From contig NC_021921.1 of NCBI RefSeq assembly GCF_000470655.1, positions 1,550,001 to 1,614,000 of the forward strand: 64,000 bases of DNA, written 5' to 3'. Below are positions 1-64,000 of the stretch, piece after piece. The position numbers were made by a program, and so were the translations under genes. Position 1 is the first letter of the stretch. Every line of letters starts with the position of its first letter. The notes under the pieces were generated by a model. It searched no databases. It was not told the origin of the DNA and saw nothing but the letters and a program-made list of their open reading frames with translations. The DNA is from Halorhabdus tiamatea SARL4B (GTDB taxonomy: Archaea > Halobacteriota > Halobacteria > Halobacteriales > Haloarculaceae).

Positions 1-452
1 TCCATGCTGTCCTGGCCGAGCAGGCCGGTCGCGCCGGCGAAGGCCCCGAGCAGGGCCGTGTTCATGATCGGGCGACCGAGGTGTTCTAAGGCGATCTCGG
101 TCGCGTCGACCGTGACGACCTCGGCCTCGGTCTCGAGATCGAGGTCGCCGGGATCGGCGTCGGTGTTGACCAGCACGAGGCCGTCCTCGTTGAGCCCGTC
201 GGTGACGTCGACGTACTCGAGGAGGCTCGTGTCCTGGACGATGACGAAGTCGGGCTCGTCGACCTGGCTGCGATCCGTGATCTTCTCCTCGTCAAAGCGC
301 GCGAACGCCTCGACGGGCGCGCCCCGTCGCTCGACGCCGAACGCCGGAAACGCCTGTGCCCACGTCCCTTCTTCGTGTGCTGCCTGTGCCAGTAGCTGTG
401 CCAGCGTGACCGAACCCTGGCCGCCACGACCGTGAATGCGTATTTCTTCCAT
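1..452 (-). CDS. porG: 2-oxoacid (pyruvate) : ferredoxin oxidoreductase, gamma subunit, partial
   Basis: Gamma subunit of a pyruvate/2-oxoacid:ferredoxin oxidoreductase, which oxidatively decarboxylates 2-oxoacids to acyl-CoA and reduces ferredoxin in the cytoplasm. The first 150 residues are present and the C-terminus runs off the left edge. The N-terminus [13 protein letters not shown] (glycine-rich motif at residues 8-13), followed by the motif [14 protein letters not shown], is the hallmark of the PorC/PorG family. The start is the ATG at 452. Haloarchaeal PFORs usually have the gamma domain fused to the alpha chain, so a free gamma subunit points to the multi-subunit form; the delta, alpha and beta genes would lie to the left. 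The upstream AT-rich DNA (553-600) is the likely promoter. An indolepyruvate or 2-oxoisovalerate enzyme remains possible, because substrate is set by other subunits. Confidence 0.85.
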
Positions 453-552
453 TGTGATCACCGTGATAGAGTGAAACCGAGCGTGCGATGGTGGGCTCCT
501 GGCTGATCCCGTCCGCCGTGTCGTCGCACGTCGTCGGTCATCGGAGACTCCA

Positions 553-600
553 CCTACTACACTGTATGTAATACATTATAACTAAAGTATACCCCCAAAA
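553..600 (-). promoter_or_regulatory. Putative promoter/operator upstream of porG
   Basis: A short AT-rich island in GC-rich DNA with TATA-like elements on the minus strand. It includes an inverted repeat TGTAT-GTA-ATACA at 563-575 (5-bp perfect arms, 3-nt centre). It lies about 110 nt upstream of the porG start, which would leave an untranslated leader. The rest of 453-747 is AT-rich 3' flank of the HAD gene, and I see no gene in it. Confidence 0.4.
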
Positions 601-747
601 TTCGGGGTGTTTAAGGGCAGTACGTCCAGTTTTTCACGATTTACCCCGAACGTATGTAAGGGAACCGATTGTTCTAAATTATCTTTTGTTATAATTAAGC
701 GACAGCTACGGGGCGGACTTCCGGGGTTGTGGAATCGGAACTGTCTC

Positions 748-1422
748 TCAGGCCCCGCCGCTCGCAAGCGCTTGCAGGTCTCGGAGCGACTCGACGACGT
801 GTGTCGGGTCACCCTCGCCGGCGGGTCGATCGCCGTCCCGGACCAGCAGCGCCGAGTCTGCACCGCATCGATCGGCCGTCTCGACGTCCGAGAGCCGGTC
901 GCCGACGAAGAGCGTCTCGGCCGGTTCGACCCCGAGTTTGTCGAGGGTCGACTCCAGGTAGTGGGGATCGGGCTTCATTCGATCGTAGCCGGCGAGCGTG
1001 GGCGTTCGGCCGCGGACGGCCCCAAAGGCCTCGCCCCAGTCGAAGTGCTCGCGGACGAACCGGACGGTGCCGTGGCGGTTGTTGCTCACGATTCCCAGCG
1101 TCGCGCTCTCGGCCAGCCGTGCGAGGACCTCGACGTCCTCGAAGGGTTCGCGCTCGCCGGCCGTGATCCGCTCGTTCTCGAGGACTGTCGAGGCGTGTTC
1201 GCGATAGCCCCAGAACGCCTCCGGTGGAAGTCCGTGCTGGTCACAGAACTGCCGGACTTCGCCGGTATCGTCCGGGTTGATCAGGTTCTCTGGGACGGCT
1301 TCAACGGTCACGTCGAAGTCAGCGAGTGTCTCCCGGGCGGCTTCACGGTAGACGGCGGGGGCTGTGTGATACCCCGTCAGGAGGACACCGTCCAGGTCGA
1401 AGACGATGGCGTCGTAGGACAC
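748..1422 (-). CDS. HAD-superfamily hydrolase (phosphoglycolate phosphatase-like)
   Basis: Predicted cytoplasmic phosphatase of the haloacid dehalogenase superfamily, 224 residues. Motif I is DLDGV with nucleophile D9 and acid/base D11; motif II is S113-N114; motif III is K150 in MKPDP; motif IV is G174-D175 with D179. A cap domain fits between motifs I and II, as in phosphoglycolate phosphatases and related sugar-phosphate phosphatases. The start is GTG at 1422, chosen because GGAGG lies just upstream and the residues before it look non-coding. The open frame continues to 1608 but lacks a second credible start. The substrate cannot be read from the sequence. Confidence 0.85.
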   Translation of the reverse strand: MSYDAIVFDLDGVLLTGYHTAPAVYREAARETLADFDVTVEAVPENLINPDDTGEVRQFCDQHGLPPEAFWGYREHASTVLENERITAGEREPFEDVEVLARLAESATLGIVSNNRHGTVRFVREHFDWGEAFGAVRGRTPTLAGYDRMKPDPHYLESTLDKLGVEPAETLFVGDRLSDVETADRCGADSALLVRDGDRPAGEGDPTHVVESLRDLQALASGGA

Positions 1423-1620
1423 GGATACCCCTCCTTCGGGCAACTCCCAGGTAGCTGTTGTGATTGCGGACCGGAGAGCCATGCTCGTGGGGCCGACACG
1501 ACACCGTTCGCTACTGGCGAACAGTACCCCCGAGCCCCCAGCGATTCGACACGGCGGGGACCAGAACGTGCGCACGACGCCCCGACGAACGCCTCGCGTG
1601 ACGACCACTCACCGCGCCGA

Positions 1621-1707
1621 TCAGTCCGACGACGGGTCAGAATCGTCGTCGTCGAGTCCGAGTGCCGACTTGACCCTGTCTATGATCCCCGTGTCTGACA
1701 TAGACAT
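1621..1707 (-). CDS. Small acidic protein, 28 aa (hypothetical)
   Basis: A 28-codon open frame, ATG at 1707 or a second ATG at 1701, encoding MSMSDTGIIDRVKSALGLDD and ending in a run of Asp/Ser. The first half could form an amphipathic helix (IIDRVKSALGL) and the tail is very acidic, as expected of a haloarchaeal protein. A TATA-like AATAATAAG lies about 30 nt upstream, which fits a leaderless transcript. It precedes the HAD gene by about 200 nt. No function is recognised. It could instead be a leader segment of the HAD transcript. Confidence 0.45.
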   Translation of the reverse strand: MSMSDTGIIDRVKSALGLDDDDSDPSSD

Positions 1708-1859
1708 CCGTGGAGTATTTTACACCAGTTACTTATTATTTTCGTACACGACGAACTTCCGAGAGGTGTCGGGGGCGATCCGGCGACGGTCTTCGTTTCG
1801 TCAGCACGTCCCGCCGTTTCGAAGCAATACTGTCGCTGGCGTTCGCGCTATCGCCTTGC

Positions 1860-2813
1860 TCAGGACAGCAGGTCGACGATCGCGTCGTAGGCGGGCTTGC
1901 GGTCGTAACTGTCGTCCAGCAGGAGCGGGTCCTCGGTCAGCGTGTCGTCGAAGTGCGGGATCCAGGAGTGCTGGTCGGACACACCCCAGGCGACGATGGT
2001 GTCACAGCCGGCCTCGTTGGCCTTTTCGACGATCTCGCGGTAGTAGTCGGCCTGGACCGTCAGGTGGTCCTCTGGCGGGTCCTCAGCCGTGTAGGCGACG
2101 TCCATCTCGGTGATCTCGACCGCCAGGCCGAGGTCTTTGAAGCGCTCGATGTTCTCGGCGACCGAGTCGGGATCGACGGGGTCGTGCAGCGCGTGCAGCT
2201 GGAGGCCGACGCCGTCGATGGGGACGCCACGGTCGAGCATGCCCGAGACCAGCTCGTAGATCTCGTCGGACTTGTCGTTGATCCCGTCCGCGCCGTAGTC
2301 GTTGTAGAAGAGATCGGCTTCGGGGGCAGACTGATGGGCCCACCCGAAGGCTTTGTCGAGGTACTCCTCGCCGAAGGCCCGAAGCCAGGGCGTCTCGCGA
2401 AGTCCACCGTCGTCGGCGACGGCCTCGTTGACGACGTCCCAGGTGTCGACGTCGCCGGCGTATCGCCCGGCGACCGTGCGGACGTGGTCTTCGAGGAGGC
2501 GACGGAGTTCCCGGTCGGTGTACTGGAAGGGGACCAGCCACTCCGGCAGCTGGTTGTGCCAGACGAGCGTGTGCCCGCGGAAGTACATGTCGTGTTCGCG
2601 GGCGAACTCGGCGATCAGGTCGCCGTCCTCGAAGTCGTAGGTGTGTTCGTCGGGCCGCAGCGGCCCTATCTTCATGGCGTTCTCGGCCGTGACTGCGTTG
2701 TACTCCCGCAACGCGTCCCGGTACTGGAAGTCCTCCCGGATCGGGTCGGCTGCCGCCGCCGCGCCGATTCGAATGTCGTTGTCGTCTGCCACGTCTCGCA
2801 GGGTCGGTGCCAT
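1860..2813 (-). CDS. Endo-1,4-beta-xylanase, glycoside hydrolase family 10
   Basis: GH10 xylanase of 317 residues that hydrolyses internal beta-1,4 bonds of xylan or xylo-oligosaccharides. The (beta/alpha)8 barrel signatures are in order: GHTLVWHNQLPEW near residue 80, WDVVNEAV with acid/base E130, and EITEMDV with nucleophile E236. There is no Sec or Tat signal peptide and no binding module, so the enzyme should be cytoplasmic and act on imported oligosaccharides; most GH10 enzymes are secreted. The start at 2813 is a short distance downstream of a clear TATA box. It stands alone, with no xylose-pathway gene beside it. Confidence 0.92.
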   Translation of the reverse strand: MAPTLRDVADDNDIRIGAAAAADPIREDFQYRDALREYNAVTAENAMKIGPLRPDEHTYDFEDGDLIAEFAREHDMYFRGHTLVWHNQLPEWLVPFQYTDRELRRLLEDHVRTVAGRYAGDVDTWDVVNEAVADDGGLRETPWLRAFGEEYLDKAFGWAHQSAPEADLFYNDYGADGINDKSDEIYELVSGMLDRGVPIDGVGLQLHALHDPVDPDSVAENIERFKDLGLAVEITEMDVAYTAEDPPEDHLTVQADYYREIVEKANEAGCDTIVAWGVSDQHSWIPHFDDTLTEDPLLLDDSYDRKPAYDAIVDLLS

Positions 2814-2835
2814 ATCCGGAGCGTCGATCGTTCGC

Positions 2836-2858
2836 AGTATAAATGTGAGGATTTATAT
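2836..2858 (-). promoter_or_regulatory. Palindromic TATA element upstream of the xylanase
   Basis: TATAAAT (2838-2844) and ATTTATA (2851-2857) form a perfect 7-bp inverted repeat around a 6-nt spacer. The arm nearer the gene is centred about 28 nt upstream of the ATG, the right distance for a leaderless haloarchaeal promoter. The symmetry could allow initiation in both directions or serve as a repressor site; this is inference. Confidence 0.5.
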
Positions 2859-2909
2859 CTTCCAAAGTTGGTCCCCACCGGCACGACCGTCGTCTCTCTT
2901 CTCGGACGT

Positions 2910-3371
2910 TTACGGCGCGTAGGTACCTTCGAGGGTCGCCTCGTCGAGGACGTGGCCCTCGGTGGCGGCTTCGAAGTCGTCCTTCGTCGTCCCTGGCCCC
3001 AGCGACAGCGTCGTGTCCAGCGCGTACGCGACAAACCGGTACGTGTGACGGCCGTCCGGCGGGTTCGGGCCGCCGTAGCCGGGCTCGCCGAAGTCGTTGC
3101 GGCCCTCGGTGGCCTCTGTCTCGGTTGCGTCGTAGCCTTCGGGGATGGTCCCGACGTCGGCTGGGACGTTCCAGACGAGCCAGTGGTCCCAGATCTTCCC
3201 GGCGGGTTCGAGCGCGTCGGGGTCGTCCATCACGACCGCGAGTGACGCCGCGTCTTCGGGAACGCCCGCAACTGACAGCGGCGGATTGACGTTTCGTTCC
3301 GTGTAGCCGTACTCTCTCGGAATCGGTGCGCCGTCGTCGAACGCGGGGCTGGTGAGCGTGAACGCGACCAT
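2910..3371 (-). CDS. PEBP / YbhB-YbcL family (Raf kinase inhibitor-like) protein
   Basis: A 153-residue single-domain protein of the phosphatidylethanolamine-binding family. Ligand-pocket residues are visible: D49-D50-P-D52 in VVMDDPDA, WDHWLVWN with H63, and GPNPPDGRHTYRF. Bacterial and archaeal YbhB proteins have this fold and an anion-binding pocket, but their physiological role is poorly defined. The start at 3371 is preceded by GGAGG six nucleotides upstream; the open frame extends to 3410 without a better start. It is divergent from pyruvate kinase across 330 bp. Confidence 0.88.
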   Translation of the reverse strand: MVAFTLTSPAFDDGAPIPREYGYTERNVNPPLSVAGVPEDAASLAVVMDDPDALEPAGKIWDHWLVWNVPADVGTIPEGYDATETEATEGRNDFGEPGYGGPNPPDGRHTYRFVAYALDTTLSLGPGTTKDDFEAATEGHVLDEATLEGTYAP

Positions 3372-3466
3372 TGATTTCCTCCGGATTTGATCCCGACCGA
3401 ACCGTCGCACCCGTCCCCCAATAAACCAACCGCCTGGACTACATGTTTGTCGGGATGGATACTGAC

Positions 3467-3490
3467 CTGGCCCAGCTATGTTTGGGCCAG
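3467..3490. repeat. Inverted repeat in the PEBP/pyk divergent region
   Basis: CTGGCCCA (3467-3474) and TGGGCCAG (3483-3490) are perfect 8-bp arms with an 8-nt loop, followed by CCCTCTTTT. It lies between two divergent genes, so it is more likely an operator or structured leader than a terminator. The rest of 3372-3702 is AT-rich promoter DNA; I see no gene in it. Confidence 0.4.
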
Positions 3491-3702
3491 CCCTCTTTTG
3501 CCCACGTGGGAATGTTTTGTATCTGTATTCTTACTATTCTTCGGTGCAGTTGCGGTGTGTGGTCACATATCACGGCTCCTTGTGGTAATTATTGCCGTAT
3601 CAGATCGCTCTGATAAGTTTCATATCCCTGGGGGACAGAGTTCCCTAGACATGGCGGGCCCCGCGAGTCGACGGTGGCCGTCACCCCCGGAGGGACTAAC
3701 AA

Positions 3703-5451
3703 ATGCGCAACGCCAAGATCGTCTGTACGCTCGGACCTGCATCGGAGACAAAAGAGGACATCAGAGCACTGGCCGAGGCCGGGATGTCGGTCGCCCGACT
3801 CAACGCCAGCCACGGCTCGCCCGAACACCGGCGCACGATGATCGACCGCATCCGCGAGGTCGACGCCGAGATGGACAAGTCACTCGCGGTCATGCACGAC
3901 ATCCCCGGGCCGGAGGTCCGGACGGCACCGATACGCGAGCCGATCGAACTCGAGGCCGATACCACGGTCCGATTTTATAAAGGCGACGACGCCACGCCCG
4001 AGGACGTCGGACTCTCGGTCGACATTTCGGTCGTCGAACCGGGCGACAGCGTCCTGCTCGACGACGGTCGCATCGAGACCACCGTCGAGAAGGTCGAGGA
4101 CGGCGACGTCTACGCCCACGTCGAGAACGGCGGGGAACTCGGCGCGCGCAAGGGCGTCAACGTCCCCGGCGTCGAACTCGGGCTGCCGTTCCCGACCGAG
4201 CAGGACCGGACGGAACTCGAGGTCGCCGCAGAGAAGGAGGTCGACCTCGTCGCGGCGAGTTTCGTCCGCGACGGCGACGACGTCCGCAAGATCGAGGACT
4301 TCCTCGCCGAGGAGGGGACCGAAGTCCCCGTCGTCTCGAAGGTCGAGCGCAAGGGCGCTGTCGATAACCTAGACAGCATCATCGAGGCGTCCTACGGCGT
4401 GATGGTCGCCCGCGGGGACCTCGGTGTCGAACTGCCGCTCCAGGAGGTCCCGCTCTACCAGAAACGCATCATCCGAAAGTGTAACGAGGCAGGCGTGCCG
4501 GTCATCACGGCCACCGAGATGCTCGACTCCATGGAGGAGTCCCGGCGGCCGACGCGGGCGGAGTCTTCCGACGTGGCGAACGCCATCTTCGACGGGACCG
4601 ACGCCGTCATGCTCTCCGGCGAGACGGCCATCGGTGAGCATCCGCCCCGCGTCGTCTCGACGATGGCCGACATCGTCAACGAGGTCGAACAGAGCGCGGA
4701 GTACGCCGAACTCCGCGACCAGCGCATTCCATCGTCCGATCAGACCCGGACGGACGCCCTCGCCCACGCGGCTCGGACGCTCGCCGACGACATCGACGCC
4801 ACTGCGATCGTCGCCGCCAGCGAGTCGGGCTACACCGCCCTCCGGACCGCCAAGTTCCGTCCCGAGGTCCCGATCATCGCCTCGACGCCCAACGAGCGGG
4901 TCCGCAGACAACTCGCGCTCGCGCGTGGCATCTTCCCGACGACGGCTCCCTTTACGACGGAGGGTGCGGACGCGATCGTCCAGAACGCCGTCCAGTCCGC
5001 GCTGAAGACCGGCATCGCCGAGAGCGGCGACACCGTCGTGGTTATCTCCGGGATGATGACCGAACTCGAGGGGACCAGCACCTCGAACATGCTCAAGGTC
5101 CACCTGGCGGCCGAGTCCGTCGCCACCGGCCAGTCCGTCGTCGACGGCCTCGTGACGGGCCCGCTGGTGCGGACCACCGACGGCGACCTCGAGTCGGTCC
5201 CCGAAGGCGCGATTCTGGCGGTTCCCGAGGACTTCGACGGCGAGTTCCTGGGCGACCCCGAAACGCTCGGCGGCATCATCGACGCCCACACCGACCGACG
5301 AGGTCACGCGGTCACCGTCGGCCGTCGCCTCGACATTCCGACGGCGAGTCACATGACCGTTCCCGCGGACATCGAGGACGGCGCGACCGTGACGCTGGAC
5401 GCCGAGCGCGGCGTCCTGTACAAGGGCCAGCTCGGCACCCTGGACGAGTAG
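3703..5451 (+). CDS. pyk: Pyruvate kinase with C-terminal PEP-swivel domain
   Basis: Catalyses PEP + ADP to pyruvate + ATP, the last step of glycolysis. The protein has 582 residues, longer than the usual 470-500. Core motifs: AKIVCTLGPAS near residue 4, MVARGDLGVELP near 234-245 with the metal-binding region, TATEMLDSM, and AIFDGTDAVMLSGETA. After the C-terminal allosteric domain, residues from about 485 to the end match the mobile phosphohistidine domain of PEP-utilising enzymes. That extension is known in some bacilli and in haloarchaea. The start has GGAGG ten nucleotides upstream. It is followed by the ROK sugar kinase, so two glycolytic kinases sit together. Confidence 0.95.
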   Translation: MRNAKIVCTLGPASETKEDIRALAEAGMSVARLNASHGSPEHRRTMIDRIREVDAEMDKSLAVMHDIPGPEVRTAPIREPIELEADTTVRFYKGDDATPEDVGLSVDISVVEPGDSVLLDDGRIETTVEKVEDGDVYAHVENGGELGARKGVNVPGVELGLPFPTEQDRTELEVAAEKEVDLVAASFVRDGDDVRKIEDFLAEEGTEVPVVSKVERKGAVDNLDSIIEASYGVMVARGDLGVELPLQEVPLYQKRIIRKCNEAGVPVITATEMLDSMEESRRPTRAESSDVANAIFDGTDAVMLSGETAIGEHPPRVVSTMADIVNEVEQSAEYAELRDQRIPSSDQTRTDALAHAARTLADDIDATAIVAASESGYTALRTAKFRPEVPIIASTPNERVRRQLALARGIFPTTAPFTTEGADAIVQNAVQSALKTGIAESGDTVVVISGMMTELEGTSTSNMLKVHLAAESVATGQSVVDGLVTGPLVRTTDGDLESVPEGAILAVPEDFDGEFLGDPETLGGIIDAHTDRRGHAVTVGRRLDIPTASHMTVPADIEDGATVTLDAERGVLYKGQLGTLDE

Positions 5452-5602
5452 CGACGGCGCGTTTCGATTCGCTCCCGGTCTGTGGTTTCGGCCGGCCGGC
5501 ACGCTTTTTCGATTGCCCTGTGTCCCTGTCGAGTCCCTCGGCTTCAGTCGCGTCGCTCGAAACGCGTGCAGTTAAGTGGTCCAATGCCATTCGTGGACGT
5601 AT

Positions 5603-6577
5603 ATGGCCGTATACGCAGGTGTCGACCTCGGTGCGACGTACGTCCGTGCCGTCGTCGGTGACGAGACTGGTGAGGAGATCGGACGCGACAAGCGCGAGAC
5701 GCCGCCCGGACCGACGGGTATCGCCGTGACGGAGGCGATCCTCGAGACGCTGCGTGCCGCGTGTGCGAACGCGGACGTCGATCCCACCGATCTCGAGGCT
5801 GTCGGAATCGGGTCGGTCGGACCGCTGGACCTCGCCGAGGGCGTCGTCGAGAACCCGGCGAACCTCCCGGACACGATCGAGACGATTCCACTCGTGGGGC
5901 CGATCGAGAACCTCACCGGCGCGACCGAGGTGCATCTCCACAACGACGCCAACGCCGGCGTGATCGGCGAGCGCTTCTACAGCGACCAGAACCCCGACGA
6001 CATGGCCTATCTCACCATCTCGACAGGGATCGGGGCCGGCGTCTGCGTCGACGGGCACGTCCTCGCCGGCTGGGACGGCAACGCCGGTGAGATCGGTCAC
6101 ATGACCCTCGACCCGGAGGGGACGATGACGTGTGGGTGTGGCCAGGACGGCCACTGGGAGGCCTACGCCTCGGGGAACAACATCCCCCGGTACGCGAGAG
6201 AGTACTACCAGGCCGGCGACTGGGAGACGGACATGCCCGTGATGGACGCTGACTTCGGGGCTCCCGATCTCTTCGAGTACGCCGGTGCAGACGATTTCGC
6301 CGACGCCTTCATCGACCGCCTGGCGACGTTCAACGCGATGGGCGTCGCCAACATCGTCCAGGCGTACGCGCCGCTGGTGATCTACGTCGGTGGCGCAGTC
6401 GCCGAAAACAACCCCGAACTCGTCGTCGGGAAGATCCGCGAACGCCTCCCCGAGATGGTTTTCGGTAACATTCCGGAGCTCGAGATCACGACACTCGGCG
6501 ACGACGTCGTGGTCAAAGGTGCACTCGCGAGTGCCCTCACACAGGGCACGGGCGACCGCGAGAAGCTCCGGGAGTGA
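5603..6577 (+). CDS. ROK-family sugar kinase (probable glucokinase)
   Basis: ATP-dependent sugar kinase of the ROK family, 324 residues. The phosphate-binding motif VDLGAT is at 7-12. The catalytic aspartate is D115 in HNDANAG, with sugar contacts E163 and H166 in GEIGHM. The ROK zinc loop reads CGCGQDGHWE (177-186): the third cysteine of the usual C-x-C-G-x2-G-C motif is replaced by H184, so zinc may be held by Cys2His2. The start is ATG 5603, since upstream residues in the frame look non-coding. Its position after pyruvate kinase supports a glycolytic role, although haloarchaea often degrade glucose by a semi-phosphorylated route. Fructokinase or another hexokinase specificity is possible. 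Confidence 0.85.
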   Translation: MAVYAGVDLGATYVRAVVGDETGEEIGRDKRETPPGPTGIAVTEAILETLRAACANADVDPTDLEAVGIGSVGPLDLAEGVVENPANLPDTIETIPLVGPIENLTGATEVHLHNDANAGVIGERFYSDQNPDDMAYLTISTGIGAGVCVDGHVLAGWDGNAGEIGHMTLDPEGTMTCGCGQDGHWEAYASGNNIPRYAREYYQAGDWETDMPVMDADFGAPDLFEYAGADDFADAFIDRLATFNAMGVANIVQAYAPLVIYVGGAVAENNPELVVGKIRERLPEMVFGNIPELEITTLGDDVVVKGALASALTQGTGDREKLRE

Positions 6578-6634
6578 GGGGCTTAGGACTCGTCGAGCAG
6601 CGGGGAGAGCGCGAGACGCCCGCCGCGACGATCA

Positions 6635-7807
6635 CTAGCTCGCTGACTGGATATCGTACAGCTCCCGGAACACGAGCGTCGGAAACTGTGGTTCGAGGCG
6701 GCTCGGCGGGCGACCGTGGCCGGTCGTCTGTTCGGCGGTGACGCGATCGAAGACACCGGCGTCTGCGAGTTCGTAGAGGATTCGCTTGACGGTCCCGACC
6801 GAGAGGTCGACCCACTTCGAGTCTGCGATCGCCTCCGTGGTCGTGGTGACGGAGGATCGTCGATCGTCGTCGAGTTCCAGAAACGCCCGCAACACACGCT
6901 GTCGGTTCGACGGGAGTGCCAGAACGACGCCGAGCGACGTGCCGTCCCGAGGGACGGCGTCGATGCCCGCCGCGACGTCGTCATCTCGGATCTCCTGGAC
7001 GCCGTCGTCGTCTGCGATGACTGCCGCACTGAACAGCGCTGCGAGCGCGTCGTGTGCGTTCCCACCCGCCCAGGCGGCGATCCGCCGGGTTTGATCGTAC
7101 GCGAGGGCGTCCTGTGCGAGTCCGGACGAGCCGCGGGTCATCAGGACGTCGATCAACACCTGCTGGCCGTATCCGGGTATCTCGATCTCGGCGACGTCCC
7201 CCACTTCGTCGACGTCGCTCGGCGGGGTCCGACCGACCAGCACGGTCGAGAGCGTCCCGTCCAGTGCCTCCAGCGACGAGCGGACGGCCGCCGGCGAGAA
7301 CTCGAATTCCTCGGCGTGATCCACCGCGATCACGGTCCCGACAGGTTCGGCAAGCGCCGACCGGAGTCGCGAGGTGAGCTCATCGGTACTGATTCCCCGC
7401 GTGGGCGCGTCTGCGTCGGTCAGGCCGTCGAGGACGCGACGATACAGCTGGAACTCGCTGTCGACCTCACGACCGTTCACGTAGACGAACTGCGGGAGCT
7501 CGACGCTCTGGGCTCGCGTCGTCGTCTGAATGGCCGTCTGTGGCTGGGTCGCCGGCGTCTCCAGTCGGGAAAACACCGCAGTGAGGACGGCCGATTTGCC
7601 GCTGCCTGGTGGCCCCCAGACGTAGACGTCCGACGGGAGTGACCCGTCGAAGGCGGGATCGAGATGGTCGAGGACGCGTTCGACGATCGGACCGCGGCCG
7701 ATCGGCTCGGCGACGTGAGCGGCTGGGTTGAGGCGGTCGTAGTCGAGGACGAGCGCCTGGCTCGCCCCGCGCCGTCGGCGCCGTCTGATCCGTGTATCGA
7801 TGTCCAT
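6635..7807 (-). CDS. Cdc6/Orc1-like AAA+ ATPase with C-terminal winged helix
   Basis: A 390-residue AAA+ protein. Walker A is GPPGSGKS (65-72) and Walker B is VIAVDH with D163. The C-terminal third looks like a winged helix (SVGTVKRILYELADAGVF), the arrangement of archaeal Orc1/Cdc6 initiators. The N-terminus carries a basic stretch (RIRRRRRRGAS). The start at 7807 is preferred because longer frames run into other genes. There is no origin-like repeat region beside it and it sits among metabolic genes, so it may be one of the paralogous Cdc6-related ATPases of haloarchaea that are not replication initiators. Its role is unknown. Confidence 0.7.
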   Translation of the reverse strand: MDIDTRIRRRRRRGASQALVLDYDRLNPAAHVAEPIGRGPIVERVLDHLDPAFDGSLPSDVYVWGPPGSGKSAVLTAVFSRLETPATQPQTAIQTTTRAQSVELPQFVYVNGREVDSEFQLYRRVLDGLTDADAPTRGISTDELTSRLRSALAEPVGTVIAVDHAEEFEFSPAAVRSSLEALDGTLSTVLVGRTPPSDVDEVGDVAEIEIPGYGQQVLIDVLMTRGSSGLAQDALAYDQTRRIAAWAGGNAHDALAALFSAAVIADDDGVQEIRDDDVAAGIDAVPRDGTSLGVVLALPSNRQRVLRAFLELDDDRRSSVTTTTEAIADSKWVDLSVGTVKRILYELADAGVFDRVTAEQTTGHGRPPSRLEPQFPTLVFRELYDIQSAS

Positions 7808-7884
7808 AGCTCGGTACGCCGTTTCCGTACCGTTTCGGACCCCCGATAAAAACCGCTCCGGTTTGACGGGCGACCGAAACGCGT

Positions 7885-8955
7885 TCAGAGCGCGAGATAG
7901 CCCGCGTTCGGGAGGAGTCCCAACAGATAGAGCACGCCGACGAGGAGCATCATGATCGCGATGGCCATCGCCGGCGGGTCGACGTGCGTCCCGCCGTGCG
8001 CATAGAAGACCCGCTGGGTGAGTTCGCCGAAGAGTCCACTGAGGCCGCCGAAGACACCGGCTGCCAGCAGGACGAGTGGCTCGCTCGCGACGACCGGTGC
8101 CGCGACGACCGCGCCGACCGAGCCAACGAGCGTGATGTGATGGGTCACCGGGATCTTCTCGACGCCGAGGTTGAGAAACAGCAGACTCATCGCAGAGATC
8201 GCGTATCCCATGAAGACGCTGCCCGTCTCGAGCCAGATGAAGCCGCCGAGCACACCGCCGACGACGCCGATCACCGCGACGCCCGGCCACTCGTACTGGT
8301 GGGGAAGCCAGGGTTCGGTTGCCAGGCGAGTCTGTTCGACCCCGCCGTCCGTCCTCACTTCTTCCTCGCCCCGCTCGAACGGCGACATGTCGAGTAGCCC
8401 GGTGCCGGCCACGCGCCCGACGAGCGAGTAGCCAAAGGCCACGCGAGCCAGCACCGCGGTCGCCACGACCGACACCGCGATGCTGTCGGTCGGCAGTCCG
8501 AGCCCGCCCCCGACCCGGGAGATGACCATCCCGAGCGCGCCGAAGACCGCGCCGACGGCGAGGATGTCGGGTTTGGTCCCGAAGGCGTAGAGGATGTTCT
8601 TCCCGAAGTGGTAGTCCCACCCGTCGGGTTCCATCTCCGGGTAGCGCATGCCGGCGTAGGCCGAGGCGGCCACACCGCCGGCGAAGGCGATGTGCGGCCC
8701 GGTCACCATGCCGAAGCCGATCGTCCCCGTCACGCCGGTGGCGATGTCGCCCTGGATGGCTTCGAGACTCCCGAGGTTGCCCTCGAGGATCGCCAACCCT
8801 TCGCCGAGGAAGACGACGAAGCCGGTGAAGATGAACGCGGGCAGCGCCCCGATCGCCGCGCCGAAGGCCCCGCCCGCGAGCGCGGTGATGAGGAGGACGG
8901 CGAACTCCTCGACGCCGACGCCGACGACCGGGAGCGTCAGGATTGCCTGGACCAT
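7885..8955 (-). CDS. Polytopic membrane protein downstream of glpK, candidate glycerol transporter
   Basis: A 356-residue integral membrane protein with about nine or ten hydrophobic segments rich in Gly/Ala. A polar loop near the middle (around residues 195-225) is likely cytoplasmic. It begins three nucleotides after the glpK stop, with GAGAGGA as a possible ribosome site, so it is co-transcribed with glycerol kinase. Haloarchaeal glycerol operons commonly carry such a membrane gene, proposed to be a glycerol facilitator; it does not show the NPA motifs of aquaporin-type GlpF. The transport role is inferred from context only. Confidence 0.7.
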   Translation of the reverse strand: MVQAILTLPVVGVGVEEFAVLLITALAGGAFGAAIGALPAFIFTGFVVFLGEGLAILEGNLGSLEAIQGDIATGVTGTIGFGMVTGPHIAFAGGVAASAYAGMRYPEMEPDGWDYHFGKNILYAFGTKPDILAVGAVFGALGMVISRVGGGLGLPTDSIAVSVVATAVLARVAFGYSLVGRVAGTGLLDMSPFERGEEEVRTDGGVEQTRLATEPWLPHQYEWPGVAVIGVVGGVLGGFIWLETGSVFMGYAISAMSLLFLNLGVEKIPVTHHITLVGSVGAVVAAPVVASEPLVLLAAGVFGGLSGLFGELTQRVFYAHGGTHVDPPAMAIAIMMLLVGVLYLLGLLPNAGYLAL

Positions 8956-8957
8956 AC

Positions 8958-10490
8958 TTATTCCTCTCGTGCCCACCCGAGCGAGCGCTCGACGGCGTCG
9001 TCCCAGCGACTGTACATCGCGTCAGCTTTCTCGGCATCGGCTTCGGGAGTGAACTGGCGATCGAGTTGCCAGTTGTCACGGAGTTCATCGAGTGACTCCC
9101 AGTAGCCGACGGCGAGGCCGGCGGCGTAGGCGGCTCCGAGCGCCGTCGTCTCGTCGACCTCCGGTCGTTCGATCTCGGTCTGGATGATGTCGCTCTGGAG
9201 CTGGGTCAGGAAGTTGTTCTTCACCGCCCCGCCGTCGACCTTGAGCGACGTCGTCTCGATGCCGGAGTCGGCCTCCATCGCCTCGGCGACGTCGCGGGTC
9301 AGATACCCGATCGATTCGAGCGTCGCGCGAACGATGTGTTCCTTCCGCGTGCCGCGCGTCATGCCGACGATCGTCCCGCGTGCGCGCCCGTCCCAGTGTG
9401 GTGCGCCGAGGCCGGTAAAGGCGGGCACCATGTAGACGCCGTCGGTCGAGTCGACCGACCGCGCGAGATCCGCGGTCTGGGCGGCGTTGTTGATGAGGTC
9501 GACGTCCTCGAGCCACTCGATCGCCGCCCCGGTGACGAAGATCGAGCCTTCCAGGGCGTACTGGACGGGTTCGCCCGATCGCTGGAAGCCGATCGTCGTG
9601 AGGAGGCCGTGATCTGATTCGACGGCGTCGGTGCCGGTGTTCATCAGGTAGAACGACCCGGTGCCGTAGGTGTTCTTCGCGTCACCCTCGTCGAAACAGG
9701 TCTGGCCGAACAGCGCGGCCTGCTGGTCACCGAGTGCGCCCGCGACGGGAATCTCCGCACCGAGAAAGCCCTCGGGGTCGGTGTGGCCGTAATACTGCTC
9801 GTCCGAGGACGGACGCACCTCGGGCAACATCTCCCGGGGCACGCCGAACTCCGAGAGGAGGTCGTCGTCCCACGCCAGGTCGTGGATGTTGTAAAGCATC
9901 GTCCGCGAGGCGTTCGTCACGTCCGTGACGTGGTTGCCCGTGAGATTGTAGACGAGCCAGGCGTCGGGCGTCCCGAGCAGGAGTTCGCCGGCCTCGGCCC
10001 GGTCGCGGAGGTCGGCCGCCCGGGAACTCTGCATCTTGAGCGGTTCGGCGTTCTCGAGCAACCACTCCGCCTTCGTCGCCGTGAAGTAGGCGTCGGCCTC
10101 CAGCCCGGTCTTTCCGCGGATCCACTCGATCTTCTCGGCGTCCTCTAGGGCTTCGACGCGGTCGGTCGTGCGCCGGTCCTGCCAGACCAGCGCGTTGTGG
10201 ACCGGTTTCCCGGTGTCACGGTCCCAGACGATGGTCGTCTCGCGTTGATTGGTAATCCCGATCCCGTCGAGGTGGTCCGCGTCGATCCCGGCGTCCGCGA
10301 GGGCTTCGGTGACGACGTCTTTGGTGTTCTCCCAGATCTCGAGTGGATCGTGTTCGACCCACCCGGGCTCGGGGTAGTGCTGCTCGTGTTTCTCGTAGGC
10401 GTTCGCGACGACCTGCCCTTCGTGGTCGAAGACCATGAAGCGAGTTCCGGTCGTCCCCTGATCGATCGCGCCGATGTAGGTGTCTGTCAT
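8958..10490 (-). CDS. glpK: Glycerol kinase
   Basis: Phosphorylates glycerol to glycerol-3-phosphate with ATP in the cytoplasm. It has 510 residues, the usual length. Signatures are the FGGY-family N-terminus AIDQGTTGTR (8-17), GWVEHDPLEIW, NQRETTIVWD, and in the C-terminal domain MVPAFTGLGAPHWD and LKVDGGAVKNNFL. It is transcribed away from glpABC across a 204-bp shared control region. Glycerol is abundant in salterns as the Dunaliella osmolyte, and haloarchaea convert it to dihydroxyacetone phosphate with this kinase and GlpABC. Confidence 0.97.
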   Translation of the reverse strand: MTDTYIGAIDQGTTGTRFMVFDHEGQVVANAYEKHEQHYPEPGWVEHDPLEIWENTKDVVTEALADAGIDADHLDGIGITNQRETTIVWDRDTGKPVHNALVWQDRRTTDRVEALEDAEKIEWIRGKTGLEADAYFTATKAEWLLENAEPLKMQSSRAADLRDRAEAGELLLGTPDAWLVYNLTGNHVTDVTNASRTMLYNIHDLAWDDDLLSEFGVPREMLPEVRPSSDEQYYGHTDPEGFLGAEIPVAGALGDQQAALFGQTCFDEGDAKNTYGTGSFYLMNTGTDAVESDHGLLTTIGFQRSGEPVQYALEGSIFVTGAAIEWLEDVDLINNAAQTADLARSVDSTDGVYMVPAFTGLGAPHWDGRARGTIVGMTRGTRKEHIVRATLESIGYLTRDVAEAMEADSGIETTSLKVDGGAVKNNFLTQLQSDIIQTEIERPEVDETTALGAAYAAGLAVGYWESLDELRDNWQLDRQFTPEADAEKADAMYSRWDDAVERSLGWAREE

Positions 10491-10694
10491 GGATGGTGCT
10501 GTGACGACGGCACTTTATTATTGCTAGTACCCGTCTGTCCGTATACAATAAGATCGACCATTATAAATTCATCGGTTATATGGGGTAAAACCGGAAATTA
10601 CGGCCGGTTTTGGGTGGCCCAATAAGTTATTTATCGCCAGCCACGGTACCAAAGTAACAATAAAGTGTGTGGGGATCGTTGGCAGTGATATTGA
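10491..10694. promoter_or_regulatory. Divergent glpK / glpABC promoter region with inverted repeat
   Basis: An AT-rich 204-bp region driving both halves of the glycerol pathway. On the minus strand, CAATAATAAAG lies about 30 nt from glpK. On the plus strand, AACAATAAAG lies about 30 nt from glpA. A perfect 8-bp inverted repeat AAAACCGG (10587-10594) / CCGGTTTT (10604-10611) with a 9-nt spacer sits near the middle. It is a candidate operator for a shared regulator such as a GlpR-type repressor; the regulator identity is inference. Confidence 0.5.
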
Positions 10695-12461
10695 ATGACC
10701 GCTACATCACCACACGTGCTCGTTATCGGCGGTGGCTCGACGGGTGTCGGGATCGCCCGGGACGCCGCGATGCGGGGCTTCGACGTGACACTGGTCGAGA
10801 AGGGCAATCTCACCCACGGGACGACCGGGCGGATGCACGGCCTGCTCCACAGCGGTGGCCGGTACGCCGTCTCCGATCAGGCGAGCGCGCGCGAGTGCAT
10901 CGAGGAGAACATGATCCTCCGGGACATCGCCACCCACTGCGTCGAGGACACGGGCGGGCTGTTCGTCAAGCGACCGGAGGACACCGAGGCGTACTACCAG
11001 GAAAAGTTGGCTGGGCTCCGGGAATGCTCGATTCCGGCAACCGAACTCACCGCCGAGGAGGCACGCCGGCGGGAGCCGTTTCTCGCGAGAGACATCGACA
11101 AAGCCATCGAGGTGCCCGACGCGGCGATCGACCCCTTCCGGCTGTGCGTGGCCAACGCAATTAGCGCACAGAATCACGGCGCTCGCATCGAGACGTTCTC
11201 GGAAGTGACCGACCTGCTGGTCGAGGACGGCGAGATCGTCGGCGCGGAGCTCACCCACGAGAGCGGCGAGGGAAAGCGGGTCCACGGCACTGAAGCGTCC
11301 GTCGAAGAGATCCGCGTCGACCACATTGTCAACGCAGCCGGGGCCTGGACGGGCGAGATCGCGGCGATGGCGGACATCGACGTGGCGGTCCGCCCTTCGA
11401 AGGGTGTGATGACCATCATGAACGTCCGGCAAGTCGACACGGTGATCAATCGGTGTCAGCCCAAGGGCGACGCCGACATCGTCGTCCCCCACGAGACGAC
11501 GGCGATCCTCGGGACGACAGACGAGGAGGTGAGCGATCCCGCGGACTACCCGGAGGAAGCGTGGGAGGTCGATCTCATGATCGATGAACTGTCGAAACTC
11601 GTCCCGATCCTCGAAGACGCACGCACGATCCGCTCGTTCTGGGGCGTTCGCCCGCTCTATGAGCCCCCCGAGACCGGGACCGACGATCCGACGGACATCA
11701 CGCGGGAGTTCTTCCTGCTCGATCACGACGAGCGCGACGGCGTTCCCGGGATGACGACCATCGTCGGCGGGAAACTCACGACCTATCGGCTGATGGCCGA
11801 GCAACTCGTCGATCACCTCGCCGAGAAATTCGGGATGGAGACGACCTGCCGGACGGCCGAGGAGCCACTCCCCGGCAGCGAGGACGCGGGCGTCATCGAC
11901 GAGGCGATGGACGACTTCGGCCTGCGCTCGCCGGTCGCCAAACGGAGCGCCGAGCGTCTGGGCTCGCGAACGCAGGACGTCCTCGACACCGACGAACCGA
12001 ACCCGGTCGTCTGTGGGTGTGAGGCGGTGACGCGCGCGGAGGTCAAAGACGCCATCGAGCAGTCCGGCACTGACCTCAACGCGGTCCGGATCCGCACGCG
12101 GGCCGGGATGGGCAACTGCCAGGGCGGCTTCTGTAGCCATCGGCTGGCGAACGAACTCCACCCCGAATTCGACGAGGGGCGCACACGGGCAGCGCTCGAC
12201 GAACTCTACGAAGAGCGCTGGAAGGGTCAACGCCACGCACTCTGGGGCAGACAGCTCTCCCAGGCGATGATCACCTACGCCATGCACGCGCTGACGATGA
12301 ACCGCGACCGCGATCCCGCCAGCGACGGCGGGTCGCTCGACTTCGGCGCGTTCGACTCCGGGCCGGCGAGCAGCCCCGACACGACCGACGACGGACGACC
12401 GGCGGACGGAACCGCAGACGTCGCCACCGACGGTGGCAGGGGTGATGGCCGTGGCGATTGA
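10695..12461 (+). CDS. glpA: Anaerobic-type glycerol-3-phosphate dehydrogenase, subunit A
   Basis: FAD subunit of the membrane-associated glycerol-3-phosphate dehydrogenase complex, which makes dihydroxyacetone phosphate and passes electrons to quinone. It has 588 residues. The dinucleotide-binding motif VIGGGSTGVGIARDAA is at about 10-25, followed by HGTTGRMHGLLHSGGRY. A C-terminal BFD-like [2Fe-2S] domain shows VCGCEAVTRAE and GNCQGGFC. The acidic Asp/Gly-rich tail is typical of halophiles. It is the first gene of glpABC and its 3' end overlaps glpB. Confidence 0.96.
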   Translation: MTATSPHVLVIGGGSTGVGIARDAAMRGFDVTLVEKGNLTHGTTGRMHGLLHSGGRYAVSDQASARECIEENMILRDIATHCVEDTGGLFVKRPEDTEAYYQEKLAGLRECSIPATELTAEEARRREPFLARDIDKAIEVPDAAIDPFRLCVANAISAQNHGARIETFSEVTDLLVEDGEIVGAELTHESGEGKRVHGTEASVEEIRVDHIVNAAGAWTGEIAAMADIDVAVRPSKGVMTIMNVRQVDTVINRCQPKGDADIVVPHETTAILGTTDEEVSDPADYPEEAWEVDLMIDELSKLVPILEDARTIRSFWGVRPLYEPPETGTDDPTDITREFFLLDHDERDGVPGMTTIVGGKLTTYRLMAEQLVDHLAEKFGMETTCRTAEEPLPGSEDAGVIDEAMDDFGLRSPVAKRSAERLGSRTQDVLDTDEPNPVVCGCEAVTRAEVKDAIEQSGTDLNAVRIRTRAGMGNCQGGFCSHRLANELHPEFDEGRTRAALDELYEERWKGQRHALWGRQLSQAMITYAMHALTMNRDRDPASDGGSLDFGAFDSGPASSPDTTDDGRPADGTADVATDGGRGDGRGD

Positions 12462-13737
12462 CTCCGAGGTGCTCGTGATCGGCGGCGGGATCGCCGGGCT
12501 CTCTTCGGCCCTATCCGCGGCGCAAGCGGGGGCCGACGTCCGACTCGTCAGCGAGGCCGAGACGACCCTCCATCACGCCAGCGGGCTGCTCGACGTGCTC
12601 GGCTACCCGCCGAACGCCGACGTCGACGGGCCGGTAGTCGATCCGTTCGACGCCATCGGGGAGCTCCCCGAGACCCACCCGTACGCGATCGTCGGCGAGC
12701 AAGCCGTCCGTGATGGTCTGGCGATGATCGACGACGTGCTGGGCGAAGCCTATCACGGCAGCCACACCGACGCGAACGCCCTCGTTCCGACCCACGGCGG
12801 GACGGTCAAGCCCACGGCGCGGTATCCCACGAGCGTCGCGGCGGGACTCGCGAGCGACGATCGCGAGCTGTTGCTTGTCGACTTCGAGCGCCTCACCGGC
12901 TTCGACGCCGGCGTGGCCGCCGAACACCTGGAAGCCGCGGGGATCCCCGCCGAAACGAACGCCGCCACCGTCGAGTTTCCGATCGTCGTGCGCGACGACG
13001 CGAAGGTCACGCGGTACGCCCACCTGCTCGACGAGAACCCGACGGTCACGGTCGACGGCCGCGAGCAGCGCGTCAGAACTGCCCTCGCGGACGCGATCGA
13101 ACCCCATCTCGGCGAGGCCGAGCGGGTCGGTTTCCCCGCCGTGCTGGGCGTCGACCATCCGGCGGAGATCCGGAACGAACTCGAAGACCGTCTCGGTGCG
13201 GCAGTCTTCGAGGTCCCGATGGGACCGCCAAGCATCCTCGGTGGCCGGCTCGAAGACCGCCTCTACGCCGCGCTCGACGACGCCGGCGGGGAGATCGAGG
13301 CCGGCGGCGGGCCGATCGTGGACTTCGACGCCGACGACGGAACGATTTCGGAGATATACATGGACCGATCGGGGAGTCGAATCCCCTACGCGGCCGAGCA
13401 GTACGTCCTCGCGACCGGGGACGTCGCCGGCGGCGGTATCGACGCCGATCGGGCGGGCGTCACCGAGCCGATCTTCGGCTGTGACGTGCCTCACCCGGAG
13501 GACCGCTACGAGTGGTTCGAGGGTGAGGCGTTCGGCGATCACGCGTTCGCCGAATTCGGGGTCGTCGTCGACGACGCGCTCCGGCCGGTCGGCGCGGAGG
13601 GCGACCCCGAGTTCCCGAACCTCCGGGCGGCGGGGGCCGTGATCGGCGGCTACGACTACCCCGCGGAAAAATCAGCGAGCGGCGTTTCGATCGCGACTGG
13701 CTACGCCGCCGGTCGGCGAGCGGCGAAGGAGGTCTAA
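12445..13737 (+). CDS. glpB: Glycerol-3-phosphate dehydrogenase, subunit B
   Basis: Flavoprotein subunit B of GlpABC, about 430 residues, with the FAD-binding motif VLVIGGGIAGLSSALSAAQAGADV at its N-terminus and a C-terminal flavoprotein segment ending near GGYDYPAEKSASGVSIATGYAAG. The gene overlaps the end of glpA. The ATG at 12445 is taken as start; GTG codons at 12433 and 12451 are alternatives because the overlap hides the ribosome site. GlpB links the FAD subunit to the iron-sulphur subunit. Confidence 0.93.
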   Translation: MAVAIDSEVLVIGGGIAGLSSALSAAQAGADVRLVSEAETTLHHASGLLDVLGYPPNADVDGPVVDPFDAIGELPETHPYAIVGEQAVRDGLAMIDDVLGEAYHGSHTDANALVPTHGGTVKPTARYPTSVAAGLASDDRELLLVDFERLTGFDAGVAAEHLEAAGIPAETNAATVEFPIVVRDDAKVTRYAHLLDENPTVTVDGREQRVRTALADAIEPHLGEAERVGFPAVLGVDHPAEIRNELEDRLGAAVFEVPMGPPSILGGRLEDRLYAALDDAGGEIEAGGGPIVDFDADDGTISEIYMDRSGSRIPYAAEQYVLATGDVAGGGIDADRAGVTEPIFGCDVPHPEDRYEWFEGEAFGDHAFAEFGVVVDDALRPVGAEGDPEFPNLRAAGAVIGGYDYPAEKSASGVSIATGYAAGRRAAKEV

Positions 13738-13742
13738 TCCAA

Positions 13743-15056
13743 ATGAGTGATACACAACGAGACGGGACGGACGCCGAGGGCGCATCACTGACCAGCGAGG
13801 AGGGCTACGAACCACGCGACGTCTTTGGGACGACCACGGAGATGGACCTCCGGTCGGGGGCCGACAACTGCACGAAAGTCGGGACCTGCGACGCCGAGTG
13901 TCCAGTCGCCGAGGTCAACGACGACTTCCCCGGCCCGCAGTTCCAGGGGCCCGAACAGTGGCGACTCTCCTCAAAGGGAGATGTCGAGATCGACGACTCG
14001 ATCACCGAGTGTTCGAACTGCCTGCAGTGTGACAGTGGCTGTCCCTCCGGCGTCCCCTTCAGCGAGATGCACAACACGGCGCGGGCGAAGTACGTCTTAG
14101 AAGAGCAATCCCTCTCGATCAAGAAGATCCGCAACCGGATTCTCGCTAACTACCGGACGTCGGCGTGGCTGGCCTCGAAGCTCCCCCGGACGGCGAACTT
14201 CTTCATGAACAACGGGGCGGTCCGGTGGGTGATGGAGAAGACCATGAAGATTCCGAGCGAGCGGGAGTTCCCGGAGTTCGCCACCCAGACGTTTCGGGAA
14301 TGGTGGCGGGAACGGGGTGGCGCGCAGGTCCAAAGCGAGGAGAAGCGCGTCGCGTACTTCCACGGCTGCTACTCGAACTACAACACCACCGAGGTCGCGA
14401 AGGCGATGGTCCGGGTCTACGAGTCGCTGGGCTACGAGATCGTCGTCCCGAAACAGAAGTGCTCGGGGACGCCGATGTTCGCCAACGGGCGCGTCGACGA
14501 CGCTCGGCGACACGCGAAAGTCAACGTCGAGCATCTCGGCGACGCGATCGAGGCGGGCTACGACGTGATCGCCACCTGCTCGTCGTGTTCGCTCGCGCTC
14601 CGCCAGGAGTACCCCGATCTGTTCGACCTCGACGGGATCGACGAACTCGCCGCTCACACCTACGACGCCATGGAGTACCTCCGGGTCCACGAGGATCTCG
14701 AATCCGAACTCGCCGGTGCACAAGCCGAAGACTTTCCCGACGTCGCCTACCACGCGCCGTGTCACTCCCGAAATCAGGGCCTCGGGCGACAGGCTGTCGA
14801 ACTCTTCGAGGATGTCGAGGGCGTCACCGTGACCGACGTCGGCGACTCGTGTTCGGGCATTTCGGGCACCTACGGCTGGAAGGAAGAGAAGTACGAGACC
14901 TCGATGGAGATCGGCGAAGAGATGTTCGAACACATGGAGGATGCAGACGCCGAACACGGGATGACCGAGTGTCCGACCTGCTCGATGCAGATGGAACACG
15001 GGACGGGCTATGAGATTTCCCACCCGATGCAGTTGCTCGAACGGGTATTGACCTGA
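13743..15056 (+). CDS. glpC: Glycerol-3-phosphate dehydrogenase, iron-sulphur subunit C
   Basis: Iron-sulphur membrane-anchoring subunit of GlpABC, 437 residues. The N-terminal region has two ferredoxin-type clusters: C-x5-C-x3-C-P (NCTKVGTCDAECPV) and C-x2-C-x2-C-x3-C-P (CSNCLQCDSGCP). Two CCG-type (CX-n-CCG-like) cysteine-rich domains follow, with YFHGCYSNY and YHAPCHSRNQG, as in heterodisulphide reductase subunit B. It starts 5 nt after glpB. The converging PEP carboxylase gene ends 75 nt beyond its stop; I see no separate gene in that gap. Confidence 0.95.
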   Translation: MSDTQRDGTDAEGASLTSEEGYEPRDVFGTTTEMDLRSGADNCTKVGTCDAECPVAEVNDDFPGPQFQGPEQWRLSSKGDVEIDDSITECSNCLQCDSGCPSGVPFSEMHNTARAKYVLEEQSLSIKKIRNRILANYRTSAWLASKLPRTANFFMNNGAVRWVMEKTMKIPSEREFPEFATQTFREWWRERGGAQVQSEEKRVAYFHGCYSNYNTTEVAKAMVRVYESLGYEIVVPKQKCSGTPMFANGRVDDARRHAKVNVEHLGDAIEAGYDVIATCSSCSLALRQEYPDLFDLDGIDELAAHTYDAMEYLRVHEDLESELAGAQAEDFPDVAYHAPCHSRNQGLGRQAVELFEDVEGVTVTDVGDSCSGISGTYGWKEEKYETSMEIGEEMFEHMEDADAEHGMTECPTCSMQMEHGTGYEISHPMQLLERVLT

Positions 15057-15130
15057 GCGAATCGGACTGGTATCTAAAAGCGGCAAGCAGATGAGCCGAA
15101 AACGGCCGGCGATTCAGCGGACGAGCGCGA

Positions 15131-17827
15131 TTATCCGGTGTTCTTCATGCCGGCCGCGATGCCGTGGACCGTCAGCCGGAGCGCCCGGCGTTCGGTCTCG
15201 GTGAGGTGCGATTGGGCGAGCAGCCGGGTCTGGAGCAGGTTCAGCGGATCGACGTAGGGGTTCCGGCGCTCGAGGTTGTCCTCCATCCACGACCGCTTGA
15301 GGAGGGTCTCCCGCCCGGAGATCTCCTGGATGAGTTCGACGGAGTTCTCGTATTCGGTCCGGATCCGGGGGAAGAACCGCTCGCGGAGTTCCTCGTCGGC
15401 GAGGTCGGCGTACTCGGTGGCGATTTCCATGTCGGATTTGGCAAGCGCCATCCCGGCGTGATCGAGGATCGTCCCGAAGTACGGCCATTCCTCGTACATC
15501 TCCTGCAGCGTTTCTATGTCCCCGCCGTCGTCGAGGTAGCCCTGAATGCCCGTGGCGACGGAGTACCAGCCGGGGATGATACACCGGGCCTGCGTCCAGG
15601 AGAACACCCACGGGATCGATCGGAGGTCCTCGAGGCTCCGATCCTCCGTCCGGGAGGCCGGCCGCGAGCCCATGTTGAGGTTCTCGATGACCGTGATCGG
15701 GGTCGCCTGCTCGAAGTACTCGACGAACCCGTCGGTCTCCAAGAGGTCGCGGTACTCAGTGCTGGCGTGGTCGGCCGCCGTCTGGAAGGCGTCGATCCAC
15801 TCCTCTGGGATGTCCTCGACGGGGTTTTCCATGGCGTTGTACCGCGCCAGCACCTGCGCGTTGAGCATCTGCTCTAAGTTGCGCTCGGCGACGTCGGGGT
15901 TGCCGTACTTCTCGGCGATGGCCTCACCTTGCTCGGTGAACTTGATCTGACCGTTGACCGTCTGGTTGGGCAGTGCGAGCATCGCCTCGTGCATCGGCAT
16001 CCCGCCCCGGGAGATCGACCCGCCCCGGCCGTGGAACAGCCGGAGGGTGACGTCGTGGTCGTCACAGATGTCGGCCATTCGCTTCTGGTTGCGGTACAGT
16101 TCCCAGTTGGCCGCCAGATAGCCGTTCTCCTTCGAGGAGTCCGAATATCCGAGCAGGATCTCCTGGGTGTTGTTCCGGGCGTCTAAGGCCTGGCTGTAGG
16201 CCTCGTTCTCGAAGAGCGTGCTCAGCATCTCCCGGACGCGCGTGAGGGCGTACTCGCTCTCGAACAGCGGGACGATGTCGAACCCGCAGTAGCCCGGCAG
16301 GTCGACGATGCCGGCCTGATCGCCCAGGAAGAGAACCTCCAGTGCGTGAGAGGACTCCTCGAACCAGCTGATCGCGTAGGTGTCGATGGCGTCGACGCCG
16401 TACTCCCGCTGCCACTTGGCGGCCGAGGAGAACAGCGTCAGGACCTTCGCCGACTCCTCAGAGAGACCGTCTGTGTCGTCGATGTCGATGACCGGGTCGT
16501 CCTGGAGGATCGCCTCGGTCAGGAACTCGACGCGCTCGTCTTCGTCCATCGCGTCGTAGTCGATCCCCTCCCGATCGAGGGTCTCGATCAGCGCGTTCGT
16601 GTGCTTCCCGCGGTGGTCTCGGATGTCGAGGTTCGCCAGCGAGAACCCGAAGGTCTCGACCTTTCGGATCAGGGGCTGGACGTGTGCCTCGACGATGTCG
16701 TCGGCGTCGTTCTCCGCGAGACTTTCGGCGATGATCCGCAGGTCGGCAAGGAGTTCCTCGTCGTCGTCGTATGCGCCGGATCGGACGTCGTCGACGCGGA
16801 GGACACTCTCACGCATCAGTTTCAGCTTCTGACGGTAGGGCTCGTCGGGATAGCGCTCCTCGATCCCGTCGGCGACGCCGGGGAGGTCTGCCTTGTGCGC
16901 CTCGAAGTTTTCGACGAACCGCTCGTTGAGCTCTACGTTGTCGATGTCCTGACTCAGCACGCCCGAGAGGCTCTTGAGATCGTCCCGATACAGCTCGAGT
17001 ACGACGCTTCGCTGGCGGTCGAGGGTTTCCTCGGTGACTTCGGGAGTGACGTAGGGGTTGCCGTCACGGTCGCTGCCGGCCCACGACCGGAACTCGTAGA
17101 GGTTCGGGACATCGACCTCGTCGTCGTAGGTCTCTGCGAGGGCGTGTTCGAGTTCGTCGTAGACCTCGCTGATGACGTCGAAGAGGCTGTTTTCGAGGTA
17201 CCACTGGATGTTCAGCGTCTCGTCGGTCACGTCGGGACGGCGATCACGGACCTGTGGGGTCTGCCAGAGACTCGTCACTTCCGCCCGGAGTTCGCGTTTC
17301 TTCCGGCGTACCTCCCGGTCCGTGAGGCGGATCTGATCGAGGTCCTGGATGAGCTTCCCGACCGACCAGAGCTTGGCCTTGATCGTCTTGCGTCGCGCTT
17401 CAGTGGGATGAGCCGTAAAGGTCGGCTCGATCATGACGTCTTCGAGGATCTCCTCGACGGTGTCCGGCTCGACGCCCTCGGCCGAAAGCGTCTCGACAGC
17501 CTCCCCGACCGTGTCCGAGAGGTTCCCGTTTTGCAGACCGTCCCTGACCTCGCGGACCCGTTCGCGCTCCTCGGCCAAGTTGATCAGCTCGAAGTAGGTG
17601 GTAAAGGCCCTGGCGACGACGTCTTGCATCCCCGGCGAGAGCCGGTCGAGTTCGTCGTGAATCGGTTGACGGGTGTCGCCGTCCCCACGGCGGTAGGCGA
17701 TCGCGTTGTTCCGGATCGTCTCGACGGTCTCGAAGGCCTCCGTCGAGTCCTGCGCTTCGATGACCGATCCCAGAAGCTCGCCCAGCTCGCGGACGTCCTG
17801 GGTGAGCTCTCTGCCGTGTAAAGTCAT
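15131..17827 (-). CDS. ppc: Phosphoenolpyruvate carboxylase
   Basis: Adds bicarbonate to PEP to form oxaloacetate, refilling the TCA cycle. It has 898 residues, the bacterial-type length rather than the short archaeal PpcA form (about 500). Catalytic signatures are FTAHPTEARRKT with the essential His, GSDRDGNP, LGYSDSSKENG, and the flexible loop FHGRGGSISRGG. The C-terminus is short, ending HGIAAGMKNTG. The start is ATG at 17827, with a TATA-like GTTATACC about 28 nt upstream. Together with pyk and glpABC it places three PEP- or triose-linked reactions within 14 kb. Confidence 0.97.
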   Translation of the reverse strand: MTLHGRELTQDVRELGELLGSVIEAQDSTEAFETVETIRNNAIAYRRGDGDTRQPIHDELDRLSPGMQDVVARAFTTYFELINLAEERERVREVRDGLQNGNLSDTVGEAVETLSAEGVEPDTVEEILEDVMIEPTFTAHPTEARRKTIKAKLWSVGKLIQDLDQIRLTDREVRRKKRELRAEVTSLWQTPQVRDRRPDVTDETLNIQWYLENSLFDVISEVYDELEHALAETYDDEVDVPNLYEFRSWAGSDRDGNPYVTPEVTEETLDRQRSVVLELYRDDLKSLSGVLSQDIDNVELNERFVENFEAHKADLPGVADGIEERYPDEPYRQKLKLMRESVLRVDDVRSGAYDDDEELLADLRIIAESLAENDADDIVEAHVQPLIRKVETFGFSLANLDIRDHRGKHTNALIETLDREGIDYDAMDEDERVEFLTEAILQDDPVIDIDDTDGLSEESAKVLTLFSSAAKWQREYGVDAIDTYAISWFEESSHALEVLFLGDQAGIVDLPGYCGFDIVPLFESEYALTRVREMLSTLFENEAYSQALDARNNTQEILLGYSDSSKENGYLAANWELYRNQKRMADICDDHDVTLRLFHGRGGSISRGGMPMHEAMLALPNQTVNGQIKFTEQGEAIAEKYGNPDVAERNLEQMLNAQVLARYNAMENPVEDIPEEWIDAFQTAADHASTEYRDLLETDGFVEYFEQATPITVIENLNMGSRPASRTEDRSLEDLRSIPWVFSWTQARCIIPGWYSVATGIQGYLDDGGDIETLQEMYEEWPYFGTILDHAGMALAKSDMEIATEYADLADEELRERFFPRIRTEYENSVELIQEISGRETLLKRSWMEDNLERRNPYVDPLNLLQTRLLAQSHLTETERRALRLTVHGIAAGMKNTG

Positions 17828-17952
17828 ACCACTCTATGAACATTGGAACGGTATAACACTAGCGGAATTGGAAGAACGTCTCATCCACGACGGATAATCA
17901 TTGAATACGCTGCAGTCGTTTGGTTTCGCCATCGAATTCATTACGATCTATC

Positions 17953-17968
17953 ACCGTTATATCACGGT
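17953..17968. promoter_or_regulatory. Inverted repeat over the putative promoter of the bat-type regulator
   Basis: ACCGT (17953-17957) and ACGGT (17964-17968) flank TATATC, so the likely TATA element sits inside a palindrome. This could allow self-repression of the adjacent HTH gene. The rest of 17828-18038 holds the divergent ppc promoter; I see no other gene. Confidence 0.35.
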
Positions 17969-18038
17969 TCGGACTGTTCTGGTCGGCTCCGTCTCGGTCG
18001 GGACGGACAGTTATGTCTCGCGAGCCCGTCGTCCAGAT

Positions 18039-18791
18039 ATGCGCGAGCTGGTCTTTGCCCTGGCGTACAAGCCAGGGTGCAACGCCGTTGCGGACACCCT
18101 CGCCGAGCACCCCGGTGCGCGGATCCGGTCGCTGTCGCTGCACGCGACCGACGAGCGCCTCTGGCGAGTCGATCACGCCAGCGGGTCACCGGACGCCCTC
18201 GACGCCATCGCCGAGGCATTCCGGTCGTCGGATTACTACGCCGACTGTCTGGCCGACGGGGACTGCGGCGCGACTCAGACGACGGACGTGCTGGACCGTG
18301 ACGAGGAGACGCTCGTGCTGTACTCCTACTGGGAGCGCAGTCCTGTCTGTGTCTCGGTACCCCATCTCGCCCTGGACCACCTCGGCGACGGGTTGCTGTT
18401 CGATACGCGCAACGAGGGCCGCCACTACACCTGGCGGATCATCCACTCGGGGACCGGCGACGTCGCGGCCTTCTTCGACGCGCTTGCGGCCGCTGTCGGG
18501 GACTGTGCCGAGATGGAGATGCTCCGGACGGGCGTGACGGCCGAGCCGGGCGCTGGCGTGGGTGCGGACCCAACGGGGCTCTCGGCCGAACAGGAAGCTG
18601 CCCTCCGGGCGGCTGTCGAACATGGCTACTACGAGAGCCCCCGCGAGGTCGACGTCAGCGAACTCGCCGATCACCTCGAGGTGCCCCGATCGACGCTGAC
18701 CTACCGGCTGCGGCGTGCCGAGGAGTCTCTGGCGAAAGAGTACGTGGCAGGGGAGACCCGTTCGGAAACGTCGCCGAGTCGCGACAGATAG
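18039..18791 (+). CDS. Bat-type HTH transcriptional regulator
   Basis: A 250-residue haloarchaeal regulator of the bacterio-opsin-activator class. Residues 1-155 form an unassigned sensor-like N-terminal domain. The C-terminal region begins at LSAEQEAALRAAVEHGYYESPREV and continues with an HTH_10 motif (VSELADHLEVPRSTLTYRLRRAEE), which is diagnostic. The start is taken at ATG 18039, because the upstream frame to 17901 starts with TTG and spans the promoter. It has no cytosine-rich or PAS domain, so its signal is unknown. Possible targets are itself or the neighbouring lipoprotein. Confidence 0.85.
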   Translation: MRELVFALAYKPGCNAVADTLAEHPGARIRSLSLHATDERLWRVDHASGSPDALDAIAEAFRSSDYYADCLADGDCGATQTTDVLDRDEETLVLYSYWERSPVCVSVPHLALDHLGDGLLFDTRNEGRHYTWRIIHSGTGDVAAFFDALAAAVGDCAEMEMLRTGVTAEPGAGVGADPTGLSAEQEAALRAAVEHGYYESPREVDVSELADHLEVPRSTLTYRLRRAEESLAKEYVAGETRSETSPSRDR

Positions 18792-18815
18792 GCGGACACT
18801 GGCCTCTCTTTATAT

Positions 18816-18887
18816 TGCCGGCTGTAAGTTCGTAAAGATATTCGCCACACCGGGGTGGCGAATTCCGTCAGTCTGTTACAGCCGGCA
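18816..18887. repeat. Nested inverted repeats (double hairpin)
   Basis: The outer arms TGCCGGCTGTAA (18816-18827) and TTACAGCCGGCA (18876-18887) pair perfectly over 12 bp. Between them, ATTCGCCAC (18840-18848) and GTGGCGAAT (18855-18863) pair perfectly over 9 bp with a 6-nt loop. It lies 25 nt after the HTH gene stop and about 130 nt before the lipoprotein start. It could be a terminator-like structure, a structured leader or a small mobile-element relic. The rest of 18792-19017 looks non-coding. Confidence 0.6.
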
Positions 18888-19017
18888 GTATTACTCGCCC
18901 CCACAGTACAACACCCTGCGACACTCTTCCGGACGATGTCTTCTCGCGGGAGAGGGTCGGCTACCGCCTCGAAATCAAGTTCGGAATTTATATGTGGTGT
19001 GGCTTTCAGGGCCAGCC

Positions 19018-20454
19018 ATGAATCAGCGTCGACGGCAGTTTCTGACGGGAATCGGCGTATTCGGGATCGGGGTTCTGGCGGGCTGTGGTTCTGACTCCGG
19101 CAGCAACCCGGGGACAGACACCCCTTCGGCGACTCCATCGAACGCCTCCTCGGGCGGGACGCCAACACGCACCCCTTCGACGACGCTCACACCGGGCAAT
19201 GCTCCAACGCCGAGTCCCACGGCGACAGACACATCGACGCCTGTGTCACCGACGACTGAAACCAACAAGCTCGCCGCCGGTGATGGCGGCGAGCATGATT
19301 CATTCGGTGATTCAGTGGCGGTGTCAGGGGACGGCTCCACCGCCATCATCGGGGCCGAGAGTGAGGGGGAGCCGAACGGGCGCGAAGCGGGCGCGGCCTA
19401 CGTGTTTTCGCGGGACGGTGACTCCTGGACGCAGGAAGCGAAACTCGCGGCCGGTGACGGCAACAAACACCACTTCTTCGGCGATTCAGTCGCCGTCTCG
19501 GCTGACGGGTCAAGGGCCCTCATCGGCGCTTGGGGGTACAGTGATTCGAACGGTGACGATGTGGGTTCGGCGTACGTCTTTCGACGGAAAAACGGCTCGT
19601 GGCTCCAGGAAACGAAACTCGCGGCCAGTGACGGTGATGGCTCGGATCTCTTTGGCGCTGCCGTCGGAATAGCCGGTGACGGGACGACAGCCATCATCGG
19701 GGCACGAAAGGACCAGAACCCACACGGCGAGGGATCGGGCTCCGCATATGTGTTTTCCCGAGACGGCGAGTCCTGGACGGAAGACGCGAAAGTAATGGCC
19801 GGTGATGGCGACGAAGGCGATCAATTCGGACACTCAGTATCGATGTCACGCGATGGGTCGAGCGCCCTCGTGGGCGCACATTTCGATGCGGATCCACACG
19901 GGACAAACGCGGGCTCGGCGTACGTCTTCCGACGGGCAGACGGCTCCTGGACCCAGGCGGCGAAACTCGTCGCCGACGATGGCGATTCGTGGGATAATTT
20001 CGGCAGGGCAGTGTCACTGAGCGGTGATGGCGCAACTGCCATCGTCGGATCCAGTTACGACGAGGATCCCATCGGCGAGGGCGCAGGCTCGGCGTACGCC
20101 TTCCGCAGGGTGGACGGCACGTGGACACAGGAAGCGAAACTCACCGCGCCTGATGGCAATCCCGAGGACGAGTTCGCCACGTCAGTCGCCCTCTCGGCTG
20201 ACGGCTCGAGTGTCATCATCGGGACTCCCAATGACGACACACCGAACGCGGAAAACACGGGTTCTGCGTACGCATTCACGAACGAAAACGGATCCTGGGC
20301 CCTGCAGGCGAGATTCGCGGCTGGTGACGGCGATGAAGTCGATGGACTCGGGCGGTCAGTCGCGGTGTCGAACGACGGCTCGACCGCGCTGCTCGGGGCT
20401 CCCGCCGACGATGACCCGAACGGCGAGTGGGCGGGCTCGGCATACGTTTTCTGA
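19018..20454 (+). CDS. Tat lipoprotein with seven FG-GAP repeats (beta-propeller)
   Basis: A 478-residue secreted lipoprotein. The N-terminus has twin arginines (RRRQFL, 4-9), a hydrophobic stretch, and lipobox LAGC with C23, so export by Tat and lipid anchoring at the outer face of the membrane are expected. A Thr/Ser/Pro-rich linker (about 24-85) precedes seven repeats of roughly 56 residues. Each repeat contains GDSVAVSxDGSxAIIGA and then SAYVFxRxxGSW, the FG-GAP pattern of integrin-alpha beta-propellers; seven copies would close a seven-bladed propeller. It is likely involved in surface binding, but the ligand is unknown. The start is ATG 19018. Confidence 0.88.
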   Translation: MNQRRRQFLTGIGVFGIGVLAGCGSDSGSNPGTDTPSATPSNASSGGTPTRTPSTTLTPGNAPTPSPTATDTSTPVSPTTETNKLAAGDGGEHDSFGDSVAVSGDGSTAIIGAESEGEPNGREAGAAYVFSRDGDSWTQEAKLAAGDGNKHHFFGDSVAVSADGSRALIGAWGYSDSNGDDVGSAYVFRRKNGSWLQETKLAASDGDGSDLFGAAVGIAGDGTTAIIGARKDQNPHGEGSGSAYVFSRDGESWTEDAKVMAGDGDEGDQFGHSVSMSRDGSSALVGAHFDADPHGTNAGSAYVFRRADGSWTQAAKLVADDGDSWDNFGRAVSLSGDGATAIVGSSYDEDPIGEGAGSAYAFRRVDGTWTQEAKLTAPDGNPEDEFATSVALSADGSSVIIGTPNDDTPNAENTGSAYAFTNENGSWALQARFAAGDGDEVDGLGRSVAVSNDGSTALLGAPADDDPNGEWAGSAYVF

Positions 20455-20533
20455 GGGCGTTCTCGTTTGACGCACCCCGATCTTGGAGTATTCCAAAAAA
20501 GGCTTATCGAACTGTCGCCCCTACGTCGAGGTA

Positions 20534-22999
20534 ATGAGCGACGACGAGTCGAGACGGGACGCTGACGAGGCGATGGAGGGGACGGCTGGAACCGGAGACG
20601 GCCGGCAGATACAGCTTGCCGTCCCCGAGATGGACTGCCCGTCGTGTGCGAGCAAGGTCGACGGCAGCCTGGAACGCGTCGACGGTGTCACCGAGGTGTC
20701 GCTGTCGCCGACCAAGGGCGTCGCGACGGTCACCTTCGATCCGGCACGGACGAGCGAGGCCGACGTGATCGCCGCCATCGAGGGGGCGGGCTACGAGGTG
20801 CTCGACAGCGACGACGATGGCGACAGCGACGATGCCGGCGGTGAAACTACTGCGCCGGACATCGCGCCGCCGACGGAGATCTGGACCAACTCGCGCGCGA
20901 TCAAGACCTGGATCGGCGCGGTCTTGCTGACGCTCGGGCTGGCCGTCGAGTTCGTGCTCACCGGCGGGAACGTCGAGATCGCCACTGTCCTCGACTATCC
21001 GATCGCCGTCGCGGACGGGCTGTTTCTGGTGGCGATCGCCGTCAGCGGCGCGCCGGTCGTCCGGAGCGGGATCTACTCGGCGCGGGCGCGGAGTCTGGAC
21101 ATCGACCTGCTGATGGGCGTTGCCATCCTCGCGGCGACGGGGATCGGCTATTTCGTCGAGGCCGCGACCCTGGCCGTGCTGTTCTCCATCGCCGAACTGC
21201 TGGAGGACTACGCGATGGACCGGGCGCGGGATTCCCTGCGGGAACTGATGGAGTTGTCCCCAGACGAGGCAACAGTTCGGCGGGAGGCCGCAGCGACCGA
21301 CGGGAGTGAGGCCTCCGAACGAGCGAGCGGTGAAACCGCGAGCCGGAACGGGGACGAAGTGACTGTTCCGGCTGACGACGTCGAGATCGGCGAGACCGTC
21401 CTCGTCAGGCCCGGCGAGAAGATTCCCCTGGACGGTGTGGTCGTCGAGGGCGAGAGCGCGGTCGACGAGTCGCCGATCACCGGCGAGAGCGTGCCCGTCG
21501 AGAAGAGCGAGGGCGAGGAGGTCTTCGCCGGCTCGATCACCGCCGAGGGCTACCTGGAGGTCGAAGTCACCTCGACGGCGGGCGACTCGACGCTCTCGCG
21601 GATCATCGAACTCGTCCAGGACGCCGAGACGAACCGCACCGACAAAGAGCAGTTCGTCGACCGCTTTGCGGGCTACTACACGCCTGCTGTCGTCGTCCTG
21701 GCGATCCTGACCGCCGCCGTGCCGCCACTCCTGATCGCCGGGAGCGCGACGCTCGGCGTCGCCGGCTACGAGATCGTCCTGCCCGGGGACTGGCGAACGT
21801 GGTTCGTCCGCGGGTTGACGCTGCTGGTGATCGCCTGCCCGTGTGCGTTCGTGATCTCGACGCCCGTCTCGGTCGTCTCGGGGATCACCAGCGCCGCGAA
21901 GAACGGCGTCCTGATCAAGGGCGGCAACCACCTCGAGGCGATGGGCGAGGTCGACGCCGTCGCCCTGGACAAGACCGGGACGCTCACGAAGGGTGAACTC
22001 GCGGTCACGGACGTCGTCTCGTTCGGCGATCGCGAGACTGCAGACGTCCTTCGACACGCTGCCGCGCTGGAACGCCGCAGCGAGCACCCGATCGCGGCGG
22101 CGATCCTCGACCGTGCGGATCGCGCGGGGATCGAGGCGGTCCCTGAACCGACGAACTTCGAGACGCTCACGGGCAAGGGCGTCAGCGCGGCGTTCGACGG
22201 CGAGACGGTCTACGCCGGAGCCCCCGGCCTCTTTCGGGATCTCGGCGTCGAGATCGACGGCGTCGGCGACGCCGCGTCTCGCACGGACGGCGGATCGCTC
22301 ACGGCCCGGTCGGTGGACTCGTCGGTGGGGGAGACGATCGCCGCCTTCGAACAGGCGGGCAAGACGATCGTCCTCGTGGGGACGGAGGCGGCGATCTGGG
22401 GTGCCCTCGCGGTCGCCGACGAGGTCCGTCCCGGTGCCCGGAGAGCAGTCGAGCGCCTTCACGACCTCGGCGTCGAAGACGTCGTGATGCTGACCGGCGA
22501 CAACGAGGGGACGGCCCGGGCGATCGCCGCCGAGACCGGCGTCGACGACTACCGTGCGGAACTCCTTCCCGAGCAGAAAGTCGACGCCGTCGAGGCCTTA
22601 CAGGCCACTCACGGCGAGGTCGCGATGGTCGGCGACGGTATCAACGACGCGCCGGCGCTGGCGAGCGCCGACGTGAGCGTCGCGATGGGTGCCGCCGGGA
22701 CCGACACGGCCCTGGAGACGGCGGACATCGCACTCCTCGGCGACGACATCGGGAAACTGCCGTATCTCTATTCGCTGTCGAACCGGGCCGTCGGCGTGAT
22801 CAGACAGAACATCTGGGCTAGCCTCGGGGTGAAGGCCCTGCTCGCGGTCGGCGTCCCGCTGGGGTACGTCAGCGTCGCGGTCGCCGTCGTGGTCGGCGAT
22901 ATGGGCATGAGCTTGGGCGTGACGGGCAACGCGATGCGGCTGGCCCGGATCGAGCCGGACCGTCTCGACGACTCTACGGCGTCCGAAGTCGAACGGTGA
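20534..22999 (+). CDS. P1B-type heavy-metal ATPase, probable Zn2+/Cd2+ exporter
   Basis: Metal-translocating P-type ATPase of 821 residues in the cytoplasmic membrane. An N-terminal HMA domain has the CxxC ligand pair C35/C38 (MDCPSC). The membrane core carries CPC at 435-437, the phosphorylated Asp D479 in DKTGTLT, the SEHP motif of the nucleotide domain, and GDGINDAP near 700. The last membrane segment reads VVGDMGMSLGVTGNA (D789), resembling the D-x-G of ZntA-type (P1B-2) pumps rather than copper pumps, so Zn/Cd/Pb export is favoured. An acidic Asp-rich segment follows the HMA domain. A TATA-like AAAAAGGCTTATC lies about 30 nt upstream. Its stop overlaps the convergent kinase gene by 26 bp. 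Confidence 0.93.
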   Translation: MSDDESRRDADEAMEGTAGTGDGRQIQLAVPEMDCPSCASKVDGSLERVDGVTEVSLSPTKGVATVTFDPARTSEADVIAAIEGAGYEVLDSDDDGDSDDAGGETTAPDIAPPTEIWTNSRAIKTWIGAVLLTLGLAVEFVLTGGNVEIATVLDYPIAVADGLFLVAIAVSGAPVVRSGIYSARARSLDIDLLMGVAILAATGIGYFVEAATLAVLFSIAELLEDYAMDRARDSLRELMELSPDEATVRREAAATDGSEASERASGETASRNGDEVTVPADDVEIGETVLVRPGEKIPLDGVVVEGESAVDESPITGESVPVEKSEGEEVFAGSITAEGYLEVEVTSTAGDSTLSRIIELVQDAETNRTDKEQFVDRFAGYYTPAVVVLAILTAAVPPLLIAGSATLGVAGYEIVLPGDWRTWFVRGLTLLVIACPCAFVISTPVSVVSGITSAAKNGVLIKGGNHLEAMGEVDAVALDKTGTLTKGELAVTDVVSFGDRETADVLRHAAALERRSEHPIAAAILDRADRAGIEAVPEPTNFETLTGKGVSAAFDGETVYAGAPGLFRDLGVEIDGVGDAASRTDGGSLTARSVDSSVGETIAAFEQAGKTIVLVGTEAAIWGALAVADEVRPGARRAVERLHDLGVEDVVMLTGDNEGTARAIAAETGVDDYRAELLPEQKVDAVEALQATHGEVAMVGDGINDAPALASADVSVAMGAAGTDTALETADIALLGDDIGKLPYLYSLSNRAVGVIRQNIWASLGVKALLAVGVPLGYVSVAVAVVVGDMGMSLGVTGNAMRLARIEPDRLDDSTASEVER

Positions 23000-24947
23000 C
23001 GACACTCCCGCGTGGGTCGTTCTCGGCGAAGGACAGCTGTCCGTCGGAGTACTGGACGATGAGGTGGACCAGCCACAGCCCGATGCCGCGACCGTGAAAG
23101 AGGGGTTCGATCTCGTGGTCGCCGGTCAGGACGGCCCGTTCCATCTCGGGGATTCCCGGCCCGTCGTCGGCGATACTGAGCTCGACGCCGTCGTCGATCT
23201 GCTCGAGGGTAACCGTCACCGACGGCTCGGGCGTGTCTGCGTGTGCCAGGGCGTTCTCGAGTAGCTCTTCGACCGCCCGGTCGAAGTGTGCGACCGCGAG
23301 GACGGGCTGGGTCGCCGGCAGATCGACTGTCAGGTCGGCGTCGGGATACCGCTCGCGCACGTCCGCGACTGCGTTCTCGACGACTCCGACGGCGTCGCAC
23401 TCGACGACGGGTCGAGACTCCGCGAGGAAGCTCGTGATCTCCCGTTCCTTGGCCGCTGTGGCCTGGAGTTTCTCGCCCGTCTGGATGATACGTTCTGCAC
23501 TCCATCGGGGGTCGTCAGTCTCTCCCTCGGCGATCGTCTCCGCGTTGCCCAGGATGACCGTCAGGGCATTGCTGAGGTTGTGTCTGAGAACCCGATCGAT
23601 CGTCCGGATCTGGGTGACGCGAGCCTGCCGGTCGGAGACGTCCCTGATGAGTCCGATGAAGCCCGTGACCTCGCCCTCCCGGTCCCGGAGGTAGAAGACG
23701 TTCGTCTCGCCGGGGAACACCTGGCCGGACTGTTTCTCGTAGCGGACCGTCTGGACGAACGTCGGGTCGTCCATGTGCTGGCCCAGTGCCTCGTCCATCG
23801 ACTCGCCCTCCTCGTCGCTCGCGTAGACGATACTGGTCGGCTCCCCTTCGATCTCAGCGAGGTCGTAGCCGAACAGCTCGGAAAACGCCGGGTTGCAGTC
23901 GACGATCCGGCGGTCGGTGTCGGCGACGAGAATGGCGTCTCTGATGCTGTCGAACAGCGATTCGTAGCGCTTGCGGGCCCGCCGGAGATCCTCGATCATC
24001 TCTTTGTGATCTGTGACGTCCCGCAGCGAGGCTCCGACGCCCTGGATCGCCCCGTCTTCGTCACGCAGCGGCCAGTAGCGAACGTCGAGTACGCGGTCGT
24101 CCTTCGAGTCGTGGGTCCGGGGTATCTCGAAGGACACCCGATCGCCCGCGAGTGCCTCCCGGACGTGAGGCTCGATCTGATCGAACTCCTCGCTGGTGAG
24201 TAACTGATCGAGGGACTGTCCGTGAACGCTCTCGGTTTCGATTCCGTGAAACGACCGATAGGCCTCGTTCCCAAAGAGGTACTGTAACTCCGTATCGACT
24301 GCCGCGAGTTGATCGTGTGAACTCTCGACGGCCTGCTTGTAGTGGGCGATCCGGCGCTCGCGTCGTTTGCGCTCGGTGATGTCTCGGACGATCGCGATTC
24401 GAAACTGTCGACCGTCGATCGTGACGTCGGACGCCGAGATTTCGACCGGGAACGTCGTCCCGTCCGCCCGGACGTGGCGCGTCTCGTAGTACTCTAACTC
24501 CCTGCCGGTCGGGGAATCCAGGAACGCCGTGAACTCGTCGCCGTCCTCGAACTCGGGATTGATCGCGGCGACGGACGTCCCGACGAGTGTCGACCGATCG
24601 TACCCGAGGACCTCACAGGCCGTCTCGTTGACGTCCGTGATCATTCCCGTCTCTGGATCCATGACGTAGACGCTATCGGTCGCTTCGTCGATCAGCCGCC
24701 GGAACAGCGTCCGATCGCGCTCACGTTCCTGGACCGTTTCAGCCAGCCGGGCAGCGACGACGCCAAAGCCGACGAACGCGACCAGCATCAGCGACCGGCT
24801 GTAGAGCTCGTGAACCGGGACGTCGGTCACCAGCAGTGCCAGAAACGACTGCTCGTAGAAGAAGACCGCATCGACGACGGCGTCGAATACCCAAACGCCG
24901 ATCCCGAGCCCGATCGCGAGTAACAGGATCGTGCGTGGGCGATTCAT
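22974..24947 (-). CDS. Membrane PAS-domain sensor histidine kinase
   Basis: A 657-residue sensor kinase. Two N-terminal membrane helices (about 5-28 and 45-65) are followed by three PAS domains (roughly 80-195, 200-320 and 325-440), the first containing MDPETGMITDVNETACEVLGYD. The phosphoacceptor is H456 in LRHNLSNALT, the haloarchaeal H-box. The HATPase domain shows ENALAHAD (N-box), IADDGPGIP (G1) and GRGIGLWLVH (G2). There is no receiver domain and no response regulator beside it, as is common in haloarchaea. The start at 24947 puts the first helix at the N-terminus. It converges on the metal ATPase with a 26-bp overlap. Confidence 0.92.
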   Translation of the reverse strand: MNRPRTILLLAIGLGIGVWVFDAVVDAVFFYEQSFLALLVTDVPVHELYSRSLMLVAFVGFGVVAARLAETVQERERDRTLFRRLIDEATDSVYVMDPETGMITDVNETACEVLGYDRSTLVGTSVAAINPEFEDGDEFTAFLDSPTGRELEYYETRHVRADGTTFPVEISASDVTIDGRQFRIAIVRDITERKRRERRIAHYKQAVESSHDQLAAVDTELQYLFGNEAYRSFHGIETESVHGQSLDQLLTSEEFDQIEPHVREALAGDRVSFEIPRTHDSKDDRVLDVRYWPLRDEDGAIQGVGASLRDVTDHKEMIEDLRRARKRYESLFDSIRDAILVADTDRRIVDCNPAFSELFGYDLAEIEGEPTSIVYASDEEGESMDEALGQHMDDPTFVQTVRYEKQSGQVFPGETNVFYLRDREGEVTGFIGLIRDVSDRQARVTQIRTIDRVLRHNLSNALTVILGNAETIAEGETDDPRWSAERIIQTGEKLQATAAKEREITSFLAESRPVVECDAVGVVENAVADVRERYPDADLTVDLPATQPVLAVAHFDRAVEELLENALAHADTPEPSVTVTLEQIDDGVELSIADDGPGIPEMERAVLTGDHEIEPLFHGRGIGLWLVHLIVQYSDGQLSFAENDPRGSVVTVRLRTP

Positions 24948-25055
24948 GTGTGTCACTGACAAGCGGCACGGTCTTAATTCGACCGGCCGGAGCAATCGAC
25001 GGTCAGAACGTCGGTCTTGCGCCAGCGTCGTCCTCGTCGATCGCGGTCGACGTCG

Positions 25056-25691
25056 TCACCGCGCCTCGGCGACGACGCGGGCCAGCGTTCGGGTCGCGGC
25101 CGCCGGGTCGTCAGCGCCCGTGATCTCGGTGATCACGGCGACGCCGTCCGCGCCCGCCTCGATCACCCTGGCGGCGTTCTCGCTCGTGACGCCGCCGATT
25201 CCGACGACGGGAATGTCGACGGCTGCGACGATATCGGCGAGTCGGTCGGTCCCGATGGCGTACTCGTCGTCGTCGATATCGTCCTTCGAGCCGGTGGCGT
25301 AGATCGCGCCGACGCCGAGGTAGTCCACACCGGCTCTCTCGGCGGCGCGTGCGTCTTCGACGAACGACACCGACCGGCCGACGATCGCCGCCTCGCCGAG
25401 GAGGTCGCGGGCGACCGCCACCGGCAGGTCCGTCTCGCCGAGGTGGACGCCGTCGGCGTCGAGCGCGAGCGCGAGGTCGAGGCGGTCGTTGACGATCAGG
25501 GGCACGCCGGCCTCGCGGGTCAGTTCGCGGACTTCCTGGCCGATCTCGTATCGCTCGCGTGCGGCGACGTCCTTTTCGCGGAGCTGGACGACGTCGACGC
25601 CGCCGTCGATCGCCCGCTGGACGACCTCGGGCGTCGAGCGCTCGCCCGAGAGCGACGATTGCGTGACGAGATAGACGTCCCAGTCGGTCAT
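25056..25691 (-). CDS. thiE: Thiamine-phosphate synthase
   Basis: Joins the thiazole phosphate and HMP pyrophosphate to make thiamine phosphate. The 211-residue TIM barrel has family motifs VVQLREKD, LIVNDRLDLALALDADGVHLGETDLP, VGAIYATGSK, and VVGIGGV near the C-terminus, where the phosphate binds. It is encoded alone, without thiD or thiM in the window. Its start at 25691 is 39 nt from the stop of the DUF123 gene on the same strand, so the two may share a transcript. Confidence 0.95.
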   Translation of the reverse strand: MTDWDVYLVTQSSLSGERSTPEVVQRAIDGGVDVVQLREKDVAARERYEIGQEVRELTREAGVPLIVNDRLDLALALDADGVHLGETDLPVAVARDLLGEAAIVGRSVSFVEDARAAERAGVDYLGVGAIYATGSKDDIDDDEYAIGTDRLADIVAAVDIPVVGIGGVTSENAARVIEAGADGVAVITEITGADDPAAATRTLARVVAEAR

Positions 25692-25730
25692 AGCGGTACC
25701 TGAGATCGCTATCGGTGAGTGCGTTGCGGT

Positions 25731-26159
25731 TCAGTCCCCGGCCTGGGCGCTTTCGTGAGCGCGCTCGACTATCTGGCGGAGGTCCTCGACGTCCGGCGCG
25801 TACGCGAGGTGCGTGTCACAGTCACAGTCCGAGGCCCCGATCCCGTCGATCGGCGTCGCCTCGGTCGCGATCGTCCGGGCGACTGGACATTCGACGTCTT
25901 CACCGACTGTCTTCAGGACGTCCGTTAGCGCTGTCTCGGGGTGGCCCAGGAGGTAATCGACGTGCCAGTGACGGACGTCCTGACCTCCCGAAGCGAGTTT
26001 GCGATGGCGGTCGATCCGGGCGAACCCGCCCGTCCCGAAGGCACTCCCGGTGTAGGCGTACCCGCCCGCCGCCAGATCGCGCTCGCCGGCCGCGCCGAAC
26101 GTGATCGTCGTCGGCTCGCGGAGGGTGAGCAGAAGTGTGTAGGTCCCCTTCGCTGTCAT
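25731..26159 (-). CDS. DUF123 / Uri-superfamily endonuclease-like protein
   Basis: A 142-residue protein of the DUF123 family, distantly related to GIY-YIG nucleases. Recognisable features are GTYTLLLTLREPTTITFGAAGERDLAAGGYAYTGSAFG near the N-terminus, then HWHVDYLLGH, and a C-terminal SDCDCDTHLAY with clustered Cys and His. In some archaea this domain is fused to endonuclease III. The ATG at 26159 is chosen as start because upstream residues do not resemble the family. DNA repair is a family-based guess and the activity is unproven. Confidence 0.75.
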   Translation of the reverse strand: MTAKGTYTLLLTLREPTTITFGAAGERDLAAGGYAYTGSAFGTGGFARIDRHRKLASGGQDVRHWHVDYLLGHPETALTDVLKTVGEDVECPVARTIATEATPIDGIGASDCDCDTHLAYAPDVEDLRQIVERAHESAQAGD

Positions 26160-26280
26160 ATCCTGGCATTCGTCCGCTTTGTGGAAACGTTCGGCGATCG
26201 TTCCGTGGACAGCGTCGCCACATCCTCCACGTTTGTTCACAGCTGTTTTCACCGCGCGGGAACGGCCGTGGGTTCTTTTT

Positions 26281-26317
26281 GGTATACCTAACTTATGTCT
26301 ACTTAGGTGAGACTAAA
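26281..26317 (+). promoter_or_regulatory. feo promoter with DtxR/SirR-like operator
   Basis: ACCTAA (26286-26291) and TTAGGT (26303-26308) form an inverted repeat with an 11-nt spacer. The right half extends to TTAGGTGAGACTAAA (26303-26317), close to the first 15 positions of the DtxR/IdeR consensus box. A TATA-like GGTATACC starts at 26281, about 30 nt before the feoA ATG at 26317, so the transcript should be leaderless and the operator would cover the core promoter. An iron-responsive repressor of the DtxR family is the likely ligand (inference). Confidence 0.55.
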
Positions 26318-26556
26318 TGAGCGAGGTACTGGCCGACGTGGGTTCGGGCGAGTCCGTCCGGCTAGTGGCGGTTCCGGACGGGGACACACGTGCACGGCTG
26401 TTACGACTGGGATTCCTGGACGGGGCCGTCGAGTGTCGCCACCACATCCGGAAGGGCCCGGTCATCGTCCGGCGCAACGGGACGGACCTCGCGCTGGGAG
26501 CGGACCTCGCTGCCGAGATCGAGATCGAACGGCCACGCGCGGAGGCCAGTGACTAG
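26317..26556 (+). CDS. feoA: Ferrous iron transport protein A
   Basis: A small cytoplasmic SH3-like protein of 79 residues that assists FeoB. The pattern GESVRLVAVPDGDTRARLLRLGFLDGAVECRH and the C-terminal DLALGADLAAEIEIE match FeoA. It is the first gene of a three-gene operon: the feoB ATG at 26559 follows two nucleotides after its stop. The promoter overlaps a metal-repressor-like operator. Confidence 0.9.
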   Translation: MSEVLADVGSGESVRLVAVPDGDTRARLLRLGFLDGAVECRHHIRKGPVIVRRNGTDLALGADLAAEIEIERPRAEASD

Positions 26557-26558
26557 CC

Positions 26559-28463
26559 ATGGAGGGGTGTCACGACGCCGGGTGTGACGCGAGCGAGATC
26601 GACGCCGACTCGACGCTCGCGCTCGTGGGGTGTCCGAACGTCGGCAAGAGCGTCGTCTTCGGTGAACTCGCCGAGCAGTACGTCGACGTCTCGAACTACC
26701 CGGGGACGACCGTCGACACCACTCTCGCTGAGTTCGGCGAGTACAAGCTGACGGATACGCCCGGCGTCTACGGCATCTCCGCGTTCAACGAGGAGGAGCG
26801 CGTCACCCGCGAGATCGTGCTGGAGGCCGACGCCGTCGTCAACGTCGTCGACGCGACCCACCTCGACCGCGATCTGTTTTTGACGCTCCAACTGCTCGAC
26901 ATGGGGGTCCCGACGGTCGTCGCGCTGAACATGATGGACGAGGCCGAAGCCGACGGGATCGACATCGACGTCGACGCCCTCGAAGACGCACTCGGCGTCC
27001 CTGTGGTTCCGACAGTCGCCATCGACGGTGAGGGCTTCGAGGACCTCCGTGAGCGGATTCCGGCGGCGACCGCACCTGAATCGACGGCCGTCGAGGACTA
27101 CTACGACGAGTTGCCCGACGAACTCGACGCGACGCGTGCCGAGAAGACGCTGCTGGTCGAGGGCGACGAGCCACTCGCCCGTGCGGTCGACGTCGGCGGC
27201 GTGATGGCCGACGGTGGGTCGCCGGCCCTCGTCGAACCCGGCCTGCGCGAGGAGATCTACGGGGAGCGACGGTCCCGGGTCCAGTCGGTCGTCGACTCGG
27301 TCCAGGAGATCACCCGGACCGACGACTCCATCGCCGAGCGGGTCAGCGACCTGATGATCAACCCGCTGACCGGCACGCCGATCGCCCTGGCGACCCTCGG
27401 GCTGATCTACTACTTCATCGGTGACCTGGTCGCCCAGCGACTCGTGGACAAACTTGAGGTGGCGGTCCTCGGGGCTCACTACATTCCCGCCGTCGAGTCC
27501 TTCGTCGCCGGCGTGTTACCCGACGCTACCTGGGTCGAACCGATCGAGTTCCTCCTGCTCAACGACAACCTCGGCCTGTTGACGGTCACCGTCCAGTACC
27601 TCGTCGGTGCGCTGTTGCCACTGGTGGTCGCGTTCTACCTGGCGATCAGTCTCCTAGAGGACTCTGGCGTGCTCCCGCGGCTGGCCGTGTTGACCGACCG
27701 TGGGCTCAACCGGGTCGGGTTGAACGGCCGGGCGATCGTCCCGATGATCGTCGGCGTCGGCTGTGTCACGATGGCGATCATCACCACGCGGATGGTCGGC
27801 TCGAAACGCGAACGGACCATCTCGACGGCGCTGCTCGGACTGGCCGTGCCCTGTTCGGCCCAGCTGGGGGTCATCATGGGGCTGATCGCCAGCCTCGGGA
27901 TGATCTGGTGGTTCGGCTATCTCGGCGTCCTGCTCGTGGTGCTCGGGGTCGCCGGTGTCTTCCTCGATCGCACCTTGCCGGGCCAGAGCGAGCCGCTCGT
28001 GGCTGAATTGCCGCGGATGCGTGCACCCCGCCCCGGGAACATCCTCCGGAAGACCTACAACCGCGCGAAGATGTTCCTCCGGGAGGCGATCCCGCTGTTC
28101 GCCGGGACGGCGCTCGCGATCTCCGCGCTCGATTACGTCGGCGGTCTCGACGCGATCAAGGCGGGACTGCGACCGCTGACCTCGCTGGTCGGGATGCCCG
28201 CCGACTTCGGGCAGGTACTCGTCCTCGGACTCATCCGCCGGGACTTCGCCGCCGCCGGGATGACCGACATGGCACTCTCGAGTGCGCAGGTCTTCGTCGG
28301 CCTCGTCGTCGTGACGCTGTTCGTCCCCTGCATCCTCTCGATGGTGATGATCCTCAAGGAACGGGACGCAAAGAGCGCACTCCTGATGTGGGTCGGTTCG
28401 TGGGTCGTCGCCTTCGGCGTCGGCGGGATCCTCGCGGCCACCTTCGGGGTGGTCGGGCTATGA
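26559..28463 (+). CDS. feoB: Ferrous iron transporter B
   Basis: GTP-dependent Fe2+ importer in the cytoplasmic membrane, 634 residues. The N-terminal G-domain shows G1 GCPNVGKS (24-31), G2 around YPGTT, G3 DTPG (66-69) and G4 NMMD (124-127). The membrane half has the two Gate motifs, one near PCSAQLGVIMGL, and about eight to ten helices. Two extra cysteines (C4, C9) precede the G-domain, which is unusual. Its stop overlaps the start of a small cysteine-rich gene (ATGA), so the three genes are translationally coupled. Confidence 0.95.
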   Translation: MEGCHDAGCDASEIDADSTLALVGCPNVGKSVVFGELAEQYVDVSNYPGTTVDTTLAEFGEYKLTDTPGVYGISAFNEEERVTREIVLEADAVVNVVDATHLDRDLFLTLQLLDMGVPTVVALNMMDEAEADGIDIDVDALEDALGVPVVPTVAIDGEGFEDLRERIPAATAPESTAVEDYYDELPDELDATRAEKTLLVEGDEPLARAVDVGGVMADGGSPALVEPGLREEIYGERRSRVQSVVDSVQEITRTDDSIAERVSDLMINPLTGTPIALATLGLIYYFIGDLVAQRLVDKLEVAVLGAHYIPAVESFVAGVLPDATWVEPIEFLLLNDNLGLLTVTVQYLVGALLPLVVAFYLAISLLEDSGVLPRLAVLTDRGLNRVGLNGRAIVPMIVGVGCVTMAIITTRMVGSKRERTISTALLGLAVPCSAQLGVIMGLIASLGMIWWFGYLGVLLVVLGVAGVFLDRTLPGQSEPLVAELPRMRAPRPGNILRKTYNRAKMFLREAIPLFAGTALAISALDYVGGLDAIKAGLRPLTSLVGMPADFGQVLVLGLIRRDFAAAGMTDMALSSAQVFVGLVVVTLFVPCILSMVMILKERDAKSALLMWVGSWVVAFGVGGILAATFGVVGL

Positions 28464-28642
28464 AGTGTCCGACCTGCGAGTTCGAGTTCGAGCCGACCGG
28501 TGGCCTCCAGTGTCCCCGGTGTGGTTCCTCGGTCAGTTGTTCGACGACGACCTGTGCGGAGTGTGACGCCTGTTCGGGCATCGTCGAGCAACTCCGCCGG
28601 AAGGGCGTCGATCGGTTGCGTGCCGACGGCGGCACCGAGTAG
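28460..28642 (+). CDS. Small eight-cysteine zinc-ribbon-like protein in the feo operon
   Basis: A 60-residue protein whose ATG overlaps the feoB stop. Cysteines C3, C6, C18, C21 form two CPxC pairs (a zinc-ribbon-like set). C27, C32, C35, C38 form a second set that could hold another metal or an Fe-S cluster. It has no membrane segment. Bacterial feo operons often end with FeoC, a small Fe-S winged-helix protein; this one is not obviously homologous but occupies the same place. Its role as an iron sensor or FeoB partner is inference. Confidence 0.7.
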   Translation: MKCPTCEFEFEPTGGLQCPRCGSSVSCSTTTCAECDACSGIVEQLRRKGVDRLRADGGTE

Positions 28643-28713
28643 GTCGGTTGGTTCCCGCCAGTAACGCGTCGGCTGACCGACTCTTTCTTCTGTCCGTGGT
28701 TCCATGGCCGTCT

Positions 28714-29346
28714 ATGAGCCGCGTCGAGCGACCAGACCGCGGGAGTCCGACCACGACGCTCATCGGCGTGCTGGTGGTCGTCTTCCTCTTTCAGCGGCTG
28801 CTCGAAGTCTTCGGTGGGTCGCCCGTGGCGCTCGCGCTCGCCTGGCCGATCGCCGACCGCCCCTGGACGCTGCTGACGAGCGTGTTCGTCCACCGTCGGG
28901 TCTTCCATCTGGTCCCCAACGCCCTCGCACTCTTCGTGATCGGACTCGTTCTCGAACGCCGGACCGAACCCTGGCGGTTTTACGCCTTCTTCCTCGTCGT
29001 CGGGGCGGTCGCCGGGGCCATGGAAGTGACGGTCGCTCAGGCTCTCGGACGCCGCGTGGCTGTCCTCGGGGCCAGCGGCGCGGTCTTCGGTCTGTTCGGC
29101 TATCTCCTGGCCGGGAACCCGTTCACCGACGCCGTCGCCGACCGGATCAGTGTCGATCCACGCGTGGCGATCCTCGTCGTGATCGGCGTCGCCCTCGCGA
29201 TCACGTGGCTGACGCGGGGTGAACGCGTCGCGCTGATCGCACACTTCACGGGGATCGTGCTCGGGTTGCTCGCCGGGCGGGCACACGTCCTTCGATCCAG
29301 TGAGTCGGGTGCCTCGTCGATCAGTGCGGACCGACGACGCCCCTGA
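28714..29346 (+). CDS. Rhomboid-family intramembrane serine protease
   Basis: A 210-residue membrane protein with six predicted helices. The catalytic pair is S121 in GASGAVFG and H177 in IAHFTGIVLG. The supporting HxxxN motif is H65/N69 (VFHLVPNAL). It cleaves substrates inside the membrane; the substrates are unknown. The start is ATG 28714. Its stop touches the stop of the convergent exonuclease gene at 29347. Confidence 0.88.
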   Translation: MSRVERPDRGSPTTTLIGVLVVVFLFQRLLEVFGGSPVALALAWPIADRPWTLLTSVFVHRRVFHLVPNALALFVIGLVLERRTEPWRFYAFFLVVGAVAGAMEVTVAQALGRRVAVLGASGAVFGLFGYLLAGNPFTDAVADRISVDPRVAILVVIGVALAITWLTRGERVALIAHFTGIVLGLLAGRAHVLRSSESGASSISADRRRP

Positions 29347-30102
29347 TCAGAACGTACAGTTGTCGGGGACGGTCGACTCGTGGAGGCGCGTGACGACTTC
29401 GTCGGCGACGGTCTCGAGATGATCGACGTCCTCGCGGTTGTACGAGACGAGGGTTTCGATGGCGGCTTCGTCCCCGTGCTGGTAGTCGTACCACAGCCGG
29501 ACGGCGTCCTGCCCCGAGAGGTCCGGCCGGTCGCGCTCGATCCCGACGTCTTTCTCGATCTGCTTGAGTCCCCCCGTCAGATCGAGTCGCCGGCAGGGAT
29601 ACATCAGGTCGAGGTGTGGTCGTTCCAGGACACCGTCGAGGTCGAACGACTGCTGGAGGAAGGGCACGTCGAAGCGTTTCCCGTTGAACGAGACCAGCAG
29701 ATCGGCGTCGGCGAAGGTCTCCCGGAGGCGGTCGGCGGTGAGGTCGCGGTCCTGGACGAAGGTCTTCGTCTCGCTGCCCTGCCGGACGCTGACGGTCGTC
29801 ACGGCGTCGTGGCGCTGATCGAGGCCAGTGGTCTCGATGTCGAAGAAGGCTGCGCCGTCCTGGAAGGACTCGTAGAGTCGCCACTGGGCTTCGCTCGGGA
29901 ACTGCCGACCGAAGTAATGGCTGTCACCTTCAGCCAGTCGCTCGCGGGCGTCGTCGATGAACGACTCGATGCGCTCGGCGGTGGTCGAACCGACGGCATC
30001 GGGGTGGAAATCGTCCCAGTGGGTAATTCCCTGCCGCCACAGCTTGCGCTCGGTCTGCTCGCCGACGCCCCTGATCGGAATGAAACTCTGCTCGACGCGC
30101 AC
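29347..30102 (-). CDS. RNase H-like DEDD exonuclease with N-terminal HhH segment
   Basis: A 251-residue predicted 3'-5' exonuclease. The N-terminus contains a helix-hairpin-helix-like segment (IRGVGEQTERKLWRQGI). The catalytic acids of the DEDDy type are D88 and E90 (FFDIETTG), D145 (SFNGKRFDVPFL) and D225 with Y221 (YNREDVDHL). This matches the YprB-like RNase H domain family found in many archaea. It ends in NCTF and has no helicase partner nearby. Whether DNA or RNA is the substrate cannot be told. Confidence 0.82.
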   Translation of the reverse strand: MRVEQSFIPIRGVGEQTERKLWRQGITHWDDFHPDAVGSTTAERIESFIDDARERLAEGDSHYFGRQFPSEAQWRLYESFQDGAAFFDIETTGLDQRHDAVTTVSVRQGSETKTFVQDRDLTADRLRETFADADLLVSFNGKRFDVPFLQQSFDLDGVLERPHLDLMYPCRRLDLTGGLKQIEKDVGIERDRPDLSGQDAVRLWYDYQHGDEAAIETLVSYNREDVDHLETVADEVVTRLHESTVPDNCTF

Positions 30103-30173
30103 GATACAATGAGTGGGACGTGGATGGTACTAAAGGTCGCGGTGCAGCGATGGGAGTGGCTGTATCGTCGCAC

Positions 30174-30719
30174 TCACAGCGTCGCTCTGACGGCCTGGAC
30201 GTATGCGTTCGAGCCCCAGCTTCGGTGCGGCGCGATCGTCTCGATCAGTGTTCGGGCTTGCTCGGGACGAAGATGTCCGTTCCGTGCGTAGTCCCGAAGT
30301 AATCTCGGGGTCGTGACGAGCGGTACGTCCTCGAGCAACGCGTGAACCCGCGCCAGGCTCTGGAATTCGTCAGTCAGTAACCCGTCCGCGCCGACCGCAT
30401 TCGCCAGGACGATCCCGGCGATTTCCCCCTCATCGAGACCGTGGTCGGGTAGCTCGTCGGGCGTGCCAGTCCGATCGAGTGGGTCGAGGCGCGTGTAGTG
30501 ATCGCTCGCGGCGAGGACGTTCGTCGCTGCCGCGGCGTGGATGTCGTCGTACCCTGCCATCTCGTGGAGTTCGCGTTCCACCTGTAGCGGGACGATCACT
30601 TCGGCCCCAGTGAGAATATACTGAAGCGGGTCTGGATCGACGGCCGTCTCGTAGTTCGCGTCGGCCTTCGGGATCGCGAGACTGACCAGCGCACAGGTGT
30701 CGGCGACGACGGTCTCCAT
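30174..30719 (-). CDS. PIN-domain nuclease, probable toxin
   Basis: A 181-residue PIN-domain protein. Putative metal ligands are D7 (VVADTCALVS), E50, E97 or E99 (DEGEIAGIVLANAVGA), and D117 (GLLTDEF), the normal PIN layout. It follows a ribbon-helix-helix-type gene by six nucleotides, the order of an antitoxin-toxin pair; VapC toxins cleave RNA. It is longer than a typical VapC (about 130-150 residues). The module lies directly before the cas operon, on the opposite strand. Confidence 0.8.
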   Translation of the reverse strand: METVVADTCALVSLAIPKADANYETAVDPDPLQYILTGAEVIVPLQVERELHEMAGYDDIHAAAATNVLAASDHYTRLDPLDRTGTPDELPDHGLDEGEIAGIVLANAVGADGLLTDEFQSLARVHALLEDVPLVTTPRLLRDYARNGHLRPEQARTLIETIAPHRSWGSNAYVQAVRATL

Positions 30720-30725
30720 CGGTGG

Positions 30726-31085
30726 CTACTCCGTGGGGTCGACTTCGACTGTCTCGCCGTCGTAGATATCGACGCTTTCGTCGGGTTCGGGCACGTCGAG
30801 GGGGTCGGATTCGAGGTCGGCCTTGAGTAACTCGAACGTGCGGGCGCGTTCGGCCCCGACGAGTGCCTCGACGAGGTCGCGGTCGATTCGGTCGTCGTAG
30901 TACGCCTCGGCCACGCGCTGCTGGAAGTCCTCGTCGTCCGTCCGCTCGTCGAGAAACTCTTGGAGTGCCTCGTTGATCACGTCGGTGCGGTCGGTGTCCA
31001 TGATCTCCGCGAGCGCGTCCGCCCGCTCGACGAGGTCCTCTGGCGAGAGGAAGTGGACGCGTTTGTGGTCCGAGTCTGCAGCCAT
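30726..31085 (-). CDS. Ribbon-helix-helix antitoxin-like protein
   Basis: A 119-residue protein. Residues 9-45 (KRVHFLSPEDLVERADALAEIMDTDRTDVINEALQEFL) fit a ribbon-helix-helix DNA-binding fold. The acidic C-terminal half would bind the PIN toxin. The start is ATG 31085, which lies inside the first of two operator-like repeats. It is first in the two-gene operon with the PIN nuclease and probably self-represses. Confidence 0.8.
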   Translation of the reverse strand: MAADSDHKRVHFLSPEDLVERADALAEIMDTDRTDVINEALQEFLDERTDDEDFQQRVAEAYYDDRIDRDLVEALVGAERARTFELLKADLESDPLDVPEPDESVDIYDGETVEVDPTE

Positions 31086-31128
31086 GTGTGCATGATATGC
31101 GCCCCACAAAATTAAATGTGTGCATGAT
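31084..31128 (-). promoter_or_regulatory. Tandem operator repeats of the RHH/PIN module
   Basis: The 13-bp sequence ATGTGTGCATGAT occurs at 31084-31096 and again at 31116-31128, start to start 32 bp, about three helical turns. Each is followed by a partial palindrome (GCATGATATGC, GCATGATCTGC). A TATA-like AAAATTAAAT lies between them. One repeat covers the start codon and the other flanks the promoter, so binding of the antitoxin would block transcription. Confidence 0.6.
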
Positions 31129-31271
31129 CTGCTCATCAAATCCCCGCTGGAGAACTATCTGATTCGTCTTGGCTTTACTTTCACTGTGGTCTGAGAACTT
31201 TTTTCACCTTTCCCTATGATTTCAATGGCGGAATGTTGACAACCAAACGACGAGAGGTGGGGTGACGCGGG

Positions 31272-32084
31272 ATGCGCGTACTCGCCCGGTTGCGGGCACG
31301 TACCGACGCAGCATACGACAACGCGTATCATCACAAGCTCCGCGGGCGACTCTGGGGCGCGCTTGAGGGAACCGAGTACGGGGACAGCCACGACGAGAAC
31401 CGCCCGAAGGCGTTCACGTACTCGAATCCCTTTCCGCCGGGTGACATGGACGAGGGTGACGAGCGGACGTTACTGGTCGCCTCGCCGTACGAGGATCTGC
31501 TGGCCCACGTCGCCGCCGACCTGAAAGACGACCCCGAGTTGAACATCGGCGAGATGCCCTTCACCGTCGAGGAGCTCACGCCGCTCGCGCCCGATGTCGG
31601 CGAACCCGGAACGAGCGGAACCATTTCGACTGGAACCGGCGTGCTCGTTCGGATTCCACCCTGGCGCTTCGAAGAATACGGGATAGAGACGGAGCACGAG
31701 GAGGCGGAGTTCTGGCGCCCGGAACACACGATGGAACCGTTCCGCAATCAGATCGAGGCCAATCTGGATCAGAAGCACGACCTGTTCTGTCCGGATTACT
31801 TGCCCGGACCGAGTGAGGTCGACGGCGAGTTGTTCGACGGCTACGAACTGCTCAAGACCTTCGCGATTCCGGTGACGCCGACGACTGGCGAGACGGAGAC
31901 GTGGGTGTTGAGCAAGTGGCGCTTCGAGTACACCGTTCGGGACGACGACCATCGGCGGCACCTGAACCTGCTGTTGGACGTGGGCATCGGCGAGCGAAAT
32001 TCGCTCGGGTTCGGGTTCGTGAATATCGTCGACAAGACGGAACCGGGCGAGACAGAACTGGAGGGCGAGAATGCTTTCGCCTGA
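31272..32084 (+). CDS. cas6: CRISPR RNA endonuclease Cas6 (type I-B)
   Basis: Cuts the precursor crRNA within each repeat, leaving an 8-nt 5' handle. It has 270 residues. The glycine-rich loop GIGERNSLGFGFVNI near residues 238-252 is the Cas6/RAMP signature. The histidines H20/H21 (YHHKLRG) are candidates for catalysis. It is first in the cas operon, and its end overlaps cas8b by 14 bp. GAGGTGGGGTGA upstream is a plausible ribosome site. The 132-bp upstream gap holds the cas promoter. Confidence 0.93.
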   Translation: MRVLARLRARTDAAYDNAYHHKLRGRLWGALEGTEYGDSHDENRPKAFTYSNPFPPGDMDEGDERTLLVASPYEDLLAHVAADLKDDPELNIGEMPFTVEELTPLAPDVGEPGTSGTISTGTGVLVRIPPWRFEEYGIETEHEEAEFWRPEHTMEPFRNQIEANLDQKHDLFCPDYLPGPSEVDGELFDGYELLKTFAIPVTPTTGETETWVLSKWRFEYTVRDDDHRRHLNLLLDVGIGERNSLGFGFVNIVDKTEPGETELEGENAFA

Positions 32085-34185
32085 GGAGTTCCGCGAGGAG
32101 TACGACGACGAGGAGTTGGCTGCAGAATTACCCGACTCGCCGATTTCGTCGCTGCGGAGCATCCAGTACCTCTACGGGAAACTCTACACGCTCGGGACGC
32201 TCGGTGGCGGTCAGTATGCTCCGTACCTTACGCCGGACGCCGCCGGTGATCTTACCGACACCGATGATAGCCTGATCGTCGTCCGGATGGACGCTTCCAG
32301 CGATGAACCGTCGCTCGCCGATGACGACCAAGGACCGGTCTGGGTGACGCGGTACAGCGAGGATCTGGTCCAAAACGTCGCCCACTGCAAGTATCCGGCC
32401 GCTCGCGGGATCGACCATAGTATCACGCATCAGGCCGGGCAAAACAGCGACCCCGAGAAACTCGCCCGCTACTCGAAAGAGCGACTGACGAAGTGGGCCG
32501 TCGATGACGAAGTGCAAGACGTCGCTGATGAGCATGACGATGGCTGGATCATTGACGCGCTTGCCGCGCTCGGAGACGATGAAGATATCCTCGAATCGAT
32601 CGACAGCGGTGTCACTGACGCACTCGGTGGCGAATCGACGACGGCTCTCCTGACTGTGCAGGTCAAGACGGAGCCGGATGGTGACTTTCGCTGGCCCGGG
32701 GAGATCGACGGGTTCATGGAGGCGATGCGACGGCGGAAGCTCTCGAAACTCGTCACGAAGAACAAAGCCGACGACTCCTCTGGCGAGGCGACGGATCTCG
32801 TCACTGGTGACGGAACACGCACTGTCGGGACGGCAGAGGATCCACAGAATTACTTCCTCGGCAAGCAGTTGGAGAAATTCCCCGGGCTTGACATCGAAGA
32901 AGCGTGGCGGTCACATCCGATCTCGGAGGACGCGGCGATCACGGTGATGAACGCCGAGACGTTCGTCGACGAGTGTTCGTATCGAACTTTCGGGGCCAAA
33001 GTGTACTACCTCCCGTATTTCCAGGGAGTTCCGACGCCAGATGGTGCGCGAGAGTTGTATGGGCTCCTCTACCACGCGACGAATGACGACGACATGACGC
33101 CCGTCGAGCGTGCGTATCAGGAGTTCCAGAATCGAGACATCGACTACGAGTTGCGTTTCTACGTCTCGGCCGTCATGCCGCATCAAATGTCGAGATACGA
33201 CGTGTACGGCGAGACGATGAACGGTCGCCTGTTGTATCCGAAGACGTTGGCTGTCGAACACAACAACGTCGTCGGCAAAGCAACAGCGTTCAACTCGAAG
33301 ACCGACCGGACGGCTCCGATACCGACACACGGTAACTGGGCTCTCCTAACTGGAGACGATCGGCGGCTTCACGCAGTCTCGACGGGGTGGTACTTCGGTG
33401 AGACGTTCGCGGAGCGGGACGATGACGAAGCGGCCGCTGACGATCCACGAATCGACGCACTGATCGCCGTACTGAGCGGCGACTCGATCGCCGTCGAGAC
33501 GGTTCTTGAGGAGTACGTCGATCGGATCGACACGGACGAGAACGACGAGAACGTCGAGTCGTTCCCCTCGTTCCGCGTCGCCAGCCAGTTCGCGCAACTA
33601 TGCGCTTTGGCGACCGATGAACTCGACCTGCTTTCGACGGACGATCCGGGGAGAGAACCGATCACGAAAGAACCGAACTACGAGGAATATTCCATGGAAA
33701 CAGCAGCACAAATCCTGGCGACAGACGGAGGCAACCCCGCCGCGGAGAAGCTCGAGACGTTCATCGAAGATACTCCCGCGCTCGCCCACGATCCGGAGGC
33801 ACCGCTCAACGACCAGCGCCGCGGCGCGTTCCTGCTCGGCGTCCTCATCGGCGAAGTCGGCGGGTACCAGAACTACAGCGAGGAGCGGTCGACGACGCTG
33901 ATCGACCAGTATCCGGTGAAATCTATCACTCGGACGCGTATCAAGAAAGTCACGCAGGAAGCGATCGGCAAGACGATCACGTACACGCGAAACGAGGACC
34001 GAACAATCACGCTGTTCGAGCACGTCGTGGAACGACTCCGGGAAACGATCTTGCGACCCGACCCGGACGAGTGGGAGATCGAGACCGACGACCTCCGGTT
34101 CTACTATGCGCTCGGTGTAACGTACGGCATGAACGACCACCCTGACTGGGACCAGACTGAAACCGATACCGAGGAGGAACACTAA
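32071..34185 (+). CDS. cas8b: Type I-B Cascade large subunit Cas8b (Csh1)
   Basis: Large subunit of the interference complex, expected to recognise the PAM and recruit Cas3. The protein has 704 residues, the usual size of haloarchaeal Cas8b/Csh1. It is assigned by position between cas6 and cas7 and by family features such as SIQYLYGKLYTLGTLGGGQYAPYL at the N-terminus and RGAFLLGVLIGEVGGYQ in the C-terminal half. It is very acidic, with Glu/Asp runs. I see no intact zinc finger. Its start overlaps cas6. Confidence 0.93.
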   Translation: MLSPEEFREEYDDEELAAELPDSPISSLRSIQYLYGKLYTLGTLGGGQYAPYLTPDAAGDLTDTDDSLIVVRMDASSDEPSLADDDQGPVWVTRYSEDLVQNVAHCKYPAARGIDHSITHQAGQNSDPEKLARYSKERLTKWAVDDEVQDVADEHDDGWIIDALAALGDDEDILESIDSGVTDALGGESTTALLTVQVKTEPDGDFRWPGEIDGFMEAMRRRKLSKLVTKNKADDSSGEATDLVTGDGTRTVGTAEDPQNYFLGKQLEKFPGLDIEEAWRSHPISEDAAITVMNAETFVDECSYRTFGAKVYYLPYFQGVPTPDGARELYGLLYHATNDDDMTPVERAYQEFQNRDIDYELRFYVSAVMPHQMSRYDVYGETMNGRLLYPKTLAVEHNNVVGKATAFNSKTDRTAPIPTHGNWALLTGDDRRLHAVSTGWYFGETFAERDDDEAAADDPRIDALIAVLSGDSIAVETVLEEYVDRIDTDENDENVESFPSFRVASQFAQLCALATDELDLLSTDDPGREPITKEPNYEEYSMETAAQILATDGGNPAAEKLETFIEDTPALAHDPEAPLNDQRRGAFLLGVLIGEVGGYQNYSEERSTTLIDQYPVKSITRTRIKKVTQEAIGKTITYTRNEDRTITLFEHVVERLRETILRPDPDEWEIETDDLRFYYALGVTYGMNDHPDWDQTETDTEEEH

Positions 34186-34186
34186 C

Positions 34187-35257
34187 ATGACTGCCAACAC
34201 CGACATCGTCGAGAATCGCTCCGAGATCGTCTTCCTGTACGACGCCGTTGACGCGAACCCGAACGGCAATCCGCTGAGTGGCGCTGATCGACCGCGGATT
34301 GATCCACAGACCCAGCAGGCGATCGTCACCGACGTCCGCCTGAAGCGTTATCTTCGTGACCAACTCGATGACGACGGCCACGGCGTCTACATCCGGAATG
34401 TTCAAGAGGAGGGTGAACAGTACACGCGGGCCGATCTGCTCGAAGACCGACTCAAGGAGATCGAACCGGACAAACTCAATCTACCTGAAGAGGGTGATAA
34501 ATTGCGTGCGAAGGTATTTGACGAGTTTCTCGACGAGAGTGCTGACGTCCGGTATTTCGGAGCGACGATGTCAGTCGACACGGACAACGTCTATGCGAAA
34601 CACTTGCCGGATCACTTCACGGGACCGGTCCAGTTCTCCCCGGGGAAGACGATACACGCAGTCAACGAGAACGAGGAGTACGACAGCCTGACGAGCGTCA
34701 TCGCCACCCAAGAAGGCAAAGAACAGGGCGGATTCGACCTCGACGACCACCGGATCCAGTATGGTCTGATCCGCTTTCACGGGCTCGTCGACGAGCACGG
34801 TGCCGAAGACACGAAGTTAAAGAGAGATGATGTGAAACGACTCGACACGCTCTGCTGGCGGGCGATCAAGAACCAGACGATCAGTCGGAGCAAAGTCGGT
34901 CAAGAGCCCCGGCTATACTGCCGCGTGGAGTATGCTGAGGAAAGCTTCCACATCGGCGGTCTCGACAAGGATCTCGAACTCGACGAGGACGAGTCCAAAC
35001 CCGAAGAAGAACTCAGAAACGTGCGTGACGTCGTAGTCTCGGTCGACGACTTCGTCGACCGACTCGGCAGGGCAAGCGAGCAAATCGAACAGGTCCGTAT
35101 GGTCGCGAGCGATGTCCTCCAAGTCTCATACGAGGGCGAAGTCGGTGGACCTGAACTGCTCTATGGAGCTCTCACGGACGAACTGGACGAAGAGACGGTC
35201 GACAAAGTGGACGTTTACGATGAGTACCAGCAAACCCTGGCCGACGCCGACGAGTGA
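34187..35257 (+). CDS. cas7: Cascade backbone subunit Cas7 (Csh2)
   Basis: RAMP protein that coats the crRNA spacer in several copies. It has 356 residues and the Csh2 N-terminal signature FLYDAVDANPNGNPLSGADRPRID (16-39). It begins one nucleotide after the cas8b stop. A single copy here is expected to supply the whole Cascade filament. Confidence 0.95.
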   Translation: MTANTDIVENRSEIVFLYDAVDANPNGNPLSGADRPRIDPQTQQAIVTDVRLKRYLRDQLDDDGHGVYIRNVQEEGEQYTRADLLEDRLKEIEPDKLNLPEEGDKLRAKVFDEFLDESADVRYFGATMSVDTDNVYAKHLPDHFTGPVQFSPGKTIHAVNENEEYDSLTSVIATQEGKEQGGFDLDDHRIQYGLIRFHGLVDEHGAEDTKLKRDDVKRLDTLCWRAIKNQTISRSKVGQEPRLYCRVEYAEESFHIGGLDKDLELDEDESKPEEELRNVRDVVVSVDDFVDRLGRASEQIEQVRMVASDVLQVSYEGEVGGPELLYGALTDELDEETVDKVDVYDEYQQTLADADE

Positions 35258-35259
35258 CC

Positions 35260-36063
35260 ATGGCTCGACAATCGCTGGACGAGTCGGCGTCTGAAGCGTC
35301 AGGCCGTCCGGTGCCAGACCGGTGTCTGTCGCTCACCGTTCGCGGTCCGTGGGGCCACTTCAGGCGGGTCGAAGGCAACATCGTCAAACAGACGTACCGC
35401 ATCATGCCCCGGACGACCGTCGCAGGGCTACTCGCGGCCGTGCTCGGCATCGGTCGCGACGAGTACTACGAGCTGTTCGGAGCCGAGCAATCAGCCATCG
35501 CGATCGAGCCGGTGCGGGAGCTACGAACCGTGAACATGCCGATGAACACGCTCTCGACCGCTGCTGGGGACTTGACCTCGCTCAACGGTCGAGGGAAGAT
35601 CAGCATACAACTCCCCGATCCGACGAAGCTCCGTCAACAGCACAACTACGAGGTGCTGGTCGAACCGGCGTATCGGATCGACGTATCTCTGAGTGACGGC
35701 AATCGATTCGACGAACTCCAATCGATGCTGGCGGCCGGGAAATCCCATTACGTGCCAAGTCTCGGTCTCTCGGAACACCTCGCAGACATCGAATACCACG
35801 GCACGTTCGACGTCGAACCGATTGACCGGGCGAGTGACCAGTTCGAAGTCGATTCGGCGGTCCCCGGCGGATTCGACGACGTGATCATGGACGACGACCA
35901 GCGCTGTCAGATCGAAGAGTCACCGGCGTTCATGACGACTGATGCGGGTGGGAGAACAACGACCGCGTTCACGACGTACGCGTACAATCCCGACGCACGG
36001 TCGCTCACCGTCGCGGACGCCAACGCCGCTCGCGTCGGTGACCGAACGGTGGTGTTCGTCTGA
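35260..36063 (+). CDS. cas5: Cascade subunit Cas5 (type I-B)
   Basis: RAMP protein that caps the 5' handle of the crRNA. It has 267 residues, with the N-terminal pattern LSLTVRGPWGHFRRVEGN and PRTTVAGLLAAVLGIGRDEYYELF typical of Cas5h. ATG 35260 is taken as start; GTG 35254 overlapping the cas7 stop is the alternative. Confidence 0.93.
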   Translation: MARQSLDESASEASGRPVPDRCLSLTVRGPWGHFRRVEGNIVKQTYRIMPRTTVAGLLAAVLGIGRDEYYELFGAEQSAIAIEPVRELRTVNMPMNTLSTAAGDLTSLNGRGKISIQLPDPTKLRQQHNYEVLVEPAYRIDVSLSDGNRFDELQSMLAAGKSHYVPSLGLSEHLADIEYHGTFDVEPIDRASDQFEVDSAVPGGFDDVIMDDDQRCQIEESPAFMTTDAGGRTTTAFTTYAYNPDARSLTVADANAARVGDRTVVFV

Positions 36064-36064
36064 C

Positions 36065-38632
36065 GTGAGCCGCCCGTATTCACATCCGCCAGAGGACGGG
36101 CAAAAGGGAACGTATCTCCTTGATCACCTAGTCGACGTTGCGTCCCGCGTCGAGTACGTCGTTCCGGAAGACGCCGAGACGCCGTCCGGAGAGTCTCTCA
36201 GGTCCATCATCGAGACGCTGGGGTACGTCCACGACTTCGGAAAGGCGACGACGTATTTTCAGCAATATCTCGAAACCGGACGATCGCCCGACGAAGACAG
36301 GAGACTTCGTTATCACGCGCCGCTTGGCTCGTTCGCCGCGTACTACTCGCTCAAAGCACAGGGGTTCGACGCCGAAACCTGCCTCGCGGGATTCGTCGCG
36401 GTCGCGAAACACCACGGACAACTGCCGAACGTCGCGCAGTACGTCTTCGACAAGGCGCATGGAACGGACGGCAGAGACGAAGAGCATGCCATCCTCGCTA
36501 AGCAGATCAAAGATATTGACGCCGAAGCTGCCGGCCTCGCCCGTGACACGTTCGAAGAAGCCACTAACGGGATGGGATCGTGGGGCGCATTTCGTGATGA
36601 GTTCGTCGACCTGCTCGAAGATATCGAGACCCACGTTGCGACTCGCGGGATCGTTCCCGAACCCCGCGAAGATGCGCTATCGGGTGATTTCTACGGGTTC
36701 GTCCTCCAGTGTTGGGGATCGCTCGTCCTCGCAGACAAGACGAGTGCTGCCGGAGCACCGAACGACGATGGAACGTTCGCCGCTACCGAGCCATCCACGT
36801 CTCATCTCGACGAGTACGTGCAGCAACTCGAAGCGGATGTCAGGCAAGACGAAGACGGGACCCGTGACGAACGGCTGAACCACTATCGCTCACGCGCCCG
36901 TCGAGCTGTTCTGGACTCCATCTCGGAGTTCGAAGACCGAGACAGCGACGTCGCGACGCTCACGCTGCCGACCGGAATGGGGAAGACGCTCACGGGACTT
37001 TCGGCGGCGTTGCGCCTCCGTGACGACGCTGGGAAGGAGCGGGTCGTATACGCGCTGCCGTTCACGAGTATCATCGATCAGGTCGTCGAGGAACTCGAAA
37101 CGATTTACGACACGGACGGGACCGGTCGGCTACTTACGGCTCACCACCATCTCGCGGAGACGACGGTGCGTGATGCGGTCGACGACGAACAGGCAGATCT
37201 CTCTGACGACGTCGCCGGAATGCTGGCTGAGAGCTGGCTTGCTGGGCTGACGGTTACGACGTTCGTCCAGCTGTTCGAGAGCCTGGCCGGGCCGCGAAAC
37301 AGACAGTCGATGAAACTTCCCGCACTCCGTAATGCTGTTGTCTTGCTCGACGAACCGCAGAGCCTTCCGCTCGACTGGTGGAAACTCGTCCCGAGGCTCG
37401 TCGAGGTTCTGACTGAGCAGTACGACGCGACGGTGATCGCGATGACCGCGACCCAGCCGCGTCTGTTCGACGACGAGTTCGAACTCGTCGACGACCCGGA
37501 CGCGTATTTCGACGACGTGCGTCGCGTGTCCTACGAACTCGATGATTCGACAGAACGATACATCGAATCGCAGAGCGAGCCGAAATCATACGCCGAAGCG
37601 GCAAGCCAACTACGTGAGGCCGTCGAATCAGGGGAGACGACGTTGGCCGTCTGTAACACGATCGATAGCGCGCGGACGCTCACCGAGCAAGTCGATAAGC
37701 AGGGATTTGTCGATGTCGGTGGCCTCTTCGAAGAGGAATTACAGCGCCAGGGGAGCGTCGGCGATGTCGATCCTGTGGTGCTCGCAGAGCGCGTCGAATC
37801 CAGGGATCGAGTTGCACTCCTTCATCTTTCGACTCGTCTTCGGCCCGCCGACAGACTCAGATTGATCGAGACTGTGAAGGAGCTTACCGCACGGGATCAG
37901 CCGACGGTCGCCGTCTCCACCCAACTCGTCGAAGCCGGTGTCGACATCAGTTTCGATCGCGTGTATCGTGATCTCGCACCGATCGACAGCATCGTCCAGG
38001 CGGCCGGGCGGTGTAATCGGTCGTTCGAGCGCGATCGGGGGATTGTGACTGTCTGGTGGCTCGATGCGCCGGCGGAACAGTCCAAGACACCGGCGGAAGC
38101 CGTTTACAATCGCTCCACAACGCTCCTCCCCACGGTCGCAGACACGCTCCAGCAAGTCCGAGACGAATCCGGCTCGCTCACCGAGAAGGACGTCGCTCGA
38201 ACCGCTGTCGAACGGTATTTCGAGCGACTGCGCGAGGACAAAGACGTCGGCAAACAGGAGTGGGCCAACTGGGTTGACGATTCGATGGGCAAGGAACTGG
38301 GAGATATCTCGTTGATCGATCAACGGCGGTCCGCCGAGGTCGTCGTCGCCCGAACGGACGAGGAGCGGAAGGTATTCGAGCAGATCCACGAAGCACAGGA
38401 ACGATACGACTACGCGGCGCTCGACGATCTGGTCGAAGAGACGAAACCACTTCGGATATCGGTTCCCTACTACCGAGAGGATAGCGATCGGGCAGAAGCG
38501 ATCCGTGATCTCACTGTTCTCATCGAGGATCAGGGCGTCTATCAACTCGATGCGAGTCGCGAGAGTGCTAAGTTCGACGCGACGACTGGATTCGTCGCGG
38601 AGGCATCGAGCGTCGACCATCAGTTCCTGTGA
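36065..38632 (+). CDS. cas3: Cas3 HD nuclease-helicase
   Basis: Degrades target DNA after Cascade binding. It has 855 residues with an N-terminal HD domain fused to an SF2 helicase. HD residues are H21, H56-D57 (GYVHDFGK), H84, and H116-H117 (KHHG). Helicase motifs are TGMGKT (about 303-308), DEPQ (about 428, in VVLLDEPQSLPLDWW), MTATQPRLF, and QAAGRCNR late in the protein. The start is GTG 36065, one nucleotide after cas5; earlier codons in the frame lie inside cas5. All key residues are present, so it should be active. Confidence 0.95.
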   Translation: MSRPYSHPPEDGQKGTYLLDHLVDVASRVEYVVPEDAETPSGESLRSIIETLGYVHDFGKATTYFQQYLETGRSPDEDRRLRYHAPLGSFAAYYSLKAQGFDAETCLAGFVAVAKHHGQLPNVAQYVFDKAHGTDGRDEEHAILAKQIKDIDAEAAGLARDTFEEATNGMGSWGAFRDEFVDLLEDIETHVATRGIVPEPREDALSGDFYGFVLQCWGSLVLADKTSAAGAPNDDGTFAATEPSTSHLDEYVQQLEADVRQDEDGTRDERLNHYRSRARRAVLDSISEFEDRDSDVATLTLPTGMGKTLTGLSAALRLRDDAGKERVVYALPFTSIIDQVVEELETIYDTDGTGRLLTAHHHLAETTVRDAVDDEQADLSDDVAGMLAESWLAGLTVTTFVQLFESLAGPRNRQSMKLPALRNAVVLLDEPQSLPLDWWKLVPRLVEVLTEQYDATVIAMTATQPRLFDDEFELVDDPDAYFDDVRRVSYELDDSTERYIESQSEPKSYAEAASQLREAVESGETTLAVCNTIDSARTLTEQVDKQGFVDVGGLFEEELQRQGSVGDVDPVVLAERVESRDRVALLHLSTRLRPADRLRLIETVKELTARDQPTVAVSTQLVEAGVDISFDRVYRDLAPIDSIVQAAGRCNRSFERDRGIVTVWWLDAPAEQSKTPAEAVYNRSTTLLPTVADTLQQVRDESGSLTEKDVARTAVERYFERLREDKDVGKQEWANWVDDSMGKELGDISLIDQRRSAEVVVARTDEERKVFEQIHEAQERYDYAALDDLVEETKPLRISVPYYREDSDRAEAIRDLTVLIEDQGVYQLDASRESAKFDATTGFVAEASSVDHQFL

Positions 38633-38635
38633 ACA

Positions 38636-39196
38636 ATGACCGAGCACGACGTCGACCCTGTCGATCTCCTCCTCGAATCAGCACGCGACGAGGCTGTCGA
38701 GTCGTCGTTTCACGTCACTGGTGTGATGATGCAATATTATGAAGTCTGTGAGCGCGAGCTCTGGTTCGAAAGCAGGGACATCGAAATCGATCGAGAGAAC
38801 CCGAACGTCGTCCGGGGCACGCACGTCGACGAGACGGCCTACGACGAGAAACGACGGAACCTGAGTATCGACGGCCGGATCGCGCCCGATTTACTCGACG
38901 ATGGTCGTGTCGTCGAGGTGAAGCCGTCCTCGACGCTGGTCGAGCCGGCACGCCTCCAGTTGCTGTACTACCTCTGGTATCTCGACCGCGTTGTTGGCGT
39001 CGAAAAAGAAGGGGTCCTGGCTCACCCGACCGAACGAAAGCGTGAATCGGTCGAGTTGACCGAAGAAACTGCACAGCAAGTCGAGGACGCGATTCGCGGG
39101 ATTTACGACGTGGTTCGAAGCGAGACGCCACCGCCCGCGACGGAAAAGCCGTTCTGTGAGTCGTGTGCGTACTACGACTTCTGCTGGAGCTGTTGA
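38636..39196 (+). CDS. cas4: Cas4 RecB-like nuclease
   Basis: Trims prespacers and selects the PAM during spacer uptake. It has 186 residues. The RecB-type active site shows DGRIAPDLL and VVEVKPSS. The four Fe-S cysteines are C38 near the N-terminus and C174, C177 and C183 (FCESCAYYDFC), with an extra terminal C186. It lies between cas3 and cas1 with gaps of 3 nt. Confidence 0.95.
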   Translation: MTEHDVDPVDLLLESARDEAVESSFHVTGVMMQYYEVCERELWFESRDIEIDRENPNVVRGTHVDETAYDEKRRNLSIDGRIAPDLLDDGRVVEVKPSSTLVEPARLQLLYYLWYLDRVVGVEKEGVLAHPTERKRESVELTEETAQQVEDAIRGIYDVVRSETPPPATEKPFCESCAYYDFCWSC

Positions 39197-39199
39197 TCC

Positions 39200-40192
39200 A
39201 TGAACGATAACTACCACATCTTCTCGGACGGACGGGTCGAACGCCATAACGACACGGTACGGCTCGTCACCGAGGACGACGAGAAGAAGTACCTCCCGAT
39301 CGAGAACGCCGAGGCGCTGTACCTCCACGGACAGATCGACTTCAACACGCGCGTGGTGTCGTTTCTCGACGATCACGGCGTCGCGATGCACGTCTTCGGC
39401 TGGAACGACTACTATTCGGGCTCGATCATGCCCGAGCGTGGCCAGACGTCAGGTCAGACGGTCGTCGAACAAGTTCGAGCCTACGACGACGAAACCCATC
39501 GTGGCAAAATCGCCCGTGAGATCGTGGAGGGAAGTATCCACAACATGCGAGCGAACGTCACCTATTACGACAACCGGGACTACGACCTCGGCGCGACACT
39601 CGAGTCATTCGATCGTCGACGTGACGAGATCCAGTCCGTGGCGTCAGTCGAGGAAGCAATGGGCGTCGAAGCGAGTGCGCGACGCGCCTACTACGCGATC
39701 TTCGATCAGATTCTGTCGGACGGCTTTGTCTTCGGTGGTCGAAAGTACAATCCGCCGAACAACAAGGTCAACAGCCTGATCTCGTTCGGCAACAGCCTGG
39801 TCTACGCGAATATCGTCTCGGCGATCCGGGCCACAGCCCTCGATCCGACGATCAGCTATCTTCACGAGCCTGGCGAACGACGGTACTCGCTCGCGCTAGA
39901 TATCGCCGATCTGTTCAAACCGGTGCTGACGGATCGCGTCGTCTTCCGACTCGTGAATCGCGGGCAGTTGTCAGACGATGATTTCGATTCGGAGATGAAC
40001 GCGTGTCTACTCACCGAGAGTGGCCGGGAGACGTTCTCGAAGGAGTTCGAACAGACGCTCGATCGGACGATCGAGCATCCGAACCTCAACCGGAAGGTCA
40101 GCTATCAGTATCTCCTGCGAGTCGAGGCGTACAAACTCAAGAAACATCTGCTGACCGGCGAGCCCTACGAGGCCTTCGAGCGGTGGTGGTAA
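39200..40192 (+). CDS. cas1: CRISPR integrase Cas1
   Basis: Integrates new spacers at the leader end, together with Cas2. It has 330 residues. Metal ligands are E157 (MGVEASARRAYY), H222 (SYLHEPGERR) and D234 or D237 (LALDIADLFKP). The intact active site and the many identical repeats suggest that acquisition works or did so recently. Confidence 0.97.
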   Translation: MNDNYHIFSDGRVERHNDTVRLVTEDDEKKYLPIENAEALYLHGQIDFNTRVVSFLDDHGVAMHVFGWNDYYSGSIMPERGQTSGQTVVEQVRAYDDETHRGKIAREIVEGSIHNMRANVTYYDNRDYDLGATLESFDRRRDEIQSVASVEEAMGVEASARRAYYAIFDQILSDGFVFGGRKYNPPNNKVNSLISFGNSLVYANIVSAIRATALDPTISYLHEPGERRYSLALDIADLFKPVLTDRVVFRLVNRGQLSDDDFDSEMNACLLTESGRETFSKEFEQTLDRTIEHPNLNRKVSYQYLLRVEAYKLKKHLLTGEPYEAFERWW

Positions 40193-40193
40193 C

Positions 40194-40457
40194 GTGGTGT
40201 ACGTCGTCGCCGTCTACGACGTCGAGGCCGACCGGACCCGGCTGTTCTTGAACTTCCTGCGTCGGTATCTGACACACGTTCAGAACTCGGTATTCGAAGG
40301 TGAGATCACGGACGGGGATCTCGAAGAAGTCAAGGGGCAACTAGATTCGATGCTGGAGCCCGGCGAATCGGTAATCGTCTACCGGATGAGTTCCGAACAG
40401 TACGTCTCGCGGACCGTCTACGGTGACGATCCGACGGAAGACAGCCAATTCCTATAG
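40194..40457 (+). CDS. cas2: CRISPR adaptation protein Cas2
   Basis: An 87-residue ferredoxin-fold protein that bridges Cas1 dimers. VVAVYDVEADRTRLF places the conserved Asp at D9, and the C-terminus is short. The start is GTG 40194, one nucleotide after cas1, followed by a second in-frame GTG. It is the last cas gene; the leader begins just downstream. Confidence 0.95.
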   Translation: MVYVVAVYDVEADRTRLFLNFLRRYLTHVQNSVFEGEITDGDLEEVKGQLDSMLEPGESVIVYRMSSEQYVSRTVYGDDPTEDSQFL

Positions 40458-40559
40458 CGCAGTCATCGACCCCCCGTGTGTAGCGGGCTATTGACGGTCG
40501 ACGAAAACACTAACACCTCTTGTCGTATAATACGCCCTATATGGCCCGATCTGGCCATG
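40458..40559 (+). promoter_or_regulatory. CRISPR leader
   Basis: About 100 bp between cas2 and the first repeat, AT-richer than its surroundings, with TATA-like segments TCGTATAATACG and CCCTATATGG roughly 15-40 nt before the array. The leader is on this side because the opposite end carries degenerate repeats. It should hold the crRNA promoter and the Cas1-Cas2 docking site. Confidence 0.7.
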
Positions 40560-43500
40560 GTTTCAGACGGACCCTCGTGGGGTTGAAGCACCCGAACACA
40601 TAAGTCATTGGGTGGAATAGTATCTTGTTTCAGACGGACCCTCGTGGGGTTGAAGCATCTTGAGCAATCTCGACAAAGCCGAAATTAACGAGTTTCAGAC
40701 GGACCCTCGTGGGGTTGAAGCAATCAACTCAGTGGCATTGTATTGGCTTTTATTTGCGTTTCAGACGGACCCTCGTGGGGTTGAAGCACTCATCGCTCAT
40801 CACCCACGTATTGCCACCGGCCCCGTTTCAGACGGACCCTCGTGGGGTTGAAGCTCGACGTACTCAACTTGGCTATGGTCTATGTCAGTCGTTTCAGACG
40901 GACCCTCGTGGGGTTGAAGCATCGGTAAGGATCGTACTCGGCCGGATCCGTTTCGTGTTTCAGACGGACCCTCGTGGGGTTGAAGCATCTGACTGACCGC
41001 GCTGTTGCCGACCGCCTCGTCGAGTTTCAGACGGACCCTCGTGGGGTTGAAGCGCCTTCACCGCCAGAGAGCACGAGGATGACGCCGAGTTTCAGACGGA
41101 CCCTCGTGGGGTTGAAGCGACCGGCGTATGGTATCGCGTCGAAATTGATTGGGGAGTTTCAGACGGACCCTCGTGGGGTTGAAGCCGAGCCGTCGGTGAT
41201 GGATCAAACGGATCTCGCGAAGTTTCAGACGGACCCTCGTGGGGTTGAAGCTACTTGTTCGATGACGGGGTTATTTGCGACGACTGGTTTCAGACGGACC
41301 CTCGTGGGGTTGAAGCGCGAGGTGTCCGGCGACGGCGTGATACACCTCAAGCGTTTCAGACGGACCCTCGTGGGGTTGAAGCTGCCTGCGCACTCCTCCC
41401 CTCTTGGGAGACCGTAAGTTTCAGACGGACCCTCGTGGGGTTGAAGCCAGGTATGGGTGAAGATAAAAAGATAGATAAGGAAGGTTTCAGACGGACCCTC
41501 GTGGGGTTGAAGCCCGTCCGCCGATATGCCCATTGATCGGATAAATTCGGTTTCAGACGGACCCTCGTGGGGTTGAAGCCGGGAGAAGAACGAACACGAG
41601 ATCGCCAAGGTCCACGTTTCAGACGGACCCTCGTGGGGTTGAAGCTAAATATTTTCACTAAGATACGTATAGATAACGGGTTTCAGACGGACCCTCGTGG
41701 GGTTGAAGCGCTCTTCGCGCCACCCGTTAAAGTCTTGGTACGAAGCGTTTCAGACGGACCCTCGTGGGGTTGAAGCCTCAGGCGGTAGCTGCTCTTCGAC
41801 AGTCGACTCGGTTTCAGACGGACCCTCGTGGGGTTGAAGCGTAGGTTGTAGCTAACGACACTACGATCAACTTTTAGTTTCAGACGGACCCTCGTGGGGT
41901 TGAAGCAGCCAAAGCATGACGACCACGACACATAGCCAACGGTTTCAGACGGACCCTCGTGGGGTTGAAGCAAACTCAACGTTAATCTGGTTTAATAAAT
42001 CTATCAAGTTTCAGACGGACCCTCGTGGGGTTGAAGCGACACAATCCCCGAAGGCGACCTGTCGAAGTTGTGGGTTTCAGACGGACCCTCGTGGGGTTGA
42101 AGCGCTAACTTTTCCATTACGGACACGCCGCCGTCTTCGTGTTTCAGACGGACCCTCGTGGGGTTGAAGCCGAATTTCCCCGGTCATCCTGATAAGGGAG
42201 AATTGGTTTCAGACGGACCCTCGTGGGGTTGAAGCGACCGGGAAGCATGGGTCGAAGCTCAGGAAGAAAGGTTTCAGACGGACCCTCGTGGGGTTGAAGC
42301 CATAGGTGTTAGCCTCGGCTATTTGTACCACCGACGTTTCAGACGGACCCTCGTGGGGTTGAAGCGCTTTCCGTGCGTTTGAAGGTTTGACCCTCAAACT
42401 GGTTTCAGACGGACCCTCGTGGGGTTGAAGCAAGAACCGGAAGACGGCTATCGCCCGCTCGTACGAGTTTCAGACGGACCCTCGTGGGGTTGAAGCAACT
42501 CACCTTCGACCACATCGAGCTTCGACCATGCAGTTTCAGACGGACCCTCGTGGGGTTGAAGCCGACTGTGGAAGCCCCAGCACAGTCGTATGACCCGGTT
42601 TCAGACGGACCCTCGTGGGGTTGAAGCTTCCCGGCTGTCGCTGGACATGGTCGTTGTTTAGACGTTTCAGACGGACCCTCGTGGGGTTGAAGCCGGTGGT
42701 CCCTGAACGGATATGAACCGGCGTACCAGTTTCAGACGGACCCTCGTGGGGTTGAAGCCAGTAGTGCGATTGACGACGTGGTTAATCAGGTCGCGTTTCA
42801 GACGGACCCTCGTGGGGTTGAAGCCAGCGTCACGGTCGTTCAATACAAGCCGCGTGTTAGTTTCAGACGGACCCTCGTGGGGTTGAAGCAACAGGTGGGC
42901 TTCCAGTTCGTCCCTGATTACCGCCGGTTTCAGACGGACCCTCGTGGGGTTGAAGCCCCCATCCTTCCGCGAACTGAAGACACGGACGAACAGGTTTCAG
43001 ACGGACCCTCGTGGGGTTGAAGCCGGGCCGGGCTCCCTGCTTATCTCTACGTATGGCCCGGTTTCAGACGGACCCTCGTGGGGTTGAAGCGTCCAGAATA
43101 ATCTCATCCAGCCGGTCCTATCACGGTTTCAGACGGACCCTCGTGGGGTTGAAGCAAATTTTGCACCGCCGTAGTTATCGGGGTCGCTGCGTTTCAGACG
43201 GACCCTCGTGGGGTTGAAGCCGGTGATATGCTAATGGAACGTATCACCTTCCGCTTGTTTCAGACGGACCCTCGTGGGGTTGAAGCGGCAGTTCACCATC
43301 ACCGGCGCAGTCAAGGCCGAAGGTTTCAGACGGACCCTCGTGGGGTTGAAGCTTTCCAAGGGATGCCACCACCAGCGCCGATGTATATGGTTTCAGACGG
43401 ACCCTCGTGGGGTTGAAGCTGTGCGGAGTGTCGCCGGGCGTCGCTCGCCCACCCGGTTTCAGACGGACCCTCGTGGGGTTGAAGCGGTCGCGATGTCTTC

Positions 43501-45255
43501 GGTGTTCGTCGTCATTGTCTCGTTTCAGACGGACCCTCGTGGGGTTGAAGCCGGTCCTAAATCGGCGGCCGTGCTGTACTCCGAACCGGTTTCAGACGGA
43601 CCCTCGTGGGGTTGAAGCTCGGCCCGCGAATGCGCGTCACTATCGACGACGACCGTTTCAGACGGACCCTCGTGGGGTTGAAGCTTCGCCCCCGACGGGT
43701 GCGACCCCGTCGTCGTCGGCAGTTTCAGACGGACCCTCGTGGGGTTGAAGCCTCGCGAGTGTGGTCATCTGTGTCGGATTCGCCAGCAGTTTCAGACGGA
43801 CCCTCGTGGGGTTGAAGCAGATGGCCGAACACCTTGAGGATGTCCATCCGCGCGTTTCAGACGGACCCTCGTGGGGTTGAAGCGCTAGACAGCAGTCGAT
43901 TTGGGCTATTTTGGCTAGTAGTTTCAGACGGACCCTCGTGGGGTTGAAGCCAAAATCACCCACCGACCGACCCACCCTGTACGGTCGTTTCAGACGGACC
44001 CTCGTGGGGTTGAAGCGTGGAACCAAGCCGTCGACGTATCTGATGGAAGCAGTTTCAGACGGACCCTCGTGGGGTTGAAGCACCCCGGTCGCATCGAGGT
44101 ACGCCTGGAGCAACGGGTTTCAGACGGACCCTCGTGGGGTTGAAGCCCGGCCCGCCAGGACAGAACGACACCACCACACCCGGTTTCAGACGGACCCTCG
44201 TGGGGTTGAAGCTCAAGAAAACTGCAACCGAGATTGTAGCGAAAGCGGGTTTCAGACGGACCCTCGTGGGGTTGAAGCCTCGCGAAGTACGATGCCGAGT
44301 TTGAGGTGCCCGAGTTTCAGACGGACCCTCGTGGGGTTGAAGCCAGGCTCATGACGCGGGCGGCGGCGCGATCTACGAAGTTTCAGACGGACCCTCGTGG
44401 GGTTGAAGCCGGTACAACAGTGCCGTCTCACTCATGGACTCCAGTTTCAGACGGACCCTCGTGGGGTTGAAGCCGAGCAATTCGGGGAGGTCGGTGAGGC
44501 GTGATGTCGTTTCAGACGGACCCTCGTGGGGTTGAAGCCTCGAGCTGCTCGATCGTCTCGGCCGTGACCTTCGTGTTTCAGACGGACCCTCGTGGGGTTG
44601 AAGCGTCTTGCCGGCACAGGCGTTCAACGCCCGCCCGCGAGTTTCAGACGGACCCTCGTGGGGTTGAAGCGAGGAGCAGTACGACCCGAGCAGAGGCACC
44701 GTCCGGTTTCAGACGGACCCTCGTGGGGTTGAAGCCACAAGCTCCCGGGGCATGGCAACGACGTCGACGGGTTTCAGACGGACCCTCGTGGGGTTGAAGC
44801 GAGGACAGCGACCGCTGGGACGTCACGACGGTCGAGTTTCAGACGGACCCTCGTGGGGTTGAAGCACGGCCTCGTCGGGTTGGGACTCCGCACGCCCGTC
44901 CAGTTTCAGACGGACCCTCGTGGGGTTGAAGCTCCAGTGGGTCGTAATCGGCCTCGCCGCCCTGATCGGGTTTCAGACGGACCCTCGTGGGGTTGAAGCC
45001 ACATGATGACGCGCTCCGCCGACTCGCGCGCGATTGTTTCAGACGGACCCTCGTGGGGTTGAAGCCGGATAGGCTGGCGGTTGCCACGTCGTCGGGCGAT
45101 TGGTTTCAGACGGACCCTCGTGGGGTTGAAGCTCGGATCAGCGTTTTCAGGCTCGTTAAACACTCGCTGTTTCAGACGGACCCTCGTGGGGTTGAAGCCA
45201 CGAGTCCGCCGGTCGATCCCGAATAGACAGTAGGTTTCAGACGGACCCTCGTGGG
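40560..45255 (+). CRISPR. CRISPR array: 71 full repeats plus one truncated repeat, 71 spacers
   Basis: A 30-bp repeat beginning GTTTCAGACGGACCC and ending GTTGAAGC occurs at an average period of about 66 bp. I counted 71 full copies by eye (first 40560-40589, last full 45169-45198), all apparently identical, and a 72nd at 45234 that keeps only its first 22 nt. Spacers are about 34-39 nt. The repeat can form a short ACCC/GGGT hairpin just before the 8-nt handle GTTGAAGC, as expected for type I-B. Transcription should run from the leader beside cas2. The count may be off by one. Confidence 0.98.
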
Positions 45256-45318
45256 ATTTGCCGACTACTGGCAAGATCACTTCTACGCGGTTTGCTCGGA
45301 CCCTTGCGGTTTTGGAGA
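45234..45318 (+). repeat. Trailer end: truncated repeat and one decayed repeat
   Basis: The repeat at 45234-45255 matches the first 22 nt and then changes to ATTTGCCG. After 34 nt, a decayed 29-nt copy lies at 45290-45318: it keeps GTTT, CGGACCCT, a G-rich middle and TTGGAG near the end, about 20 of 29 positions with one deletion. Nothing else recognisable lies in 45319-45369. Confidence 0.65.
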
Positions 45319-45369
45319 GACATTTAGATTACGAGAACAACGGGAGTTGGAGAGAGTTGACCCGATAGC

Positions 45370-45717
45370 CTACACGTCTTCGACTCGCCCGTCGCGCGCC
45401 GTCCACTCCCCACTGTCGAGCAGTGCCTCGAGCATCGGCCGAAGGTCGTCGTCGGCGACGCCGAAGAACTTCTCGCGGCCGACGGGCGTCCGGAATCGGA
45501 CGATACACGTGTACGCAGTAGCTTCGAAGACCGTCAGCGAACTCCCAGTCGACGGATTATCGGCCGAAAAGAGCCGAGTCGCGTCCGCGTCCGTCACCCG
45601 CGTGCCGAGCTCCCAGCTCAGCGACTCGATCGCGGCCCGGTCGATTGGAAGGACCTCGGCGAGGTGCTTCCCGTCCCCGGAATCGGACTCCCCCTGTCGC
45701 GTCTCACGGGATGACAT
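45370..45717 (-). CDS. Hypothetical haloarchaeal protein, 115 aa
   Basis: An acidic, soluble 115-residue protein of unrecognised family, starting at ATG 45717. Its N-terminus (MSSRETRQGESDSGDGKH) looks disordered. The rest alternates strands and helices (SSLTVFEATAYTCIVRFRTPVGREKFFGVADDDLRPMLEALL), so it probably forms a small alpha/beta domain. There is no signal peptide or metal motif. It is divergent from the small zinc-finger gene. Confidence 0.65.
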   Translation of the reverse strand: MSSRETRQGESDSGDGKHLAEVLPIDRAAIESLSWELGTRVTDADATRLFSADNPSTGSSLTVFEATAYTCIVRFRTPVGREKFFGVADDDLRPMLEALLDSGEWTARDGRVEDV

Positions 45718-45799
45718 ACCACTCCATATGCGACCTGCCCCCAAAAGTATCGCCATTCGCGCGCTCGACTGGGCTGTGCTAACGCGTGTCAGAACCAAC

Positions 45800-45812
45800 A
45801 AGCCTATATACT
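45800..45812 (+). promoter_or_regulatory. TATA box of the zinc-finger gene
   Basis: AGCCTATATACTG is centred about 28 nt before ATG 45835, which argues for a leaderless transcript starting there rather than at ATG 45826. Confidence 0.55.
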
Positions 45813-45834
45813 GGTGTGGTATACCATGTCATGT

Positions 45835-46017
45835 ATGGCGACCGCACCGAGCACCGACGACGTCATCGATCAGTTCTTGACCCGGCGTGGGCACGAAACG
45901 GACGCGGTCGGATGGGACGAAAGCTATAACAAGAAACAGTGCCCGGAGTGTGGTGGGCTCCACGACGCGACAGCCACGGAATGCTCGGTATGTGAGTGGT
46001 CGCCGGCTCGGAGCTAG
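45835..46017 (+). CDS. Small CPxCG zinc-finger protein
   Basis: A 60-residue protein with one zinc-finger-like set of four cysteines: KKQCPECGGLHDATATECSVCEW. The first half (STDDVIDQFLTRRGHE) is likely helical. It resembles the HVO_0416-type small zinc-finger proteins of haloarchaea, a group of tiny regulators, several of which affect stress or motility; the role of this one is unknown. ATG 45835 is preferred from TATA-box spacing. Confidence 0.75.
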   Translation: MATAPSTDDVIDQFLTRRGHETDAVGWDESYNKKQCPECGGLHDATATECSVCEWSPARS

Positions 46018-46103
46018 GCGGTGGCCGGCGGGCGTGGTCCGCACTCGGCGTGGCTTCGCCCGTCTCCCAACATTTTTGAGCACTGCCGGAATACCCTCCT
46101 CCA

Positions 46104-46454
46104 GTGGAGGACGATCGCCCCATCGAAGAGGTGCTGGACACGATCGGCGACCAGCACGCCCGGCACGTGCTGGCGGCCGTCAGCCAGTCGCCGAAGTCGG
46201 CAAAGGAGTTGAGTGAGGAACTCGAGTTGTCGCTGCCGACCGTCTACCGTCGCCTCGAGATCTTAGAGGAGCACGACCTCGTCAGCGACCAGACGAGCGT
46301 CGCCGAGGACGGCAATCACTACAAAGTCTACGAGTCGAACTTCGAGAGTACGGTCATCAGGCTCGAGGACGACGAGTACCGGGTTCGCATCTATCGTTCG
46401 GAGAACCTGCCCGATCGCTTCGGCCAGCTCTGGGACGACCTCAATCTCGAGTGA
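46104..46454 (+). CDS. ArsR-like winged-helix regulator
   Basis: A 116-residue protein with a winged helix over about residues 5-65: EEVLDTIGDQHARHVLAAVSQSPKSAKELSEELELSLPTVYRRLEILEEHDLV. The C-terminal part may help dimerise. It has no metal-binding cysteines, so it is not a metal sensor of the classical ArsR type. The start is GTG 46104. It precedes a small membrane gene on the same strand by 88 bp, and such pairs are common in haloarchaea. Confidence 0.85.
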   Translation: MEDDRPIEEVLDTIGDQHARHVLAAVSQSPKSAKELSEELELSLPTVYRRLEILEEHDLVSDQTSVAEDGNHYKVYESNFESTVIRLEDDEYRVRIYRSENLPDRFGQLWDDLNLE

Positions 46455-46542
46455 GTCCCGGATCGCTTTCGCTGGCGTAACGCTCGTCGGGGCTCTTTGA
46501 GTACCTTGATATAGGACGCTTATCAATTGAGAGACGAGCATT

Positions 46543-46845
46543 ATGGTCGACACTGTGGTGCAGTACGGACAGGGGGTCCTGGTGTTGTTGCGGCTCGTGC
46601 TCTTCGGGCTGACGCTGGGGATCACGCTCATCAGCTTCCAGGCCTACCAGAAGCGCCGGAGCGAACGACTCCAGTTTGCCTTCATCGGGTTCGCCTTCAT
46701 CAGTATGGGGGTCGCCGTTAGCAACATCGTCTCACAGATGTTCGCCTCGCAGCCGGCGCCGCGCGTACGGCTGTTCTTCGACATGACCCAGACAGTACCG
46801 TTCATCATCGGCTTTGCCATGTTGTACGTCTCGCTGTATCGGTAG
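46543..46845 (+). CDS. Small membrane protein (DUF7521-like)
   Basis: A 100-residue protein with three hydrophobic segments (about 10-32, 45-65 and 80-98) and a basic loop QKRRSERLQ. Its composition and place after an ArsR-like gene match a haloarchaeal family of three-helix proteins thought to work with the regulator, perhaps as a membrane sensor. Function is unknown. Confidence 0.75.
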   Translation: MVDTVVQYGQGVLVLLRLVLFGLTLGITLISFQAYQKRRSERLQFAFIGFAFISMGVAVSNIVSQMFASQPAPRVRLFFDMTQTVPFIIGFAMLYVSLYR

Positions 46846-46917
46846 GGAGATCGAGGCGCTTTCGCGGCCAGGGAAAAGTCACGTCGCTTATGGGGGACCA
46901 GCCCTAGGTACTGTGCA

Positions 46918-48759
46918 ATGACCGAATCGACGGCCCAGGTGACCCGCCTGTTCGGCGGGCCTGGCAGCGGGAAGACGACGGCGTTACTCGACCGGGTCGA
47001 GGAACTCTTAGAAGACGACGACGTAGACGTCCGGGACATCCTCGTCGTCTCGTATACGCGAGCGGCCGCCGCGGAGGTTCGTGAACGACTCGCCGACCGA
47101 CTCGACGTCTCGCCGCGCTCGCTGAAGGGGAACGTCTGTACGATGCACGCCAAAGCCTACGAGCTGTTGAACCTCTCGCGGGGGGACGTCGTGGGCGAGT
47201 CAGACAAACAGGAGTTCGCCGAGGAGTACGGCATCGAGTACGAGGACCAGTACGAGGGTGGCCGACGGCGGACCGCGCGCTCGACGACGATCGGCAACAA
47301 GATCATCGCCACGAGCCAGTGGCTCCAGCGGACCAGTCGCGACGTCGCCGACTGGTACGACGTCCCCTTCAAGTGGAACGACGAGAAGGTCCGCCTGCCG
47401 CCCGAGATCGACGAGAACGCCCAGACGGGCAACAAGTACACGCCGACGTGGCCCAGCGACGACGATCGGATCGACGTCCCGGAGGTCATCCGCGCCTGGC
47501 GAGCGTACAAGGGTGAACACGGCCTCGTCGGGTTCGCCGACATGCTCGAACGCGTCAAGCAGCGCTCGCTGCTGCCCAGCGTCGATTACCTCGCGATCGA
47601 CGAGTTCCAGGACATCACGACGCTGCAGTACGACGTCTACGAGGAATGGAAGGCCCACGTCGATCGCGCGCTCATCGCGGGCGACGACGACCAGGTCGTC
47701 TACGCCTGGCAGGGGGCCGACCCCAACCTGCTCTTAGAGGAGGAGGGCGAGGACGTCATCCTCGATACCTCCCATCGGCTCCCCTCGAAGATCCTCGAGG
47801 TCGTCCAGCGCGAGGTCACCCACATCGATCAGCGCCAGGAGAAGAACCTCTCGCCGCGCAAGCAGGGGGGCAACGTCGAGGCCGTTCGGAACCCCTCGAT
47901 GCTCGATCTCGTCCGGAACGTCCGTGGGACCGTCGAGGAGGACGACGGCACCGTCATGGTGTTGTTCCGGGCGCGCTACCAGATGTTCCAGTTCATCGAC
48001 GAGTTTATCGACGAGGGCATCCCCTTCCGGACGATGACCGATCAGCGGATGTGGACCGACCGCCTCACTGATTACGTCAACGGGATCGAGGCGCTCGCGG
48101 CGGACGAACCGTTGACGGCCTTGCAGGGCCGTCGTCTGGCGGACATGCTCGAAGACACGGCCTTCGGGACCGGCGAGCGTGACGACCTCTTCGACGACCT
48201 CGAAGACCGCCAGGAAGCAGCCGACACGGACGACCTCACCGAGATCGAGATCGAGCCTGATCTCATCCGCGACCACGCCCCGTTCCTCCCGGAACCGCCG
48301 GCCGCCGCCGACATGGTCCGGAAGGTCACCAGCTTTCAGGAACAGACCATCGACGCGTACTTCGCCGGCGACTACGAGGGCATGGACCCCGGGCGCGTTC
48401 GCCTCGGCACCATCCACAGCGCGAAGGGGCGGGAGGCCGATCACGTCTTCGTCGCGACCGACCTCACCGAGAAGGTCGTCGAGCAGATGGCCGCGACCGT
48501 CGAGCGCAACGGGATCGACGTCCCCGGCATCGACGAGTTCACCAAACACACGGATCCGGTGCCGACGCTGACCGACAACGAGCGCCGGGTCTTCTACGTC
48601 GGACTCTCTCGCGCCCGCGAGCGACTCGTCGTCCTCGAAAACCTCGTCAGCGGCGCGCCGACGCTGCCCATCGACGTCCTGTTGCACAACGAGCCCAGCG
48701 AGGACCCCGAGGCGGCGCTCGCGTCGATCCTCGGCGAGGAAGCTGCGGCCGTCCACTGA
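46918..48759 (+). CDS. UvrD/Rep-like superfamily 1 DNA helicase
   Basis: A 613-residue SF1A-type helicase. Walker A is GGPGSGKT (13-20). Motif II reads IDEFQD with D228-E229, followed by GDDDQVVYAWQGA (motif III), LGTIHSAKGREADHVF (motif V) and YVGLSRARERLVVL (motif VI). It is shorter than UvrD or PcrA (about 720) and lacks a C-terminal nuclease. It probably acts in DNA repair. The neighbouring RNA ligase faces it from the other strand. Confidence 0.9.
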   Translation: MTESTAQVTRLFGGPGSGKTTALLDRVEELLEDDDVDVRDILVVSYTRAAAAEVRERLADRLDVSPRSLKGNVCTMHAKAYELLNLSRGDVVGESDKQEFAEEYGIEYEDQYEGGRRRTARSTTIGNKIIATSQWLQRTSRDVADWYDVPFKWNDEKVRLPPEIDENAQTGNKYTPTWPSDDDRIDVPEVIRAWRAYKGEHGLVGFADMLERVKQRSLLPSVDYLAIDEFQDITTLQYDVYEEWKAHVDRALIAGDDDQVVYAWQGADPNLLLEEEGEDVILDTSHRLPSKILEVVQREVTHIDQRQEKNLSPRKQGGNVEAVRNPSMLDLVRNVRGTVEEDDGTVMVLFRARYQMFQFIDEFIDEGIPFRTMTDQRMWTDRLTDYVNGIEALAADEPLTALQGRRLADMLEDTAFGTGERDDLFDDLEDRQEAADTDDLTEIEIEPDLIRDHAPFLPEPPAAADMVRKVTSFQEQTIDAYFAGDYEGMDPGRVRLGTIHSAKGREADHVFVATDLTEKVVEQMAATVERNGIDVPGIDEFTKHTDPVPTLTDNERRVFYVGLSRARERLVVLENLVSGAPTLPIDVLLHNEPSEDPEAALASILGEEAAAVH

Positions 48760-48787
48760 TCCCAGCCCAAGCGATAGCCACGCTCGC

Positions 48788-49909
48788 TCACTCGTCGATC
48801 AACTGTCCGTCGAGGTAGTTTTCGACGTTGTCCCGCGTCGCCTGCGAGACTTTGACGAACGAGACGGCACGTTCGTCACCCACCCGGCGGTCCCGCTGGA
48901 TTTCGAGTGTGATACCCATTTCCCGCAAGTGCGAGAGCAGTGCCTCGATCGCATCGGGGTCACCCCGGACGGTGTGGTCCTCGCCGACGGTCTCGCCGCG
49001 TTCGACCGCCCGGACGGCTTCGATCGCGGGCAGGAGGATCGCCTCCCCGAGTTCCTGGGCGCGCTGGCGGGACTCGCCGTTTGTTCGATCCAGCTCGACG
49101 GCCTGAAACACCTCCCTGAGGATCCGCGGGAAGACGAAATCTCGACCGTAGTCGAAGGGGAGCGAGAACGCGTGTTCCAGATCGGCTCGATGCGTCGCCG
49201 ACGTGGTGTACTTCAGCTGCCGGGTACCGTCCATCGACTGCAACACGACCCCCTCTTTTCCCTCGCGGTCCAGGTCGCCGATCACCTCGCGGACGGCGTC
49301 GGTCGCCTCCGCCGGATCGTACTCGCCGAAATTGGGGACCATCGCCAGGTCGTGGCGCTCACAGAACTCCCGCCGTCGATCAACCGCCAGTGGTCGACCA
49401 CTCTCCCGGTCGCGGATGTCGAACACCTCGAAAGCCGCGGACTCGACTTCGGGATACTCGTGTGGCGTGTATGGGTTCTCCGGGCCGATCAACTCGCCAC
49501 AGAGCATCAGCCCGGGATGCGCTTCGAAGAACGAGTCGGGATCGAGCAGCTCTCTCACCTTGCTGGTGGTGTACGGACAGATATAGCCCCCGCGAGTGAA
49601 CCCGAGGACGTCGCCGTCGATCCGGGCGACGCGGACGTTGTAGCCGTTGCGCTTCTCCTCGACCGTGAGCCGCCCGTCGAAGTGCTCGGCGATGCCCGGG
49701 TCGAGTACCAGCGTTCGCGGGATCGAGGGGAAGCCACGGACGACGCGCCCATCGACGATCGCCGTCCCGCGCTCGATCCCGTGGCGGGCGTCCGTGAGGT
49801 GGCGGTAGCGTCGTCCCTCGAAGACGGACGCGTCAAAGGCCCCGAGGATGTCCTCGCGGTCCTCGTCCGGGACGCCAAGCACGGTCGCCCAGTCGCGATC
49901 GTCGCCCAT
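48788..49909 (-). CDS. ATP-dependent RNA ligase, Rnl3 / Pab1020 family
   Basis: A 373-residue nucleotidyltransferase that seals or circularises RNA. Motif I is EEKRNG with the nucleotide-accepting K86 and G89. Motif IIIa is near FEVFDI, motif IV is EGVVLQ, and motif V is QLKYTT. The length matches the archaeal Pab1020 family (about 380). The start is ATG 49909, since the frame upstream to 49957 looks non-coding. It lies after atpD on the same strand, separated by 83 bp. Its targets in haloarchaea are not established. Confidence 0.87.
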   Translation of the reverse strand: MGDDRDWATVLGVPDEDREDILGAFDASVFEGRRYRHLTDARHGIERGTAIVDGRVVRGFPSIPRTLVLDPGIAEHFDGRLTVEEKRNGYNVRVARIDGDVLGFTRGGYICPYTTSKVRELLDPDSFFEAHPGLMLCGELIGPENPYTPHEYPEVESAAFEVFDIRDRESGRPLAVDRRREFCERHDLAMVPNFGEYDPAEATDAVREVIGDLDREGKEGVVLQSMDGTRQLKYTTSATHRADLEHAFSLPFDYGRDFVFPRILREVFQAVELDRTNGESRQRAQELGEAILLPAIEAVRAVERGETVGEDHTVRGDPDAIEALLSHLREMGITLEIQRDRRVGDERAVSFVKVSQATRDNVENYLDGQLIDE

Positions 49910-49992
49910 GGTGACACCTACGACACCCCGACCAATAGCTATGGGGGTCGATACCACACCGAACCGACGTCGTTGAAAACTGGGGCCGACGC

Positions 49993-50670
49993 TTACGCCG
50001 TCGCGGACTCGGCGTCCTCGCGGGCTTCCCGCTCGGCTTTCTCGGCTTCTTCCTTTTTGGACTTGATCTTCTTCATCCGGAAGATCTCCTCGCGTTCCTG
50101 CTCTTCGAGTTTCTGTTCGATGTAGTCCTGGCTCTCCCTGAGGTTGGGAAGCAGGGTGAACTCCAGAGCGTTGACCCGCCGCTTCGTGGTTTCGATCTCG
50201 TCGAGGAGTTCCTTCATCGCGGTCTCGACCTCGGCGGCGAGGATGATCTGCTCTAGGAGTTCCTCGTAGGCTTCGGCGACCTCGTCGATCCGGGCGCTCG
50301 TCCCGAGGACGCCGTAGCCGCGTTCGTCCAGACTCTTGCGCACCTTCGTCGATTCGATCTGGGGGACGACGACGCCCATGATGTTCTTCGACTGGGTGGT
50401 GATCTCGGGGTGTTCCTTGAGTGCCGCGGCCGCGCCACGCACCGTGACGTCGCCCTCCATCGCGCGGGCCATGTCGATGCGATCCTGGGCGCGGTCGTAG
50501 GTCTCCTCGAGGTCCGCACGGACGTTCTGGGCCTGGTCGAGGATGTCCATGAACTCCATGATGAGGCCGTCACGCTTCTGTTCGAGCGTGTCGTGGCCCC
50601 GTTCGGAGAGTTCGATCCGGTCCTCGATCTGCATGAGGTTCTTTCGGGTCGGCTTGACGTCCTGGGCCAT
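49993..50670 (-). CDS. atpD: A-type ATP synthase subunit D
   Basis: Central-stalk subunit D of the A1 part of the archaeal ATP synthase, which turns inside the A3B3 head. It has 225 residues, nearly all coiled coil. Family features are [36 protein letters not shown] at the start and [17 protein letters not shown] in the C-terminal helix. The tail is rich in Lys/Glu/Ala. The start is ATG 50670. It normally follows atpB closely; here 3.9 kb separates them. Confidence 0.95.
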
Positions 50671-50765
50671 TACCACCCGATAACCGAGCCACTCAGTTAA
50701 CGCTTTTCAGTCTATGTGAGTTTGTGTTTGGATGCGCTACTGTCGGGGTCTCCGATGTTGAGAGC

Positions 50766-50885
50766 AGCATGAAAGCCCCGAGCCGTTCGAGTCGGGGGGC
50801 TCGTTGCGCGCTTCCCTCGCTTCGCTCGGTTCAGTGCTTACGTCGCCCGCCGTCCCCGAACGGCTCGCCCCTTTCAGTCCCACCC
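50766..50885 (+). repeat. Structured 120-nt repeat, copy A
   Basis: The copy begins AGCATGAAAGCCCC and ends CCCCTTTCAGTCCCACCC. TGAAAG (50770-50775) pairs with CTTTCA (50871-50876). A symmetric CCC/CCC internal loop follows. Then CGAGCCGTTCG (50779-50789) pairs perfectly with CGAACGGCTCG (50857-50867) around a 67-nt apical region. It is inverted relative to copy B. Confidence 0.8.
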
Positions 50886-50913
50886 AGTAATGCCAGTGAA
50901 GAAGCCGAAAAAG

Positions 50914-51033
50914 GGGTGGGACTGAAAGGGGCGGCTGGCTCCGGGAAGACGGGCGACGAAAGGACCGCAACGAACGTAGTGAGTGAGGACCGCAGCGAGC
51001 CCCTCGACCGGAGCCAGCCGGGGCTTTCATGCT
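50914..51033 (-). repeat. Structured 120-nt repeat, copy B (inverted)
   Basis: It has the same length and ends as copy A on the opposite strand. On the plus strand TGAAAG (50923-50928) pairs with CTTTCA (51024-51029), with a GGG/GGG loop, and CGGCTGGCTCCGG (50932-50944) pairs with CCGGAGCCAGCCG (51008-51020). The stem sequence differs from copy A but base pairing is kept. 28 bp separate the copies. With copy A it fills most of the 407-bp gap before atpD; I see no real gene there. Confidence 0.8.
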
Positions 51034-51077
51034 GTTCACAGTCGGGCCTGCGTACCGAAAGTCACCCACGCAATTCC

Positions 51078-52118
51078 TCACCAGAACTCTTGTTTCAGAT
51101 CGATCCAGGTGACGATCACCACGTGAGGGAGCGTCAGGACGGCGATGCCCACGAGATAGACGCCGATCGCGCCGGCAAGCCCCTCGCTCGCTGGCGTCAC
51201 GACGTACAGTGCCCACAACAGCCCGCCCGCGGCCACCGTCGTCGGCAGCGCCTCAACCGCCAGCCGACCGGCAGGCTTCAGCCACTCGCCAGCCGAAAGC
51301 GAAGACGCCGTCCGCCGATCCAGCAACCCTACCCGGACGATGTGGCGCAGGGAGTGCCACAGACAGAAGTAGATCCCCACAGCCAGGACTGGCTCGACGA
51401 GAAGGAAGAACGCCCACAACAGTGCCGTCTCGGTGGCGTCGAGTCGCCAGCCGGCCCCGTCCGCCTGCCCGTCCGCCAGCCGCCACCCGCGCCACAGCGT
51501 CAGCACGGTCACAAGTCCGAACCCCACCGCCACGGCCACCCGACCGCCGGGTTCGAACAGCCACGCCGACCCGATCGACCCGCCGAAGGGCTCGACGAAG
51601 GTTTCGAGGACGGCACGATACCGGTCGGGAAAGCCCACCAGCGGGACCGCCATCGGCAACCCGCCGCGGACCACCATCGTCAGCGCCTGCTGGGTGCGAT
51701 CCTCGAGATGGCTCCCGCCGAAGGCGTCCCGGAGGACGAACAACTCGCCCTGGCCCCAGTGGAACCACGTCAGCGCGATGAACCCCACGGCGGCCGGGAC
51801 GGGCACGACCACCCACGCCACGAGGTAGGCCCCACCCAGGACCGCATAGAGGACGCCGACGATCGCGAGTCCCCGGGCGTCGACCCGGCCGGACAGCGCT
51901 CTCGGAAGGGCCACGTAGTCCAGCGCGCCGTGGGGCAGGCCGAAGATCGCGACGCTGGCGACAAGCGGCAGGTAGCGGACGGACGCCGGCAGCGGGGCGA
52001 GGAGTGGCACGACGACGGCGAGTGCGACCAACGGCAGCCAACCGGCCCACCGGAGAAACGACCCGAGCCTGGCGGCTACCGCCCCGTCGATCCCGTCTCG
52101 GCTGGCCGTCGGGTGCAC
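51078..52118 (-). CDS. Brp/Blh-family beta-carotene 15,15'-dioxygenase
   Basis: Integral membrane oxygenase that splits beta-carotene into two retinals for rhodopsins. About 346 residues, with around eight hydrophobic segments. Conserved His-containing motifs are FGLPHGALDYV, WFHWGQGE, FCLWHSLRHIVR and LTLPHVVIVTW, which would hold the iron. GTG 52118 is preferred; a TTG at 52145 gives a longer form. No rhodopsin gene is present in the window, so its partner opsin is elsewhere. Confidence 0.9.
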   Translation of the reverse strand: MHPTASRDGIDGAVAARLGSFLRWAGWLPLVALAVVVPLLAPLPASVRYLPLVASVAIFGLPHGALDYVALPRALSGRVDARGLAIVGVLYAVLGGAYLVAWVVVPVPAAVGFIALTWFHWGQGELFVLRDAFGGSHLEDRTQQALTMVVRGGLPMAVPLVGFPDRYRAVLETFVEPFGGSIGSAWLFEPGGRVAVAVGFGLVTVLTLWRGWRLADGQADGAGWRLDATETALLWAFFLLVEPVLAVGIYFCLWHSLRHIVRVGLLDRRTASSLSAGEWLKPAGRLAVEALPTTVAAGGLLWALYVVTPASEGLAGAIGVYLVGIAVLTLPHVVIVTWIDLKQEFW

Positions 52119-52165
52119 GCGTTGGAACTGGACGGCCGGGCGCAAAACCGTTGGGTCGACACTCC

Positions 52166-52363
52166 TCAGCTATCGCCGTCCGTCCGGCGATAATAGTACT
52201 TCGAGGCGTAGAAGGTGAGGACGGCCACGACCCACGTCGCCACGACCGGCGTCGTGATGGTCCCGCTGGTCGCGAACTGGTAGCCACCGATGGCGACCAG
52301 CAGAAGGATCGTCGCGAGAAACCCGTTCCGGGCGGCGCGAACAAGTGGGTCGGCGTTGGCCAT
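52166..52363 (-). CDS. Small two-helix membrane protein, 65 aa
   Basis: A 65-residue protein starting at ATG 52363 with two hydrophobic helices (about 15-32 and 38-54) and a tail KYYYRRTDGDS. It lies 47 nt upstream of the brp gene on the same strand, so co-transcription is likely. Family and function are not recognised. Confidence 0.65.
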   Translation of the reverse strand: MANADPLVRAARNGFLATILLLVAIGGYQFATSGTITTPVVATWVVAVLTFYASKYYYRRTDGDS

Positions 52364-52712
52364 CTGTGGGGACGTTCGAACAGTGGGCACTTACTCCCTG
52401 GGATCGATTCGGTATTCACTGATCGTTCTCGACCTCTCCGTATCGATCGTCCGGTGCTGTGGAGTCGATTTGGATCACAGTCACGGCTGTCCGTATTTAT
52501 CAGCGAATCCAAATCCAATCTATCGTCTTCTCTCCACTATAATATAATAAGACATTTGTGTATTGTACTGGGATTTCTCATTTACATGTCGACGAATCGT
52601 GCAGAACCGACAATGTGGGGTCTACATAGAATTCGACCTGCTCATGCTCAACGCTCTTCTGGTATCGATAATTGGCGTCACGATTCGATGACACTCCCGT
52701 CCTTACACGAAA
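52364..52712 (+). promoter_or_regulatory. AT-rich control region of the ABC exporter
   Basis: 349 bp without a convincing gene. It contains a strong AT block near 52530-52560 (ACTATAATATAATAAG) with TATA elements, about 160 nt before the ABC ATPase start, and shows lower GC than its flanks. A 45-codon frame ending at 52723 overlaps the exporter start but has no coding character. Confidence 0.35.
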
Positions 52713-53714
52713 ATGAAAGATAGAGAACACACCGATGAGTCGGTTGCTGTCTCGGTCTCGGGGTTGACAAAGACGTACACGGGCGAGGACGGCGACGTCA
52801 TGGCAGTCGATGGTGTCTCCTTCGATATTCCGTCCGGCCAAGTCGTCGGCCTTCTCGGACCGAACGGGGCCGGAAAGACGACGACCGTCAAGGCAATTCT
52901 CGGATTGGTAACGCCGACATCCGGGACCGTATCCGTCCACGGCATTCCAGTCCACGAGGAGCGCTCGCGCGCGTACACACGGGTCAGTGCAGTTCTGGAA
53001 GGGGCTCGAAACGTCTACTGGCGGTTGACTGTTCGCGAGAACCTCGCGTTTTTCGCCGGGTTACAGGGAATCGATCCGAAGACGCGACGCGCCGAACACG
53101 ACGACATCATCGAGACGCTCGGGCTGGAAGCGAAAGCGGACGAGCCCGTGCGTAACCTCTCGCGGGGGATGAAACAAAAGGTCGCGTTCGGCTGTACGCT
53201 CGCTCGCGAGACACCGACGCTCTTTCTCGACGAGCCGATGCTCGGACTCGACGTCACCACCACCCGCGACCTCGAGACGGAGATTCGCCGTCTCGCCCGG
53301 CAAGAAGACAAGACGATCGTGCTTACGAGTCACGATATGGACGTCATTCAAGCCGTCTGTGACCGCGTTATCGTTCTCGATGGCGGCAGGGTGATCGCGG
53401 ACGACTCCGTCGAGAACCTCCTCGACGCCTTCGAAGCACAGACGTACCGCGTTCGTATCGACGGTGGCCCGGCGAAGGGGCTTCGAGAGACACTCGCCGA
53501 GCGCTTCCGGGTGTTAGATTGGGACACGGATACGGACACGACCACGTTCGAACTTGCACTCACAGACAGCGACGAGTTCTTTGCGTGTGTGAACGTTCTG
53601 GACGAGGCGAACGTCTCAGTCCAGACGTTCACCGAGATCGAACCTAATCTGGAGGACATTTTCGTCGACCTCGTTGAGACGACTGAAGCCCCACTTCTTG
53701 AGGTGCCACAATGA
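52713..53714 (+). CDS. ABC transporter ATP-binding protein
   Basis: A 333-residue ATPase of an ABC-2-type exporter. Walker A is GPNGAGKTT near residues 49-57, the signature is LSRGMKQK, and Walker B is LFLDEPMLGLD with H-loop TSHDMD. A C-terminal extension of about 100 residues is common in drug or bacteriocin exporters of this type. The stop overlaps the permease start (ATGA). The pair stands on the strand opposite to the ATP synthase genes. Confidence 0.9.
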   Translation: MKDREHTDESVAVSVSGLTKTYTGEDGDVMAVDGVSFDIPSGQVVGLLGPNGAGKTTTVKAILGLVTPTSGTVSVHGIPVHEERSRAYTRVSAVLEGARNVYWRLTVRENLAFFAGLQGIDPKTRRAEHDDIIETLGLEAKADEPVRNLSRGMKQKVAFGCTLARETPTLFLDEPMLGLDVTTTRDLETEIRRLARQEDKTIVLTSHDMDVIQAVCDRVIVLDGGRVIADDSVENLLDAFEAQTYRVRIDGGPAKGLRETLAERFRVLDWDTDTDTTTFELALTDSDEFFACVNVLDEANVSVQTFTEIEPNLEDIFVDLVETTEAPLLEVPQ

Positions 53715-54484
53715 ATCGGTATCTCGTCGTCGCAAAGGCGATTACTACCAAATCGGTCACGCTGTCCCGCCGTTACGCCGTGAATACCGCGATCAACTTC
53801 CTGACGTTGTACGTGTTCTTCGCACTCGTCTTCTTTGGCGGACGGTTCATCGCACCGGCGTTGCTCGAACAGTCGCTTGGCCCTCTCGTCGTGGGGTACT
53901 TTTTGGTCACGATGGCCGTAGCCGCGTACGCCGATCTGACACACGATTTAACTGACGAGGCACAGTGGGGGACCCTAGAGCAGTTGTCGATGTCGCCGAT
54001 CGGATTCACCTGGGTCGTCGTCATCAAGACTGTCGTCAATCTCGCCGGAACCTTCCTCATGGGTGTCGTATTGCTCGCTCTCATGATAGTGACGACCGGC
54101 GTCTCACTGTCCATTCCGCCCCTTACTATCGCTGTCGTCGGGGGCCTGACGCTCGTCCCCGTCGTCGGACTCGGGTTTCTCTTCGGTGGCGGAGCACTCC
54201 TCTTCAACCAACTCGGGAAAGTGTTCTCACTCGTGCAGTTGTCCTTTTTCGGATTGCTTGCGCTGCCTGTCCAGGACGTCCCGGCGTTGAAATTCCTTCC
54301 CCTGGCGCTTGGTAGTCACTTGCTCCGGGAAGTTACGGTGGACCGCGTCGCACTTTGGGATCTCCCGCTCGTCGATATGGGCATTCTCGGGCTTACCGCA
54401 ACGGCGTACGCCACTCTCGGTCTGATCGTATTTCGGTTTGCGGCGAGTAAAGCACGGGAACGTGGTGAACTCGGCCACTACTGA
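53711..54484 (+). CDS. ABC-2 type transporter permease
   Basis: A 257-residue membrane protein with six predicted helices, among them INFLTLYVFFALVFFGGRF near the N-terminus and LIVFRFAASKARERGELGHY at the end. It overlaps the ATPase gene by four nucleotides and should form a homodimeric exporter with it. The substrate is unknown. Confidence 0.85.
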   Translation: MNRYLVVAKAITTKSVTLSRRYAVNTAINFLTLYVFFALVFFGGRFIAPALLEQSLGPLVVGYFLVTMAVAAYADLTHDLTDEAQWGTLEQLSMSPIGFTWVVVIKTVVNLAGTFLMGVVLLALMIVTTGVSLSIPPLTIAVVGGLTLVPVVGLGFLFGGGALLFNQLGKVFSLVQLSFFGLLALPVQDVPALKFLPLALGSHLLREVTVDRVALWDLPLVDMGILGLTATAYATLGLIVFRFAASKARERGELGHY

Positions 54485-54511
54485 TTTGAATGACCTGATC
54501 CTGCGGGTTCA

Positions 54512-54529
54512 TCGGTCCGTGCGGACCGA
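54512..54529. terminator. Inverted repeat between convergent exporter and atpB
   Basis: TCGGTCCG (54512-54519) and CGGACCGA (54522-54529) are perfect 8-bp arms with a 2-nt centre. They lie in the 99-bp gap where the permease and atpB converge, with ATTTTC shortly after on the plus strand. It is a plausible two-way terminator. Confidence 0.35.
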
Positions 54530-54583
54530 CCACTGGTCGATTTTCGAGATGCTCCAAAACAGTGAATCCGGCAAGCGCTGTCT

Positions 54584-55993
54584 TCAGTCGTCTGCCTCGG
54601 CGTAGGCCTCGCTCTCGCCAGCGTCGTAGTACTCCGCGATGAACTCCTCGTCGATCCGGTTGAGTTCCTCCTCGGGGAGCATCGAGAGCAGGTCCCAGGC
54701 GATGTCCAGCGTCTCCTCGATCGAGCGGGCGGTGTTGTAGCCCTGGTTGACGAACTCGCTCTCGAAGCGGTCGCCGAAGTCCAGATACTTGTTGTCACGC
54801 TCGGAGAGGGCCTCGCGACCGACGATGTTCACCAGGTCACGCAGGTCCTCGGCCTCGGCGTAGGCCGCGTACAGCTGTGACTGGACGTCGCCGTGGTCCT
54901 CGCGGGTCAGTCCCTCGCCGATCCCCTCGTCCATGAGCCGCGACAGCGAGGTCGGGACGTAGATCGGCGGCCGGACGCCCTGGCTGTTGAGGCCACGGTC
55001 GACGTAGATCTGTCCCTCGGTGATGTACCCGGTGAGGTCCGGGATCGGGTGGGTGTCGTCGTCGCTGGGCATCGTGAGGATCGGGATCTGGGTGATCGAC
55101 CCCTCGACGCCCTCGATCCGACCCGCGCGTTCGTAGAGGTTCGCCAGGTCGGTGTACATGTACCCGGGGTAGCCCCGGCGACCCGGGACTTCCTCGCGGG
55201 CGGCCCCGATCTCCCGGAGGGCCTCACAGTAGTTGGTCATGTCCGTCATGATCGTCAGGACGTGATACCCCTTCTCGAAGGCCAGGTACTCCGCGGTGGT
55301 CAGCGCCAGCCGCGGCGTGATCGTCCGCTCGACCGCGGGGTCGTCTGCGAGGTTCATGAAGACGACCGAGCGTTCGAGTGCGCCGGTGCGCTCGAAGTCG
55401 TCCATGAACTCGTTGGCCTCCTCGGCGGTGATCCCCATCGCCGCGAAGATCACGGCGAACTCGCTGTCCTCGTCGTCGTCCTCTTCAGGCACCTCGGCCT
55501 GGCGGGCGATCTGGAGGGCGAGTTCGTTGTGGGGCAGCCCCGACCCGGAGAACAGCGGCAGCTTCTGGCCCCGGACGAGGGTGTTCATGCCGTCGATGGC
55601 GGAGATCCCCGTCTGGATGAACTCCCGGGGGTACTCCCGGGAGAAGGGATTGATCGCCGCGCCGACGATGTCCTGGCGCTCGTCGGGCACGATGTCCGGC
55701 CCGCCGTCGATCGGCCGGCCGGTCCCGTCCAGCACTCGGCCGAGCAGATCCTCGGTGACGGGCATCTTCATCGTCTCGCCGAGGAACCGGACCGAACTGT
55801 CCCGGTCGATCCCCTGCGTGCTCTCGAAGACCTGGATCGCGACGTGATCGCTGGTCGATTCGAGCACCTGCCCGCGGCGGGTGTCGCCGTCGCCGACCTC
55901 GATCTCGACGATCTCGTCGTAGCCGATCGGCTCGTCGGTCTCGACGAACACGAGCGGACCGCTGATCTCGGTGATCGTCTGATACTCTTTCAT
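54584..55993 (-). CDS. atpB: A-type ATP synthase subunit B
   Basis: Non-catalytic, nucleotide-binding head subunit, 469 residues. It lacks the catalytic P-loop and shows [22 protein letters not shown] in its place, which is normal for subunit B. Other landmarks are [15 protein letters not shown] and [23 protein letters not shown]. Its start overlaps the atpA stop. Normally atpD follows directly. Confidence 0.97.
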
Positions 55994-57753
55994 TGGTAGG
56001 TCCCCCTGAGTTGCTCCGCGATGTCGTCTTCGAGTTCGGCGACGAAGTCCTCGTATTCGGCGGTCGTGCCGATCCGGTTGAGCCGCGGCGCGGCGTCGAT
56101 GTCCGTGATCTCGTCGACCGGCACGCCCGCGTCCAGCGCGTCGAAGGCCTCGTCGTTGAACGTCTTGATCGCCTGCATCATCCGGTAGGTCTTCGCGGGC
56201 TCACAGTAGGTGTCGACGTCGTGCAGGGCGTTCTGCTGGAGATAGGACTCCCGGATGTACCGGGCGACCTCGAGTGTCAACTGCTGGTCTGCCGGTAGCG
56301 CGTCCTGGCCGACCAGCTGGACGATCTCCTGGAGGTCGCTCTCCTCGTCGAGGACGTCGATGACCCACTGGCGGATCTCGGCCCAGTCGTCGGCGACCTC
56401 AGATTCGAACCACGGATCGAGCTGATCGCGATACAGCGAATAGGACTCGTCCCAGTTGATCGCCGGGAAGTGCCGCCTGTCAGCCAGGTCGGCGTCCAGC
56501 GCCCAGAAGGTCTTGACGATCCGCAGCGTGTTCTGGGTCACCGGCTCCGAGAAGTCACCGCCCGGCGGCGAGACTGCGCCGACCACGGTGACCGATCCCT
56601 CGGTGCCGTTGGCGTTCTGGTAGTAGCCGGCCCGCTCGTAGAACTCGCTGAGGCGAGCCCCGAGATAGGCGGGATACCCCTCCTCCCCGGGCATCTCCTC
56701 GAGTCGCGAGGAGATCTCTCGGAGGGCCTCGGCCCACCGCGAGGTGGAGTCGGCCATCAGCGCGACGTCGTAGCCCATGTCCCGGTAGTACTCGGCCATC
56801 GTGATGCCGGTGTACACCGACGATTCACGCGCCGCGACGGGCATGTTCGACGTGTTGGCGATCAGGCTCGTCCGGCTCATCAGCGGCTTGCCGGTCACCG
56901 GGTCCTCGAGTTCGGGGAAGTCTTCGATGACCTCGGTCATCTCGTTACCACGCTCGCCACACCCGACGTAGACGACGATGTCCGCGTCGGCCCACTTGGC
57001 GAGCTGGTGCTGGGTGACCGTCTTCCCGGAGCCGAAGGGCCCCGGAATCGCGGCCGTCCCACCCTTCGCGACGGGGAAGAGGCCGTCGAGGATACGCTGG
57101 CCCGTTACCAGCGGATCGGTCGGCGTCTCCTTGTCGCCGGCGGGCCGGGCCTGCCGGACCGGCCACTCCTGGCGCATCTGGATCTCCTCGCCGGAGTCGA
57201 GTTCGACGACCGTCTCCTCGACGGTGAAGTTGCCCTTCTTCGCCTCGACGACCTCGCCGCCGTCGGAGTCGGGCGGTACCATCACTTTGTGATCGATGCT
57301 CTCGGTCTCGGGAACGGTCCCGATGATGTCGCCGGCGGTGACTTCGTCACCTTCCGCGACCTCGGGGGTGAACTCCCAGGTCTTCTCCAGATCGATCCCC
57401 GGCGCGTCGACCCCGCGGTCTAAGAACGCCGAGTTCATCCGATCTTCGAGTCCTTCGAGGGGGCGCTGGACACCGTCGTAGATGTTGTCCAGCAGGCCGG
57501 GGCCGAGGTCGACCGATAGCGGTGCGCCCGTACTCTCGACGGGGCCGCCCGGCGCGACGCCGGAGGTCTCCTCGTAGACCTGAATCGTCGTCAGGTCTCC
57601 CTCGATCTCGATGATCTCTCCCATCAGGCCCTCCTCGCCGACGCGAACTACGTCGTTCATCCGGGCCTGCAGGCCCGTCGCCGTGACGACGGGACCGCTC
57701 ACGCTCTCGATGACGCCGTCTTCACGGACGTCGGACGTTGTCGCTTGACTCAT
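55990..57753 (-). CDS. atpA: A-type ATP synthase catalytic subunit A
   Basis: Catalytic subunit of the A1 head. It has 587 residues, so no intein is present. The P-loop is GPFGSGKT (238-245), followed by [15 protein letters not shown]. The archaeal-type non-homologous insert lies before the P-loop (about 115-190). [23 protein letters not shown] is also typical. Three residues' worth of sequence separates it from atpF. Confidence 0.98.
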
Positions 57754-57756
57754 ACG

Positions 57757-58080
57757 TTAGTCTTCCTCCATCAGGTCGATACCGACCGCTCGTTTGATCT
57801 GATCGCGCAGTCCACCACTCCCGGCTCCGCCGCCCAGCGTCACCAACACCGGATCGACGCTCGTTTCGAGACGTTCGCGGACGGACCGCGAGAGGACGTC
57901 GATGTCCGGGTCGTGCATCACGATGATGCCGACGTCGTCGTCTTCGAGCATCGAGGTGACTGCCTCCTCGACTTCCCCGGTCTCGGGGTCGTTCGGGATC
58001 GTGGCGAACTTCCGGATGCCAGCGAGTCTGAACCCGGTCGTGAAATCCGCACTGCCGATGACTGCGATCTCTTTGCTCAT
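57757..58080 (-). CDS. atpF: A-type ATP synthase subunit F
   Basis: A 107-residue Rossmann-like stalk subunit: EIAVIGSADFTTGFRLAGIRKFATI at the start and DDDVGIIVMHDPD in the middle. It associates with subunit D. Its start overlaps the end of atpC by four nucleotides. Confidence 0.93.
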   Translation of the reverse strand: MSKEIAVIGSADFTTGFRLAGIRKFATIPNDPETGEVEEAVTSMLEDDDVGIIVMHDPDIDVLSRSVRERLETSVDPVLVTLGGGAGSGGLRDQIKRAVGIDLMEED

Positions 58081-59153
58081 AACATCACCAGCTCCCGCTG
58101 GATCTCCTCGGGCGAGAGCCCGCTCTCGGTCCCGCGGGCGATCGCCCGGATGTTGTCGATCTCCCGTTCCTTCGCGAGGACGTACGAAAGCACGGCCGTA
58201 ATCGACACTGGATACCGATAGGAGAGTCGATCGGCGTACTCGAGCAACGCCGCGTCGATGGCGTGCTCGAAGCCGATCAACTCCTCGGCCGAGTCCAGTG
58301 CGTCGAGTGCCGAGGAAAGATCGTCGCCGTACTGACTGTCCCGGATATGCTCGAGCAACTGCTCTTCGTTCTCGACGAGTTGGCGAACGTCCGTTGCGTC
58401 GAAGAGGTCTCCGCCCTCGATGTAATATTCGGCTGGGTCCATGTCCGCACCGCTGCGGACCAGCCGCAACGCGTTCCGGAGGTTCCGGAAGTCGATCTCC
58501 GCGCGCAGGAACTCGAGGTAGTAGCTGATCGCACTCCCCGTCTCACCAGTCTCTGGAAGTCCCGCGAGCAACTCTTCGTAGAACGTCCGGTCGACCGCGT
58601 TCTCCAGGGGAACCAGCAATTCCGTCTCTTCGAAATCGTCGAAGGCCGCCTCGAGGGGGTCGTGGAAGATCGTCCCCTCAAGCCCCTCGATGACGGCCTC
58701 GATCGACTCCGCGGTCGCCAGCTGGTCGAGTTCGGCCTCGGTAAGTTCGCCTGCCCGGATGAGGTCGGACTCGATGGCCTCGGCGTCCGCCCCGGAGTAG
58801 ATGCCCCGGAGCACCGTCTTGACGTTCCAGGCGTCGAACTTCCGGAGGTACCTGGCGACGTAATCGTACAGTCGCCCTTCCGACCACGACAGCAGGTCCT
58901 CGAAGTGTTTTGCCATGTTCCGGGTCAGCGCGTACTCGATGAGGTCGACGCCGGAATGGCGCGAGCCCAGCGCGTTCATCTCGCGCTCGTACTCGCTTTC
59001 CTCCATGAACCGGGCTATCTCGCCGGTCCCCATCCGGACCAGCTTGCGGTAGTCGTCCTCGTCGAATAGCGAGGCCCGACGGGAGCGAACTCGAGCGACC
59101 ACGTACTCGTAGTTGCTCTGTTCGCCGCCTCGATTCCTCGTGCGTGGACTCAT
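58077..59153 (-). CDS. atpC: A-type ATP synthase subunit C
   Basis: Couples the central stalk to the membrane c-ring (the V-type subunit d equivalent). It has 358 residues and is nearly all helical, with YEYVVARVRSRRASLFDEDDYRKLVRMGTGEIARFMEE near the N-terminus and ITAVLSYVLAKEREIDNIRAIARG at the C-terminus. It overlaps atpE and atpF by four nucleotides each. Confidence 0.95.
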   Translation of the reverse strand: MSPRTRNRGGEQSNYEYVVARVRSRRASLFDEDDYRKLVRMGTGEIARFMEESEYEREMNALGSRHSGVDLIEYALTRNMAKHFEDLLSWSEGRLYDYVARYLRKFDAWNVKTVLRGIYSGADAEAIESDLIRAGELTEAELDQLATAESIEAVIEGLEGTIFHDPLEAAFDDFEETELLVPLENAVDRTFYEELLAGLPETGETGSAISYYLEFLRAEIDFRNLRNALRLVRSGADMDPAEYYIEGGDLFDATDVRQLVENEEQLLEHIRDSQYGDDLSSALDALDSAEELIGFEHAIDAALLEYADRLSYRYPVSITAVLSYVLAKEREIDNIRAIARGTESGLSPEEIQRELVML

Positions 59154-59776
59154 TGCTCAGTGGTTCCGGTGTCGTCCTCAGGGACGTCGCCGTCGAGAGC
59201 TTCGACGTCTTCGAAGAGCCGCTCGCTGATCGAGCGGATTTCGTCCTCCCAGACGCCCTCGAGGATCGAATCGAACGTGTTGTTCACGCGGACGCGCGAC
59301 GCGCTGCTCTCGACGACGACGCCGCCGAGACAGTCCCGCTCGCCGGCCAGGGTGGCGTCGTAGTCTGCGACGATCTCCTCGAGCAACGCGGCGTCTTCGG
59401 CACGCCCGTAGACGTCGACCGCTCCCTCGAACTCCTCGAGAGCGGACTCAAGCAGGTCCCGAGTCAACTCTTCGCGTCGCTCGCCGTCGAGGTTCGCGAG
59501 CTCCGATTCGACGCGTTCTCGAACCGTCTCGAGCACTTCCCGACGTGCCTCGAGGCGCTCCTGTTTGGCCTCTAGTTCGGCACTCGAGATCCGTCGCTCG
59601 CGCTCCTGGGCGATCTGCCGGTCGACCTCTCGCTCGCGTTCGGTTTTGATCTCCTCGGCGTCGCTCTCGGCGTCGGCGACGATCTCCTCGGCGTCGCTCT
59701 CGGCGGCCTGGGTGATCTCCTCGGCCTGCTCGCGGGCTTGCGCTTTGATGTCTTCGACGACCACTTCGAGGCTCAT
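59150..59776 (-). CDS. atpE: A-type ATP synthase subunit E
   Basis: Peripheral-stalk subunit, 208 residues. The N-terminal half is a long Glu/Ala-rich coiled coil that would pair with AtpH. The C-terminal half is globular and binds the head, containing LGGVVVESSASRVRVNNTFDSILE. It overlaps atpC by four nucleotides. Confidence 0.93.
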   Translation of the reverse strand: MSLEVVVEDIKAQAREQAEEITQAAESDAEEIVADAESDAEEIKTEREREVDRQIAQERERRISSAELEAKQERLEARREVLETVRERVESELANLDGERREELTRDLLESALEEFEGAVDVYGRAEDAALLEEIVADYDATLAGERDCLGGVVVESSASRVRVNNTFDSILEGVWEDEIRSISERLFEDVEALDGDVPEDDTGTTEQ

Positions 59777-59794
59777 TGTGGTTCGCCCTCGATG

Positions 59795-60040
59795 TTAGAC
59801 CAGGAAAATTGTCACGAGGACCAGAATCACCAGCGTCTCGGGGATGACAGTCAGGATCAGTCCCTGAACGAACAGGCTTTCGTCCTCCGCGATGGCCCCC
59901 ATTGCGGCCGAACCGATTCCACGTTCGGCGTACCCCGAGCCGAGTGCCGCCAGCCCGACGGCGAGGGCAGCGAACGCGGTCGGTCCGAAGGCTGTACTAG
60001 TGCCGTCCTGCAGTACGACGGTTGCGAGTTCTGGTATCAT
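59795..60040 (-). CDS. atpK: A-type ATP synthase membrane rotor subunit (c subunit)
   Basis: An 81-residue proteolipid that forms the ion-driven rotor ring. Two helices are visible, with GLAALGSGYAERGIGSAAMGAIAEDESLFVQGLIL between and around them. The ion-binding carboxylate is E68 in TVIPETLVILVLV. There is no duplicated hairpin, so it is the simple two-helix form. A 215-bp gap to atpI carries a separate possible promoter. Confidence 0.95.
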   Translation of the reverse strand: MIPELATVVLQDGTSTAFGPTAFAALAVGLAALGSGYAERGIGSAAMGAIAEDESLFVQGLILTVIPETLVILVLVTIFLV

Positions 60041-60255
60041 GGTTGAATCTGTCCTGCGGTGTGCAGGGACGTCGGTTTCGAACGTTGTTGATTCGGTAGA
60101 GGTCGGTCATAAAGCTTCTCAAAATGCCACGCGCTCCCATGCTTTGCCGGTTCTACGACTTGAGCCGTTGGGCTTCTCTTCGAGTGCCGCCAAAATGTGC
60201 CAGTTTCGTGCCGCGATCCACCGATCTCAACGATAGCGAGGCGACTGCCTCCCCG
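60041..60255 (-). promoter_or_regulatory. Gap between atpI and atpK with possible internal promoter
   Basis: 215 bp without a clear gene inside an otherwise tightly packed operon. On the minus strand AGCTTTATGACC (about 60105-60116) is TATA-like and would start a transcript with a leader of roughly 45 nt before atpK. An extra promoter would fit the need for many c subunits per enzyme. Confidence 0.35.
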
Positions 60256-62493
60256 TTACTCTTCGGCGGTGTACTCGCGCTCGTGACCGAAGGGGTGATA
60301 GGGCTTGCCGTTGCCCTCGTAGAACTTCCCGAAGAACTCGACGTACTCGAGACGAACGGCCTGGAGGCCGGCACTGGTCACGCCGAGAACGAGCACCACC
60401 ACGTGGCCGATGACCAGAATCGCGAACCCGCCGACCAGCCCGGCGATCCCGGAGTGGAGTAATCCGCCCATCTCGACTGCCGTCACCTCGTGGCCGTGGG
60501 CCATCTCGCCGACTTCCGGCATGTGCGTGATCCCGAAGTGCCAGACCTCGTGTTCGCCTGTGCCGGTGATGTACCAGCCAAAGACCAGGGCGTTGACAAC
60601 GAACGCCAGTCCGGCCTTCGCGAGCAGGACCGCCGCCAGCCGGGCGTACGACAGGACGTTGACTAGCACGTCGAGGAACTCGACGATCTCGACCGGGTCG
60701 GCGATCGCGAGCATCACGAACCCGATCGCGAACACGGCCATGCCGGCGAGCCCGACTTCGGTCGGCAGTCCGTTGAAACCGAGTTCGAGGACGACGGCTC
60801 CCTCGGCGATCGCTTCCCCGGTCGCCGGGTTGGTCATCCCCGGCGAGGCGAACAACTCGAAGATGAAATCGGGTTTCATCCCGGCGGCGGCCTTGCTGAA
60901 GATCGCCGCCCAGATCCCGAACATCATCGCGAGCCACGAGCCGTTCTCGAAGGTCGCCTCCCGGAGGCCGTGGGTGAGATCGTCGACGAACCCGATGGCG
61001 TAGCCCATCGTGAGGTGGACGAACCCGACCAGCAGGCTCACCACGAGCCAGAACAGGGCGTACTGGCTGTAGGCCGGCTGGAGTCCCTTGTGGACGGGCG
61101 GGCCGCCCATGCCGAGGGCCCCTTCCCAGAACAGACTCGTGATCTGATGGGTCCCGAAGACTTCGCCGTAGAGGAACCCGAACAACATCGTGAACAGCCC
61201 CGCCCAGATGGCGATTCCGCCCATGCTGCGAAGACCGCCGGGCTCGTTGCGTCGGTAGATTACCGCGCCGATCGCGAGATACAACAGCCCGTAGCCGAAG
61301 TCACCGATCATCAGCCCGAAGAAGGCCGGGAACGTCAACAGGAGCACGACCGTCGGGTCGAGTTCGTCGTAGTTCGGCACGCCGACGGCCGTCACGAACG
61401 CCTCGAAGGGCTGGGCGAACGTCGGGTTGTCCTGGACGATCGGCGGGCTGTCGTTGCCGAAGGCCAGGCTCCCGCCGTCGGTGGCGACGGCCTGCTCTCC
61501 CTCCTCGTCCGCCGTCGGGCCGTCGCCGCCACCGACCTGCTCGCGGTTGGTCGGATGGCCCTCTTCGTCGTAGTCGGCGCGTTCGAGTTCGTCGACGTCG
61601 ACGTGCTCGCCGACAGCGTCTCTGAGCGCACTCTCGAAGCGGTCGAACTCCTCGGTTGGGATCCACCCTTCGGCGACGAAGGCGTTGCGCGTCGTCGCGA
61701 ACGTCAACGGGGCCTCCCGCTTTTGAACCTCGATGGAGAGTTTCTCCTCGGCGGCCAACAGGAAGCCCGCGACGTCGAGTTTCAACTCCTCGAGTTCGTT
61801 CTCGACCGTCGAGAGCCGCGACTCGAGTTGTTGGCGGCGGTGTCTGAGTTCTTCGAGGTACGACGTGGGATCGCCTTCGCCTTCGGGAACGTCGACGGCC
61901 GCGAAGTCTGCCCCGACGAGGGCATCTTCGATGGCCTCGTCGTCGGCTGGGTAGGCGTAGGCTGCGAGCGCGGACCCCTCGACGAACACGTCGGCCTCGT
62001 CGAAGGCCTCGGCGGCCTCGAGTGTCTCCCGGACTGCGTCGGGATCGCCGTTCCCGACGGCGACCGACAGCGAATCGTAGCCGGAAAGCAGGTCCAGGTC
62101 GATCCCGAGCTCGACGAAGAACTCCATGCGCTCGATCTCCTCGGCGGCGTCGCGGAGGTCACTCCCGAGCGCGTCGCGCCGGTCGTCGAGTTCGTTGACC
62201 TCCTGGCGAATCTCCTCGAGTTCGTCTTCGAGGGCTTCGTCGGTGACCAGGCGGGTCGGCCCCGCGTCTTCGGGCGTCACGCCGAGGGTCGACTGGAGTG
62301 CGCGGACGGTCACCAGTTTGTCGGAGGCGTCGTCGGCTCCCTCGATGGGGTTGCCCGGATCGAACGCCTCGAAGGACCCGTCGTACTCGGTGATGTGCAG
62401 GATATCGAGGTCGTGGACAGCTTCGATGACGTCGGTCAGGACCGTTTTCGAGCCGGTCACCGAGACCCGGCTCATCCGCTCAGGTCTGAGCAT
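60256..62493 (-). CDS. atpI: A-type ATP synthase subunit I (membrane stator a subunit)
   Basis: Membrane stator that carries the ion half-channels, 745 residues. The N-terminal half is cytoplasmic with coiled coils and binds the peripheral stalks. The C-terminal half has about seven or eight helices. The key Arg region is in FLDVLVNVLSYARLAAVLLAKAGLAF. The start at 62493 (MLRPERMSRVSVTG) overlaps atpH by 14 bp; a second ATG at 62475 is an alternative. It carries a long acidic insert near the middle. Confidence 0.95.
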   Translation of the reverse strand: MLRPERMSRVSVTGSKTVLTDVIEAVHDLDILHITEYDGSFEAFDPGNPIEGADDASDKLVTVRALQSTLGVTPEDAGPTRLVTDEALEDELEEIRQEVNELDDRRDALGSDLRDAAEEIERMEFFVELGIDLDLLSGYDSLSVAVGNGDPDAVRETLEAAEAFDEADVFVEGSALAAYAYPADDEAIEDALVGADFAAVDVPEGEGDPTSYLEELRHRRQQLESRLSTVENELEELKLDVAGFLLAAEEKLSIEVQKREAPLTFATTRNAFVAEGWIPTEEFDRFESALRDAVGEHVDVDELERADYDEEGHPTNREQVGGGDGPTADEEGEQAVATDGGSLAFGNDSPPIVQDNPTFAQPFEAFVTAVGVPNYDELDPTVVLLLTFPAFFGLMIGDFGYGLLYLAIGAVIYRRNEPGGLRSMGGIAIWAGLFTMLFGFLYGEVFGTHQITSLFWEGALGMGGPPVHKGLQPAYSQYALFWLVVSLLVGFVHLTMGYAIGFVDDLTHGLREATFENGSWLAMMFGIWAAIFSKAAAGMKPDFIFELFASPGMTNPATGEAIAEGAVVLELGFNGLPTEVGLAGMAVFAIGFVMLAIADPVEIVEFLDVLVNVLSYARLAAVLLAKAGLAFVVNALVFGWYITGTGEHEVWHFGITHMPEVGEMAHGHEVTAVEMGGLLHSGIAGLVGGFAILVIGHVVVLVLGVTSAGLQAVRLEYVEFFGKFYEGNGKPYHPFGHEREYTAEE

Positions 62494-62812
62494 GTACCGC
62501 CTCCTCGAACGCCTCGATGACGTCTTCGACGACGTCGTCGCTTCGCCGATCGGCCGCTGCCGTCAACCGTTCGCGGCGCTCACGACCCGCTTCGAGTATC
62601 TCTTCTCGTTTCTCTTCGATCTCCGCGCGCGCCTCGGCGAGCCGCTGCTCGGCGAGTTCCTCGGCGTCTTCGTGGGCTTGCTCGCGGATCTCCTCGGCCC
62701 GCTCGCGTGCCTCCTCGAGGCGCTGCGTTCGTTCCTCTTCGGCCGTGGCGACGATCTCTTCCGCCTCCCGCTCGGCCTCCTTGATCTGGTCGAGAACCTC
62801 GGGCCTGGGCAT
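62480..62812 (-). CDS. atpH: A-type ATP synthase subunit H
   Basis: Peripheral-stalk coiled-coil subunit, 110 residues, very rich in Glu, Ala and Arg with heptad-like spacing (AEREAEEIVATAEEERTQRLEEARERAEEIREQA). It pairs with AtpE. It is the first gene of the ATP synthase operon. Confidence 0.9.
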   Translation of the reverse strand: MPRPEVLDQIKEAEREAEEIVATAEEERTQRLEEARERAEEIREQAHEDAEELAEQRLAEARAEIEEKREEILEAGRERRERLTAAADRRSDDVVEDVIEAFEEAVHAQT

Positions 62813-62835
62813 TTGTCAATCGTGACTTGCGAGAG

Positions 62836-62849
62836 CGCCTATATGGGCG
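62836..62849 (-). promoter_or_regulatory. Promoter of the ATP synthase operon
   Basis: CCCATATAGGCG on the minus strand is centred about 30 nt before the atpH ATG, giving a near-leaderless transcript. The rest of 62813-62959 is the divergent region to the methyltransferase; I see no gene in it. Confidence 0.55.
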
Positions 62850-62959
62850 TTGCGAAGTACTCACGCACTTTCGGCAATCGCTGCCCACTCCTCACGGGCC
62901 GGGAGCGCTCTCCGCCGCGATCCTGGGAGTTATGCCGACCAAGGCCCAATCCGGGTCAA

Positions 62960-63577
62960 ATGGGCATCCTGGAAGACAAGTCGCGTGCACGGCTGTTTTA
63001 TAAGTACCTCTCGCGGGTCTACGACCGCGTCAACCCGTTCATCTGGAACGAGCGGATGCGTACCGACGCGCTCGACCTCCTCGACATCGACGCCGACGAT
63101 CGCGTCCTCGATGTCGGGTGTGGCACGGGGTTCGGCACCGAGGGCATCCTCGAACACACCGACGAGGTCTACGGGCTCGATCAGAGCCCCCACCAACTCG
63201 GGAAGGCCAGAGAGAAACTCGGTGATGACCCTGTCCAGTTCTGTCTGGGCGACGCCGAGCGCCTGCCGTTCGAATCCGACAGTTTCGACGTGGTCTGGTC
63301 GTCGGGTTCCATCGAGTACTGGCCGAACCCGGTCGACGCGCTCGAGGAGTGTCGGCGGGTCGCCCGCCCCGGCGGCCACGTCCTCGTCGTCGGCCCGAAC
63401 TACCCTCGCTCCTCGATCTTCCAGAAACTCGCAGACGCTATCATGCTGTTCTACGACGAGGACGACGCCGATCGGATGTTCGCGGCGGCCGGCTTCGAGG
63501 ACGTCGAACACGTCACGATGGGGCCGGGCTACAACCCCGAGATCGCGATCACGACCGTCGCGCGCGTGCCGGCCTGA
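62960..63577 (+). CDS. SAM-dependent methyltransferase (quinone-biosynthesis-like)
   Basis: A 205-residue class I methyltransferase. Motif I is VLDVGCGTGFG (49-59), with the acidic post-I residue in YGLDQSP and SFDVVWSSGSIEYW as motif II. The N-terminus GILEDKSRARLFYKYLSRVYDRVNPFIWN resembles MPBQ/MSBQ and menaquinone-type methyltransferases, so a respiratory quinone step is possible. The start is ATG 62960. It is divergent from the ATP synthase operon. Confidence 0.82.
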   Translation: MGILEDKSRARLFYKYLSRVYDRVNPFIWNERMRTDALDLLDIDADDRVLDVGCGTGFGTEGILEHTDEVYGLDQSPHQLGKAREKLGDDPVQFCLGDAERLPFESDSFDVVWSSGSIEYWPNPVDALEECRRVARPGGHVLVVGPNYPRSSIFQKLADAIMLFYDEDDADRMFAAAGFEDVEHVTMGPGYNPEIAITTVARVPA

Positions 63578-63583
63578 TCTCCC

Positions 63584-64000
63584 CTACGTCGCGGTCGTCT
63601 CGATTCTCGCGAGGACGTCGTCGCCTTCAGTGACCGTCACTGTCACTGTCTCCCCGTTCGCGATCAGTGGGTCGTTCGTGCTCGCGAGTTCGAGCGTCGC
63701 GGTCTCGCCGGCGGTCCAGTCGCCCGCTGTCCTGCTGTTGAACGGCCCAGTCGGCCCACTCGCGAATCCCGTCGCGGCGAAGAACGGCACCGGCGGCTGG
63801 TGATCGAGCGATTTGCCGTCGACCGCTATCGTGACGTCCAGTGCCCCGATGTCGATCGATCCGCCGCCCTCGTGGGTGACCGAAACGCGATCAGTGCCCG
63901 CGTCGGCACTCGCCGAGAGCCGGACGACCGTCCCGCGATCCGGTGGGGCACTCCCGAGAACCATCGTCCCGACGGTCGCGGCAAGCACGACTGTCAGTGC
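63584..64000 (-). CDS. Archaeal type IV pilin-like protein, partial
   Basis: C-terminal 138 residues of a protein whose start lies off the right edge. The first visible residues ALTVVLAATVGTMVLG are the hydrophobic helix of a type IV pilin or archaellin-like N-domain. The rest is a beta-rich extracellular domain (TVVRLSASADAGTDRVSVTHEGGGSIDIGALDVTI). It would be processed by a prepilin peptidase. Only one pilin gene is seen. Confidence 0.75.
   Translation of the reverse strand, partial: ALTVVLAATVGTMVLGSAPPDRGTVVRLSASADAGTDRVSVTHEGGGSIDIGALDVTIAVDGKSLDHQPPVPFFAATGFASGPTGPFNSRTAGDWTAGETATLELASTNDPLIANGETVTVTVTEGDDVLARIETTAT

Follow-up and report, generated by a model that had tools for sequence, protein, structure and literature searches.

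What is the pair of structured repeats that lies in opposite orientation between atpD and a brp/blh gene in Halorhabdus tiamatea SARL4B, and for what is its hairpin kept? The window, that is, the whole 64,000-nucleotide stretch of contig NC_021921.1 that was analysed, had been read from its letters as carrying two repeats under selection as folded nucleic acid. The pair was taken to be possibly mobile, in view of the neighbouring break between atpB and atpD, and possibly a transcription boundary.

The repeat pair and its fold

Two repeats of about 120 nt, 28 nt apart, had been placed at 50766-50885 and 50914-51033, and copies A and B are indeed found there, head to head. Similarity runs slightly past 120 nt, with arms of 127 nt (50759-50885 and 50914-51040) that are 76% complementary, and each copy is about 122 nt long. 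Both start with GGTGGGACTGAAAGGGGC and finish with GGGGCTTTCATGCTG, each on its own strand (Table 1). On the strand starting GGGTGGGACTGAAAG, both copies have an outer stem TGAAAG/CTTTCA, a symmetric three-by-three loop GGG/GGG and an inner stem that is CGAGCCGTTCG in copy A (in the 11-13-bp range) and CGGCTGGCTCCGG in copy B. Pairing of the inner stem is perfect in each, and the common fold described in the original prediction is confirmed. Past this variable stem of 11-13 bp, short helices are separated by conserved purine-rich loops, and the overall shape is a rod. Compared with dinucleotide shuffles, the fold has z values of -3.0 to -4.2, and at most one of 200 shuffles is as good. In other double elements the spacer between the copies is a palindrome of the type GCCGGCTGACCAACCGGC.

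Table 1. Features of the repeat pair and its neighbours (positions in the window).
Feature	Position	Strand	Evidence or partner
atpD (ATP synthase subunit D), downstream neighbour	49993-50676	-	Pfam PF01813, E 4e-58
Candidate eroded IS6-type terminal inverted repeat, GTTTGTGTTTGGATGCG	50720-50736	+	11/17 positions; 45 nt from hairpin
Hairpin copy A, GGTGGGACTGAAAGGGGCGAGCCGTTCGGGG...CGAACGGCTCGGGGCTTTCATGCTG	50763-50885	- (structured strand)	Covariance model 141.6 bits, E 2e-25, own genome
Copy A outer stem, loop and inner stem, 5' side, TGAAAGGGGCGAGCCGTTCG	50857-50876	-	Partner 50770-50789
Spacer of 28 nt between divergent copies A and B	50886-50913	no strand	Divergent arrangement in 29/33 close pairs
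Hairpin copy B, GGTGGGACTGAAAGGGGCGGCTGGCTCCGGG...CCGGAGCCAGCCGGGGCTTTCATGCTG	50914-51036	+ (structured strand)	Covariance model 141.8 bits, E 2e-25, own genome
Copy B outer stem 5' arm TGAAAG and GGG of the 3x3 internal loop	50923-50931	+	Partner GGG+CTTTCA, 51021-51029
Copy B inner variable stem (13 bp), 5' arm	50932-50944	+	3' arm 51008-51020
brp/blh-type beta-carotene 15,15'-dioxygenase, upstream neighbour	51078-52145	-	Pfam PF15461, E 4e-69

A known Rfam family was considered and rejected, because no hit overlapped the repeats at the gathering threshold; only CRISPR repeats were matched in the window. These belong to a CRISPR array at 40560-45198, with 71 repeats matching Rfam CRISPR-DR24. 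All copies share the hairpin start GTGGGACTGAAAG, which looks like the 3' terminus of CRISPR repeats in haloarchaea, taken here as GTGGGATTGAAAC. This likeness may be due to chance, and the Rfam CRISPR models gave no match to the hairpins.

Selection on the folded strand

Compensatory stem changes, first noticed between copies A and B, extend through the family. In an alignment of 84 copies, standard pairs fill 96.2% of 2871 pair cells, double-sided changes occur in 29 of the 35 pairs, and the covariation score is 0.592, compared with 0.157 ± 0.007 for shuffled alignments and at most 0.049 for slid structures. In helix 2, the inner variable stem, 12 of 13 pairs have changed on both sides and 98.3% of the cells are paired. 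The fold is not a chance product, because it recurs in 84 aligned copies with covariation well above both backgrounds. As the 84-copy alignment was fitted to the covariance model, RNAalifold with a plain MAFFT alignment of 25 copies provides a more independent check; here, 28 of 35 pairs show double changes.

The mismatches reveal which strand is under selection. After removal of near-duplicates, G-T mismatches outnumber A-C mismatches in the variable stem by 55 to 9 (P = 4e-9), and by 29 to 9 at positions 1-11 alone (P = 0.0017). Without a strand preference the two would be about equally frequent, and therefore selection acts on one strand. Together with the covariation, this shows selection on the 120-nt hairpin as one folded strand, the one starting GGGTGGGACTGAAAG; that the fold and not a protein is selected had been proposed originally. 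This strand would most simply be RNA, transcribed with the site, although a role as single-stranded DNA would produce the same G-T excess. In 237 copies, the variable stems show 147 distinct arms. The opposed GGG/GGG loops do not vary in the 25 copies compared, internal-loop sequences are conserved across families, and 104 of 108 copies keep a block in which one or two other bases separate two G tracts, as judged on copies other than the scan-derived loci, since those were chosen by an exact 18-mer.

In some hairpins, the internal loops have gained small perfect palindromes in one species and not in its sister, at times on both sides of the rod (L244 vs L270, L266 vs L260, and L278).

A haloarchaeal family of IS6-type elements

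The window repeats are members of a family of small mobile DNA elements scattered across haloarchaea. By blastn, the own genome has 22 matches, and 26 of 39 relatives also have matches. A covariance model built from 25 copies gave 23 hits in the own genome (E up to 0.01), 32 and 20 hits in two congeners and 0-6 in four others, so that the further haloarchaeal copies sought by such a model do exist in numbers; within one genus, copy number ranges from 0 to >30. In a survey that scored 12 candidates per genome, and whose absences are therefore soft, the order of the own genome gave hits in 39 of the 53 genomes sampled, and the other orders of the phylum in 0 of 242. All genomes among the matches listed by an 18-mer scan of GTDB were haloarchaeal. 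The family is also present on eight haloarchaeal plasmids, where the matched stretch is unannotated in most of those inspected; the phage records and viral contigs searched gave no match to the repeat. A second hairpin subfamily, TGGTGGAATGAAAGGGCGAGCC...GGCGAGGGCTTTCA, has shorter G tracts and occurs in single-form MITEs of the genus (L245, L249, L252, L263, L285, L287, L290). The family apparently has not been described before: Rfam searches of ten other loci with E up to 1 yielded no credible hit, only a tRNA and two weak unrelated hits, and no description was found in open papers searched for the sequence or for IS6 MITEs in haloarchaea.

Many copies sit in elements bounded by terminal inverted repeats (TIRs) with the sequence GGYRGTGTTCAGATAAG or its variant TGTTTAGTTAAG; the usual distance to the hairpin is 43-47 nt, and control flanks contain no such ends. 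The same ends, 12-17 nt, flank IS240-type (PF13610) transposase genes in relatives as well as hairpin elements. Among 45 elements with two TIRs, an 8-bp target duplication is identical in 11 and matches at 7 of 8 bases in 6, compared with 0 of 117 controls without good ends that reach 7 or more of 8 flanking bases. The hairpin elements are short and carry no transposase gene. The single form is mostly 209-219 bp (around 216 bp). The basic double form is 307-308 bp, with longer ones also existing, and, as seen elsewhere in the genus, consists in order of a TIR (17 bp), a short arm, a hairpin (-), a 28-bp palindromic spacer, a hairpin (+), a short arm and a TIR. In its ends, its duplication and its size, the whole repeat family fits a non-autonomous MITE of the IS6 (IS240) family. 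When IS6 loci were searched for a transposase-bearing element that contains the hairpin, none was found; the sole IS6 locus with a hairpin, L204, has it about 1.3 kb outside the IS6 element. One IS6-type MITE of the own genome (L061, from 1497) has lost the hairpin core and kept both ends.

In other haloarchaeal families, the hairpin forms the 3' part of a longer two-domain element of about 220-300 nt without IS6 ends, with the layout GCGGTGGCGCG...GGCTGGGGAGG...hairpin. Elements of the form GCGGTGGCGCG...GGCTGGGGAGGYGTGAGG... ending in the hairpin were found at L297-L313, L006-L008, L016, L019 and L020. Their outer stem shows a compensatory change, CTCAAAG/CTTTGG, and local tandem repeats of the 3' end are often present. 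Since the hairpin occurs both in IS6-type MITEs and in this two-domain element, it is a module that has more than one type of carrier. Downstream of the hairpin, tandem repeats particular to the locus and about 50-65 nt long iterate the 3' arm GGCTGGGGCTTTGG and adjoining sequence (L302-L305, L309, L311, L179, L008).

At the window locus itself, the empty sites that had been suggested as a check were found: in four congeners, a short gap separates brp from the adjacent atpD and holds no repeat. The sister species G005 and G006 carry a pair there, inverted relative to the window in G005 and with one copy of a third type in G006. Because the site is occupied in these two sisters and empty in the four congeners, the insertion most likely predates the split of the three species. 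The left TIR remnant lies at the distance expected and has 6 mismatches in 17 positions. On the right, the match at this locus has 7 mismatches of 17 and is at the wrong distance, so that none is acceptable; the candidate on the right side in G005 has 5 mismatches of 17. No target duplication was found at the window locus. As the TIRs are barely recognizable and the duplication was not found, membership of the window pair rests on its hairpins, its spacer and the orthologous sites. The pair is probably an eroded double form, in which the terminal repeats would have decayed while both hairpins are intact.

The original prediction took the broken atpB-atpD junction beside the repeats as a sign of mobility. 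The break is present as sequence, with the brp/blh gene and an ABC transporter pair lying between atpB and atpD (51078-54484). However, brp beside atpD is common to all seven sampled congeners, and because four of them have this neighbourhood without the repeat, the broken junction is independent of the repeats and does not support their mobility. Mobility is supported instead by the IS6-type ends, the 8-bp duplications in the family, the empty sites in the four congeners and the rearranged pairs in the two sisters.

Possible roles of the hairpin and comparison with known systems

On balance, we consider it probable that the window pair is an old, immobile double-hairpin IS6 MITE whose hairpin is selected as a folded strand and is likely to be a cis-acting transcript element. 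The transposase of such elements would have to be supplied in trans by IS6 elements with the same ends. The hairpin would form in the RNA made when the site is transcribed, and most likely would act in cis on any transcript that crosses it, in processing, in stability or by binding protein. With the double form, a transcript entering from either side would contain one hairpin in the right orientation. A cis-acting RNA structure is favoured by likeness to the ERIC and Correia elements. By a home-made gene finder, single hairpins between same-direction genes are in sense orientation in 34 cases and antisense in 13 (P = 0.003), or 29 and 12 at a stricter cut-off. In double elements between same-direction genes, the sense copy was predicted to be the better preserved; it was so in only 9 of 18, which counts against a role that depends simply on read-through. 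In three comparisons of orthologous sites, conservation is higher in the hairpin than in its flanks (98.3 vs 72.6%, 97.2 vs 86.0% and 92.3 vs 73.3%). In the others the hairpins are no better kept than the flanks, in part because copies had been exchanged or small palindromes had entered them.

It is fairly unlikely that the hairpin acts only as single-stranded DNA, folding during replication or transfer and bound by protein as a replication, recombination or transposition site with no RNA involved. Any one-strand fold would give the excess of G-T over A-C, the elements are mobile, and double elements have been inverted or exchanged between species. However, IS6-type elements move as double-stranded DNA through their TIRs with DDE transposases; the hairpin is not needed for such movement, and the core-deleted L061 still has both ends. 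Nor would a replication role predict that single hairpins follow the direction of the neighbouring gene. A free-standing family of trans-acting small RNA genes, captured by chance by IS6-type MITEs, would account for the conservation of internal-loop sequences across families and for a module that, in the longer element without IS6 ends, is not bound to one carrier. This account is improbable, given that inspection of the 44-nt left arm of intact elements revealed no obvious archaeal promoter, that the stems vary almost freely and that copy number differs so widely within one genus.

As strong G+C-rich hairpins in a symmetrical intergenic pair, the repeats also resemble a bidirectional transcription terminator, in line with the transcription boundary first suggested. 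This is very improbable: a position between convergent genes is seen for 3 of 26 double elements, compared with 90 of 478 control intergenic gaps, single elements show no enrichment there, the stems are not followed by a T tract, and both genes beside the pair run the same way. With no enrichment between convergent genes, the idea of a transcription boundary is not supported. Maintenance purely as a DNA palindrome, by template switching or arm-to-arm conversion with no functional selection, would be consistent with the inversion or replacement of copies at one site between species and with the extra small palindromes inserted in hairpins. It would, however, convert GGG/GGG and the other opposed non-pairing loops to pairs, and these loops are conserved; neither would it favour G-T over A-C, and we regard it as highly unlikely.

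A wider version of the favoured reading, an IS6 MITE with a cis-acting transcript hairpin, is put forward tentatively. The hairpin may be a haloarchaea-wide RNA module, spread by at least two IS6 end-types and the separate two-domain element, and domesticated under host-level selection after the ends decay. Its four conserved, unpaired G tracts (GGG-N-GGG before the outer stem and GGG/GGG inside) could form a G-quadruplex in the molar potassium of haloarchaeal cells, which would compete with the outer stem and act as a switch.

Hairpin MITEs that shape neighbouring transcripts are already known in bacteria. The present repeat would be an archaeal case, with very strong covariation, selection on one strand and a traceable transposase family. 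It occurs in most sampled haloarchaeal genomes, yet Rfam lacks it and most of the plasmid hits inspected carry no annotation for it. Each genome may hold dozens of natural replicates, in single and double forms and with empty and inverted sites. This makes it testable, in genetically tractable haloarchaea, whether the host gains from an RNA structure carried by a transposon or whether the element alone does.

ERIC elements (enterobacterial repetitive intergenic consensus) are about 127 bp in length. ERIC is a small imperfect palindrome of intergenic sites, with copies numbering from tens to hundreds (Hulton et al. 1991, cited in PMC10969869). It is MITE-like, with stable hairpin transcripts and a copy number that varies between related species (PMC10969869); it has TA termini and a 7-bp TIR (PMC2229807). 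The haloarchaeal repeat is likewise a small intergenic hairpin MITE with variable copy number, but ERIC belongs to another domain of life and differs in sequence, and the haloarchaeal element has IS6-type ends, 8-bp duplications and a double form. Membership in ERIC, compared by description, was rejected on account of the IS6-type ends and the confinement of the family to haloarchaea within the sampled phylum. In Neisseria, the Correia/NEMIS element is a MITE whose transcript hairpin is cleaved by RNase III, altering neighbouring mRNAs, and the element is reported to undergo inversion (PMC10969869, PMC2229807). It has a 24-bp TIR with TA termini (PMC2229807). RNase III cleaves it at the TIRs, whereas the haloarchaeal hairpin is an internal module distinct from them. 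CIR repeats of Caulobacter resemble the haloarchaeal double form in that a linker connects two stem-loop arms, but contain a GANTC motif, are unrelated in sequence and host, and have no IS6 ends reported (PMC2229807).

Among haloarchaea, Haloquadratum walsbyi has short transposase-free mobile repeats, namely SMR, PATE and MITE (PMC3119063). SMR-A, of about 110 bp with inverted ends (PMC3119063), is similar in size to the hairpin repeat, and the 'SwitchRepeats' of Haloquadratum lie in opposite orientation at one position in two strains (PMC3119063). SMRs have no target duplication and ends that match no transposon, and PATEs belong to IS605 (PMC3119063); by these descriptions, identity with SMR-A or PATE was rejected for a repeat with IS6-type ends and 8-bp duplications. 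Haloarchaeal elements with IS6/IS240 transposases (PF13610) share with it the GGYRGTGTTCAGATAAG or variant TGTTTAGTTAAG terminal repeats and the 8-bp target duplication, but are about 700 bp with a transposase gene, whereas the hairpin element is 0.2-0.3 kb and non-coding. A conserved internal hairpin, separate from the ends, sets this element apart from the bacterial hairpin MITEs compared.
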